The notes under the pieces: generated by a model
Told to the model about the DNA's origin: nothing
The model's input: the letters and a program-made list of their open reading frames with translations, nothing else
Database searches by the model: none
Assembly (NCBI GenBank): GCA_028714535.1
Contig: JAQTME010000010.1
Coordinates: forward strand, 1 to 38,647
Reading direction: 5' to 3'
DNA from: Candidatus Iainarchaeum sp.
GTDB lineage: Archaea > Micrarchaeota > Micrarchaeia > Anstonellales > Bilamarchaeaceae
Length of the DNA stretch: 38,647 bases
Shown here: in pieces, positions 1-38,647 of the stretch
Numbering within the stretch: the first letter of the stretch is position 1
Layout: each line of letters opens with the position of its first letter
Translations under genes and position numbers: made by a program

Positions 1-64
1 CTGCTCACAGAAAACGAATACGGCTGAAAAATGGCCTCCTCAGCGAGTAAGCGTTCAAAAGAAG

Positions 65-165
65 TATAAATAGCCGTGGCCATGAACGGCGCCCAGTTCA
101 TGACAGTCGTTTTTGTTCGTGAGGTCTGTTCACGCCGAGCCGTGAGGCGAGGCCAGTGAACAAAA
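65..165 (+). ncRNA. Candidate structured small RNA or micro-ORF behind a TATA box
   Basis: A good archaeal TATA box lies at 65-72. It is followed by a perfect 7-bp inverted repeat (81-87 with 95-101) around a GGCGCC core. A second inverted repeat pairs 128-133 with 156-161 (GTTCAC/GTGAAC). The next gene on this strand starts only at 366 and has its own TATA box, with a tRNA on the other strand in between, so this promoter lacks an obvious protein target. An ATG at 82 opens a 25-codon frame ending at 159, and an in-frame ATG at 100 sits about where a leaderless start would be. I cannot tell a non-coding RNA from a micro-protein, and the repeats could instead be protein-binding sites. Confidence 0.3.
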
Positions 166-166
166 G

Positions 167-292
167 CGCCTTGGCCGGGATTCGAACCCGGGTCGCAAGA
201 GTGCTGCCGCGCTTAACGCACCAGTTTTTGGCGCGCTTTTTCCTAAAAAGCGCGATGACAGTCTTGTATGCTAACCACTACACTACCAAGGC
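167..292 (-). tRNA. tRNA-Asp(GTC) with a 54-nt intron
   Basis: On the minus strand the acceptor stem GCCTTGG pairs with CCAAGGC, with discriminator G. The D arm, the anticodon stem CAAGA/TCTTG, the loop CTGTCA..C with anticodon GTC, and the T arm CCGGG-TTCGAAT-CCCGG are all present. CCA is not encoded. The intron is 202-255, inserted after position 37, the canonical archaeal site. The splice region folds as a strict bulge-helix-bulge: exon CTGT pairs with intron GCAG (one G-U), flanked by the bulges CA|T and CA|C, and the intron continues into a CGCGC/GCGCG helix. Spliced length is 72 nt. Confidence 0.95.
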
Positions 293-335
293 ATTTCATT
301 TGTCACAGACTAGATATCCATTTCTGCTGCCTCAG

Positions 336-344
336 TTTTAAAAA
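336..344 (+). promoter_or_regulatory. TATA box of the PHP gene
   Basis: The A/T block TTTTAAAAA is centred 26 bases before the ATG at 366, the spacing expected for a leaderless archaeal mRNA. No Shine-Dalgarno sequence precedes the start. Confidence 0.6.
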
Positions 345-365
345 CAAATCGCTGAAAGCCAGAAT

Positions 366-1229
366 ATGATAGACCTGCATGTGCACACCACCGCCTCCGA
401 CGGCTCGCTTTCCCTGGACGCGCTGGTGAAGGCCGCGAAAAAGGCAGGGCTCAAGGCCATCGCCGTCACGGACCACGACAACATCCGCAGCGCCAGGCTG
501 GCGGCCAAAACCGGAGGAATCGAGGTCATCCCCGGCGTCGAGCTGACGGTCTACGACTACCCTCTCCATTACCTGGACATCCACGTGCTCGGCATCTTCA
601 TAGACCCGGAGAACAAGGCGCTGAACTCGAAACTGGCAAAGCTGGAAAAGGAGCGCGAGGCGCAGAAGAAGGCGACGGTGAAAAAGCTCCGGGAGCTGGG
701 CTACAAAATCACCTTCGCAGAGGTGAAGAAGAAGGCAAGGGGCGTCGTCGGCAGGCCGCACATCGCAATGGCGCTCGCAGAGCGCTACCCGAAGGAGTTC
801 CCGTCAGTGTCAGTGGTGTTCGAGAAACTCCTCGCCCGCGGCAGGCCGGCATACCTGGAGCGCAAGGCAGGCTTCGGCCTCGGCGAGGCCATAGCATTGA
901 TCCACGCCGCCGGCGGCATCGCAATCCTCGCCCACCCGTTCGTCTACCCGTACAGGCCGGAAAAGCTGGCAGCAGACTTCAGGCGCCTGGGCGGCGACGC
1001 GCTTGAGACGCATTACGATTACATCGCGAACCGGCCTGAGCGGAAGACGACCAGGAAGGAGAACGACGCCCTGCTGGCCCGCGGCATTTCGCTCGCAGGG
1101 GAGCTCGGCCTTCTCCAGTCGGGCGGCTCGGACTTCCACGGCGTGAACAAGGGCCAGGCGCTGGGCGGGTTCGGCGCACCGGATGCCCTGCTGGAGCGCC
1201 TGCGCCCTGCCCGAAGAAAACCTTTATAA
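366..1229 (+). CDS. PHP-domain metal-dependent phosphoesterase
   Basis: This 287-aa protein opens with the PHP signature MIDLHVHTTASDGS (His5, His7, Asp12), then TDHDN (Asp36-His37-Asp38). Later metal ligands lie in ILAHPF and in GGSDFHG near the C-terminus. The layout and length match the stand-alone YciV/RNase AM-like PHP family, whose members hydrolyse 3',5'-nucleoside bisphosphates (pAp) or trim RNA 5' ends. The exact substrate is inference from the family. It is probably cytosolic, with three bound metal ions. It has its own TATA box and probably a leaderless mRNA. Its last codons overlap the TATA box of purH. Confidence 0.85.
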   Translation: MIDLHVHTTASDGSLSLDALVKAAKKAGLKAIAVTDHDNIRSARLAAKTGGIEVIPGVELTVYDYPLHYLDIHVLGIFIDPENKALNSKLAKLEKEREAQKKATVKKLRELGYKITFAEVKKKARGVVGRPHIAMALAERYPKEFPSVSVVFEKLLARGRPAYLERKAGFGLGEAIALIHAAGGIAILAHPFVYPYRPEKLAADFRRLGGDALETHYDYIANRPERKTTRKENDALLARGISLAGELGLLQSGGSDFHGVNKGQALGGFGAPDALLERLRPARRKPL

Positions 1230-1230
1230 T
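1223..1230 (+). promoter_or_regulatory. TATA box of purH
   Basis: TTTATAAT overlaps the stop codon of the PHP gene and lies about 38 bases before the purH ATG at 1265, giving a short leader. I see no clear Shine-Dalgarno sequence. Confidence 0.5.
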
Positions 1231-1264
1231 AATGAAATCTCATATCAGTTAACTGGTTCTTCCT

Positions 1265-2815
1265 ATGAAAATCAAAAGGGCACTCATCAGTGTTTACAAC
1301 AAGGAAGGCATAGCCGAGCTTGCCAGGGCCCTGGCAGAGCTGGGCATAGAGATAATATCCAGCGGCGGCACCGCGAAGCTCCTTTCAGACAGCGGCATAA
1401 AGGTCATAGACGTGTCCGAGTTCACGGGCTCGCCTGAGATGATGGACGGGCGCGTGAAGACGCTCCACCCGAAGATACACGGCGCCATACTCGCCGACCG
1501 CACCAACCTGGAGCACCTGGAGCAGGCGAAGAAGGCAGGCATCAAGCTCATAGACCTGGTCGTGGTCAACCTGTACCCCTTCGAGGAGACCGTCCTCAAG
1601 GGGGGCAGCATGAGGGACATAATCGAGAAGATAGACATCGGCGGCCCCGCCCTCATACGCGCGGCGGCCAAGAACTACAATGACGTCGCGGTCGTCTGCA
1701 ACCCCGCGTGGTACGGCGAGCTGGCCGCTGAGCTCAGGAAGAACCGCGGCGAGCTGTCCGACAAGGCGCGCGAGAAATTCGCGGTGGACGCCTGGGAGCA
1801 CGTGGCGCATTACGACGTGGTCATAGAGCAGTTCTTCAGGCGCACATTCGCCAGGCAGGACGGGTTCCCGGAATACCTGAACCTCACGTTCCACAAGAAG
1901 CAGGACCTGCGATACGGCGAGAACCCGCACCAGCGCGCCGCGCTATACCGCGACGAGCACTACCGCAACCCGTCCGTTCTCGACGCGCCGCAGCTGCAGG
2001 GCAAGATGATGTCCTACAACAACGTGCTGGACTGCAACTCCGCCTTCAAGCTCATCCGCGAGTTCGACGAGCCGACCGCGGTCATAGTGAAGCACAACAA
2101 CCCCTGCGGCGTCGCGTCCGCGGCGGACGTGCTCACGGCATACAAGATGGCCAAGGCGGTCGACCCCGAGGCGGCGTTCGGCGGCATCGTGGCGCTCAAC
2201 AGGCCGGTCAGCGGCGAGCTGGCGAGGGAGATAACCGGCAGGTTCGTGGAGATAGTCATGGCGCCCGAGTTCTCCCCGGACGCGCTGAAGGTGTTCGGCG
2301 AGAAGAAGAACATCCGCGTGTTCGAGAACAAGGGGACCACGGTAAAACGCACGCCGTACCGCAAGTACCGCTCCATACTGGGCGGCCTGCTCGTCCAGGA
2401 CGCCAACGTGAAGCTGCTCGACGACGTGAAGGTCGTCACGAAGCGCAGGCCCACGGACGAGGAGATGAACGCGCTGCGCTACGCGTGGAAGATAGTGAAA
2501 TACGTCAGGTCCAACGCCATCGTCTACGCGCGCGAGAACCGCGCCGTCGGCATAGGCGCTGGCCAGATGAAGCGCATAGACGCGGCCAAGCTCGCGGCCA
2601 TGATAGCCACGGACAACAAGGAGACGCTGAAGGGCTGCGTGATGGCCAGCGACGCGTTCTTCCCGTTCCGCGACGGCATCGACTACGCCGCGTCCCTGGG
2701 CATAACCGCGGTCATCCAGCCCGGCGGCTCCATAAGCGACAAGGAGGTCATAGCAGCCGCGAACGAGCACGGCATCGCAATGGTCTTCACAGGGATACGC
2801 CATTTCAGGCACTGA
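1265..2815 (+). CDS. purH: Bifunctional AICAR transformylase / IMP cyclohydrolase
   Basis: PurH catalyses the last two steps of purine synthesis: AICAR plus 10-formyl-THF to FAICAR, then ring closure to IMP. The 516-aa protein has the usual length. The N-terminal MGS-like cyclohydrolase domain (about residues 1-190) shows [34 protein letters not shown] and [14 protein letters not shown]. The C-terminal transformylase domain shows [13 protein letters not shown] and the catalytic KHNNPCGVA segment. Many archaea lack PurH and use formate-dependent PurP and PurO instead, so this is the folate-dependent bacterial-type route. It fits with purU downstream, which also consumes 10-formyl-THF. The gene is rich in the isoleucine codon ATA despite its high GC content. 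Confidence 0.97.
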
Positions 2816-2819
2816 CAGC

Positions 2820-2828
2820 TTTTTAAAC
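2820..2828 (+). promoter_or_regulatory. TATA box of the 2858 orphan gene
   Basis: TTTTTAAAC begins just after the purH stop codon and is centred 34 bases before the ATG at 2858. It lies in a segment that is repeated imperfectly at 3341-3370 in front of the next orphan gene. Confidence 0.5.
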
Positions 2829-2857
2829 TGTTTCAATCAGAGTAATTATGTGATTAT

Positions 2858-3313
2858 ATGCAATCTTGTACTGGCATTAAGAACTTACCGCCATGGAGCC
2901 AGTGGAAGCCGGTGCATCGTCGGGTCATGGAGTTCAGGCGTGAAAGCATGCCGCCCATCGAGAGGCGCTCGGGGTCTACGTTCGTCAGCACGCCTACCGT
3001 CGGCAGTGCTTTAGGACCCTACAACTGCCAAACTGTGACGGTGTACGGTCCAAGCGTCATATCTGAATTTCATGCAACAAACCCCATGGCAGAGTCCACA
3101 TCTGTCCTCGGGACGGTAATCAAGACGATGGAAACCGGGAATATCGAATCTGATCACAGAGCTGCCGAAGTGGTGTTGGCGGAACTGGAGCGCATGAGGG
3201 GCGAAAGGAAAGACCCGACGCTCGAAGCGCGCCAGTTGACCACTGCATTCTGGTTTGCTAGCACGGTTTACCTCCCGGTTTTCGTAATCTACAAGCCGTC
3301 TGCAATGCAATGA
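2858..3313 (+). CDS. Orphan protein, function unknown
   Basis: I do not recognise this 151-aa protein. It has no obvious signal peptide. A charged, probably helical stretch (ESDHRAAEVVLAELERMRGER) sits near residues 98-118, and a hydrophobic patch (FWFASTVYLPVFVIY) is near the C-terminus and could be a membrane or packing segment. The gene stands alone between purH and a second orphan gene, with its own TATA box and a short A/T-rich leader. No good frame competes on either strand. It is likely to be expressed, but the function is unknown and the coding call rests mainly on the promoter and open frame. Confidence 0.5.
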   Translation: MQSCTGIKNLPPWSQWKPVHRRVMEFRRESMPPIERRSGSTFVSTPTVGSALGPYNCQTVTVYGPSVISEFHATNPMAESTSVLGTVIKTMETGNIESDHRAAEVVLAELERMRGERKDPTLEARQLTTAFWFASTVYLPVFVIYKPSAMQ

Positions 3314-3321
3314 TCTTCTGG

Positions 3322-3347
3322 CCACTACACTGCAGCAAGGCATTTCA
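3322..3347 (-). repeat. Copy of the 5' end of tRNA-Asp
   Basis: Positions 3322-3331 and 3336-3347 are identical to 275-284 and 287-298, that is, to the start of tRNA-Asp (acceptor 5' strand and part of the D arm) plus six bases of its upstream flank. The rest of the tRNA is absent. It could be a relic of integration or rearrangement, or chance; only 22 bases match exactly. Confidence 0.35.
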
Positions 3348-3360
3348 GGCATTAGCGCTC

Positions 3361-3389
3361 TTTTTTAAATAGTTGTGCATACTATAAAT
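3361..3389 (+). promoter_or_regulatory. TATA region of the 3400 small gene
   Basis: TTTTTTAAAT (3361-3370) and TATAAAT (3383-3389) precede the ATG at 3400. The first has the same spacing (about 34 bases to the start) as the TATA box of the upstream orphan gene and lies in a duplicated segment. Confidence 0.45.
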
Positions 3390-3399
3390 CTGTGTAATC

Positions 3400-3603
3400 A
3401 TGATGAAAGCAGCTCCAATCCGTCCTGCCCCGGGTCCTATTTACCAATGCGCCAAGTCCGGCCACGTGTTCAGGGACATATACAGGATCGACCCGAGGAC
3501 GATCGGCGACGACGCTCCGTTGCAGCGCAAACTCCCCATCCGCCCCTATCGCCCGTCCGTGTTCGCCAGGTTCAGGATAGCCCTCGAAAGATGCCGCGAT
3601 TAG
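3400..3603 (+). CDS. Small basic orphan protein
   Basis: This 67-aa, Arg- and Pro-rich protein has two cysteines and no membrane segment. I do not recognise it. It is a lone gene with its own promoter, and its TAG overlaps the end of the convergent CDF transporter gene by 4 bases (3600-3603). A start at 3403 (second ATG) is also possible. It resembles the other orphans here in being basic, promoter-equipped and wedged between housekeeping operons. Confidence 0.45.
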   Translation: MMKAAPIRPAPGPIYQCAKSGHVFRDIYRIDPRTIGDDAPLQRKLPIRPYRPSVFARFRIALERCRD

Positions 3604-4502
3604 TGCGCGTGCTTCCTCTTCCTGTGCCCAATCAGATGGCACATCTTCTGGCTCTGGCACGAGCACCCGTACGGCTCCAGCTGCACGGTGACGTGCGAGA
3701 TGCCCAACTCATGATGCATCCTCTCCTCTATCTCCAGGGAGAGCACCCGTGCGCGCAGGAGCGACAGGTTGTCCGTCTCCACGTGCATCATCGCGAACAC
3801 GAATTCCGAGCACGTCCTCCACACGTGGATGTCGTGCACCCCCCTGACGCCCTTCACGGAAAGCACGGCCCTGCGTATGCTGCCCACGTCTGCGCCGTAG
3901 GGCGCCGATTCCAGCAGTATGGAGAGCGAGCCGCGCAGGATGCTATACGCGCTGAACAGTATCAGGCCTGATATGAGCAGGCTGACCACGATGTCTATGA
4001 CATACTGCCCGGTGAGCATTATGGCGATGGCGCCGATTATCACGCCCACGGACGAGAGCGCGTCGCCTGCGGCGTGCATGAACGCGCTGCGCACGTTCAG
4101 GTTCTCCTCGTGCTGGAGATGGTACGCCACGTAGATGTTGCCCGCGAGCCCGGCGAGCGACGTCAGCAGCATGGGCAGGCCGTTCACAGCATAGCCGGTG
4201 CCGAAGCGCTGGAACGCCTCGTAGGCGATGAGCAGCGCCATGGCGACCAGCAGCAGGCCGTTGAACGCGGCAGCGAACACCTCGACGCGGTGGAAGCCGA
4301 ACGTCCGGCGCGACGTGGGCGTCCTGGTCGCGAGCCAGAGCGCGGTGAGCGATGCGCCGATGGCTATGACGTCCGAGAACACGTGGGCGCTGTCGCCCAG
4401 GAGCGCGAGGCTGTTGGAATAGTGCCAGCCCGCGAGCTGCACCACGAGCACAAGCAGCGTCACCACGAACGCCCTGCCAAGCTCCCTCACCCCGTCTTCC
4501 AT
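3600..4502 (-). CDS. Cation diffusion facilitator (CDF) metal exporter
   Basis: This predicted divalent metal/proton antiporter (Zn2+ most likely) of the plasma membrane is 300 aa long. It has six hydrophobic segments and the paired metal-site motifs of the family: GDSAHVFSD (His40, Asp44) in TM2 and MHAAGDALS (His143, Asp147) in TM5. The cytosolic C-terminal domain carries GVHDIHVW, which is typical of ZitB/ZnT-like members. The tail is unusually metal-rich, with Cys-Ser-Cys, a further Cys, several His and a final HAH. I chose the ATG at 4502, five bases after the upstream stop; an ATG at 4523 would overlap that gene. It is the last gene of an operon with two kinase-like genes. Confidence 0.9.
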   Translation of the reverse strand: MEDGVRELGRAFVVTLLVLVVQLAGWHYSNSLALLGDSAHVFSDVIAIGASLTALWLATRTPTSRRTFGFHRVEVFAAAFNGLLLVAMALLIAYEAFQRFGTGYAVNGLPMLLTSLAGLAGNIYVAYHLQHEENLNVRSAFMHAAGDALSSVGVIIGAIAIMLTGQYVIDIVVSLLISGLILFSAYSILRGSLSILLESAPYGADVGSIRRAVLSVKGVRGVHDIHVWRTCSEFVFAMMHVETDNLSLLRARVLSLEIEERMHHELGISHVTVQLEPYGCSCQSQKMCHLIGHRKRKHAH

Positions 4503-4506
4503 GGAA

Positions 4507-5463
4507 TCACAAGCCGTCTGCATACCTGCGGGCCAGCGCGGTGTATTTCGCCATCCTGTCCCTGCTCTCCCTGTTCTTGGCCTGCGACCATTCTATGGCC
4601 GCTATCTTCGCGCGCACGTTCGCCCTGTAGCACTTGTACAGGCCCAGCAGGCCGAGGAGCCCGCTGTCGCCGGTCAGCGCCACGTATTCATTGACAAAAA
4701 CGGCCGACAGGTCCTCCCTGCCGTGCGCGTCCAGGTCCATGGCCATGAACGCGATTTCGCTGGCCACGTCGACACAGCGGAACTCCCTGTTGAACTCTAT
4801 GCAGTCTATTATCACGATGTCCCTGCCCTGGACGAAGATGTTGCCCGAGTGCAGGTCGCCGTGGCAGTCCCTGACCCTTCCGTCCCTCATGCGCTCGTGG
4901 AAGCTGCTCTCGTTCCTCTCTATGAACCTCGCGGACCTGCCGAGGATGTGGTCCACGTCGTTCCCCATGCCGCAGGCCTCCTCTATGGCGCTCCGGAAAT
5001 TGAGCAGGTCGGCTATCTGCCCGCCTATCATCCCGGGGGTGTTGTAGCCCTGGACCGGCTCGATGCGGCCATGGAACGCGGCAATCGCCGCAGCCAGCTT
5101 CCTGACGTGCGCCCCGTCTATCTTCCCCTCGTCCAGCAGGCGGCTCATCATATGCGCCTGGTCGAGCCGCTTCATCTTGACCGCGTAGTCAAGCGCCTGG
5201 CCATTGCCGATGGCCAGCGTGCCGTTGGCCCTGCATATGCCCACGACGCCGAGGTAGACGTCAGGCGCCAGCCTGCGGTTGAGCCGCACCTCCTCCCCGC
5301 AGAAGAACCTCCTCTTCTCCAGCGTGGAGAAATCCAGGAACGTGAACTTCACCGGCTTCTTTATCTTGTACGCATAATCCGCGAGCAGGACCCAGGAGAT
5401 GTGCGTCTCCATGACCTCGGCATGCATGCCGCGCGCCAGCGCCCTGACCTCCTCGTCGTCCAT
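4507..5463 (-). CDS. Aminoglycoside-phosphotransferase-like kinase (COG2187 type)
   Basis: This 318-aa protein has the protein-kinase/APH fold. The catalytic loop HGDLHSGNIFV with the following IIDCIEFN (metal-binding Asp) is clear, and YAVKMKRL near residue 105 probably supplies the ATP-binding Lys. The substrate is unknown. The family includes small-molecule kinases and should not be read as a resistance gene. In many bacteria this domain is fused to a P-loop kinase in one polypeptide. Here the P-loop kinase is a separate gene immediately upstream, with stop and start abutting (TGAATG), so the two are probably translated together and act together. Confidence 0.8.
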   Translation of the reverse strand: MDDEEVRALARGMHAEVMETHISWVLLADYAYKIKKPVKFTFLDFSTLEKRRFFCGEEVRLNRRLAPDVYLGVVGICRANGTLAIGNGQALDYAVKMKRLDQAHMMSRLLDEGKIDGAHVRKLAAAIAAFHGRIEPVQGYNTPGMIGGQIADLLNFRSAIEEACGMGNDVDHILGRSARFIERNESSFHERMRDGRVRDCHGDLHSGNIFVQGRDIVIIDCIEFNREFRCVDVASEIAFMAMDLDAHGREDLSAVFVNEYVALTGDSGLLGLLGLYKCYRANVRAKIAAIEWSQAKNRESRDRMAKYTALARRYADGL

Positions 5464-5961
5464 TCAGTCGCCTTCTATGAACCGTTCCACGACGGCCACC
5501 TGCTCCTCCAGCGGCAGGCCGCAATCAACGACGGCGTGCTTCGCCTTCAACGGCTCGAACTCGTCCTTTATCCTGAGGTATATCGAGAAATCCGCGTCGC
5601 TTCCGCCGCGCTCGCCGCCTGCGGACATGCGGTCCATGACGTCCGCCTCGTCCAGCGTGCACAGGACGAAATGCGCCTTCGTCCCCGCCCTGTCCGCCGC
5701 CTCCACCAGCCTGCCGCGCAGCGACCTGCGGTAGAAAGTGGCGTCCGCCACGACGCTATCGCCCCCGGCGAGCAGCGACGCCACCCGCTCCACGAGCTCC
5801 TCATAGACCCTGGCCTTCTCGTCCGGATTGTAGGTCGGCCTGGCCATCATCTCCTTGCGTATGAGGTCGCTGCTGATGTGCACCGCCGAAAAGCGTTCGG
5901 CGAGCGCCCTGGCGAGCGTGGTCTTGCCGGTGCCCGGCAGCCCGCAGACTATTATGAGCAT
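5464..5961 (-). CDS. P-loop kinase of the Zeta-toxin/COG0645 type
   Basis: This 165-aa protein starts MLIIVCGLPGTGKTTLARAL, a textbook Walker A motif (GLPGTGKTT), followed by ISSDLIRKEM and DATFYRRSLR, as in small nucleotide- or metabolite-kinases of the AAA_33 group. I chose the ATG at 5961, not the longer frame from 6018, because a TATA box at 5983-5990 lies 25 bases before 5961 and the family begins with the Walker A strand. It heads the operon with the APH-like kinase and the CDF exporter. The substrate is unknown. Bacterial homologues are fused to the APH-like domain. Confidence 0.8.
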   Translation of the reverse strand: MLIIVCGLPGTGKTTLARALAERFSAVHISSDLIRKEMMARPTYNPDEKARVYEELVERVASLLAGGDSVVADATFYRRSLRGRLVEAADRAGTKAHFVLCTLDEADVMDRMSAGGERGGSDADFSIYLRIKDEFEPLKAKHAVVDCGLPLEEQVAVVERFIEGD

Positions 5962-6046
5962 GGTTTCTACTATGCCGGATGCCTTTATATGCGCTAGTCT
6001 TGCCCTGACACCTATCATTTATATTTTTCCCCTCCCTATCCCCAGC
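5962..6046. promoter_or_regulatory. Divergent promoter region for the kinase operon and lpd
   Basis: These 85 bases hold two TATA boxes facing opposite ways. ATATAAAG on the minus strand (5983-5990) is 25 bases before the kinase ATG at 5961. TTTATATTT on the plus strand (6018-6026) is 25 bases before the lpd ATG at 6047. Both imply leaderless transcripts and decide both start codons. Confidence 0.65.
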
Positions 6047-7390
6047 ATGCTGAAATTCGACCTCATGGTGATAGGGGCCGGCTCGGGCCTGGACGTCGCT
6101 GCAGCCGCCGCAGCCAGTGGCATGAAGGTGGCCATCGTCGAGGAAGGCCCCATGGGCGGCACCTGCCTGAACCGCGGCTGCATACCCACGAAGATACTCA
6201 TCCACTCCGCTGACGTAATCCAGACCATACGGCATGCGGGCGAGTTCGGCATAAGTGCAGGCCCCATATCCGTCGATTTCAGGAAGGTGATGGCACGGGC
6301 ACGCACCGTGGACAAGGACGCGCAGGAAATCGAGCAGAACATCAAAAAGGCGAAGAACATCACGCTGTTCAAGGCGCGCGGCGCATTCACCGGCCCGAAG
6401 GCGCTGAGGGTCGGGAAGGAGGAGATAACCGCGGAGAAGATTGTCATCGCCGCAGGCACGCGGCCCGCCATCCCGCCCATAGCCGGGCTGGACAAGGTCC
6501 CTCACATGACCAGCGACGGGGCGCTCAGGCTGGAGAAGCTGCCTGAGAAGCTCATCATAATCGGCGGCGGCTACATAGCCTGCGAGCTGGCGCATTTCTT
6601 CGGCTCCATGGGCTCGGAAATCGTGATACTCCAGCGCAACGTCCGGCTGCTGCCTGACGAGGACGAGGAGATTTCGCAGAAATTCACCGAACTCTTCTCC
6701 AAGCAGTACGACGTCCGGCTGAAATTCACTGCCAAGTCGGTCGAGAAGAACGCCGGCGGCATCGTGGTTTACGGTGCGGACGGCGCGAGCGTTTCAGGGA
6801 CGGGCCTGCTCATAGCCACCGGCCGCACCCCCAACTCCGACATCCTCGCCGTGGCGAAAACAGGCGTGAAGACGGACAAGGCAGGCTATGTAGAGACGAA
6901 CGAGTTCATGGAGACCAGCGTGCCCGGCATATGGGCGCTCGGCGACATCGCCGGAAAGTACCTGTTCAAGCATTCGGCGAACCTGGAGGCCGAATATGTG
7001 ACCCTCTCAGTCGTCTCAGGGCACAGGCACCCTGTGGATTACACGGCCATGCCGCACGCGGTCTTCTCCAGCCCGCAGGTGGCGGGCGTCGGCGCCACCG
7101 AGCAGGAGCTCAAGGAGAAGAAGGTCGACTACCTTGCGGGCCGCTACAGATACGCCGATACGGGCATGGGCGAGGCCATGGCCGAGAAGGACGGCTTCGT
7201 CAAGTTCCTGGCGGATTACGACGGCAAGATCCTTGGCTGCCACATCATCGGGCCGGACGCGTCAACGCTCCTGCACGAGGTGCTCGTAGCCCTGAAGGCA
7301 GGCCACGGTACCATAGATGACATCGCCAACACGGTCCATATCCACCCGGCCCTCAGCGAAGTCGTCCAGCGCGGGGCAGGGTCGGTATGA
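6047..7390 (+). CDS. lpdA: Dihydrolipoamide dehydrogenase-like flavoprotein disulfide reductase
   Basis: This 447-aa class I pyridine-nucleotide disulfide oxidoreductase has the FAD-binding GAGSGLDVAAAAAASG, the redox-active GGTCLNRGCIPTK, the NAD-binding GGGYIACELAHFFGSMGSE, the second FAD motif GIWALGDIAG, and the C-terminal HPALSE His-Glu dyad. These fit dihydrolipoamide dehydrogenase, which reoxidises lipoyl groups with NAD+. No 2-oxoacid dehydrogenase or glycine-cleavage genes are in this window, so another disulfide substrate is possible. The frame is open upstream to 5855, but the leaderless promoter and the family N-terminus (MLKFDLMVIGAG) support 6047. Its stop overlaps the next start (ATGA), so translation is probably coupled. 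Confidence 0.9.
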   Translation: MLKFDLMVIGAGSGLDVAAAAAASGMKVAIVEEGPMGGTCLNRGCIPTKILIHSADVIQTIRHAGEFGISAGPISVDFRKVMARARTVDKDAQEIEQNIKKAKNITLFKARGAFTGPKALRVGKEEITAEKIVIAAGTRPAIPPIAGLDKVPHMTSDGALRLEKLPEKLIIIGGGYIACELAHFFGSMGSEIVILQRNVRLLPDEDEEISQKFTELFSKQYDVRLKFTAKSVEKNAGGIVVYGADGASVSGTGLLIATGRTPNSDILAVAKTGVKTDKAGYVETNEFMETSVPGIWALGDIAGKYLFKHSANLEAEYVTLSVVSGHRHPVDYTAMPHAVFSSPQVAGVGATEQELKEKKVDYLAGRYRYADTGMGEAMAEKDGFVKFLADYDGKILGCHIIGPDASTLLHEVLVALKAGHGTIDDIANTVHIHPALSEVVQRGAGSV

Positions 7391-8283
7391 AACGGCTCGC
7401 GCTCCTCATCATGCTCGCCTGCATCGCCGGATGCATCACGCCGCAAACCCCGCCAGCGCAGCCCAGCCCGGCTGCGCCCCAGCCTAACGTGTCCGCAGCC
7501 AACATCACGATCGCCTCGTTCAACATCCAGGTATTCGGCGAGTCCAAGCGCTCCAAGCCCGAAGTCATGTCAGTCCTCGCACCCATCGCCCGCATGTTCG
7601 ACGTCATGGCGATAGAGGAACTGCGCGACGACACGGAAACCACGCTCCCGATATATCTCGCGCAAATCAACTCGCTCCCGGGCCCTGCCTACGGCGCGGT
7701 CATGAGCCCGCGCCTGGGCCGCACCGCAAGCAAGGAGAACTACGCATTCATATACGACACGGCCACGGTCAGCCTCGTCCCGGGCAGCAATTACACGTTC
7801 ACGGACCCGCCTGCAGGCTCATCCACAGACCTTTTCCAGCGCGAGCCGTTCATGGCGAGGTTCAACAGCAGCGGGTTCGATTTCGTGCTCATCGTGCTGC
7901 ACAGCGAGCCCGACGCCACCCCGCAGGAGCTCGCCTCGCTCACCGCCGTCCTGGACGATGCGAGGGCGCACTTCCCTGACGAGGCGGACTTCATGATGCT
8001 CGGGGACATGAACGCGGACTGCACCTACCTTTCGGCGGCCGAGGCGTCCGCGCTCGCGCTGCGCAACGCGTCATTCACCTGGGTGGTGCCCGACAGTGCC
8101 GACACGACGACAAAAAGCACGGACTGCGCCTACGACCGGATAATCCTGGCCGGAGGCGCAGCGTCGCATTTCACGGGCCGGTGGGGCATCCTGCGCTTCG
8201 ACCAGCTCTACGGGCTGAACCAGAGCGCCACCGAGGACGTGTCGGACCATTACCCTGTCTGGGCGTCGTTCAGGAACGGATGA
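7387..8283 (+). CDS. Secreted endonuclease/exonuclease/phosphatase-fold lipoprotein
   Basis: This 298-aa protein starts with MKRLALLIMLACIAGC, a signal peptide with a lipobox ending at Cys16, followed by a Pro-rich linker. The mature part has the DNase I-like (EEP) layout: ITIASFNIQVF, the metal-binding Glu in MAIEELRD, a strand with VLHSEP, LGDMNADC, and the C-terminal VSDHYPVW with the catalytic His. Such proteins cleave DNA or RNA or hydrolyse phosphoesters. Its location outside the membrane suggests degradation of environmental or host nucleic acids, which is an inference. The start overlaps the lpd stop by 4 bases. Several N-x-S/T sites suggest glycosylation. Confidence 0.8.
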   Translation: MKRLALLIMLACIAGCITPQTPPAQPSPAAPQPNVSAANITIASFNIQVFGESKRSKPEVMSVLAPIARMFDVMAIEELRDDTETTLPIYLAQINSLPGPAYGAVMSPRLGRTASKENYAFIYDTATVSLVPGSNYTFTDPPAGSSTDLFQREPFMARFNSSGFDFVLIVLHSEPDATPQELASLTAVLDDARAHFPDEADFMMLGDMNADCTYLSAAEASALALRNASFTWVVPDSADTTTKSTDCAYDRIILAGGAASHFTGRWGILRFDQLYGLNQSATEDVSDHYPVWASFRNG

Positions 8284-8289
8284 TATAAA
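8282..8289 (+). promoter_or_regulatory. TATA box of purU
   Basis: GATATAAA overlaps the end of the preceding gene and lies about 27 bases before the ATG at 8313. Confidence 0.5.
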
Positions 8290-8312
8290 CCATTATGCAG
8301 GAGGTCATCGCG

Positions 8313-9170
8313 ATGGACTCTGTAACTCTGCAGATGAGCTGCAAGGACAAGAAGGGCATAATCGCAGGCGTCACCAGCTTCATCCACGGGAACTCGGGCA
8401 ACATCATCGTGCTCGACGAGTTCGTGGACCCGGGCACCAGGCGGTTCTTCATGCGCGTGCAGTGGAGCACCGACGGCTTCCGCATCAGGCGCGGCGCCCT
8501 CCACCGCGAGATAGGCGCGCTCATGGGGGAGCTGGGGCTTGACGCGGACTGGGAGCTGTTCTTCTCGGACAGCAGGCCGCGCATGGCGATATTCGTGTCG
8601 AAATACGACCACTGCATCTACGAGCTCCTGCTCAAGCACAGGATGGGGGAGCTGAAGTGCGACATCCCGCTGATAATCAGCAACCACCCCGACCTGGCCC
8701 ACATCGGCAGGGCGTTCGGCATCCCATTCGAGCACGTCGCCGTGACGAAAGAGAACAGGAGCAAGAAGGAGCTCGAGGAGCTCGCGTTGCTGAAGAAGCA
8801 CAACGTGGATTTCATCGTGCTCGCCAGGTACATGCAGGTCCTGAGCCCGGACTTCATATCGGAATACGGGAACAAGGTGATAAACATCCACCACTCCTTC
8901 CTCCCGGCTTTCGAAGGGGCGGACCCCTACCGGCGCGCGTTCGAGCGCGGCGTGAAGATAATCGGCGCCACCGCGCATTTCGCCACCAGCGGCCTCGACA
9001 AGGGGCCCATCATCCAGCAGGGCGTCGCAGAGGTCTCGCACAAGGAGAACGCCGACGACCTGATGGTGAAGGGCAGGGAGATAGAGCGGAAGGTGCTCGC
9101 GGACGCGGTCAAGCTGTTCATAGAGCACCGCATCTTCGTGTGCGGCAACCGGACCATCATACTATCATAA
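8313..9170 (+). CDS. purU: Formyltetrahydrofolate deformylase
   Basis: PurU hydrolyses 10-formyl-THF to formate and THF. The 285-aa protein has an N-terminal ACT-type domain (residues 1-80) and a C-terminal formyltransferase-like domain with ISNHPDL, VLARYMQVLS, the catalytic Asn/His of NIHHSFLPAFEGADPY and the Asp of GATAHFATSGLDKGPIIQQ. This is full length for the family. The frame is open from 8295, but a GGAGGT 6-7 bases upstream and a TATA box at leaderless spacing both point to 8313. Formate released here could supply formate-dependent purine enzymes elsewhere or balance the folate pool used by PurH. Confidence 0.95.
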   Translation: MDSVTLQMSCKDKKGIIAGVTSFIHGNSGNIIVLDEFVDPGTRRFFMRVQWSTDGFRIRRGALHREIGALMGELGLDADWELFFSDSRPRMAIFVSKYDHCIYELLLKHRMGELKCDIPLIISNHPDLAHIGRAFGIPFEHVAVTKENRSKKELEELALLKKHNVDFIVLARYMQVLSPDFISEYGNKVINIHHSFLPAFEGADPYRRAFERGVKIIGATAHFATSGLDKGPIIQQGVAEVSHKENADDLMVKGREIERKVLADAVKLFIEHRIFVCGNRTIILS

Positions 9171-9180
9171 AAGAAGTATA

Positions 9181-9281
9181 TCCCGTCGGCCTGATTTGAA
9201 CAAGCAACCGCCCCGTATCTACTCGTTAAAAGCGAGCGAAGCAAACTACAGCGGGGCGCTCTACCGTTGAGCTACGACGGG
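9181..9281 (-). tRNA. tRNA-Tyr(GTA) with a 29-nt intron
   Basis: On the minus strand the acceptor CCCGTCG pairs with CGACGGG, with discriminator A; the C1-G72 pair is the archaeal tyrosine identity. The D arm is GCTC..GAGC, the anticodon stem CCCCG/CGGGG, the loop CTGTAG..A with anticodon GTA, and the T arm GCTTG-TTCAAAT-CAGGC. CCA is not encoded. The intron is 9217-9245, after position 37. Exon CTGT pairs with intron GTAG using two G-U pairs, flanked by the bulges AG|T and AT|A, so the splice motif is a relaxed bulge-helix-bulge. Spliced length is 72 nt. Confidence 0.95.
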
Positions 9282-9310
9282 ATAAGCAGCATGAACCCTG
9301 CTGAGAAGTT

Positions 9311-9319
9311 CTTATAAAG
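9311..9319 (-). promoter_or_regulatory. TATA box of tRNA-Tyr
   Basis: CTTTATAAG on the minus strand lies about 34 bases before the tRNA 5' end at 9281, consistent with a short 5' leader removed by RNase P. A CAGCA..TGCTG inverted repeat sits between the two. Confidence 0.55.
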
Positions 9320-9387
9320 TTAGGCGTTATGGGGTTGCACCTGGGCGTCCGGAAATCCTGCGCGCGGCGGAGGCGGCCGGGCGAGCT

Positions 9388-10059
9388 TTAGTTCGACCTT
9401 GGTATCTCGCTGACGTGGACCTTTCCCGGGTGTGCCGCGGTCATCGCGTCCACCAGGTCGCCGTATCTCATGCGGACGGCCAGATGGCGCGCCACTTCGT
9501 CCGTGCCGCCAAGGGCTATGTCCACTTCCCTGCCTTTCAGCCCCTCGTGCGGCGGTTCCATCACTATGAGCGCGATGCCGGCGAGCGCCTCTGCGCTGGC
9601 GAAAGGCGTGCATGTGCCATGCGCCATGCCAGCCGGCAGTTTCTCTGCAGGCCTGAGCTGGACGAACTCGTGCCCGGCCACCGCGGAAAGCAGGCCCGTC
9701 AGCCGTATCTTCCCGGCGCCGGTGGCGGCTACCAGGAATTTCTCATCCCCGTCGAATGTGTTCTCGCAGCAGAGCACCCGCAGGACGCTCTCCGCGGCCA
9801 TGCCCGAAGCCCTGGATTTCTGCGCGACCGTGGAAGTCGCCTCATCGTGGTAAACCACCGCCGCCCTGCCATCGCGGATGAGCGATGCGAGGTGCGGGAC
9901 GCCCTCCAGCCTCTTGTCCATGCCGAGCGAATGCCATTCACCGGTGCCGTATGCCACGTGCACGGCCCTGAAGATGTGCTCCGAAATAGGCGTGCGCTGC
10001 CCTGGCTTCTGCTGAACCGCTGGGGCAATGCCCTTCTGAGTGGCTAGGACGCTGTGCAT
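9388..10059 (-). CDS. YbaK/EbsC-like aminoacyl-tRNA deacylase-family protein (divergent)
   Basis: The C-terminal ~150 residues of this 223-aa protein follow the YbaK/ProX editing-domain order. VVYHDEATSTVAQKSRASG is followed by a strand with KFLVAATGAGKIRL, then QLRPAEKL, a HGTCTPF in place of the usual G-x-x-x-P-F loop, and a final ALGGTDEVARHLAVRMRYGDLVDAM matching the family's gaG..g..lrls..dL ending. Family members hydrolyse mischarged Cys-, Ala- or Ser-tRNA. The first ~60 residues are not recognisable. This is a weak-to-moderate match made by eye. The start is supported by a TATA box (10077-10090) about 25 bases upstream. Confidence 0.55.
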   Translation of the reverse strand: MHSVLATQKGIAPAVQQKPGQRTPISEHIFRAVHVAYGTGEWHSLGMDKRLEGVPHLASLIRDGRAAVVYHDEATSTVAQKSRASGMAAESVLRVLCCENTFDGDEKFLVAATGAGKIRLTGLLSAVAGHEFVQLRPAEKLPAGMAHGTCTPFASAEALAGIALIVMEPPHEGLKGREVDIALGGTDEVARHLAVRMRYGDLVDAMTAAHPGKVHVSEIPRSN

Positions 10060-10076
10060 GTAAGTGGTCGCTCACG

Positions 10077-10090
10077 GTTTATATATAAAG
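10077..10090 (-). promoter_or_regulatory. TATA box of the YbaK-like gene
   Basis: CTTTATATATAAAC on the minus strand is centred about 25 bases before the ATG at 10059, indicating a leaderless transcript. Confidence 0.65.
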
Positions 10091-10105
10091 ATGTGCCACA
10101 AAAAA

Positions 10106-10160
10106 GCGGAAAATATCCAATATTAACCAGTTTTATGCTTAATTGTTGGAAAATTTCCAA
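10106..10160. promoter_or_regulatory. Twin GGAAAATWTCCAA operator-like palindromes
   Basis: Two related 15-base sites lie upstream of the YbaK-like promoter: GCGGAAAATATCCAA (10106-10120) and TTGGAAAATTTCCAA (10146-10160). The second is a perfect palindrome around a central A, and the first matches it at 12 of 15 positions. They are exactly 40 bases apart, close to four helical turns, so a dimeric regulator could bind both on one face of the DNA. The downstream gene on this strand is the YbaK-like gene. Confidence 0.45.
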
Positions 10161-10202
10161 TTCATGCCAATCCGGATGGCTAAGCCTGCCGGAATAGCCA
10201 AT

Positions 10203-10221
10203 CCCTGAAAAAATCATCCGG
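10203..10221 (-). terminator. T-tract terminator of the first pilin-like gene
   Basis: A run of six T on the minus strand follows the stop codon of the pilin-like gene by about a dozen bases, the usual archaeal intrinsic terminator type. No strong hairpin is present. Confidence 0.4.
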
Positions 10222-10229
10222 AGCCGCAG

Positions 10230-10649
10230 TCATCCCGGCGAGGCGCCCCCTATGGCGCCGCAGATGTCCCCCTGCCCGTAGTAGCTATAATAGAACTGCT
10301 TGCCGAACATGGGGTAGAAATTGACGAGCGCCGTGAGGATGATGGGCCCAACGAGGTAGATGATAGCGCCTATCACGGCCCCGGTCAGCATCGCAGTCGC
10401 ATACGTCGTCGCCCTGGCCCTGGTCTCGGCGCCCATGATCTGCCCTATGGCATATGTGGCACCGGCGAGCACTATGAGCACCATGACCACGGCGCCCATG
10501 ACAGTCTGCGATATGTAGCACAGCGTTTTGAGCGCAGAACTGAGGTTGGACTCGCCATCTGTCTGCGCGAACGCCACCGAAATGAGGCTGAGCACAAGAA
10601 CCGCGAGCGGGAGATACCTTCCGGTTTCGTATAGCCTGACTATCTGCAT
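10230..10649 (-). CDS. VirB2/TrbC-like pilin, copy 1
   Basis: This 139-aa protein has a signal peptide ending near SVAFA|Q, then a short amphipathic segment and two membrane helices joined by a tight basic loop (GAETRARAT). This is the architecture of VirB2/TrbC conjugative pilins. The core MVLIVLAGATYAIGQ..GAETRARAT is almost identical in a second copy at 26122-26523. Both copies keep two cysteines after the signal peptide, one before helix 1 (LKTLC) and one in the C-terminal tail (DIC), which could form a disulfide. I chose the ATG at 10649, preceded by GGTGA at 4 bases; the longer frame starts with GTG at 10667. No assembly ATPase is nearby. Confidence 0.7.
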   Translation of the reverse strand: MQIVRLYETGRYLPLAVLVLSLISVAFAQTDGESNLSSALKTLCYISQTVMGAVVMVLIVLAGATYAIGQIMGAETRARATTYATAMLTGAVIGAIIYLVGPIILTALVNFYPMFGKQFYYSYYGQGDICGAIGGASPG

Positions 10650-10679
10650 GAGTTCACCTTTATCCACCCCGCAGCCGCC

Positions 10680-10688
10680 ATTTAAAAA
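10680..10688 (-). promoter_or_regulatory. TATA box of pilin copy 1
   Basis: TTTTTAAAT on the minus strand lies just past the AMP phosphorylase stop, leaving a leader of about 10 bases that contains the Shine-Dalgarno GGTGA. The T-run may also serve as the terminator of the upstream operon. Confidence 0.5.
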
Positions 10689-10691
10689 TCT

Positions 10692-12257
10692 TCATCCGAC
10701 GCTGCCCAGGAGCATCTTCCTCATCTCTATGGGCTCCAGGTCCCTGAGCGCCTTCACTGCGAAGTCCAGCTTGGCCTCGCTCTCCGCGTAGATGGTGAAC
10801 AGCTTGTCGCCCACGTCCACGCGGTCGCCGCGGCACCTGTGGAGCAGCACGCCCGCGCCCTTGTCGCGCGGCGCGCCTGCGATGCGCGCTATCTTCGCCA
10901 TCGTCTTGTTGTCCACGTGGAATATGCCGCCAGGCACGTCGGACACCACCGTGTGGGTGCATGAGCCGATCGGGATGTCGCCGGCCTTCACTTTCGCGTT
11001 GCCGCCCTGCAGCTCTATTATCTCGCGGAACTTGGCCATCGCCTTCCCGCTGCTGACAATGCCCTCGGCGACCGCGTAGCCCCTGTCCTTCTCCACCTTG
11101 CCGCAGAGCTCCAGCAGCTTGCCTGCCATGAGCAGGCTCTTGTGGCGCAGGTCGTCAGGCCCGCGGCCTTCGAGCACCTCAAGCACGTCAAGGCATTCCA
11201 GCCCGGGGCCGATGCCGTTGCCGACCGGCTCGGCGCCGTCAGTTATCAGCGCCTCGACCTTCATGCCGAGCTTGTCGCTGACCTTGATGAAGTGCCTGGC
11301 GAGCTCGTTGCCGCGCTCCATGTAAGGCACCTTCACGCCGCGGCCCACGGGTATGTCTATGAGCACGTATTCGGCGCCCACGCTCTTCTTCTTGCCCAGG
11401 ATGCTGGCCAGCAGCATGCCCTCGGGGTCAAGGCTGAGCGGGTGCCTCACGCGTATGAGCTTGTCGTCCACGGGCGCGAGCTTCATGCCGCCGCCCCAGA
11501 CTATGGCGCCCTTCGCCTTGAGCACCATGGAGCGCAGTTCCTCCATGTTGAACGTGACGTTGGCGAACACCTCCATCGTGTCCGCGGTGCCGGTCGCCGA
11601 GGTTATGGACCGCGACGACGTCTTCGGTATGTAGAGCCCCGCTGCCGCTATTATGGGGACGATGACCATGGTCGTCCTGTTGCCGGCCACGCCGCCGATG
11701 CAGTGCTTGTCCAGTACCGGCTTCTTGCCCAGGTCCAGGGATTCGCCCGACTCCACGGTCGCGTAGGCGAGCGATATTATCTCGTCGTCGGAAAGCCCGT
11801 TTATGTACGCCGCGGTTATCCATGCCGACGTCTCGATCTCGCTGAGCTTGTCCTGCATTATCTCCCTGACCACTGTCCTTATCTCGGTGTTCGTGAGCGT
11901 GCCCTTGTCCAGCTTCTTCTTTATGAAGCCTATGGACTCCGGCATGTCCATGTGGACCACCTCGAGGGTCTCGCCCTTCTTGAGGTGGTGCGTTGCCGCC
12001 AGGTCGCGGAAGATGCCTACCTCGCCCGGCTCCACTATCTGGTCGCTGACGTCCACTATGGCTATGATGCTCTTGCCCTCGTGGCGCAGCTCGGTGCGGT
12101 AGCCGGAGTAGATGTCGTGCTCCTGCGCTTCCGTCTTGTTCAGCACGACTATGTTCTTCCCCGTGAATATGTCTATGGGCTTTATCTTGCAGACGTATTT
12201 CTTGAGCCTCCAGACATCGACCTTCTGGGCCTGCTGCTTCTCGACGTATTCCGGCAT
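10692..12257 (-). CDS. deoA: AMP phosphorylase (archaeal thymidine-phosphorylase family)
   Basis: This enzyme phosphorolyses AMP (also CMP and UMP) to the free base and ribose-1,5-bisphosphate, the first step of the archaeal nucleotide-salvage/RuBisCO pathway. The 521-aa protein has the archaeal N-terminal extension (about 85 residues) before the phosphorylase core. Core motifs are VLDKHCIGGVAGNRTT (183-196) and KTSSRSITSATGTADTMEV (212-230), the phosphate- and base-binding signature. From memory most homologues have Ser where this protein has Cys186. The start is set by GAGGTG seven bases upstream, overlapping the stop of the R15P isomerase gene (9-base gap). The two genes form one operon. 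Confidence 0.95.
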   Translation of the reverse strand: MPEYVEKQQAQKVDVWRLKKYVCKIKPIDIFTGKNIVVLNKTEAQEHDIYSGYRTELRHEGKSIIAIVDVSDQIVEPGEVGIFRDLAATHHLKKGETLEVVHMDMPESIGFIKKKLDKGTLTNTEIRTVVREIMQDKLSEIETSAWITAAYINGLSDDEIISLAYATVESGESLDLGKKPVLDKHCIGGVAGNRTTMVIVPIIAAAGLYIPKTSSRSITSATGTADTMEVFANVTFNMEELRSMVLKAKGAIVWGGGMKLAPVDDKLIRVRHPLSLDPEGMLLASILGKKKSVGAEYVLIDIPVGRGVKVPYMERGNELARHFIKVSDKLGMKVEALITDGAEPVGNGIGPGLECLDVLEVLEGRGPDDLRHKSLLMAGKLLELCGKVEKDRGYAVAEGIVSSGKAMAKFREIIELQGGNAKVKAGDIPIGSCTHTVVSDVPGGIFHVDNKTMAKIARIAGAPRDKGAGVLLHRCRGDRVDVGDKLFTIYAESEAKLDFAVKALRDLEPIEMRKMLLGSVG

Positions 12258-12266
12258 TGGTGCACC

Positions 12267-13196
12267 TCATTCATATAATTTTATGCCAAGCTTCTGCGTG
12301 GCGAGCGTGAAAAACGACTGCGGCGGGATGACGCCCGCCTCGGTTATGTACCCGTTTATGTATTTCGCGGCCGTGGCCTCGAAGGCCGGGTTCCGTATCC
12401 TGACCCTTTTCGGCGCCTTGTCCCAGACCTCGGCCGGGTCGCGTTCCTCTATCTTCTCCCTGGTGCCGAATATCGTCATGGGGCTGTATTTCGCGAGCTC
12501 GGCCGCGCTGTAGAAGGAAACGTCGTTCATCCTGGCTATGTGCGCGAGCGTCGCGGTGCCTATCTTGTTTATCAGGTCGCCGCGGGACGTCACCGAATCA
12601 GCGCCGACTATGACTATGTCAGCCTTCTTCATGAAGAGGTTCATGCCGCCGTCCACCGTGAGCGTCACGTCTATGCCGGCCTCTGCCAGCTCCGTGGCCG
12701 TCGTCCTGCCCTGGAACCTGGGCCTGGTCTCGAAGCAGACGACGGAAAACTCCTTGCGCATCCTCTTAGCCTCTATCATCACGCGGGTGGAGCTGGACGA
12801 ATGGCAATGCGTCAGCACCAGCGCGCCGTCCGGGATGAGCTTCGCGCCGTAGGTCGCGAGCTTTTTCGCATCCGCATCCATCTTCGCGAGCGTGGCGTTC
12901 CCACGCGCCACGAGCAGCCTGGCGAGCGCGGCGACGCTGCGCTGTTTTTTCGCGTCCTCGCCTACCTGGCGCACGGCCTCGTCAAGCAGGTTGCGCATCA
13001 TCGGCTCCGTCGGCCTGCTGGACGAGAGCGCGTAGGCGACCGCCGAAATCTCCCTGCGGAATGCCGCCGCGCTCCTCGCCTTGGAGCTCTTCGCTGCCAT
13101 GGCGAGAGCATTGATCGATTCCCTGGCGACGTTGCGGGCGCCCTGTATCTTCAGTGACTTTATGTCCCGCACTATGCGCTCCACGTCCTTGTGCAT
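12267..13196 (-). CDS. Ribose-1,5-bisphosphate isomerase (eIF2B-like family)
   Basis: This enzyme converts ribose-1,5-bisphosphate into ribulose-1,5-bisphosphate, the RuBisCO substrate. The 309-aa protein shows the helical N-terminal domain and the Rossmann-like C-terminal domain of the eIF2B-alpha/MtnA superfamily. The two catalytic residues of the characterised Thermococcus enzyme (Cys133, Asp202) align with Cys131 in LTHCHSSSS and Asp200 in IVGADSV. The C-terminal PPQSFFTLAT is also as expected. It is the first gene of an operon with AMP phosphorylase. A TATA box at 13215-13227 gives a leaderless start. No RuBisCO large-subunit gene is in this window. Confidence 0.93.
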   Translation of the reverse strand: MHKDVERIVRDIKSLKIQGARNVARESINALAMAAKSSKARSAAAFRREISAVAYALSSSRPTEPMMRNLLDEAVRQVGEDAKKQRSVAALARLLVARGNATLAKMDADAKKLATYGAKLIPDGALVLTHCHSSSSTRVMIEAKRMRKEFSVVCFETRPRFQGRTTATELAEAGIDVTLTVDGGMNLFMKKADIVIVGADSVTSRGDLINKIGTATLAHIARMNDVSFYSAAELAKYSPMTIFGTREKIEERDPAEVWDKAPKRVRIRNPAFEATAAKYINGYITEAGVIPPQSFFTLATQKLGIKLYE

Positions 13197-13214
13197 GCCC
13201 AGCTACACCCAGCC

Positions 13215-13227
13215 ATATTTTAAAAAT
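13215..13227. promoter_or_regulatory. Shared, nearly palindromic TATA element between divergent genes
   Basis: ATATTTTAAAAAT is a near-perfect palindrome 25 bases before the R15P isomerase start (13196, minus) and about 40 bases before the small membrane protein start (13262, plus). It may work as a bidirectional promoter. The plus-strand gene also has a GGTGGAG ribosome binding site. Confidence 0.5.
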
Positions 13228-13261
13228 GCTGGCGTGCAATAATGACGATTGGTGGAGAGTC

Positions 13262-13528
13262 ATGAAACGAATTTATGCAAACGCAAACCACGAAATGAAC
13301 CCGTGCGTTCCGTTCCGCAAGGCGCTGATGGCGGCAGGCGCGCTCGCCGTGCTGTCCTCGCCGTTCGCGTTAAATCCTGTTTTCGCGGCCAAGCCGCCTG
13401 CGCTGGAAAAAACCGCAAATAAGGCAGCCCATGCCGAAAACAAACCTGACACTGCGGAGAAAGCGATGTGCTACGCGATTTTCGCCTTTGGCGCAGGGGC
13501 ATTTCTTTACAAGTATCGCCCGAAATAG
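13262..13528 (+). CDS. Small secreted or membrane protein, function unknown
   Basis: This 88-aa protein has an N-terminal hydrophobic stretch (about residues 20-41, ending VFAAKPP) that looks like a signal peptide with an A-x-A site. A short polar linker follows, then a C-terminal membrane segment (AMCYAIFAFGAGAFLYKY) with a basic end. I chose the ATG at 13262 because GGTGGAG sits 3-8 bases upstream; the longer frame from 13154 runs back into the divergent gene. Unknown family. It shares a promoter region with the R15P isomerase operon. Confidence 0.6.
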   Translation: MKRIYANANHEMNPCVPFRKALMAAGALAVLSSPFALNPVFAAKPPALEKTANKAAHAENKPDTAEKAMCYAIFAFGAGAFLYKYRPK

Positions 13529-13546
13529 GCTGCGAACTGCCTCTGG

Positions 13547-13804
13547 CTACCAGTCGCCAAGGGTCCTGACGGCCCTGCGCCGGAGATGCCTCGGGGTCTT
13601 CACACTGCAGCCGTATGGGAGTGCCTCGCCCATGAGGTGCGGGTCATCCAGGAAGTGCTTTGACATGAGCTGCGCCGTGACGCTCCTGCTCTGCTCCAGG
13701 TGCCTCCCCATGGCGTAATGGTAGGGGCTGTCAGTGGACTGGCCTAAGCTGCCGACGTTGAAAATGACCCTTCCTGCCCCCGTTCCGTTCCTGTTTCTTG
13801 CCAT
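13547..13804 (-). CDS. Small basic orphan protein
   Basis: This 85-aa protein is rich in Arg and His with no membrane segment and is not recognised. A TATA-like TTTATATTTT at 13840-13850 on the same strand would give a leader of about 15 bases. It follows the L12 gene on the same strand but is separated from it by a strong hairpin terminator. The opposite strand has a competing 95-codon frame without a promoter, which I consider spurious. Confidence 0.4.
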   Translation of the reverse strand: MARNRNGTGAGRVIFNVGSLGQSTDSPYHYAMGRHLEQSRSVTAQLMSKHFLDDPHLMGEALPYGCSVKTPRHLRRRAVRTLGDW

Positions 13805-13854
13805 GCTATCGCCATCCTGCTCCCGTGTGAAAAATGAAAATATAAAGATAAAAA

Positions 13855-13920
13855 AGGGAAATAAAAGAAGAAAACTTCAGCCGAACACTTCGTGGCCTTC
13901 GGCCACGAGACCTCCGGCTG
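13855..13920 (-). terminator. Large hairpin plus T-rich terminator after L12
   Basis: Immediately after the L12 stop an extended hairpin forms: outer arms CAGCCG/CGGCTG (13915-13920 with 13878-13883) and an inner perfect 7-bp stem GGCC-rich with a GAA loop (13891-13907). It is followed on the minus strand by a T-rich run (13855-13875). Strong hairpins are unusual for archaeal terminators, where T-tracts alone usually suffice. It may also protect the 3' end of an abundant mRNA. Confidence 0.6.
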
Positions 13921-13926
13921 ATTCCA

Positions 13927-14235
13927 TCAGCCGAAGAGCGAAGCGAGACCTTCAGCGGCCTGCTCCTCCTTCTTGCCTTCGTCTTCCTTCTTCTCCTCCT
14001 TCTTCGGCGCAGCGGCAGGCGCGGCAGCCGCAGGGGCCGCAGCGACCATGGTCGACTGCTTGAGGATGTCCTCGAAGTTCACTCCCTTGACCGCCTCTGC
14101 GAGCACCTTCGCCTTGGCCTCATCGGCCTCGGCGCCGCTCGCCTTTATGACGGACAATATGCCTTCCTTGCTGACTGCCTTTCCCGCACCGTGCAGAAGG
14201 AGCACTGCATGCAAATATGGGTCTATTTTCGTCAT
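13927..14235 (-). CDS. rpl12: Ribosomal protein P1/L12 (archaeal stalk)
   Basis: This 102-aa stalk protein recruits translation GTPases. The N-terminal helical dimer domain ends at about residue 60. It is followed by an Ala-rich hinge, a charged KKEEKKEDEGKKEE segment, and the hydrophobic C-terminal tip GLASLFG that binds the factors in archaea and eukaryotes. I chose the ATG at 14235 because GAGGTG lies 7 bases upstream; the longer frame begins at 14250. It is the last gene of the L1-L10-L12 operon, 11 bases after L10. Confidence 0.95.
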   Translation of the reverse strand: MTKIDPYLHAVLLLHGAGKAVSKEGILSVIKASGAEADEAKAKVLAEAVKGVNFEDILKQSTMVAAAPAAAAPAAAPKKEEKKEDEGKKEEQAAEGLASLFG

Positions 14236-14246
14236 TTCACAACACC

Positions 14247-15104
14247 TCATTTCTTCTCCGCGCCTTCAAGAGCCATCCCCTGCCTGAGGGCAGAGGTGAG
14301 AAGCTGCTCTATCGAGCTCGATGAGTATACGCCGGCGTTCAGCGCGAGGCTGACCGACTGCCTGAATGCGCCACCCAGGAGCATCCCTATGTTCTGGGAC
14401 GTCGGGTAGCCAGTGTTTATGGAGAAATTCACGGCCTGGGAGAGTGACATGGACAGGTCCGGCACTATGGTGTCGCCCATGTCCAGCAGCTCCTTTGAGT
14501 AGCTGTACTCGCCGTCGGAGGCGGTTATCATGTTCGCCATCATCTCGAACGGCATCACGCCCAGCGTCTGGAGCGCCTTGACCTTCGGCGCGGTGAGCTT
14601 CTCGCCCGCCTTGGCGACCGTGCTCTCCTTGGTCACGGCTATCTTGCCGGCCTTTATCTGGACGTTCAGCCCGCCCGCCTTGAGCTCGGAAAGCGCCGGG
14701 CCTGGCGGAAGGTCTGTTTCGCCCTCAGGGACTATTATGTCCGCGGTTGCGATGTCGCCGACTTTCGCAGCCCTCTTCTTCCTGTGCTGCTTGAAGAACG
14801 TGTTTATCTCGTAGGGCGAGTGGTTGGTGTATATGAGCGCGACCGGCTTGTCGCAGTCCGCGACGTGCGATTTCAGCTTCGCGTTGGCCGCGAGCACGCG
14901 GCTGATGACCGGCTTTTTCAGCACCAGCACCCTTCCGCCGTCCTCGCGTATCTTCTTCCTGAGCGACTGGAACAGCGCCGTGGGCAGCTTCCTCAGGTCG
15001 AGCAGGGCCACGGTCTTGTACTTCTTCATGTCGCCTATGGCGTCGTTAACCTGCTCTATCTTCTCCTTCACCGCCTTCCTTTTCGTGTCAACCTTGTATG
15101 CCAT
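14247..15104 (-). CDS. rpl10: Ribosomal protein P0/L10
   Basis: This 285-aa protein forms the base of the ribosomal stalk. The N-terminal rRNA-binding L10 domain (KTVALLDLRKLPTALFQSLRKKIR, with VLKKPVISRVL) is followed by the archaeal/eukaryal insertion domain (DIIVPEGETDLPPGPALSELK) and the P1-binding helices. The C-terminus (RQGMALEGAEKK) lacks the charged tail and final GLASLFG-like tip found in most archaeal P0, so the factor-binding tip is supplied only by L12. I chose the ATG at 15104, with GGTG six bases upstream. The L1 stop is 10 bases before. Confidence 0.95.
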   Translation of the reverse strand: MAYKVDTKRKAVKEKIEQVNDAIGDMKKYKTVALLDLRKLPTALFQSLRKKIREDGGRVLVLKKPVISRVLAANAKLKSHVADCDKPVALIYTNHSPYEINTFFKQHRKKRAAKVGDIATADIIVPEGETDLPPGPALSELKAGGLNVQIKAGKIAVTKESTVAKAGEKLTAPKVKALQTLGVMPFEMMANMITASDGEYSYSKELLDMGDTIVPDLSMSLSQAVNFSINTGYPTSQNIGMLLGGAFRQSVSLALNAGVYSSSSIEQLLTSALRQGMALEGAEKK

Positions 15105-15114
15105 GAACATCACC

Positions 15115-15747
15115 TTACAGTGCCCTCGCGGGCCTGCCCATCGTCAGCTTGACGTAGATGGACTTGATGTTGCCGTCGGTCACCTTGTTCTTGACCGCGT
15201 CGTACACCGCCTCTGCATTCTCCAGCAGGTCCGCGTGGCTCATGGCCTCGGTGCCTATGAGCGCCTGCGCCGTGGGCAGGTACCTGCCCTTGGAGACGAT
15301 CCTTACCGACCGTTTCGACCTGTCTATGAGCTCCCTGATGTTGCCGATGATGGGCTTGGGCAGCTTGCCCCGCTTACCGAGGTACTGGCCCAGCGACTTG
15401 GCCACCTGGCCCATCAGGTTGGGCTGTGCGAGCAGGAAATAATGGTCCGCGAGGTCCGTGACCCTCTCCTTGGCTGCGTATCCGGGCAGCTCCGCCGGCG
15501 CTATTATCAGGTCCGCGCCGGCCTTCTTGGCCTCGTCGGCCATGGAGCCCTCGGCTATGACCGCCGACTTCAGCTCCTTGCCCCCCTTGCCCTTCGGCAG
15601 GGCTATGTCGAGGTTGAGCCTGTTCTCGCTCTTCGCGAAGTCGATGCTCCGCATGTTGATTATGAGCTCCACGCTCTGCTTGAACTTCTTCTTCTCCTTG
15701 TCTTCCAGTGCCTTGTGTATGGCATCCACGAGTTTCTTCCTGTCCAT
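15115..15747 (-). CDS. rpl1: Ribosomal protein L1
   Basis: This 210-aa L1-stalk protein binds 23S rRNA and, in many archaea, its own mRNA. The sequence matches archaeal L1 throughout (LDIALPKGKGGKEL, PNLMGQVAKSLGQYLGKRGKLPKP, TDGNIKSIYVKLTMGRPARAL). I chose the ATG at 15747, about 10 bases after GGAGGG; a TTG at 15756 is too close to that site. It heads the L1-L10-L12 operon. The usual archaeal partner L11 is not upstream here; instead eL41 and its own promoter precede it. Confidence 0.95.
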   Translation of the reverse strand: MDRKKLVDAIHKALEDKEKKKFKQSVELIINMRSIDFAKSENRLNLDIALPKGKGGKELKSAVIAEGSMADEAKKAGADLIIAPAELPGYAAKERVTDLADHYFLLAQPNLMGQVAKSLGQYLGKRGKLPKPIIGNIRELIDRSKRSVRIVSKGRYLPTAQALIGTEAMSHADLLENAEAVYDAVKNKVTDGNIKSIYVKLTMGRPARAL

Positions 15748-15756
15748 GATAAGCAA

Positions 15757-15818
15757 CCCTCCTACTCGCCGAGTAGTGATGACGGGTGAAACGTTAATCC
15801 GGCGATGATTTTATAAAG
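15757..15818 (-). promoter_or_regulatory. L1 operon promoter and hairpin leader
   Basis: The TATA box CTTTATAAA is at 15810-15818. The leader of about 40 bases ends with a perfect 6-bp hairpin, CTACTC-GGC-GAGTAG (15762-15776), which directly abuts and overlaps the Shine-Dalgarno GGAGGG (15757-15762). A structure here could control ribosome access. Archaeal L1 is known to repress its own mRNA, though the described site in Methanococcus is inside the coding region. Confidence 0.5.
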
Positions 15819-15831
15819 ATGCCGCCGGACG

Positions 15832-15945
15832 CTAGAGCTCGCCTACGCGCCGCTTCATCTTCCTCTTGAGCCGCTTGCGCTTCTTCTTCACCCATTTCCA
15901 GCGCATGCGGTTCTTCTTCTTCCATTTCCTAGGCTTTGAACCCAT
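15832..15945 (-). CDS. rpl41e: Ribosomal protein eL41 (very small, highly basic)
   Basis: This 37-aa protein is almost entirely Lys, Arg and Trp. The segments KPRKWKKKNRMRWKWVKKK and KRLKRKMKRR match the archaeal eL41 pattern I recall from Thermococcales (PRKWKKKGRMRWKWIKK). eL41 sits at the bridge between ribosomal subunits. The start is supported by GGAG seven bases upstream and a TATA-like element near 16011-16018. It lies between the L1 operon and the Mut7-C RNase/S10 genes, on the same strand. Confidence 0.85.
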   Translation of the reverse strand: MGSKPRKWKKKNRMRWKWVKKKRKRLKRKMKRRVGEL

Positions 15946-16009
15946 AATAATTCTCCATGTGAGCAAATGACATTGCACGATTCGCGGATTTGATATTTGA
16001 TGCTCGCTC

Positions 16010-16510
16010 TTAAATATCTTTCGTCTCCGTCCCGCCCTGGGGCAGCTCCAGCAGCGCCCTGACCCGTTCGTACACGCGCGTTATGTTCCTCCAGTGGCTG
16101 CCTTCCCAGTATACCTTCCCGCAGGAGGCGCACTTCCAGAACCTCTGCTGCGCGTCCGCCACTGTCTCCGGCACGTCGTCTTTCACGCTGGCCGCGTCCA
16201 CGACGGCCAGTTCGCCGTTGCACTTGGGGCACCGCGTCCTCTCCGGGAAAGTCATCCGCACGCCCGTGTCCCGTATTATCTGGGCTACCTGCTCCTCGCG
16301 GCTGTCGGTTTTCAGGAAAATGCACTGCACGCCCTGCTTCTGGCACCTGCCGAACAGCTCCATGTCCTTCGTTACTAAAACGAGCTTGCCCTTTTTCGCG
16401 TATTGGAGCAGCCAGGTGTCGCTTTTGCCTGTTATGAACTGCGTGTCTATGCCCAAAACCCTGCACCACGACGCGGTGCGCTTGAGCATCTCATCTAGAA
16501 GTATTGCCAT
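16010..16510 (-). CDS. Mut7-C family PIN-like RNase with zinc ribbon
   Basis: This 166-aa protein begins with the DUF82/Mut7-C RNase fold: LLDEMLKRTASWCRVLGIDT, then DTWLLQYAKKGKLVLVTKDMEL, with conserved Asp residues in place for a PIN-like active site. The C-terminus carries a zinc ribbon (CPKCNGEL, then CASCGKVYWEGSHW). Eukaryotic Mut-7 uses this domain in RNA silencing; the archaeal stand-alone forms have no settled role. I chose the ATG at 16510: the S10 stop overlaps it in TGATG, so translation is coupled to S10. A role in RNA turnover linked to ribosomes is an inference from this position. Confidence 0.85.
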   Translation of the reverse strand: MAILLDEMLKRTASWCRVLGIDTQFITGKSDTWLLQYAKKGKLVLVTKDMELFGRCQKQGVQCIFLKTDSREEQVAQIIRDTGVRMTFPERTRCPKCNGELAVVDAASVKDDVPETVADAQQRFWKCASCGKVYWEGSHWRNITRVYERVRALLELPQGGTETKDI

Positions 16511-16815
16511 CAGCTGAGTGATACCTTGACGAAGACGTTGGTCGGGACCTTTATCCTGAGGATCTGCTTTATGTACTTCTCGTCCCCTTCCACGTCGCAC
16601 AGGCGCTTCGAGACGCGCTTCTCCCAGTGCTCGTAGGTGTCGGTCCCGTCGCCGCAGGGCGTGCGCCTGCAGGAGATCTCAAGCTTGCGCCTCGGCATCC
16701 TTATGGGGCCCGTGAACTTCATGTTGAGCACCTTTGAAAGCTCCTTTATCTGTGCCACTACGTTGTCGAGGTCCGCAGGACGCTCTCCACTGAGCCTGAT
16801 TCTGATTTTTGTCAT
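16510..16815 (-). CDS. rps10: Ribosomal protein S10
   Basis: This 101-aa uS10 is full length. IRIRLSGERPADLDNVVAQIKELSK, GPIRMPRRKLEISCRRTPCGDGTDTYEHWEKR and a C-terminal KVPTNVFVKVSLS fit the archaeal protein. In most archaea the gene follows elongation factor 1-alpha; here it starts its own transcript with a TATA box at 16867-16875 and GAGG eight bases before the ATG, and is followed by an overlapping Mut7-C RNase gene. Confidence 0.95.
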   Translation of the reverse strand: MTKIRIRLSGERPADLDNVVAQIKELSKVLNMKFTGPIRMPRRKLEISCRRTPCGDGTDTYEHWEKRVSKRLCDVEGDEKYIKQILRIKVPTNVFVKVSLS

Positions 16816-16866
16816 GTTATACCTCTGAATAGCGAGAATTTGCGAGAGTTATAGTAATAACAAAGT

Positions 16867-16966
16867 TATTTAAAGTTGCCTTGGCGGCCGGGGCGCTTCT
16901 CCGGCGCCAAATCAGCACAAAAGGCAACTTTTGCCTCATTTATATACTTTCCATAACATTTAAAAC
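16867..16966. promoter_or_regulatory. Divergent promoters with a large inverted repeat
   Basis: The S10 TATA box (CTTTAAATA, minus, 16867-16875) and candidate TATA boxes for the 16997 gene (TTTATATAC 16939-16947; ATTTAAAAC 16958-16966) flank a structured segment. AAGTTGCCTT (16873-16882) and AAGGCAACTT (16921-16930) form a perfect 10-bp inverted repeat. A GC-rich imperfect hairpin lies inside, and the right arm can also pair with the next bases (GGCAA-CTT-TTGCC, 16923-16935). The left arm overlaps the S10 TATA box. Confidence 0.5.
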
Positions 16967-16996
16967 AACGTCGGTGGCTATATCAGAGTGATTAAT

Positions 16997-17347
16997 ATGC
17001 CTGAAGGCAACGACCTCGCGGTTTTCCATTCACGGACGCCATTGAACGACTTCATCCATAGGCAGCCCAGGCTCTTCAGCCACACGAACGTCGGCTGGGG
17101 AGAGGGAGGCCTTATGTCCCTGGTCGAGCCAGGAGCCATGCAGGCCCGCAGGCGCCTTAACAGCATCCCTGACGTGTCCCTCAGGTACAACTGTGAATGG
17201 GGCGGTTCATCGGACACCGCAGCCAGACGGGATATCGCCCCCCTGCAGAGACATCTCGCGGCCTTGAGCTTCAGAAACCGCACCTCTTCGGTCCGCGCTA
17301 CACAGGTACAGGCCGCGGCCCCGCTCGCCCTGGCAATCCGCAAGTGA
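16997..17347 (+). CDS. Orphan basic protein, function unknown
   Basis: This 116-aa, Arg-rich protein has a short Ala/Leu-rich C-terminal half and no signal peptide; I do not recognise it. The first ATG in a good context is 16997; the frame also has a GTG at 16988. The bases just upstream (ATCAGAGTGATTAAT) resemble those in front of the 2858 orphan gene (ATCAGAGTAATTAT), and the TATA-to-ATG distance (about 35) is the same. It lies between S10 (divergent) and the carbamoyl phosphate operon. Confidence 0.45.
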   Translation: MPEGNDLAVFHSRTPLNDFIHRQPRLFSHTNVGWGEGGLMSLVEPGAMQARRRLNSIPDVSLRYNCEWGGSSDTAARRDIAPLQRHLAALSFRNRTSSVRATQVQAAAPLALAIRK

Positions 17348-17354
17348 AAGAAAT

Positions 17355-17364
17355 CTTTATAAAC
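17355..17364 (+). promoter_or_regulatory. TATA box of the argF-like/car operon
   Basis: CTTTATAAAC lies about 60 bases before the ATG at 17423, leaving a leader of some 35 bases with purine-rich GAGAGGCGG before the start. Confidence 0.6.
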
Positions 17365-17422
17365 AGCCGCTGGGATAATACCTCCTAGTTCTTAGCAATA
17401 CAAGCGGGAGAGAGGCGGTAGC

Positions 17423-18385
17423 ATGCAGGTAAAGCACTTAGTGACACTGAAGGATTACGATGGGAGCTGGATACGCAGGAACACGGGCCTCGCTATCCGC
17501 ATCAAGGAAGACATGAAGCCCGGCGGCAGCATCATGAGGAGCTCGTCCTCCTACAGGAATAAGCTTGAAGGCAAGCGGCTGGTGTCCCTTTTCGAGAAGC
17601 CGTCGCTGCGGACGCGGGTGTCGTTCGCGTTCGGCATGCCCCTGCTGGGCGGCTTCGCCGAGACCATAGACACCAAGGGCATGCACTTCGCCACCTCCGA
17701 CGCGGTGGCCGAGATAAAGTCCCTCTCCTCACTGTGCGACATAATAATGATAAGGCCGCTGAAGCACGCCACAGTGGCGCTGTTCGCGCAGCACAGCACG
17801 GTGCCCGTGATAAACGGGCTGTCGGAATCCGACCACCCATGCCAGGCGCTGGCGGACGTCATGACCATACACGAGATGAAAGGGACGCTCGAAGGCGTGA
17901 AGGTCGTATACCTGGGCATAGCGAACAACGTGAGCAACTCGCTGTCGCTCGCATGCGTGGAGAGCGGCGCACAGTTCGTCCTGTGCACCCCGCCCGGGGA
18001 AAAGGGAAGGGACCCGGACGCGAAAGACCCGGCGCTCATGGCGCGCCTGAAGGCGAGCGGCCGCTACACAGAAGAGCCCGATGTGGCCAAGGCGGTGAAG
18101 GGCGCCCACATATTATATACCGACACGTGGGTGAACATGGAGCACCTCGGCAATGCGGAGCTGCTGGCAGCGCGCAAGGAGCTCCTTATGCCCTACCAGC
18201 TCAACAAGAAGGTCATGGAAATGGCAGGCCCGAAGGCGCTGTCCATGCACGACCTGCCCGCGCACACAGGCCTTGAGATAGACGAATACGCGCTCCACGG
18301 GCCGCGTTCCATAGCGTTCAGGCAGGCAGAGAACCGCATGTGGGCGCAGATGGCAGTGATGATACGTTTGCTGGGTGAAGAATAG
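17423..18385 (+). CDS. argF: Ornithine carbamoyltransferase-family enzyme with altered substrate motifs
   Basis: This 320-aa transcarbamylase transfers the carbamoyl group of carbamoyl phosphate to an amine. The carbamoyl-phosphate site is present but reads PSLRTRVSF instead of STRTR, and HPCQALADVMTI is the ornithine-type HPxQ motif. GIANNVSNSL matches the OTCase nucleotide-like turn. The substrate side is unusual: TDTWVNMEHLG replaces D-x-W-x-S-M-G, and MHDLPAHTG replaces HCLP, losing the Cys that contacts ornithine. So the fold and carbamoyl-phosphate use are secure, but ornithine as acceptor is not. The next gene, carA, starts right after its stop, so product channelling is plausible. Confidence 0.8.
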   Translation: MQVKHLVTLKDYDGSWIRRNTGLAIRIKEDMKPGGSIMRSSSSYRNKLEGKRLVSLFEKPSLRTRVSFAFGMPLLGGFAETIDTKGMHFATSDAVAEIKSLSSLCDIIMIRPLKHATVALFAQHSTVPVINGLSESDHPCQALADVMTIHEMKGTLEGVKVVYLGIANNVSNSLSLACVESGAQFVLCTPPGEKGRDPDAKDPALMARLKASGRYTEEPDVAKAVKGAHILYTDTWVNMEHLGNAELLAARKELLMPYQLNKKVMEMAGPKALSMHDLPAHTGLEIDEYALHGPRSIAFRQAENRMWAQMAVMIRLLGEE

Positions 18386-19447
18386 ATGAAGGCAGTGCTC
18401 GCGCTCAAGGATGGCACGGTGATCCATGGAACAGGATTCGGAGCCATCGCAGAGAACGTGGGCGAGCTCGTCTTCAACACGTCCATGACCGGGTATGAGG
18501 AGGCATTGACAGACCCGAGCTACGCAGGCCAGATACTCCTCATGACCTACCCGCTAATAGGCAACTACGGCATAAACGGCAAGGACCGCGAAAGCAATCG
18601 CATCCACCCGCCCGGCTTCGTCGTCCGCGAGCTGAGCCGGGACTACGAGCACAGGCAGGCGAACGCCTCACTCGACGCGTTCCTGAAGCAGTCCAGCGTC
18701 CCTGGCATGCAGGGCATCGACACGCGCTTCCTCGTCCGCCATATCCGCGAGAAGGGCGTGATGCCGGCGATTATTGCGACCTCTGAAAAGGACATAGACG
18801 TGAAAAGACTCGTCGAACGCATGAACAGGTTCGACTACTCGTCAGTGGATTTCGTGAAGGAAGTCACGGTGAAGAAGGCGCAGGTGCTGAACAAGGGCGG
18901 AAAAAAGAAAGTCGTGCTCATCGATTACGGTGCGAAGGCCGGCATAGCGCGCGAGCTCGTCGCGCGCGGGTGCGAAGTGCACATCCTGCCCGCGTCCGCG
19001 AGCGCCGGGGACGTGAAGGCGCTCGAGCCGCACGGCGTGGTGCTGTCCAACGGGCCGGGCGACCCGGCGATACTGAAATACGCGCATGAAACCATACGCG
19101 GCCTTGAAGGGTACAGGCCGATGTTCGGCGTGTGCCTGGGCAACCAGCTCATCGCGCACGCGTTCGGCGGCGACACGTTCAAGCTCAAGTTCGGGCACAG
19201 GGGCGCGAACCACGCAGTTCTCGATGTAAAGGCGAACAAAACGTCCATAACCACGCAGAACCACGGCTTCGCAGTAGGAAAAGTGCCCAAAGGCTTCGAG
19301 GTTTCCCACATAAACGTGAACGACCGGAGCGTGGAAGGCCTGCGCAGCGGCAACAAGGCCGTCTTCTCGGTGCAGTACCACCCCGAAGCCACGCCAGGGC
19401 CGCACGACTCCAGATACCTGTTCGACGAATTCATGAAGATGATGTGA
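18386..19447 (+). CDS. carA: Carbamoyl phosphate synthase, small (glutaminase) subunit
   Basis: CarA hydrolyses glutamine and passes ammonia to CarB. The 353-aa protein has the N-terminal CarA-specific domain (FNTSMTGYEEALTDPSYAGQIL) and a class I glutamine amidotransferase domain with LSNGPGDP, nucleophile Cys250 in FGVCLGNQ, and His332/Glu334 in YHPEATPGPHDS. The ATG directly follows the stop of the carbamoyltransferase gene, with GGGTGAA inside that gene's end as a ribosome binding site. Confidence 0.97.
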   Translation: MKAVLALKDGTVIHGTGFGAIAENVGELVFNTSMTGYEEALTDPSYAGQILLMTYPLIGNYGINGKDRESNRIHPPGFVVRELSRDYEHRQANASLDAFLKQSSVPGMQGIDTRFLVRHIREKGVMPAIIATSEKDIDVKRLVERMNRFDYSSVDFVKEVTVKKAQVLNKGGKKKVVLIDYGAKAGIARELVARGCEVHILPASASAGDVKALEPHGVVLSNGPGDPAILKYAHETIRGLEGYRPMFGVCLGNQLIAHAFGGDTFKLKFGHRGANHAVLDVKANKTSITTQNHGFAVGKVPKGFEVSHINVNDRSVEGLRSGNKAVFSVQYHPEATPGPHDSRYLFDEFMKMM

Positions 19448-19452
19448 TTGAC

Positions 19453-19896
19453 ATGGCTGAAGACAAACCAAAGGCTGAAAACAACGTGAAGTGCAGCTTC
19501 TGCGGCAACGAGACGTTCTGCGAGCGGTGCGCCGCGGACAAGTCCGGCGTCGAGAAGTTCGAGCACATATGCTACGACTGCTACACCCGCATGGGCTCGC
19601 AGGTGCCGCCGGAAATCCAGGAGAAGACGCACACGTGCATACCGCCGGAAAAGGCGGCCGAGGAGTTCGGGAGGTTCCTGGACAGCATGACCGGCCGCGC
19701 GTTCGAAGAGCTGTGGAACCAGGAGAAGAAGAAGCTCCGCGAGATGTCCAAGCAGGAGCTCGCGCAGGCGTCATTCTTCGAGGGCGCGAGGTTCATGTTT
19801 CAGATGATGCAGAAGCTGCAGCAGCCCGAAGAGGGAGAGGCGAAAGAGGGCGGTGCGCAGAAAAAGGAAGGCGGCCAGAAAGAAGGGAAGAAATAA
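19453..19896 (+). CDS. Zinc-binding protein of unknown function between carA and carB
   Basis: This 147-aa protein begins with a short disordered segment and then a Cys-rich module: CSFCGNETFC, ERCAAD, CYDCYTRMG and a later THTC, enough for one or two zinc sites. The middle is helical and acidic-basic (KAAEEFGRFLDSMTGRAFEELW). The C-terminus is a Lys/Glu/Gly-rich low-complexity tail. It starts five bases after carA and ends 13 bases before carB, so it is an integral member of the operon. I do not know the family. An accessory or regulatory role with the synthase is an inference from position. Confidence 0.75.
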   Translation: MAEDKPKAENNVKCSFCGNETFCERCAADKSGVEKFEHICYDCYTRMGSQVPPEIQEKTHTCIPPEKAAEEFGRFLDSMTGRAFEELWNQEKKKLREMSKQELAQASFFEGARFMFQMMQKLQQPEEGEAKEGGAQKKEGGQKEGKK

Positions 19897-19909
19897 CCGG
19901 AGACAGGCG

Positions 19910-22900
19910 ATGGAAAAACCGAAGAAAGTCCTGGTGATAGGCTCAGGGCCGATAGTCATCGGCCAGTCGGCCGAGTTCGACTACTCCGGGACGCAGGCGT
20001 GCCGGGCCCTGCGCGAGGAGGGCGTCAAGGTCGTCCTCGTCAATTCCAATCCCGCCACCATCCAGACGGACAGGGACACCGCAGACTACGTATATATAGA
20101 GCCGCTCACCGCCGGAGTGCTTGAAAGGATAATAGAACGCGAGAAGCCGGACGGCATAATAGCGACCATGGGCGGCCAGACCGGGCTCAACCTCTCGATG
20201 GAGCTCGCAAGAAAGGGCATCCTAAAGAAACACAGCGTCCGTTTCCTCGGAACAGGCGCGGACGCCATAGAGGCCGCAGAATCGCGCGAGAAGTTCAACA
20301 GGCTCATGGAAAAGATACACGTGCCGATACTGCCGGGGAAGGTCGTCAACGACGCCGAAAGCGCCGCTAAGTTCGCCAACGCGAACGGCTATCCGGTCAT
20401 AATACGCCCCTCCTTCACGCTGGGCGGCACGGGCGGCGGCACCGCATACGACGAAACCGGACTCAGGAAGATAATGGAGCTCGCACTGAGATTGAGCGCG
20501 ACCGGCGAGGCGCTCGTGGAGAAGAGCGTCATCGGCTGGGGCGAGTTCGAATACGAGGTCATACGCGACTCGCGCGGCAACGCGCAGGTGATCTGCAACA
20601 TGGAGAACGTGGACCCGATGGGCATCCACACCGGCGAGAGCATAGTCGTCGCCCCGTCGCAGACGCTCAGCGACCGGGACCACCAGGTGCTACGCGACGC
20701 GTCGCTGCGCATAGTGCACGCCATCGGCATAGAAGGCGGCTGCAACGTCCAGCTTGCCATGAACCAGGACACAGGCGACTACGTCGTCATAGAGGTCAAT
20801 CCCAGATTATCCCGTTCCTCGGCGCTGGCGTCCAAGGCGACAGGATATCCCATCGCGCGCGTTGCCACGAAAATAGCGCTGGGGCACAGCCTGCCCGAAA
20901 TACGAAATGCGATAACAGGCACTTCCGCGGCGTTCGAGCCGGCACTGGACTACTGCGTGGTAAAAATCCCGCGCTGGCCGTTCGACAAGTTCCCGAAGAC
21001 GTCCCGCGTCATCGGCACGCAGATGAAGAGCACCGGCGAGGTCATGGCCATAGGCAGGACCTTCCAGGAGGCGCTCAGCAAGGCCCTGCGCAGCCTTGAG
21101 ATAAAGCTGCCGGCTAACCTGAATCCGGACGAGCACCTCTACCCTGCCACGGACCTGCGCGTGTTCGCGCTGCTCGAGTCGTTCCGCAGGGGCAAGACCG
21201 TGGACGAGCTGCACCAAAAGACCAGGATAAACCGCTGGTTCCTCAGCCGCATGCATGGCATGATAGGAATGGAGCGGAGGCTCCAGAAGGAAAAGATGTC
21301 AAGGCCGCTGATGCTCGACGCCAAGCGCAGCGGGTTCCCGGACGCGCAGATAGCCGCGCTCACGGGCGTGGACGAGCTCGCGATACGCAGCCTCCGCAAG
21401 TCCATGGGCGTCGTCCCGACGTATAAGATAGTCGATTCCTGCGCCGGCGAGTTCGCCGCCCTGACCCCGTACTACTATTCCGTATACGAGCAGGAGAACG
21501 AGGCCCTCCCGCTACAGGGCAAGAAGGTCGCAGTCATCGGCTCAGGGCCCATACGCATCGGGCAGGGCATAGAATTCGACTACTGCTGTTCCCAGGCCGC
21601 GTTCGCGCTCCGCGAGCTGGGCTACAAGAGCATCATGATAAACAATAATCCGGAAACAGTAAGCACGGACTTCGACTCCAGCGACCGGCTCTACTTCGAG
21701 CCGCTGACGTTCGAGGACGTGATGAACATAATCGACAACGAATCTCCGGACGGCGTCGTCGTCCAGCTCGGCGGCCAGACCAGCATAGCCCTGGCGGACA
21801 GGCTCGCATCAGCAGGCGCGAAGGTGCTGGGCACATCAATCGACGGCATAGACATAGCCGAGGACAGGGAACGCTTCAGGGAACTCGCCAACAGATTGAA
21901 AATCCCCCAGCCGCAGAACGGCACGGCGTCCAGCGAGGCGCAGGCATTGGAGGTCGCGTCGCGCATCGGCTACCCCGTCGTCGTCAGGCCGAGCTGGGTG
22001 ATCGCCGGCCGTGCGATGGAGATAGTCCGCAGCGACGACGACCTGCGCAGGTACATACACGAGGCCGTGGACGTGAGCCAGAAACGGCCGGTCCTCATAG
22101 ACAGGTACGTGGACAACGCGATAGAGTGCGAGGTGGACGCGGTCAGCGACGGGACCAATATCTTCATCGGCGGGCTGATGGAGCACATAGAGCCGGCGGG
22201 CGTGCATTCCGGCGACGCGAACATCGTGCTCCCGTCAATCCGCCTGACGGACGCTGAGAAGAAGACCATAGTGGACTACACCCACCGCATATCCGAGGCG
22301 CTGGGCGTCGTCGGGCTGGTCAACATCCAGTTCGTCGCCAAGGAGGGCGTCATATACATACTCGAGGCGAACCCGCGCGCCAGCCGCACGGTGCCGTTCG
22401 TCAGCAAGGCCATAGGCATCCAGCTCACGAAAATCGCAATGGCAGCGATGCTCGGCGGAAAGCTGCCGAAGCTGAAGCCGAAGACCGGCCATTTCGCGGT
22501 CAAGAGCGTCGTATTCCCGTTCCTCAAGCTCATGGGCACTGACATCAAGCTCGGGCCAGAGATGCGCAGCACAGGCGAGACCATGGGCATAGGCAAGACG
22601 TTCGAGATGGCCTACTACAAGGCGCTGCTCGCGGCCGGCATCCGCCTGGAGGAGGGCAAGGCGCACAGCGCGTTCCTGAGCGTGCGCGACGAGGACAAGA
22701 AGGACGTGCCGAAGCTCGCCGCGTTGCTGAAGACGCTGGGCTTCGCCATATACGGGACGCTGGGCACGGTCGGCTCGATACCCGGCGCGATAACCATACC
22801 GAAGATAGGCAAGGGCCACCCGGACGCGGTCGAGCTTATCGAGTCCGGAACAATCACGCTCGTGGTCAACACGCCGACAAGGGGCGGCGCGGCCAACACC

Positions 22901-23047
22901 GACGGCTTCCGCATGCGCCGCGCTTCCATAGAGATGGGCATACCGTGCATCACGAACATCAGCACGGCCCACGAGCTGCTCAAGGCGATGGGCGAGCTGA
23001 GGAAGAAGGAGCTGGACATCCGCCGCGTGGACGAATACGCGAACTGA
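19910..23047 (+). CDS. carB: Carbamoyl phosphate synthase, large subunit
   Basis: CarB makes carbamoyl phosphate from bicarbonate, ammonia and two ATP. The 1045-aa protein is full length with two homologous halves: GSGPIVIGQSAEFDYSGTQ near residue 11 and GSGPIRIGQGIEFDYCCSQ near residue 540, each followed by an ATP-grasp domain. It ends in an MGS-like allosteric domain (LKTLGFAIYGTLGTVGS, then NTPTRGGAANTDGFRMRR). I chose the ATG at 19910 because the family begins KKVLVIGSGP and GGAG lies nine bases upstream; the open frame extends into the zinc-protein gene. It completes the operon that feeds the upstream carbamoyltransferase and pyrimidine synthesis. Confidence 0.97.
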   Translation: MEKPKKVLVIGSGPIVIGQSAEFDYSGTQACRALREEGVKVVLVNSNPATIQTDRDTADYVYIEPLTAGVLERIIEREKPDGIIATMGGQTGLNLSMELARKGILKKHSVRFLGTGADAIEAAESREKFNRLMEKIHVPILPGKVVNDAESAAKFANANGYPVIIRPSFTLGGTGGGTAYDETGLRKIMELALRLSATGEALVEKSVIGWGEFEYEVIRDSRGNAQVICNMENVDPMGIHTGESIVVAPSQTLSDRDHQVLRDASLRIVHAIGIEGGCNVQLAMNQDTGDYVVIEVNPRLSRSSALASKATGYPIARVATKIALGHSLPEIRNAITGTSAAFEPALDYCVVKIPRWPFDKFPKTSRVIGTQMKSTGEVMAIGRTFQEALSKALRSLEIKLPANLNPDEHLYPATDLRVFALLESFRRGKTVDELHQKTRINRWFLSRMHGMIGMERRLQKEKMSRPLMLDAKRSGFPDAQIAALTGVDELAIRSLRKSMGVVPTYKIVDSCAGEFAALTPYYYSVYEQENEALPLQGKKVAVIGSGPIRIGQGIEFDYCCSQAAFALRELGYKSIMINNNPETVSTDFDSSDRLYFEPLTFEDVMNIIDNESPDGVVVQLGGQTSIALADRLASAGAKVLGTSIDGIDIAEDRERFRELANRLKIPQPQNGTASSEAQALEVASRIGYPVVVRPSWVIAGRAMEIVRSDDDLRRYIHEAVDVSQKRPVLIDRYVDNAIECEVDAVSDGTNIFIGGLMEHIEPAGVHSGDANIVLPSIRLTDAEKKTIVDYTHRISEALGVVGLVNIQFVAKEGVIYILEANPRASRTVPFVSKAIGIQLTKIAMAAMLGGKLPKLKPKTGHFAVKSVVFPFLKLMGTDIKLGPEMRSTGETMGIGKTFEMAYYKALLAAGIRLEEGKAHSAFLSVRDEDKKDVPKLAALLKTLGFAIYGTLGTVGSIPGAITIPKIGKGHPDAVELIESGTITLVVNTPTRGGAANTDGFRMRRASIEMGIPCITNISTAHELLKAMGELRKKELDIRRVDEYAN

Positions 23048-23055
23048 GCCCCATC

Positions 23056-23064
23056 TTTTTAAGG
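23056..23064 (+). promoter_or_regulatory. TATA box of the 23087 orphan gene
   Basis: TTTTTAAGG lies 27 bases before the ATG at 23087, the leaderless spacing, immediately after the carB stop. Confidence 0.6.
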
Positions 23065-23086
23065 ATTTGCCCACATTATACCAGTC

Positions 23087-23668
23087 ATGACGGATGACAG
23101 GAACTGGTGCGACTCACGCCAGAAGGCCGGCACGTGCCTGGTGTTCAGGCACAGGCCGATTCCCACCCTCAAGCGGAGCATAATATCCGCGGCCAGGAGC
23201 ACGGGAATGGCCACGACCGTGCAAGAGCTTGAAAAGCTGAGGCGCGTGCTGCGCAACTACAAAACTTCGCCCTGCTCCATATGCAACCGCCTCGGTGAAA
23301 AATTCAAGGACCCGCTGGAGCCCCTCAATGCTGCCACCCAGGTGGCATGGGACATCGCTCTTCGTGAACGGCATGCGGTCCACGGCGCCGCCACGAAAGG
23401 AGGCACGCACGGGTTCATCCTGTCACGCCCCGTGAAAAGGAAGCAGGGCGGCCCCCCCGCGGACAGGGAATTCGCCATCGAGCGCAGGGCCTTCCTGCCC
23501 GGAGCCATCGAGTTCATCATGGTGAAGCTCAAGGGGCTGTTCGGCGGCAAGTCGCTTGCGGTCAGCTGTGCGCGCATCGATGCGTGCAGCGGCACGGCAG
23601 GGGCGCTTATAGAAGATGCGGTGACGGAGTTGCAAATCGACGTGGGCAAGGACGCCTGGAAGGGCTAG
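23087..23668 (+). CDS. Orphan protein, function unknown
   Basis: This 193-aa basic protein has a CxxC pair (SPCSICNRLGEKF) near residue 65, a helical stretch (TTVQELEKLRRVLRNYK) before it, and several further Cys and His residues, so a metal site is possible. No signal peptide or membrane helix. I do not recognise a family. It has its own leaderless promoter behind carB, and its stop overlaps by 4 bases the end of the convergent tldD gene. Confidence 0.55.
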   Translation: MTDDRNWCDSRQKAGTCLVFRHRPIPTLKRSIISAARSTGMATTVQELEKLRRVLRNYKTSPCSICNRLGEKFKDPLEPLNAATQVAWDIALRERHAVHGAATKGGTHGFILSRPVKRKQGGPPADREFAIERRAFLPGAIEFIMVKLKGLFGGKSLAVSCARIDACSGTAGALIEDAVTELQIDVGKDAWKG

Positions 23669-24969
23669 CCTATGGCCACGTTACCCACGCGTATGTGGGG
23701 GCCGCCGTCGCTCACCGGCACGCTCTGCCCGTTCTTGCCGCACATGCCAGGGCTGCCCCCGAAATCCCTGCCGACAGATTCCACGTCGTGCAGCGTCTTC
23801 AGGATGTTGCCGCTTATCGCAGCGTCGCGCAGCAGCCCCTTCTTCTCGCCGCCCCTTATGAGGTAGGCCTCCTCTGCCTTGAACATGAAGCCGCCGGAGA
23901 ACGTGTCCACGCTCCCGCCGCGCATGCCCCTCAGATAAATCCCTTCCTTCACGTCGAAAACGTCGTCAAGCGACGCGTCGCCTTTCCTGAAATAGGTGTT
24001 GCCCATGCGGACGATGGGCACGGAGTCGTATCCCTGCGCCCGCGCATGGCCGTTGGGCTGGAGCCCGAGCGCCTTCGCTGTTTCCATGGAGTTGATGAAG
24101 CCTTTCAGCACCCCGCCCTCCACCAAGACGGTTCGCCGCGCCTGCACGCCCTCGTCGTCGTATGCGTACCTGCCGAAATCGTCGGCCGTGGGATCGTCCG
24201 CGATGCCGACCAGCGCATTGCCTATGCGCTTCCCAATTTTCCCTGCGAGTATGGACTCCCTGTCAAGCACGGCGTCGGCCTCGCACGCATGGCCGACCGC
24301 CTCGTGGGAGAAGACGCCTGTCATCTCAGGGTCGAACACCACCGTGAACCGCCCCTTCGGCGCCGGCGCGGCACGGAGCAGCCGCAGCGCCTTGTCCTTC
24401 GCCCCGCCTGCCACGGACAGGTCTATCTTCCCGAAACCTTTCCGCGACCACGAGCGCGTGGAGCCGCGCTGTATCAGCTCGCCCGAGCGCGCGGTGCATG
24501 TGCACGAGAGATACGTATAGCCCGTCTCCTGGACTATCTCCGCGCCCTCTGAGTTGTAGAATTCCTGCACGCTGCAGGAGTCGCTGCACGACAGCGTGCG
24601 CGCCGCGACGCCCTTCGCCTTCATCCCCCTGCCCGCCTCCAGCAGGGCCTTCACCTGCGCGCCTATGTCAGTATCAGCGGGCCGCTGGCGCACCCGCTTC
24701 CTCACGCATTTCGGCAGCGCCAGCCGTATGCCCCCCCTGCCCAGCAACGCGAGCTTCCGCGCACGTTCGAGCAGGCTTCCCAGGGGCTCGCCGCGGTTGC
24801 TGGACGCGAACCCCCACGAGCCGTTCTCCAGCACCCGCACGCCCATGCCCTCGGACGTGCCGGACGCGTGCCTGACCTCGTCGTTCGTTATCTGCACGTA
24901 GGAGCCCGAGCTGCGCTCTATGCGCAGGTCAGCATAGCCGTATCTCGAGAGGACCCGTTCGTATTCCAT
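23665..24969 (-). CDS. tldD: TldD-family zinc metallopeptidase
   Basis: This 434-aa protein has the TldD active-site motif HEAVGHACEAD (His222, Glu223, His227) and the typical C-terminal CGKNGQSVPVSDGGP. TldD normally pairs with a TldE/PmbA partner that lacks the HExxxH motif; together they form a protease that cleaves unfolded peptides and processes some ribosomal peptides. No tldE is in this window, so it is elsewhere or TldD acts alone. It is the last gene of a run with a Roadblock protein and a KaiC-like ATPase, with its start abutting the Roadblock stop (24969/24970). Confidence 0.9.
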   Translation of the reverse strand: MEYERVLSRYGYADLRIERSSGSYVQITNDEVRHASGTSEGMGVRVLENGSWGFASSNRGEPLGSLLERARKLALLGRGGIRLALPKCVRKRVRQRPADTDIGAQVKALLEAGRGMKAKGVAARTLSCSDSCSVQEFYNSEGAEIVQETGYTYLSCTCTARSGELIQRGSTRSWSRKGFGKIDLSVAGGAKDKALRLLRAAPAPKGRFTVVFDPEMTGVFSHEAVGHACEADAVLDRESILAGKIGKRIGNALVGIADDPTADDFGRYAYDDEGVQARRTVLVEGGVLKGFINSMETAKALGLQPNGHARAQGYDSVPIVRMGNTYFRKGDASLDDVFDVKEGIYLRGMRGGSVDTFSGGFMFKAEEAYLIRGGEKKGLLRDAAISGNILKTLHDVESVGRDFGGSPGMCGKNGQSVPVSDGGPHIRVGNVAIG

Positions 24970-25296
24970 CTACTTCACTAGCGGCCTGGCCTTTTCCGCG
25001 TATTCCAGGACGAGCCTCTTCTCATCCTTGGTCTTGACCATGCCGCAGAATATGTAGTTGCCGAGCGGGACCAGGATGAGGACCGAGTTCTCGAAGGCCA
25101 GCTCCAGCTGCCTCTGCCTGTCGTCCGCCTTCTTCATGAGCGCGTCGGACACGTTTGCCACGGACGCTATGAGGCCTGTGCTCAGCTCGTTGAGCGCCAT
25201 GGTGGAATGCACGGGCACCCCGTCCACGCGCACCAGCGCCCCGCCTATCCCCCTGTCCTTCATCTCGTTCAGGATCGCTTCTATCTGGTCAGCCAT
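24970..25296 (-). CDS. Roadblock/LC7-domain protein
   Basis: This 108-aa single-domain protein has the Roadblock layout: an N-terminal helix (IEAILNEM), a strand-turn-strand (GALVRVDGVPVHST), a central helix, a strand pair (SVLILVPLGNYIFCGMV) and a C-terminal helix. These proteins dimerise and regulate small GTPases or ATPases (for example MglB with MglA). No Ras-like GTPase is nearby. The gene sits 9 bases after a KaiC-like ATPase gene, which is its probable partner. Confidence 0.8.
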   Translation of the reverse strand: MADQIEAILNEMKDRGIGGALVRVDGVPVHSTMALNELSTGLIASVANVSDALMKKADDRQRQLELAFENSVLILVPLGNYIFCGMVKTKDEKRLVLEYAEKARPLVK

Positions 25297-25305
25297 GTGA
25301 TCACA

Positions 25306-26013
25306 TCATATGATGGCGAGGCCGGTCGGCCCCACCTTTATCGGTATCATGATGTCCGCATCCGGCACCCTCAGGAAGAACTTCCCGCCGGTGTCCGTGA
25401 TAGTGTATATCTCGTCCATCCCCTGCTCCAGCAGGCTGACGAGCTGCCTGTCGTGCACGCCCTCGTCGATCAGGAACAGCGTGGTCGCGCCAGCGCTCTT
25501 CAGCCGCCCCTCTATCACCGTGAGGAACTTCCTTATGGAGTCCTGCGGGCTGTACACCACGAAGGTGGAGAGCGTGTCGAAAACGACGCGCATCCGCTTG
25601 CCTGCGCTGGCCTTCATGGCCTCGTTGAGCATGAGCGAGAGGTCGTTGAGCGCGCCCGGGCCTGAGACCACCATGACCTTGGGCGTGGGCTCGGCCGCCT
25701 TGCCGAGCGTGGCGCTGTAGCAGTCTATGAAATAGATGTTCGGCCTGTCCAGGCTTATGCCGAACGTCGCCGCCTTCCTTATTATGTCCGCGGCGGACGA
25801 GTTGCCGCAGATTATGTACGAGTTCTCGTTGCTGGCGGCCGCAGCCGCGAAATGGTACGCGAGGGCCGCCTTCTCGGTGCCGCTCGGCCCTATGACTATC
25901 GCGTTGCCGGGGTTGGCGAACCCCCCCTCCAGTATAAGGTCCAGCTCAGCGACGCCTGCGGGCATCCTGTTCTTCTTCAGGATGGGCATCTGCTCGTTCA
26001 CTCCCAGGTCCAT
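25306..26013 (-). CDS. KaiC/RadA-like RecA-fold ATPase with degenerate P-loop
   Basis: This 235-aa protein has the KaiC-like order: GVAELDLILEGGFANPGNAIVIGPSGTEKAALAYHFA, then a strand-turn (SYIICGNSSAADIIRKA), and a Walker B-like MRVVFDTLSTFV. The Walker A is altered: GPSGTEKA instead of GxxGxGK(S/T), with Glu and Ala at key positions, so ATP hydrolysis is doubtful although the Lys remains. In archaea such stand-alone KaiC-like proteins often serve in signalling. It heads the Roadblock/TldD run. The start at 26013 is fixed by a TATA box at 26033-26043, about 25 bases upstream. Confidence 0.75.
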   Translation of the reverse strand: MDLGVNEQMPILKKNRMPAGVAELDLILEGGFANPGNAIVIGPSGTEKAALAYHFAAAAASNENSYIICGNSSAADIIRKAATFGISLDRPNIYFIDCYSATLGKAAEPTPKVMVVSGPGALNDLSLMLNEAMKASAGKRMRVVFDTLSTFVVYSPQDSIRKFLTVIEGRLKSAGATTLFLIDEGVHDRQLVSLLEQGMDEIYTITDTGGKFFLRVPDADIMIPIKVGPTGLAII

Positions 26014-26032
26014 GGCACTAATGGGGTTAGAA

Positions 26033-26043
26033 GTTTTATAAAG
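26033..26043 (-). promoter_or_regulatory. TATA box of the KaiC-like/Roadblock/tldD operon
   Basis: CTTTATAAAAC on the minus strand, centred about 25 bases before the ATG at 26013; leaderless. Confidence 0.65.
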
Positions 26044-26054
26044 TCATGCTAAGG

Positions 26055-26110
26055 CGTAAGGGAGAAAAGGATGAAAAAGGGAATAAAAGGAAAATAAGGA
26101 AAAAATTAGG
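26055..26110 (-). terminator. T-rich terminator of pilin copy 2
   Basis: Directly after the pilin stop the minus strand carries a series of T-runs interrupted by C and A over some 50 bases, the usual archaeal intrinsic terminator pattern. It separates the pilin gene from the KaiC-like operon on the same strand. Confidence 0.6.
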
Positions 26111-26121
26111 CGGGCCCCCCT

Positions 26122-26523
26122 TCAGGTCGTTGTCGTTGTGAATGCGCAGGGGTCTGTGGTCGTACCGCTAATCTGCGACAGGTTGGGCAGCAGCGCCCTG
26201 ATTATGATCGGGGTTATGAGGTAGATGATCGCCCCTATCAAAGCTCCCGTCATCATCGCAGTCGCCCAGACCGTGGCCCTCGCCCTGGTCTCTGCGCCGA
26301 GCACCTGCCCTATGGCGTATGTCGCGCCTGCGAGCACTATGAGCACCATGATGGCCGCACCGAGGAACATCTGCGACATGTGGCACAGGTCCTGCAGCGC
26401 CGTACCGAGCGATGAGCTGGCCGATTGTGCGAATGACATTGAAACCAGATTTATGGCGAATAGCGCCAGTATCAGGTATTTCCCTACTTTATTGACTGCG
26501 TTCATGCAACCTATAATATCCAT
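26122..26523 (-). CDS. VirB2/TrbC-like pilin, copy 2
   Basis: This 133-aa paralogue of the 10230-10649 protein has a signal peptide ending near SMSFA|Q, a short segment with a Cys (LQDLC), and two membrane helices around the basic loop GAETRARAT. The tail has a second Cys (DPC) and ends in a run of Thr. The helix-loop-helix core differs from copy 1 by only a few conservative changes. It is monocistronic, with GGTGA four bases before the ATG, an upstream TATA candidate (26577-26590 or 26541-26549) and a T-rich terminator. The architecture fits conjugative pilins and the archaeal Ced/Ted DNA-import pili; function is inferred. Confidence 0.7.
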   Translation of the reverse strand: MDIIGCMNAVNKVGKYLILALFAINLVSMSFAQSASSSLGTALQDLCHMSQMFLGAAIMVLIVLAGATYAIGQVLGAETRARATVWATAMMTGALIGAIIYLITPIIIRALLPNLSQISGTTTDPCAFTTTTT

Positions 26524-26581
26524 CTGTTCACCTTGGGACGATTTTTATCATACTGATTTACGCTGATGTGGACGTTAATAT

Positions 26582-26800
26582 TTAAAAAGGTTTAGCCACT
26601 GCCAGGGCCGCCTCCAATCCGAGGAAAAGCGCCGGAAGCCACAGGCGCCGCCTGCATAAGCCCGCCCGGCAAGTACCGCCCCGCCTGCCCACGAACGCGT
26701 CTATTATATAGTAAAGCAGCAGGGAAAGCGCCACTGAGCCGGCCATGGGCGACGGCCTGAATCCATCTTCCACGGCGGCTGAACGCGCTTTCATGGGCAT
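26582..26800 (-). CDS. Small two-helix membrane protein (doubtful)
   Basis: This 72-aa frame has two hydrophobic stretches (SVALSLLLYYIIDAF and LWLPALFLGLEAALAVA) separated by a Cys- and Arg-rich loop, plausible as a small membrane protein. An A/T-rich element at 26812-26824 could serve as a promoter in both directions, but it is only about 17 bases from the start. It lies upstream of and divergent from the NFACT-R gene. No family recognised. Confidence 0.35.
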   Translation of the reverse strand: MPMKARSAAVEDGFRPSPMAGSVALSLLLYYIIDAFVGRRGGTCRAGLCRRRLWLPALFLGLEAALAVAKPF

Positions 26801-26811
26801 ACCATGCGTGC

Positions 26812-26824
26812 TTTTATTTTATAC
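26812..26824 (+). promoter_or_regulatory. TATA box of the NFACT-R gene
   Basis: TTTTATTTTATAC, centred 22-26 bases before the ATG at 26841; it supports that start over the longer frame from 26745. Confidence 0.55.
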
Positions 26825-26840
26825 TGCTCCCTATCCCTGC

Positions 26841-27623
26841 ATGAAGCTCACGCTCTTCTACGACCGGCCGCTGCACGACAGTGCGGCATACTACTACGAG
26901 CTCGCCAAGGAGAGCCGCGGGAAGGCCGCAGGCCTCGTGAAGGCGATCGAAGAGACCGAAAAGGAGCTCGGCAAGGCGAAAAAGGCGAAGAAGAAGGCGG
27001 CGCGCGTGAAGCGCGAGAAGGAATGGTACGGGAAATTCCACTTCGCATTCACATCAGGCGGAAGGCTCATGCTCGGCGGCAGGAACGCGCAGCAGAACGA
27101 CCTGCTGTTCGCGAAGCACATGGACGACGCGGACCTTTTCTTCCACGCCGACATACAGGGCGCGTCGGCGGTCATACTCAAGGGCGGCGCAGAACTTCCG
27201 GCCAAGGCGGGCGAAGCAGGCAGGCAGGAGCTGGCAGAGGCGGCGCAGTTCGCAGCCAGCTTCTCCAAGGCCTGGCTCAACGGCAACGCCAGCGTCGACG
27301 TATACGCGGTGAGGAAGGGCCAGGTGTCCAAGCACGCCGCCGGCGGGTTCGTGCCCACGGGCGCGTTCGCCATCAGCGGCGAACGCACATGGTTCCGCGG
27401 CACGAAGCTGGCGCTGCGCATGGGCACGGGCGAGAAGGGCCTTGCCATAATTCCTGAAGTCTCGCCGGTGAAACTCCAGAACCCCCTGGTGCTGGTGCCG
27501 TCCAGGGCAGGGAAGGACAAGGGCGCGCTCGCCAAGTCCCTGGCGAAACGCTACGGCGCCCACCCGGACGAACTGCTGGAAATCCTGCCGAACGGCAGGA
27601 CGAAGACGCAGGTGCTGGGGTAA
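26841..27623 (+). CDS. Stand-alone NFACT-R (DUF814) protein
   Basis: This 260-aa protein corresponds to the C-terminal half of the RqcH/NEMF/Tae2 family. A coiled coil comes first (DSAAYYYELAKESRGKAAGLVKAIEETEKEL, then a Lys-rich part), followed by the NFACT-R domain with EKEWYGKFHFAFTSGGRLMLGGRNAQQND and DLFFHADIQGASAVILKGG. Full-length archaeal RqcH (~650 aa) also has NFACT-N and helix-hairpin-helix domains, which bind the 50S subunit and tRNA; these are absent and not encoded upstream. The leaderless promoter shows that the short form is native rather than truncated by the window. It may bind RNA or act with a separate NFACT-N protein. Confidence 0.85.
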   Translation: MKLTLFYDRPLHDSAAYYYELAKESRGKAAGLVKAIEETEKELGKAKKAKKKAARVKREKEWYGKFHFAFTSGGRLMLGGRNAQQNDLLFAKHMDDADLFFHADIQGASAVILKGGAELPAKAGEAGRQELAEAAQFAASFSKAWLNGNASVDVYAVRKGQVSKHAAGGFVPTGAFAISGERTWFRGTKLALRMGTGEKGLAIIPEVSPVKLQNPLVLVPSRAGKDKGALAKSLAKRYGAHPDELLEILPNGRTKTQVLG

Positions 27624-27642
27624 CGTTGCAAAACATGCAAAC

Positions 27643-27653
27643 CTTTATAAATA
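27643..27653 (+). promoter_or_regulatory. TATA box of the 27692 surface protein gene
   Basis: CTTTATAAATA is a strong consensus box. The leader carries GGTGAT seven bases before the ATG at 27692. Confidence 0.65.
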
Positions 27654-27691
27654 ATGTTTCTGATTAGCTGATACAATTAGGTGATACATGT

Positions 27692-28375
27692 ATGTACAAA
27701 AACATCCTGGCGATATTAGGCATCCTCCTTGTAGGAGCCAGCATAGTAATGGCTATATCAGGTGCAACCACCACCTGGGTTTCTGATACCCGCTGGTCTG
27801 GAAACACAAGCGGCAGCGACATCACGCAGGGCGGCAACATCACGGCCCTGAACATAGCCGCGAGCGTGCTCACCAGCAAGTGGGCGTCCTACTACGGGAA
27901 CGTGACAGGTAGCATAGTCCTCGGCGACGGCAACGCGAACGTCTACAGCTGGACCCTGAGCGAGGGTTCGGTCGGCGAAGTCTGCGTTTCGACAAACACC
28001 AGCTTCAACTTCACAAGCGCCGCGACCGCAACAGGCGCCAACATCAACACCGCATGGGGCTTCACAGCGACCGATGCTGACAGCGGCAACAACACCTACC
28101 GGTCTTCGAACTGCAACATCAGCTTCGCGCAGGCCAACATCACCAACACAGGCAACGTCTCGCTCCAGGGCAGCAGCAACTTCAACAACTGCGTAATACG
28201 GAGCGGCACAGTCGCTGCCGGCACCACTGGCTTCCTGGCGTTCTGCACCAATCTCCAGCCCCGGTCCAGCGGCCTCAACTACGCCGGCCAGCCGGCCAAC
28301 TACGAGATAATGGTCGCGACCAACAACGCCCCCGGCGCAACCGAGACGTATTACTTCTACGCCGAGCTCAGCTAG
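27692..28375 (+). CDS. Secreted surface protein, probably abundant
   Basis: This 227-aa protein has a signal peptide (MYKNILAILGILLVGASIVMA) and a mature part of low charge, rich in Asn, Thr, Ser, Gly and Ala with many N-x-S/T sites and four cysteines. Its beginning (SDITQGGNITALNIAASV, then WASYYGNVTGS) resembles the start of the 30225 protein (NDTTQGGNITTVNLAIPQ), so both carry one module. There is no C-terminal membrane anchor. A consensus TATA box, a good ribosome binding site and a long T-rich terminator make it a self-contained, probably highly expressed unit, perhaps a sheath or S-layer-like component (inference). Confidence 0.7.
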   Translation: MYKNILAILGILLVGASIVMAISGATTTWVSDTRWSGNTSGSDITQGGNITALNIAASVLTSKWASYYGNVTGSIVLGDGNANVYSWTLSEGSVGEVCVSTNTSFNFTSAATATGANINTAWGFTATDADSGNNTYRSSNCNISFAQANITNTGNVSLQGSSNFNNCVIRSGTVAAGTTGFLAFCTNLQPRSSGLNYAGQPANYEIMVATNNAPGATETYYFYAELS

Positions 28376-28380
28376 ACGGT

Positions 28381-28413
28381 GGTTATTTTTTTATTTTATA
28401 TTTTATTTTTAAC
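28381..28413 (+). terminator. Long T-rich terminator after the secreted protein
   Basis: Three T-runs of 4-8 bases within 33 bases follow the stop at 28375, as expected for a strong archaeal intrinsic terminator. The A/T-rich end of this block may also supply the TATA element of the next gene. Confidence 0.65.
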
Positions 28414-28469
28414 CCATTCAAAAGCAGCAGGGCAAAAGCCATGAAATTTCAGACATGCCGGGTGAAACC

Positions 28470-30215
28470 ATGAGACTCGCCATCCTGTTCATGCTCCTTA
28501 TCTTCGCGACGGCATACGCCGAGGACTACGTCGCCATAAACTCCATGGACGGGCGCGACGTCCTGTCAGGCATCTTCTACGGGAATGTCAAGGGCGAGCA
28601 GGTGAAGTTCATGCCCGTCCCCAGCGGCAACAACGACCTCTTCGCCGCCAAGGTCGGCCAGGGCCATTCGATACTCCTCATACAGTCAGACAAGCCGGTC
28701 AGCAGCTTCGTGGAGAACTCGCTGAAGGCCAACAACAACACCGTGGAGGTATACACATCCACCAATGCAACGGTTACGAACCTGGACCTGGCTAGGCGCT
28801 CCGGCGCCGAAAGGTTCATCGTCGTCGACTCTGCCTATTCAGACAGCGCGCTTTCAGTGCTGCCATACGCCAAGTTCACGAAGGCCTACGTCCTGCTGGC
28901 AGACAAGAACAACGCCGACGAGGTCAAGTCCATAGTCGCAGGCAAGCAGGTCATGATATACGGCCTCGTGGACAAGGAGGTCTCGGCAGCGCTCGCGCCC
29001 TACAGCCCGGAGATCGTCGGCAAGGGCGAGGACAAGTTCGAGGACAACATCGCGATAACCGACCGGCTGATGAGCGAGTCGCATGCCAACCGCGCCATAA
29101 TGATAGACGGCACTTTCATAGAGGAGGCCATCGCGGCAGGAGACCAGCCGCTCATACTCATCGGCACGCTCGTGCCACAGCCGACCTATGATTTCGTCAA
29201 GCAGAAGGTCAGGGACGGTCAGCTCCTGCAGGTCATGCTCATAGGCAACCAGCTCGTCGTGCCGGTTTACGACATGCGCGAGCGCATGAAGAGGGAATTC
29301 CAGGCAGAGGGGGTCGACAAGACCTTCGGGGTCATAGTCAAGTTCGCGCAGGTCATACCAAGCGCAGGCACAGGCGTGCTCGTGCTTGACACGTTCCACA
29401 TGCCCGCATACAAGCCCCTGCTCAACATAAGCGAGGTCACATACAACCGGCAGTCGGCCAAGGTTATGGTCTCAGTCGGGAATATCGGCGAGGGCGCAGC
29501 CTACTATACGAGCGAGGTGCGCGTCAAGGTCAACGGCGCTGACTTCAAGGTCTTCGCAAGCAACGAAACGAAGCTCGTCGAGCGCGGCGAGCAGGTCGGC
29601 ATGGAATACCCGCTGGACCTGTCCACTGTGCCTGAAGGCAACGTGACCGCGCTGGCCCTGGTCAAATACGGCCTGTCCAAGGCGTCGCTCGAATCATTCG
29701 TCTCCAAGGAAGGCCCGCTCACGACCATAAGCTACGTGGACGCGTCCAACGTCAGCGTGCAGTTCGCCAAATACGACCGCGACAACCGGCGCATGCTGGT
29801 CACGCTGCGCAACAACGGCGCCCAGGCCGCGTACGTGTTCTCCAGGGTCAGCCTGATGCTCGGCGGCCAGCCCACCAACATAAGCAGCGCCGCGACCCGC
29901 ACGGTCGAGCCGGCATCGCTGGTGGTGGAGGAGTTCCCGCTGGAGCTCGGCGAAGCCGACCTCTCGGCCAACAGCAACGTATCCGTGTTCATCGACTACG
30001 GCGGAAGGCCGGGCTTCCTGGCGAAGCACGCCCAGTACATAGTGCCGCTGGAGTCTCCTGCCAACCCGTTCCTGTTCGCCATAGTGCCGCTCGCATTCCT
30101 GGCATTGATCCTCGCAGCGGCGTACTTCATCTTCGTGCGCAAGCCCGGAAAGGCGGGAGAAACAGAAACCGAGGCCGAGTCCAAGCCGGCCAGCAAAGCC
30201 GCCCGCAGAAAATAG
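28470..30215 (+). CDS. Membrane-anchored extracellular protein
   Basis: This 581-aa type I membrane protein has a signal peptide (MRLAILFMLLIFATAYA), a large ectodomain, one C-terminal membrane helix (about residues 533-556) and a short charged cytosolic tail. The N-terminal half has alternating strands and helices (SGAERFIVVDSAYSDSAL, AYVLLADKNNADEVKSIVAG) reminiscent of the cell-wall-binding repeat 2 fold; the C-terminal half looks like two beta-sandwich domains (EVTYNRQSAKVMVSVGNIGEG; YDRDNRRMLVTLRNNG). I chose the ATG at 28470, four bases after GGTGA. The next gene starts 9 bases after its stop. The function is probably surface architecture or adhesion. Confidence 0.75.
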   Translation: MRLAILFMLLIFATAYAEDYVAINSMDGRDVLSGIFYGNVKGEQVKFMPVPSGNNDLFAAKVGQGHSILLIQSDKPVSSFVENSLKANNNTVEVYTSTNATVTNLDLARRSGAERFIVVDSAYSDSALSVLPYAKFTKAYVLLADKNNADEVKSIVAGKQVMIYGLVDKEVSAALAPYSPEIVGKGEDKFEDNIAITDRLMSESHANRAIMIDGTFIEEAIAAGDQPLILIGTLVPQPTYDFVKQKVRDGQLLQVMLIGNQLVVPVYDMRERMKREFQAEGVDKTFGVIVKFAQVIPSAGTGVLVLDTFHMPAYKPLLNISEVTYNRQSAKVMVSVGNIGEGAAYYTSEVRVKVNGADFKVFASNETKLVERGEQVGMEYPLDLSTVPEGNVTALALVKYGLSKASLESFVSKEGPLTTISYVDASNVSVQFAKYDRDNRRMLVTLRNNGAQAAYVFSRVSLMLGGQPTNISSAATRTVEPASLVVEEFPLELGEADLSANSNVSVFIDYGGRPGFLAKHAQYIVPLESPANPFLFAIVPLAFLALILAAAYFIFVRKPGKAGETETEAESKPASKAARRK

Positions 30216-30224
30216 GGTGGCCGG

Positions 30225-31274
30225 ATGCTCCCCCGCGTTCTTATCGTCCTCCTCCTGTTGCCAGCGCTCGCGTTCGCAGGCAATGACACGACCCAGGGGG
30301 GCAACATAACCACGGTCAACCTGGCAATACCCCAGAACTCCTCATGGCACGGCGTCGTCGGCACCCTGTCGCCTGCCCCGGCCGTGCCGTTCAGCATCAA
30401 CGCCACGCCGGGCAACATGACCAACACCGTGATAACCTCCGGCTCCGGCTCGGCCCCATACGGCGTGAACGGCTCCATATGGCTGCTGTTCTCCAACTCA
30501 TCCACCCAGATTACGTCGCTGTCGCCCGGCAGCCTCGCATCGCTCGACCAGTTCATAGGCGCAATCGGGCAGAACGCATCGTCCACATTCACGGCCAACA
30601 CCACGTTCATCATCGGCAACTTCACGATCGCAAACGTGCCGACGGCATACACCCTCGCGCCCGTCCCCACCACGTTCCGCATGGGCTACCTGCGGGACCA
30701 GAACGGCAACATCGTCATAGCAGTGCAGGCGGTGAACCGGAGCTCCGGGTTCAACGGCTCCCTGTTCGACTTCCAGCTCATGCTCCCCACGCAGAACGGC
30801 ACGGCGGTGGAATACTACCTGACGGTCATAGTGAAGGGGAACCTCCCGCCGAACCCCCCGCCCCCTCCGCCGCCGCCAGGGCCGAGCCAGGGGGGAGGCG
30901 GCTCGCACACGCCCTATTACAACGAGACGAGGAACGCCACGCCGGTTAACATAACCAACATCACCAACGTCACGTGCATAGCCGAGATATGGTGCGGCGA
31001 GTGGGGTGCATGCGTGGACGGGTTCCGCTACCAGTCATGCACGGACCTGGCCAACTGCAGCGGCATCGAGATATTCCGCTCAGAGCGCTGCGGGGTCCCG
31101 CCAGGCGGCATAGAGCCCGAAGTGCCGCCCGGAAAGCTGATACCAATCGTGCTGGAACGCGAGTTCCCGTGCCTCATTTACCTCCTCCTGCTTATTCTGT
31201 TGCTGCTTATGCTGTTTTATCTGTGGAGAAGGGGCAAAAAAGAGCGGGAAAAACAGGCTGCTTCTACGAGATAA
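30225..31274 (+). CDS. Membrane-anchored surface protein with proline linker and Cys-rich domain
   Basis: This 349-aa protein has a signal peptide (MLPRVLIVLLLLPALAFA), then the TQGGNIT module shared with the 27692 protein, and an Asn/Thr-rich beta domain. A polyproline-glycine linker (PNPPPPPPPPGPSQGGGG) follows at about residues 208-225. Next is a small Cys-rich domain with WCGEWGACVDGFRYQSC and two or three more Cys, resembling thrombospondin-type W-x-x-W-x-x-C modules, then a C-terminal membrane helix with a basic tail. It forms an operon with the upstream gene. The layout is that of a stalked adhesin. Confidence 0.75.
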   Translation: MLPRVLIVLLLLPALAFAGNDTTQGGNITTVNLAIPQNSSWHGVVGTLSPAPAVPFSINATPGNMTNTVITSGSGSAPYGVNGSIWLLFSNSSTQITSLSPGSLASLDQFIGAIGQNASSTFTANTTFIIGNFTIANVPTAYTLAPVPTTFRMGYLRDQNGNIVIAVQAVNRSSGFNGSLFDFQLMLPTQNGTAVEYYLTVIVKGNLPPNPPPPPPPPGPSQGGGGSHTPYYNETRNATPVNITNITNVTCIAEIWCGEWGACVDGFRYQSCTDLANCSGIEIFRSERCGVPPGGIEPEVPPGKLIPIVLEREFPCLIYLLLLILLLLMLFYLWRRGKKEREKQAASTR

Positions 31275-31286
31275 CCCTAAGCCGGG

Positions 31287-31295
31287 CTTTATAAG
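31287..31295 (+). promoter_or_regulatory. TATA box of the giant surface protease gene
   Basis: CTTTATAAG, about 69 bases before the chosen ATG at 31360. An in-frame ATG at 31327 is nearer, but GGGGAG six bases before 31360 favours the latter. Confidence 0.5.
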
Positions 31296-31359
31296 TTTTT
31301 CTGAGATATGTTTCCGGTAGTGTGCAATGGGTCCATATCGTGACCAAAGGGGAGTGTTT

Positions 31360-34300
31360 ATGCTAGAGCGCAACCACAAAACCTATGCGTTCTTCCTTAT
31401 CATCCCGCTGCTCGTCTCAGTCACCACACTTATCGCTAATCTCCCAATCGAGAACCGCACGGTGAACGTGAGCTACGTCGAAGGGCTCAGCAGCGACTTC
31501 TCCAACATGCTGCTCGAGGTCATGACCTCCAACGGCTCATACGCCGCACCGTACGAGATCCTGGACAAGCAGGACGGCAGGTGGGCCGCCGTGCGCCTGC
31601 CGCTGCCCGAGGGCAACTACTCGCTGAACGTCCTCGCCTCCGCAGGCAACGCGAGCGTCATCCCGTCGGCATACGGCCCGGAGTTCCTGGAGATAACGTA
31701 TTTCGGCGGCCTGGAGCCGGACTTCTCCAACCTCGCCATCCAGTTCGTGGACAGCAACGGCGACACGTCGGACATCCCATATTCCATCATCGCCCTCGAG
31801 AAGGGCAAGTGGGCCACGATATCCCTGTCGCGGCCGCCCATGGCCGGGGAATCCGTCTCGGTGCTGATACAGCAGCCCGTCGAGATGGAGCCCCAGCCCG
31901 ACTCCCGGCAGCCTGCCGGCGAAGGCAGCCCGTGGGTGTGCCCGGCGCAGCCGGCAGCCAACGATTCGTTCGACAGCATCGCAATCCGCCGCACGGCCCA
32001 CGGCCCGGTCTCAGCGACATTCGACGGCTGCGGCGCTGAGATAGACGGCGAGGCATACGACCTGCTGGCCTCGAACGCCACCGTGAGGGTCATCGCCGAG
32101 GGCGGCGGCAGCTTCAACCCGCAGGGCGAAGGCGTCATCGCCAAGCATGCGCTGCGCAGCCGCGGCATGCACGTGCTCGAGATACGCCGCGACTCGCTCG
32201 CGGCGCTCATCGAGGCCGGCGGCACGAAAATCCACCTGGACAGGCCCATGGACATCTCGCTCACGGAAAGCATCCCGCTCATAAGGGCCGACCAGGCCAG
32301 GGCCGCATTCGGCCTCACCGGCGCGGGCATGTCGGTGTGCCTGCTCGACACGGGGGTGAATGCAGCCGCGCCGCAGTTCGACGGGATGGCGGCCAGCGGC
32401 CACGACTTCGTGAACGACGACAACGACAGCATGGACGACAACGGCCACGGCACCCTCATGGCATCCACGATACATGCCATCGCGCCCGAAGCGAAGATAA
32501 TCGCGGTCAAGGTGCTCGACTCGTCAGGACACGGCTATTCGTCCGACATAATCGCGGGCATCGACTACTGCAGGCAGCTCGCCGCCAACGATTCCGGGCT
32601 GCGCATAATCTCGATGAGCTTCGGCGGCGGCAGCTTCACCGGCTGGTGCGACGGGGACCCGCTCTCAATCGCTGTTGAGGACGCATACGAAGACGGCATC
32701 CTCCCCATCGCCTCGTCAGGCAACGGCGGAAGCGGCGGCATAACCGCGCCGGCGTGCGCCATGAACGCCACAGCGGTCGCATCCACGTCAAAAACCGACA
32801 CGCTCTCCCCGTTCTCCAACATCAACCCTATGGTCGACCTGCTCGCCCCTGGCGAAGGCATAACCGCCGAAGGGCTTTTCGGCCCGCAGACGATGTCGGG
32901 CACATCTGTGAGCGCAGCGCACGCCGCAGGCGCAGCAGCGCTCCTGTGGCAGACCGCCCCTGACAGCGCGCCAGCGGAGATAGGGCAGCGCTTCGCCACA
33001 ACCGGCATCCCGGTCTGGGCCGGCAGCGCGTACTACCCGCGCATAGACGTGCTCAACGCGATAACGAACAACCTGACATCCATCCCGGAGAAGCCGCCTG
33101 TGAACGGGAGCAACGGCACGGCCGGCGAATTCACCGCGGCCCTTGCCGTGACCAGCATCAATCTCAACGCCACCTCGCCCAACAACAAGACGACCGACGA
33201 CCTGACCTGCAACTACGCCGTGGATGCAGGCACCGCCACAGCCGCGGTGGCATGGTACAGGAACGGCGCGCCGCTGGGGCTCCTTTACATGCCGTTCGAG
33301 GGGAACTCGTCCAACGCGCTGCTCGACTATTCAGGAAACGGCGCCGACGGGGCGAATTCAGGCGCGGTGTGGAACGCCACCGGCGGCCCGGACGGAAACG
33401 GCTCATTCGAGTTCGATGGCACAGCGTCATACATCAACGCGCAGACTTTCTACAACTCGACATTGAGCCAGCTTACGGTGATGCTGTGGATACGGCCCAA
33501 GGCGCAGAGCGACTGGAGGGACATAATATCCAAGGAGACCGGCGACTACGCGACCGCGGGCTTCGGGCTCAGGCGCTCGGCTGCGGACCAGTTCGCCTTC
33601 ACGCTGTACAACGGGGGAAAAAGGGAGCTCCTGGCGCCGAGCGCATTCGATGATGCCGGCAGCACGTGGTACCACGTGGCAGGCACGTACGACGGCACGA
33701 CGATGAGGCTCTATGTCAACGGCGCAGAGGTGAGCACCCTGGCCACTTCCGGCAACATCGTCAATTCGATTTACAGCCTGCAGATAGGAAGAAGGACGAG
33801 CGCTTCGGACAGGTGGATTTACGCCACGCTGGATGACGTGAGGGTATACAACTATTCCCTCTCAGCCGACCAGGTCCTGGCGATATACCAGGGCAGGCCG
33901 GATTGGATATCCCAAAGCGAAACCGAAACAGGGGACGTCTGGCAGTGCAGGGTCACGCCGTTCTCCTCAACCGCGGCAAACTCCACAGTGAGCTCGAACA
34001 ACCTCACAATCATCGTCCCGCCGCTGGGATGGGACCGTGCAAGCCTCGGCATCGGCACGGTTTTCCAGGGTTCATCAGCCGCAAGCAACGCGACCGTCAC
34101 CGCCTCAGGCAACCACGTCGGAGTGACCGTCGCGGCCATATCAGGCAACGGCACGGGCTTCATCACCGCCAGTCCCACGTCACTCGGCAACATGAACGAC
34201 ACCGACACGGGCCCGGTCCAGTTCAGCTGCGCCCCGTCCCAGGGCCAGGCAACCGGCCACTACGAGGCAGTCTTCAGGGCCAACTCGTCCAGCTTCACCT

Positions 34301-37300
34301 CCGGGGACGACATCACGGTGACGTGCACGGTCGCAGCCCCGACCACCTTCTCGGTCCAGAAATACTACCTTCCCATGGCAGCCGGAACGACTTCAGCGTA
34401 CGCGCCGTTCACGGGCGGCCAGACCAATGTCAATTCCGTGCCCTTCGCCACCATCTCGCTCAACGAGACCACCACGACCGATTACTGGCGCCAGTACGTG
34501 CCAGACATATACTTCAACTCGAGCGGCGTCATCGTGGAAAGGAACAATGCCGCGTCGTCAACCATGAACGTCATCGTCACAGTGGTCCAGTTCGCCTCGG
34601 ACTCCGTCAGGGTGCAGGACGGCACATTCAGCCTGGGCACAGGCTCGACCACCGCCTCCATCGGGAGCAGCGTCAACCTGTCCCGTTCAGCCCTCATATT
34701 CTATTACGAATCTACTGACGCCACGGACAACTACCAGGACAACTCAATCCGGGGCCGTATCAGCGGCGTGAACGAGCTGAACTTCAGCCTGGACCCGAGC
34801 TCCACCACCGGAACGAAGTCAGGGCACTGGTACGTCTTCGAATCCCTTGACGGCGCATTCACAGTCCAGAGCACGGCGCTCAATTTCGCTTCGGCTGGCA
34901 CCACCGCGACAGGGGCGATAAGCGCAGTCCAGATGAACAAGACCTTCCTGATAGCGTCCTATTCGACAAGCGAGACTTCAGACGACCCAAGGGACGGCTC
35001 GCTTACGGTCAACCTGACATCCACCACCGTGGTCACGGGCACGCGGCTGGGGACGCCCGCGGCGGTCCTGAACGCCACGGTATACGCGATCACCTTCGCA
35101 GGTAACGAACTAGTCCAGAGGGGCTATTTCAACTACGGGACCGCAACCACCCAGAGCGGCACCATCGCCGCAGTCAATACGAGCCTGTCGATGGCATGGA
35201 ACCCGGTGCTCACCGGGCGCATGGCGAGCGATTCCACCGCAAGCTACGGCCTGGTGTCCGCATTCCACCGCCTCAACCTGACGAGCTCCACGGCCCTCAC
35301 TGGCACGAAGGACAGGAACATCGGCAATACCGCCGGCGCCTGGGAAGTCGTATCCTGGGTTGCGCCATCGTCCGTCTCCAGCCTGGCGTGGAACCAGTCC
35401 ACGCTCAGCATCGGCAGCGTCGTGCAGGGGGCGTCCTTTGCCCTGAATGCGACGCTCACCTCGACAGGCAACAACGCCAACGTGACGGTAAGGGCGGTCT
35501 CAGGCAACGGCACTGCCTTCATCAACGCCAGCCCCACGTCGTTGGGCGACATGAGCAGCGGCAACAGCACCGGGGTCAGGTTCAACTGCTCCCCCTCCGC
35601 AAGCCAGGCAGCGGGCTACTACGCGGCGGTCTTCAAGGCCAATTCGTCCACCAACGGAACCGGTAACAACATCACGGTGAGCTGCACCGTGGCCGCGTTC
35701 GCGCTCAACCTCGCCTGGAACCAGAGCGCCATCGCGCTTGGTAGCGTAGTCCAGGCGATGTCCAACGCCAGCAACGCGACCGCCACCGCGACAGGCAACC
35801 ACACGGCCGTCAAGGTCACCGCGGTGGCAGGCAACGGCACGGGAGTCATCACCGCCAGCCCCACGTCGTTGGGCGACATGAGCAGCGGCAACAGCACGGG
35901 CGTCAAGTTCAACTGCTCGCCGAGCATATCCAACGCCTCGGGCTACTACGAGGCCACGTTCAAGGTCAATTCGTCCAACTACAGCTCAGGCAGCAACATC
36001 ACCGCGGGCTGCACCGTCCTGGCGCTCAACCTCGCCTGGAACCAGTCAACCCTCGGCATCGGCAGCGTCTCCCAGAACACTTCAAGCACGAAGAACGCCA
36101 CAGCCACTGCGACCGGCAACCACGCGAACGTTGCCGTGGCAGCCGTCGCAGGCAACGGGACCGCGTTCATCAGCGTCACGCCGGCATCAATCGGGAGCAT
36201 GGCCAACGGCCAGGTGCAGCAGGCCATGTTCAACTGCTCGCCGAACGCGTCACAGGCGCTCGGCTACTACGTGGCCGTATTCAAGCTCAATTCCTCCAAC
36301 CTCACTTCTGGCAGCAACATCACCGTAAGCTGCACGGTCGCGCCACCGGTCATGCACAATTTCACCATCATCGTGGCGTATGACCACAACGACACCTGGT
36401 TCGGCGACGTTATAGTGAACGCCACAGTGACCAACGAGGATTCCCAGGCCGTGACGGGCGCGTCAGTCAACCTGACAGTCACCCCGCCGACAGGAAGGGG
36501 CGTCTATCCGCGGACAGTGGCGATGCTGGACGACGGCGCCTGGCCCGACGCGGCCGCAGGCGACGGCATCTATGCCACCCTGTTCGACGTGTCGCTGTCC
36601 GGCGCGGCCTACACCAACGGCACCATGGGCCTGAACGTCTCGGCGGTGAAGAGCGGCTACAACGACGGCTACAACGACACCCGCTCGTTCTTCACATTCG
36701 TCGTGAGGCGCTGGTACGGCTCAGCCACGCAGGACGTATATGCCGATTACCGGCTGACAGACAACGGGAACGGCACATGGACGCACAATGTCACGGACGT
36801 GCGCATCTACAGCGCCAACACCGCAGCCAACAACGTCACGGTGAAAATCCCGATAATCAACCAGCCGAACATCTACGGCCTGCAGGCCAGGGGGGTCAAC
36901 GCCTACAAGGTCCTGGGCAACAACACCATAGTGCTCTACCTGAACGTCACCTCAGGCGGCACCACCATGGTGAACTATTCGTTCCTCGCGGCCAGCGACC
37001 TCGTGCTCACCCTGAACGACAAGTACCAGACATCCACAATCGGCGAGAGGATAGGCAAGAACGGCTTCGTGGTGTGGAACAGCCACATACAGAAGGAGTC
37101 GTTCGGCATCGGCTTCGCCGCAGAGGGCTCCGACGCCACCAACGGCCAGCACTCGGTCGGCGAGGACGTGGGCATGAAGGTCGTGGACGGCGAGAGCGCG
37201 GACAACCAGAGCTACACCGTGGACTGCATGGAGCGCACCGGCATAGTGGAGAACTCCACAGGCACCATGGCATACGCAACCTGCGCGAGCTGCGGCAGCT

Positions 37301-38647
37301 ACTACGAATGGAACATCCACTGGAAGAGCCCGGACGACGCTTCCTCGTCCCACCTGGGCGGCGAGATAGTATCCGCCACGCCAGACAACGTCACGGTCAG
37401 GATGACCGACCACGGCTCCACGAACGAGTGGGGCTCCACCAGCCGCTACAACGTGACCAAGTCGCTGACATTCTACGCCGGCAAGAACTACGAGAAGCTG
37501 AACTTCACGATAATGAACATCGGCACAGTGCCGCTCAACACCACGCTGGTCTGGGGCAGGGAGCCGTGGGTCTATGCCGGCGGCTCAACGGACCAGAACG
37601 ACCGCGGGGCAATACCAACTGGCTGGCCGCAGGTCAACGAGGAGGATTACACCTGGCAGGAGCTGACGAGCAACTGGTTCGGCTTCTACGACGATGCCAC
37701 CAACTACGGGACGGCCGTCATATTCCCGGCGAACACCAGCGCCGGCGCACCGACCGTGTGCGCACATCTGGATTCCCTCCGCACCCCTTTAGGCACCAGC
37801 GCAGGGCAGAACCTCTGGCCATGGACGATAACCCATGCGGCAGATCCCAATGCCATGCTGGACGACATGTTCTGCAACTGGCAGTTCGGCGCGCTCGCGG
37901 CAGGCGCCAACGCATCCGCGGTATTCTACCACTGGGGCGGCTACAGCGGCACAGGCAACGGCCTGATGGACGAGATGGCCACGGCCGCGGACGAGATAGA
38001 CGCGGCCACGCAGGGCCAGTATCTCTCCTGGAACCAGACCGCGCTTGCGCTCGGCAACGTCTCCCAGGGGGCGTCCTTTGCCCTGAACGCGACCGCAACG
38101 TCCCACGGCAGCAACGCCAACGTTGCAGTCGCCGCGGTGGCAGGCAACGGGACCGCGTTCATCAGCGCCACGCCCGCCAGCATCGGCAGCCTCTCCCCCA
38201 GGCAGTCGCAGCAGGTCAGTTTCAACTGCTCGCCGTCGGCAGGCCAGGCAGCTGGCTACTACGCGGCGGTCTTCAACATAAACTCCTCCGGCTACGCCGC
38301 AGGCGCCAACATAACCGTCAGCTGCAACGTCACCGCAGTGGCCGCTGTCAACTGCCCCACGATAGCCTCCGGCGGCACCTATGTGCAGCAATTCAACTAC
38401 ATCGGCGCGCCCAACAGCGCCTCTCCATTCACGCTCAACAACTTCACGTGCGTGAAGATAGCCGCGTCCAACGTCGTCTTCGACTGCAACGGCTTCAACA
38501 TGACCGACAACGGCACCTCGAGCACGGGCACGAGCTACGGCATCCTGGTCAACGGCTCCCTCACCAACGTGACGGTGAGGAACTGCCAGGTATCCAACTA
38601 TTCATACGGCGTGTTCATCAACGCCTCCAACAACAGCAACTTCATCA
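31360..38647 (+). CDS. Giant surface subtilase with LamG, Ig-like repeats and beta-helix (runs off the window)
   Basis: The frame is open without a stop from 31360 to the window end, at least 2429 residues. In order: an N-terminal hydrophobic signal or anchor (AFFLIIPLLVSVTTLIA); a beta-rich pro-region; a subtilisin domain with Asp330 (LLDTGV), His363 (NGHGT), oxyanion Asn455 (SSGNG) and Ser516 (GTSVSAAHAAG); a LamG/concanavalin-like domain (about 644-845, ending LDDVRVYNYSLS); Ig-like repeats of about 105 residues (889-992, then three in tandem at 1342-1661, then 2222-2326); a choice-of-anchor-like domain (MLDDGAWPDAAAGDGIY); a unique region of about 480 residues; and the start of a right-handed beta-helix (VFDCNGFNM, then NVTVRNCQVSNYSYGVFI). 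It is rich in N-x-S/T sites. It is predicted to be an exported protease and adhesin. A start at 31327 is possible. Confidence 0.9.
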   Translation, partial: MLERNHKTYAFFLIIPLLVSVTTLIANLPIENRTVNVSYVEGLSSDFSNMLLEVMTSNGSYAAPYEILDKQDGRWAAVRLPLPEGNYSLNVLASAGNASVIPSAYGPEFLEITYFGGLEPDFSNLAIQFVDSNGDTSDIPYSIIALEKGKWATISLSRPPMAGESVSVLIQQPVEMEPQPDSRQPAGEGSPWVCPAQPAANDSFDSIAIRRTAHGPVSATFDGCGAEIDGEAYDLLASNATVRVIAEGGGSFNPQGEGVIAKHALRSRGMHVLEIRRDSLAALIEAGGTKIHLDRPMDISLTESIPLIRADQARAAFGLTGAGMSVCLLDTGVNAAAPQFDGMAASGHDFVNDDNDSMDDNGHGTLMASTIHAIAPEAKIIAVKVLDSSGHGYSSDIIAGIDYCRQLAANDSGLRIISMSFGGGSFTGWCDGDPLSIAVEDAYEDGILPIASSGNGGSGGITAPACAMNATAVASTSKTDTLSPFSNINPMVDLLAPGEGITAEGLFGPQTMSGTSVSAAHAAGAAALLWQTAPDSAPAEIGQRFATTGIPVWAGSAYYPRIDVLNAITNNLTSIPEKPPVNGSNGTAGEFTAALAVTSINLNATSPNNKTTDDLTCNYAVDAGTATAAVAWYRNGAPLGLLYMPFEGNSSNALLDYSGNGADGANSGAVWNATGGPDGNGSFEFDGTASYINAQTFYNSTLSQLTVMLWIRPKAQSDWRDIISKETGDYATAGFGLRRSAADQFAFTLYNGGKRELLAPSAFDDAGSTWYHVAGTYDGTTMRLYVNGAEVSTLATSGNIVNSIYSLQIGRRTSASDRWIYATLDDVRVYNYSLSADQVLAIYQGRPDWISQSETETGDVWQCRVTPFSSTAANSTVSSNNLTIIVPPLGWDRASLGIGTVFQGSSAASNATVTASGNHVGVTVAAISGNGTGFITASPTSLGNMNDTDTGPVQFSCAPSQGQATGHYEAVFRANSSSFTSGDDITVTCTVAAPTTFSVQKYYLPMAAGTTSAYAPFTGGQTNVNSVPFATISLNETTTTDYWRQYVPDIYFNSSGVIVERNNAASSTMNVIVTVVQFASDSVRVQDGTFSLGTGSTTASIGSSVNLSRSALIFYYESTDATDNYQDNSIRGRISGVNELNFSLDPSSTTGTKSGHWYVFESLDGAFTVQSTALNFASAGTTATGAISAVQMNKTFLIASYSTSETSDDPRDGSLTVNLTSTTVVTGTRLGTPAAVLNATVYAITFAGNELVQRGYFNYGTATTQSGTIAAVNTSLSMAWNPVLTGRMASDSTASYGLVSAFHRLNLTSSTALTGTKDRNIGNTAGAWEVVSWVAPSSVSSLAWNQSTLSIGSVVQGASFALNATLTSTGNNANVTVRAVSGNGTAFINASPTSLGDMSSGNSTGVRFNCSPSASQAAGYYAAVFKANSSTNGTGNNITVSCTVAAFALNLAWNQSAIALGSVVQAMSNASNATATATGNHTAVKVTAVAGNGTGVITASPTSLGDMSSGNSTGVKFNCSPSISNASGYYEATFKVNSSNYSSGSNITAGCTVLALNLAWNQSTLGIGSVSQNTSSTKNATATATGNHANVAVAAVAGNGTAFISVTPASIGSMANGQVQQAMFNCSPNASQALGYYVAVFKLNSSNLTSGSNITVSCTVAPPVMHNFTIIVAYDHNDTWFGDVIVNATVTNEDSQAVTGASVNLTVTPPTGRGVYPRTVAMLDDGAWPDAAAGDGIYATLFDVSLSGAAYTNGTMGLNVSAVKSGYNDGYNDTRSFFTFVVRRWYGSATQDVYADYRLTDNGNGTWTHNVTDVRIYSANTAANNVTVKIPIINQPNIYGLQARGVNAYKVLGNNTIVLYLNVTSGGTTMVNYSFLAASDLVLTLNDKYQTSTIGERIGKNGFVVWNSHIQKESFGIGFAAEGSDATNGQHSVGEDVGMKVVDGESADNQSYTVDCMERTGIVENSTGTMAYATCASCGSYYEWNIHWKSPDDASSSHLGGEIVSATPDNVTVRMTDHGSTNEWGSTSRYNVTKSLTFYAGKNYEKLNFTIMNIGTVPLNTTLVWGREPWVYAGGSTDQNDRGAIPTGWPQVNEEDYTWQELTSNWFGFYDDATNYGTAVIFPANTSAGAPTVCAHLDSLRTPLGTSAGQNLWPWTITHAADPNAMLDDMFCNWQFGALAAGANASAVFYHWGGYSGTGNGLMDEMATAADEIDAATQGQYLSWNQTALALGNVSQGASFALNATATSHGSNANVAVAAVAGNGTAFISATPASIGSLSPRQSQQVSFNCSPSAGQAAGYYAAVFNINSSGYAAGANITVSCNVTAVAAVNCPTIASGGTYVQQFNYIGAPNSASPFTLNNFTCVKIAASNVVFDCNGFNMTDNGTSSTGTSYGILVNGSLTNVTVRNCQVSNYSYGVFINASNNSNFI
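34024..34335 (+). repeat. Ig-like repeat 1 of the giant surface protein
   Basis: First and most diverged copy of the ~105-residue module: SLGIGTVFQG, then ITASPTSLGNM, then a Cys pair (VQFSCAPS and ITVTCTV) that could form the domain disulfide. Confidence 0.75.
35383..36342 (+). repeat. Tandem array of Ig-like repeats 2-4
   Basis: Three head-to-tail copies begin at 35383, 35710 and 36031 (109 and 107 residues apart), each starting LAWNQS and ending with a Cys in ITVSCTV or ITAGCTV. The copies are also similar as DNA: 35536-35579 and 35866-35909 differ at only a few bases, pointing to recent duplication or gene conversion. Confidence 0.85.
38023..38337 (+). repeat. Ig-like repeat 5, separated from the array
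   Basis: It starts LSWNQTALALGNVSQGASFALNAT and ends NITVSCNVTA. Its QGASFALNAT stretch is nearly identical in DNA to that of repeat 2 (around 35427), although about 2.6 kb apart. Confidence 0.8.

Follow-up and report, generated by a model that had tools for sequence, protein, structure and literature searches.

The contig analyzed here (38,647 nucleotides, hereafter the window) comes from a Candidatus Micrarchaeota MAG of the order Anstonellales, with 1.14 Mb on 34 contigs and a completeness of 91%. It encodes two short proteins with the look of conjugative pilins, which raises the question of whether this archaeon builds a pilus of the conjugation type and, if so, with which machinery. At roughly two chances in three, we read these proteins, P0001 and P0002, as paralogs of the VirB2/TrbC superfamily that form the filament of a reduced, Ced/Ted-like type IV secretion system (T4SS), which would be fixed in the chromosome and core to Anstonellales and much of Micrarchaeota and whose likeliest cargo would be imported DNA. 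The reading is based on family members that pass the Pfam TrbC cut-off, a near-universal spread, VirB4/HerA-type ATPases, a two-helix partner protein, the fusion of pilin domains to a polytopic protein termed POL2, and a conserved cysteine pair.

Two pilin-like proteins in the window

Both open reading frames proposed by the first-pass annotation were recovered with exact boundaries on the minus strand. Copy 1 (P0001, 139 aa) occupies 10230–10649 and begins with ATG, with a possible alternative in-frame GTG 18 nt upstream; copy 2 (P0002, 133 aa) occupies 26122–26523. According to hydropathy, each possesses a signal-peptide-like segment followed by two long membrane helices. The predicted signal peptide of copy 1 covers residues 1–28 (10566–10649, minus strand, as are all features of the two genes below) and ends at AFA/Q by hydropathy and the AxA rule, and that of copy 2 covers residues 1–32 (26428–26523) and ends at SFA/Q by hydropathy. 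An AlphaFold2 model of P0001, computed from a 62-sequence alignment (pLDDT 80), folds as a hairpin of helix 1 (residues 33–71; 10437–10553) and helix 2 (residues 74–110; 10320–10430). The GAETRARAT loop, residues 73–81 of copy 1 (10407–10433) and 76–84 of copy 2 (26272–26298), is identical in both. Thus, signal peptide, helices and loop are shared just as first proposed, and the arrangement of a signal peptide and two hydrophobic helices around a short charged loop is that of VirB2/TrbC pilins. The two proteins share 61% identity over 88 aa with a BLASTP E-value of 3e-36, so their likeness is not due to chance; they diverge at the N- and C-termini, outside the core.

The proposed kinship with VirB2/TrbC pilins is supported, although by way of relatives. 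The window copies themselves fall under the cut-off of the Pfam TrbC family (PF04956; 27.9 bits), with 17.9 bits (E = 0.0038) for P0001 and 11.8 bits for P0002. Across the order, 12 genomes exceed this cut-off, compared to 3 of 14 control genomes, and four of the passing places (G051:C15, G016:C15, G082:C112 and G006:C124) are members of the window pilin family. The T4SS_pilin family (PF18895) matches 6 of 35 family members, and a third, shorter pilin in the same genome (C7:5455–5778) scores 26.2 bits against its cut-off of 26.6. From this transitive evidence we conclude that the window pilins are homologous to conjugative pilins.

Other searches were less informative. Searches against PHROGs and NCBIfam gave nothing meaningful, and the pilin profile retrieved only proteasome noise from the PDB sequences, with no solved archaeal conjugation pilin among the matches. 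The pilins of Ced and Ted likewise have no recognizable sequence likeness to each other (PMC9905601). A comparison of the pilin model with PDB folds returned no pilin and only generic helix pairs (DgkA and others; E > 0.5), a search that is uninformative for a hairpin.

Spread of the family and its cysteine pair

The pilin family was found in 81 of the 84 genomes of the order Anstonellales, including all 28 good genomes, and a profile search across the phylum Micrarchaeota detected it in 262 of 301. Arrays of pilin genes occur in many genomes, such as five consecutive copies in G020:C4, and further arrays in G063:C15 and G036:C183. The 62 aligned pilins split into 19 clusters at 50% identity, so the family does not stem from one recent duplication. 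Among them, the core is constant and the tails are variable; the invariant positions include G69, Q70, G73, A74, E75, T76, R77, R79, A84, T85 and the tail Cys130. As to the two pilin types envisaged initially, the two copies stand, but the count was too low: the genome also encodes the third, shorter T4SS_pilin-like protein, in addition to pilin modules fused to another protein (see below).

Two cysteines do lie at matching places in the window copies, as had been noticed. Cys44 near the start of helix 1 (10518–10520) and Cys130 in the tail (10260–10262) of P0001 correspond in position to Cys47 (26383–26385) and Cys126 (26146–26148) of P0002, which has an additional Cys6 within the signal peptide. 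All 62 aligned relatives possess one cysteine 28–32 residues N-terminal to the loop motif and another 42–57 residues C-terminal to it. At the background cysteine rate elsewhere in these pilins (0.43%), a cysteine would be expected in the 11-residue first zone of only ~5% of sequences. The membrane topology that we infer would place both cysteines on the outer face, which fits a predicted disulfide bond. Separately, three pilin relatives (L066:9821–10426, L081:9974–10450 and L095:11908–12516) bear cysteine-rich C-terminal tails of ~50–100 residues with many CC pairs; judging from their sequences, these tails might be likened to small knotted domains shown on the pilus.

Gene neighbourhoods and partner proteins

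An AMP phosphorylase gene of the DeoA type (10692–12257, minus strand), a neighbor and not a pilus gene, lies 42 bp upstream of pilin 1. Downstream of pilin 2, in conserved synteny, sits a gene for a KaiC-like ATPase (25306–26013, minus strand). It is part of a minus-strand block (23665–26523) of pilin 2, the KaiC-like ATPase, a 108-aa roadblock-like protein with no Pfam hit and TldD, which is kept in ~25 loci of relatives. On the other strand, the plus-strand gene at 31327–38646 encodes a giant secreted surface protein of at least 2,440 aa, with the contig ending inside the gene; inspection by eye suggests a part resembling subtilisin-type serine proteases, another resembling LamG, and long repeats of Ig-like domains. 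It is preceded at 27692–31274 by three secreted proteins in a row (227, 586 and 349 aa) that are rich in Asn, Thr and Ser.

As the first-pass annotation had suggested, the pilin genes are scattered away from the assembly machinery. In the order-wide lists, only 25 of 147 pilin genes are on the same contig as the 2-TM protein of the VirB4 units described below; the nearest is 4 kb off and few lie within 12 kb. The neighborhood count in the named loci is near the chance expectation by our own estimate, and overall the linkage between pilin and VirB4 is little better than chance. A few individual loci stand apart. In Ca. Anstonella LFW-35, one such unit (unit A) and genes for R15P isomerase, AMP phosphorylase and the pilin are consecutive on one strand, and the order of the last three matches that at window copy 1. 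In L108, the pilin gene precedes unit A by ~0.2 kb in the same orientation, and two TrbC-positive places (G054 and G056) are ~1 kb from the 2-TM gene. Clustering of pilin genes with VirB4 was nonetheless rejected as a general rule for the order, and L108 and LFW-35 are taken as supporting cases and not as proof.

The pilus reading had been tied to the presence of a VirB4-like ATPase or another T4SS homolog in the genome, and two AAA_10 ATPases were indeed found, each in a unit with a 2-TM partner. On contig C24, unit A starts with the 2-TM protein (269 aa, with two TM helices at its N-terminus) and continues with an ATPase of the AAA_10/HerA/TraG superfamily; after it come, in this order, one small membrane protein, one with a coiled coil and a large surface protein. 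In unit B, on contig C7, a polytopic protein and a 2-TM protein are followed ~5 kb on by an ATPase and a coiled-coil protein. The two units are paralogous, with 41% identity between the ATPases and 37% between the 2-TM proteins. Both ATPases exceed the Pfam cut-off for the AAA_10 and TrwB domains, and that of C24 also for P-loop_TraG. Large secreted or membrane-anchored proteins, none above a Pfam cut-off, are also encoded near both units (L012:1075–3915 and L013:11753–13489).

Against PDB, VirB4 (4AG5) is among the matches of the ATPases, whereas HerA entries score higher; the assignment to VirB4 therefore rests on the pair of ATPase and 2-TM protein. The latter is present in all 83 of 83 genomes of the order and immediately precedes the ATPase in those unit A loci that were checked across the order. 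An alignment of the 2-TM partner gave no match at the sequence level. Its AlphaFold model, a weak one from two sequences only (pLDDT 53.5), retrieves TrwK/VirB4 of R388 at ranks 1–7 of 350,542 PDB chains, with a best E-value of 2.7e-3, a probability of 0.99 and a TM-score of only 0.27. From this model, the 2-TM protein may be read as the N-terminal domain of VirB4 that carries VirB3-like TM helices and has become separate from its ATPase. Such a division recalls Ced, in which the VirB4 N-terminal domain is spread over CedB and CedD (PMC11868833).

Contig C3 (L010:7346–13938) encodes a row of five polytopic proteins of ~360–510 aa, which are related to each other and, in several cases, have similar short end tails. 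They are also related to the polytopic protein of unit B, giving six paralogs, of which the one in unit B sits beside the 2-TM partner. None has a match in Pfam or, by sequence, in PDB; it is in their architecture that they are like CedA/VirB6. The second C3 protein, POL2 (513 aa), begins with two pilin domains, marked by GAETRARA and GADTRARA, which precede the polytopic body. These modules share 45–49% identity with P0001 and align with the pilin profile at an HHalign probability of 99.6%, compared to 0–6% for the other polytopic paralogs; the pilin domain is thus demonstrable only in POL2. The fusion occurs in 13 of 21 aligned POL2 orthologs (the genus g1, in addition to g3 and g12), whereas orthologs of other families are unfused and keep the body alone (~310–350 aa). 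For Ced, homology between the CedA N-terminus and the CedA1 pilin has been reported, together with the proposal that one derives from the other (Beltran et al., PMC9905601). Judged by sequence, the POL2 fusion is a more obvious case than CedA/CedA1, and such a pilin-pilin-channel fusion bears on a possible common ancestry of VirB2 and VirB6, a question raised in the same work.

Proposed pilus, rival readings and known systems

How the pilus would be built and used, from assembly, topology and disulfide to cargo and direction, we infer as follows. The signal peptidase would cleave the pilin precursors, and the hairpins would reside in the membrane with both cysteines outside and the charged GAETRARA loop in the cytoplasm, later facing the lumen. 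The split VirB4, namely the 2-TM/N-terminal-domain protein and the ATPase, might extract the pilins and feed them through a polytopic base resembling CedA/VirB6, from which a helical pilus would grow. The pilin ends could be locked by a disulfide within or between chains. In the window's genus, the filament is probably nucleated or anchored by the channel-like, POL2-type protein to which two pilin domains are fused. DNA from neighboring or host cells would be the likeliest cargo.

Could the pilin-like proteins instead form an unrelated membrane family with no tie to T4SS? Weak Pfam matches to several such families were obtained (Yip1, cytochrome bd and OadG profiles), of which Cyt_bd_oxida_II occurs in 13 of 35 members with a best E-value of 1.6e-4. 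However, those of the window copies stay under cut-off and match only short stretches of multi-TM proteins, as is typical of hydrophobic composition, and the Cytochrome bd II and Yip1 matches were set aside on this ground. TrbC, by contrast, is the one family whose curated cut-off members were shown to pass, T4SS_pilin is matched, with the third pilin just short of its cut-off, and the fusion to a Ced-like polytopic protein also favors T4SS, so that we consider an unrelated family very improbable. A nearer alternative takes the hairpins as accessory subunits of a T4SS base (CedA2-like or VirB3-like) or as minor adaptors. It would suit POL2, a membrane protein that holds the same pilin domain, and CedA2, which likewise has two TM helices (PMC9905601), but the signal peptides, tandem arrays, variable tails on a constant core and TrbC-passing members are better suited to filament subunits; an accessory role is accordingly unlikely in our view.

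Filament subunits of the VirB2 type, together with VirB4-type ATPases, are also typical of conjugative elements, which would make the window proteins the mating pilus of a mobile element. However, the pilins are near-universal in the order, none was found in viral contigs or in plasmid or phage records, and chromosomal synteny is conserved, with copy 2 at one site in many species. In the 91% complete genome, a PF03432 relaxase (the relaxase family searched), a VirD4-type coupling protein (PF02534) and ComEC (PF03772) are absent. For lack of these genes and of viral, plasmid or phage copies, the apparatus looks like a domesticated, chromosomal system, and a mobile element hardly seems credible. 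Distinct secretion ATPases of the type II/IV kind (PF00437) are encoded as well, so the organism may also have a type IV pilus, much as Ups and Ced occur together in Sulfolobales. More serious is the reading in which the same pilins and T4SS-like machine serve protein secretion or host anchoring instead of DNA import, with the pilus used by an ectosymbiont for attachment or injection. DPANN archaea are often host-dependent (PMC12892359), and a host-interaction role was proposed for the VirB4-bearing giant surface proteins of nanohaloarchaea (PMC10266531). In Patescibacteria, which form a comparable radiation of episymbionts, a T4SS is retained with arrays of VirB2-like pilins, mostly without a relaxase, and host attachment or protein transfer is suspected (PMC12102498). 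Moreover, large surface proteins share operons with the machine genes. Against this, Ced and its relatives, the nearest archaeal systems of known function, move DNA (PMC11868833), and neither an effector nor a host was found. We thus hold secretion or anchoring to be a minority prospect, and DNA exchange, taken by analogy, to be a first guess at somewhat below even odds.

Returning to the Ced/Ted-like reading, a pilus for DNA import or contact is probably made throughout the lineage, where it would be new. A search of the literature outside subscription journals found no description of a T4SS or Ced-like apparatus in Micrarchaeota; in archaea, published cases are those of Crenarchaeota and of conjugative plasmids, along with a VirB4-like protein of nanohaloarchaea. 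If true, an ultra-small lineage prone to symbiosis would count a pilus machine among its core components, which would offer a testable route for the acquisition of DNA, nucleotides or host contact, and the invariant cysteine pair predicts a disulfide-locked pilus of the conjugative type. A bolder and rather doubtful version may be put as follows: with a core, double, split-VirB4 Ced-like pilus, Micrarchaeota, as archaea of small genome and often dependent on hosts, would take DNA or nucleotides from other cells; the base protein of one genus would be a natural fusion of two pilins with a VirB6/CedA-type channel, a snapshot of a common origin of pilin and channel; and a universal disulfide would stabilize the pilus.

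Ced imports and, in part, exports chromosomal DNA. By description, the system proposed here resembles that of Sulfolobales (CedA, CedA1, CedA2, CedB, CedD and CedE), which is a reduced T4SS with VirB4 N-terminal homology spread over two proteins and a CedA paralog, CedE (PMC9905601, PMC11868833). Nevertheless, CedB and CedD both have ATPase domains, whereas here the two TM helices and the N-terminal domain would sit in one protein and the ATPase in a second; CedA1 is unprocessed, whereas the window pilins have predicted signal peptides; and the CedA N-terminus is homologous to CedA1, whereas here the pilin domain is fused twice and recognizably so (45–49% identity). Also likened by description is Ted (TedC, TedA and TedB), described only in Thermoproteales, which is chromosomal and combines a two-helix pilin, a CedA-like polytopic protein and a VirB4-like ATPase (PMC9905601). 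The signal peptide of TedC, which looks cleavable, ends in AVA/QA, compared to AFA/Q and SFA/Q here, and the parts of Ted can sit in distant loci, as here (PMC9905601). Unlike in Ted, VirB4 appears to be split into two genes, the machine exists as two units, several pilin genes and no fewer than six polytopic paralogs are present, and the cysteine pair is universal.

Among bacterial systems, the T4SS of Patescibacteria is similarly reduced, widespread in small-genome episymbionts and mostly devoid of a relaxase, with pilin and VirB4 often apart and arrays of VirB2-like pilins recognized by PF04956 and PF18895 (PMC12102498). It differs in being bacterial and MPF_FATA-related, with separate homologs of VirB3 (PrgI), VirB6 and VirB8 and often a coupling protein, and the portion of that report used here makes no mention of VirB4 splitting (PMC12102498). 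Bacterial VirB2/TrbC pilins in general share with the window proteins their size, signal peptide and two helices with a short loop. Compared to them, the archaeal family is chromosomal, with no relaxase found, and is set apart by an invariant GAETRAR loop and an invariant cysteine pair.

Follow-up and report, generated by a model that had tools for sequence, protein, structure and literature searches.

The closest published parallel to the protein described here is the SPEARE group of Nanohaloarchaeota, and it is a disputed one. The original report describes SPEAREs as giants of the cell surface that combine a serine protease with adhesion and restriction domains (Hamm 2019, PMC6642349), and a later paper holds that SPEARE giants have neither protease nor endonuclease domains (PMC10266531). 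Among Micrarchaeota, the report on Mia14 includes an account of large, strain-specific surface proteins rich in LamG and beta-propeller domains, and the term "protease" is absent from its main text (PMC5498576). A search of the open-access literature, outside which most subscription journals lie, turned up no paper about giant subtilases in Micrarchaeota. Tk-SP and Tk-subtilisin are small secreted enzymes, and the tetrabrachion of Staphylothermus is an archaeal surface stalk with a bound protease, in which enzyme and stalk are separate proteins.

The window analyzed here, 38,647 bases long, is the entire contig C10 of a 1.14-Mb, Micrarchaeota-like assembly in 34 contigs, and it ends inside a gene for a giant subtilase. 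The protein resembles the SPEAREs, as portrayed in the literature cited above, in being a DPANN surface giant with LamG, other adhesion modules and a serine protease (for the SPEAREs a claimed one). Its laminin-G and serine protease domains are two of the SPEARE criteria; the class is further defined by a transmembrane segment near the C-terminus and a cytoplasmic restriction or VirB4-like domain, and the window's giant is cut before its C-terminus. In contrast to the SPEAREs, the subtilase is unambiguous by Pfam, by PDB sequence match and by its triad, and the clade giants with a visible end carry a C-terminal extracellular cap without a transmembrane or cytoplasmic ATPase/restriction part. 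The combination of a pro-domain with an S8 catalytic fold is shared with Tk-SP and Tk-subtilisin (PDB 3afg and 2z2z), but here binding modules extend the chain beyond the catalytic domain by more than 1,800 residues. As in tetrabrachion, a protease would be borne on an archaeal surface stalk, but enzyme and stalk form one chain. Working proteases in DPANN giants are disputed for the SPEAREs; the present clade has a clear and conserved subtilase in such giants.

Reading frame and modules of the giant

The giant frame runs open to the window end over 2,429 codons from ATG 31360 and over 2,440 from ATG 31327. Judged from the sequence, ATG 31360 is the better candidate for the start, with the Shine-Dalgarno-like AAGGGGAG directly 5' of it and the TATA-like box TTTATAAG farther upstream (Table 1). 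As the window takes in all of contig C10, the frame reaches its 3' limit at a break in the assembly, and its stop codon lies beyond the contig. First-order shuffling (200 trials) produced no stop-free run longer than 639 codons, and third-position GC remains within 0.81–0.91 in each 600-base slice, a pattern that shows no sign of a frameshift in the giant; the single uninterrupted frame of more than 2,429 residues proposed in a first-pass annotation holds. The same annotation found the size striking, a judgment that is not upheld, since open frames of 3,435, 4,312 and 4,990 aa occur in the clade. The last 295 bases of C10, inside the beta-helix, are 92% identical to part of the giant gene on contig C9, which probably accounts for the contig break.

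Table 1. Coordinates of the giant gene, its modules and the upstream cluster in the window
Feature	Position	Strand	Basis
Secreted "cap" protein, 227 aa, first cluster gene	27692..28375	+	homologue near CWB2-like gene, 16/18 named loci
CWB2-like surface protein, 586 aa	28455..30215	+	CW_binding_2 E 3e-4, under curated cut-off
Membrane protein, 349 aa ("gene 2"), ectodomain = cap domain	30225..31274	+	hhalign to 27692 family
TATA-like box TTTATAAG	31288-31295	+	by eye from sequence
Shine-Dalgarno-like AAGGGGAG	31347-31354	+	by eye from sequence
Giant surface subtilase, 3' end missing	31360..38647	+	open frame, domain matches, coding signature
N-terminal hydrophobic signal or anchor segment	31387..31443	+	hydropathy 2.25
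Tandem N-terminal beta domains	31447..31914	+	36-49% identity in same-genus giants; strands in model
Subtilase pro-domain	31981..32253	+	alpha/beta fold in AlphaFold model; pro-subtilisin fold matches
Peptidase_S8 catalytic domain	32320..32994	+	Pfam E 7e-36; PDB 1s2n E 4.8e-33
LamG/concanavalin-like domain	33415..33876	+	Laminin_G_3 E 5e-28
Ig-like repeat 1	34020..34319	+	repeat comparison
Second unassigned region, short internal repeat (35009/35273)	34320..35378	+	repeat D3
Ig-like repeats 2-4	35379..36326	+	repeat comparison
Choice-of-anchor X motif	36517..36603	+	NF041940 32.2 bits, cut-off 25
Orphan region	36703..38010	+	only self-match in 84 order + 301 phylum genomes
Ig-like repeat 5	38019..38318	+	repeat comparison; NPCBM_assoc 23.3 bits, cut-off 24.4
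Right-handed beta-helix start, interrupted by contig end	38302..38646	+	53% identity to C9 beta-helix giant

From the N-terminus the giant is composed of a hydrophobic segment, two beta domains, a pro-domain, the S8 domain, LamG, one Ig-like repeat and an unassigned stretch, followed by three Ig-like repeats and choice-of-anchor X; the orphan region comes next, and the fifth Ig-like repeat leads into the beginning of a beta-helix. Inspection of the hydrophobic segment by eye showed no clear AxA cleavage motif. The N-terminal beta domains are common to giants without a protease. The five Ig-like copies, each of ~300 nt, lie near Pfam NPCBM_assoc and under its cut-off, and the beta-helix is identified by comparison with the C9 giant, its visible portion being too short for a Pfam match. 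The LamG, Ig-like, choice-of-anchor and beta-helix modules listed in the first pass were thus all recovered. The region at about 36700–38020, then left nameless, has no relative in 301 phylum genomes and no credible match in PDB, Pfam or PHROGs, or in viral contigs or plasmids; a single-sequence AlphaFold model of it (36982–38028) was unusable, at a mean pLDDT of 35. It is not the sole nameless stretch, since the region before Ig-like repeat 2 also gave no credible Pfam or PHROG match.

NxS/T sequons number 102 in the giant (31360–38646), against a mean of 38 and a maximum of 56 in 500 shuffles (2.7 times expectation), and their density is 4.2 per 100 aa, against 0.2–0.9 in four enzymes of the window. 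STT3 had no match in the window's genome. The notion that N-glycosylation is impossible for want of STT3 was dropped, as 12 of the 17 genus genomes have STT3 over the cut-off.

The subtilase and its relatives

The Peptidase_S8 match scores 124.4 bits against a curated cut-off of 21.8, and the top PDB sequence match of the giant is a subtilisin-like proteinase (1s2n). The catalytic triad is complete, as first annotated, and is formed by Asp (32347–32349), His (32446–32448) and Ser (32905–32907), corresponding to D341, H374 and S527 numbered from ATG 31327. Mutation of the triad in close relatives had been named as a result that would count against the annotation; across 17 aligned S8 domains Asp and His are each kept in 17/17 and Ser in 15/15 where it is visible, masked bases in G056 and a contig end in G104 hiding the remaining two. 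The oxyanion Asn is likewise kept in 15 of 16 visible domains and is replaced by Ser in G040. An AlphaFold model of residues 1–607, counted from ATG 31360, has a mean pLDDT of 76.7, and the PDB folds that fit it best are unprocessed pro-subtilisins, aligned over 368–401 columns. Given a domain over the cut-off, a triad that is ordered and conserved and the presence of a pro-domain, the sequence places the giant in peptidase family S8.

No Pfam match, I9 included, was obtained for the pro-domain in the giant; a paralogue on contig C5 has I9. That paralogue (L024:3-8075, minus strand) spans 2,691 codons with an open 3' end and is ordered beta-helix, I9, S8, beta-helix, a second I9-S8 protease of the genome positioned mid-protein.

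A query spanning the N-domains and S8 matches 48 of 301 phylum genomes. Twelve subtilases, the window's among them, share at least 46% identity and group as a single clade (support 100/100); all 12 frames exit at contig ends, with no full-length member and no C-terminus visible. The subtilase tree leaves forks open and does not follow families, G006 grouping with f19. For one relative, in G022, whole-protein hmmscan did not list S8, yet six-frame search gave the domain at E 5.8e-38.

The upstream cluster and the shared cap domain

Upstream of the giant lie, in order, the small secreted cap protein, the CWB2-like membrane protein, which has a C-terminal transmembrane segment (hydrophobic at 543–561), and gene 2, with its transmembrane segment at 316–334. 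A first contig scan with the N-terminal protein as query found no relative, and the neighboring CWB2-like gene was queried next. The 18 nearest named loci found through that gene derive from Micrarchaeota (14), "ainarchaeum" (1), Woesearchaeota (1) and other archaea (2). An N-domain giant lies downstream in 9/18, S8 in 6/18 and both in 3/18; L048, L049 and L060 show neither feature; in L054, L058 and L059 a giant-type C-terminal domain is present without S8. The two loci without a visible cap-gene homologue are on contigs that start inside the CWB2-like gene, and gene 2 is on the opposite strand in L055–L057.

Seven of the 12 clade subtilases (the window's and 6 of the 11 others) sit in this conserved cluster. 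The examined flanks of the G022, G058, G070, G072 and G105 subtilases contain no CWB2 or gene 2 homologue, and the cluster is therefore not obligatory for clade subtilases. That the cluster requires the protease was also rejected: G008, G010, G011 and G013, estimated to be 90–93% complete, gave no Peptidase_S8 match although both the cluster and an N-domain giant are present in them. Because such relatives retain the cluster, the protease looks like an accessory, optional module.

The C-terminal domain of seven giants and related proteins aligns with the 27692 family (hhalign 98.3%, E 2.6e-14), as does the gene 2 ectodomain (98.7%, E 1.5e-16). The best E values in 60 column shuffles per comparison were 0.008 (giant C-terminus) and 0.078 (gene 2), unrelated domains taken from these proteins gave 0.34 or worse, and two reversed alignments gave 0.049 or worse. 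Compared directly, the giant C-terminus and gene 2 match weakly (15.8% probability), the connection running via the 27692 family; tblastn also connects small cap proteins to giant C-termini (L054, 1.4e-7; L058, 3.7e-8). Hydropathy revealed no transmembrane segment in the giant C-termini of the clade. This cap domain, which has no Pfam family, thus occurs in three settings: free as a secreted protein, as part of a membrane protein, and C-terminally in giants.

We define N-domain/cap giants of Micrarchaeota by N-terminal tandem beta domains and a C-terminal cap ending in ..YxELx; the window's giant has the N-terminal domains of this class, and its contig stops before the C-terminus. A tentative extension, which we think may well prove wrong, is that in Micrarchaeota giants with a subtilase, a GDSL lipase or no enzyme plug into one surface system by docking onto a common cap-domain assembly. 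In G001 (L042:1-5949) gene 2 and a giant form one open frame with two hydrophobic segments, where a sequencing error is possible. The shared cap domain provides a handle on how the giants are held on the cell.

Function and extent of the giant

We favor, with moderate confidence, a secreted giant in which an N-terminal, self-activating subtilase zymogen is joined to an adhesive scaffold of LamG, Ig-like and beta-helix modules, the protease being optional. The first-pass proposal that a surface protease is borne by an adhesive stalk agrees with the secretion segment, the pro-domain, the triad conserved in relatives and the scaffold modules. After export, cleavage of the pro-domain would split the N-terminal domains from the protease-scaffold, and since the zymogen would then free itself of its N-terminal part, these domains could not be the lasting anchor. 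The scaffold may instead be held on the cell surface by the cap-bearing partner proteins, which are candidate anchors, and the protease is predicted to digest extracellular protein that the binding modules hold nearby, for nutrition or in contact with neighbors. The class of substrate (free protein, a competitor or a host) is not readable from the sequence, and host attack is possible. As the subtilase is expressible as one domain, its activity is directly testable.

In a SPEARE-like attack, by analogy, the binding modules would hold a partner cell while the protease breaches its S-layer. The ingredients described for SPEAREs of another DPANN group (serine protease, LamG, adhesion modules and giant size; PMC6642349) are consistent with this, as are the host-bound members described among Micrarchaeota in PMC5498576. 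However, the host-dependent life assumed in the first pass found no support: purH, carA, carB and genes for ornithine/aspartate carbamoyltransferase and formyltransferase are encoded in the window, and contig C9 adds a PurL-like gene, so strict host dependence is not suggested. Free-living members are argued for in PMC8561730 for high-GC Micrarchaeota orders with de novo nucleotide synthesis, to which the window's genome may or may not belong. The protease is also patchy (13 of the 43 family genomes have any S8), the presence of a protease domain in SPEAREs is contested in PMC10266531, and complete clade giants end in an extracellular cap, whereas most SPEAREs have a transmembrane and a cytoplasmic part; we therefore regard such an attack as unlikely. 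Somewhat less probable still is an envelope-maturation protease that processes the cell's own surface proteins, among them its own N-terminal domains and the neighboring gene products. Its zymogen layout would suit this role, and the close members within the cluster, the window's included, adjoin the same envelope genes, but the four genomes with the cluster and N-domain giant and no subtilase match speak against it, and the apparent accessory character of the protease makes outward action more likely than an essential part in maturation.

Two further alternatives concern the gene itself. The repeat-rich contig end and its 92% identity to C9 over the last 295 bases could point to an assembly chimera or a pseudogene, but the coding signature is continuous throughout the giant, 11 close S8-bearing relatives occur in other genomes and the order of N-domains and S8 recurs in L050, L052 and L053, making this very improbable. 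The other is that the C10 frame runs on into C9 as a single protein exceeding 6,700 residues and is not the first of two tandem giants, which bears on extent and is compatible with any functional reading. The C9 giant (L025:2863-15795, minus strand) comprises 4,312 codons with six LamG domains, a GDSL lipase and beta-helices; it ends in a cap domain, and the PurL-like gene follows. Its 5' end is open, and its cap domain is the only one found in the genome besides 27692. However, the start of C9 corresponds to the region that follows the N-domains in other giants, and the C10 and C9 ends do not match each other, so that we give the fused protein a low probability. In G008 two giants, the first represented by its tail and the next complete, lie ahead of this PurL-like gene, an arrangement that also argues against fusion and from which C10 and C9 are plausibly neighbors in the genome.
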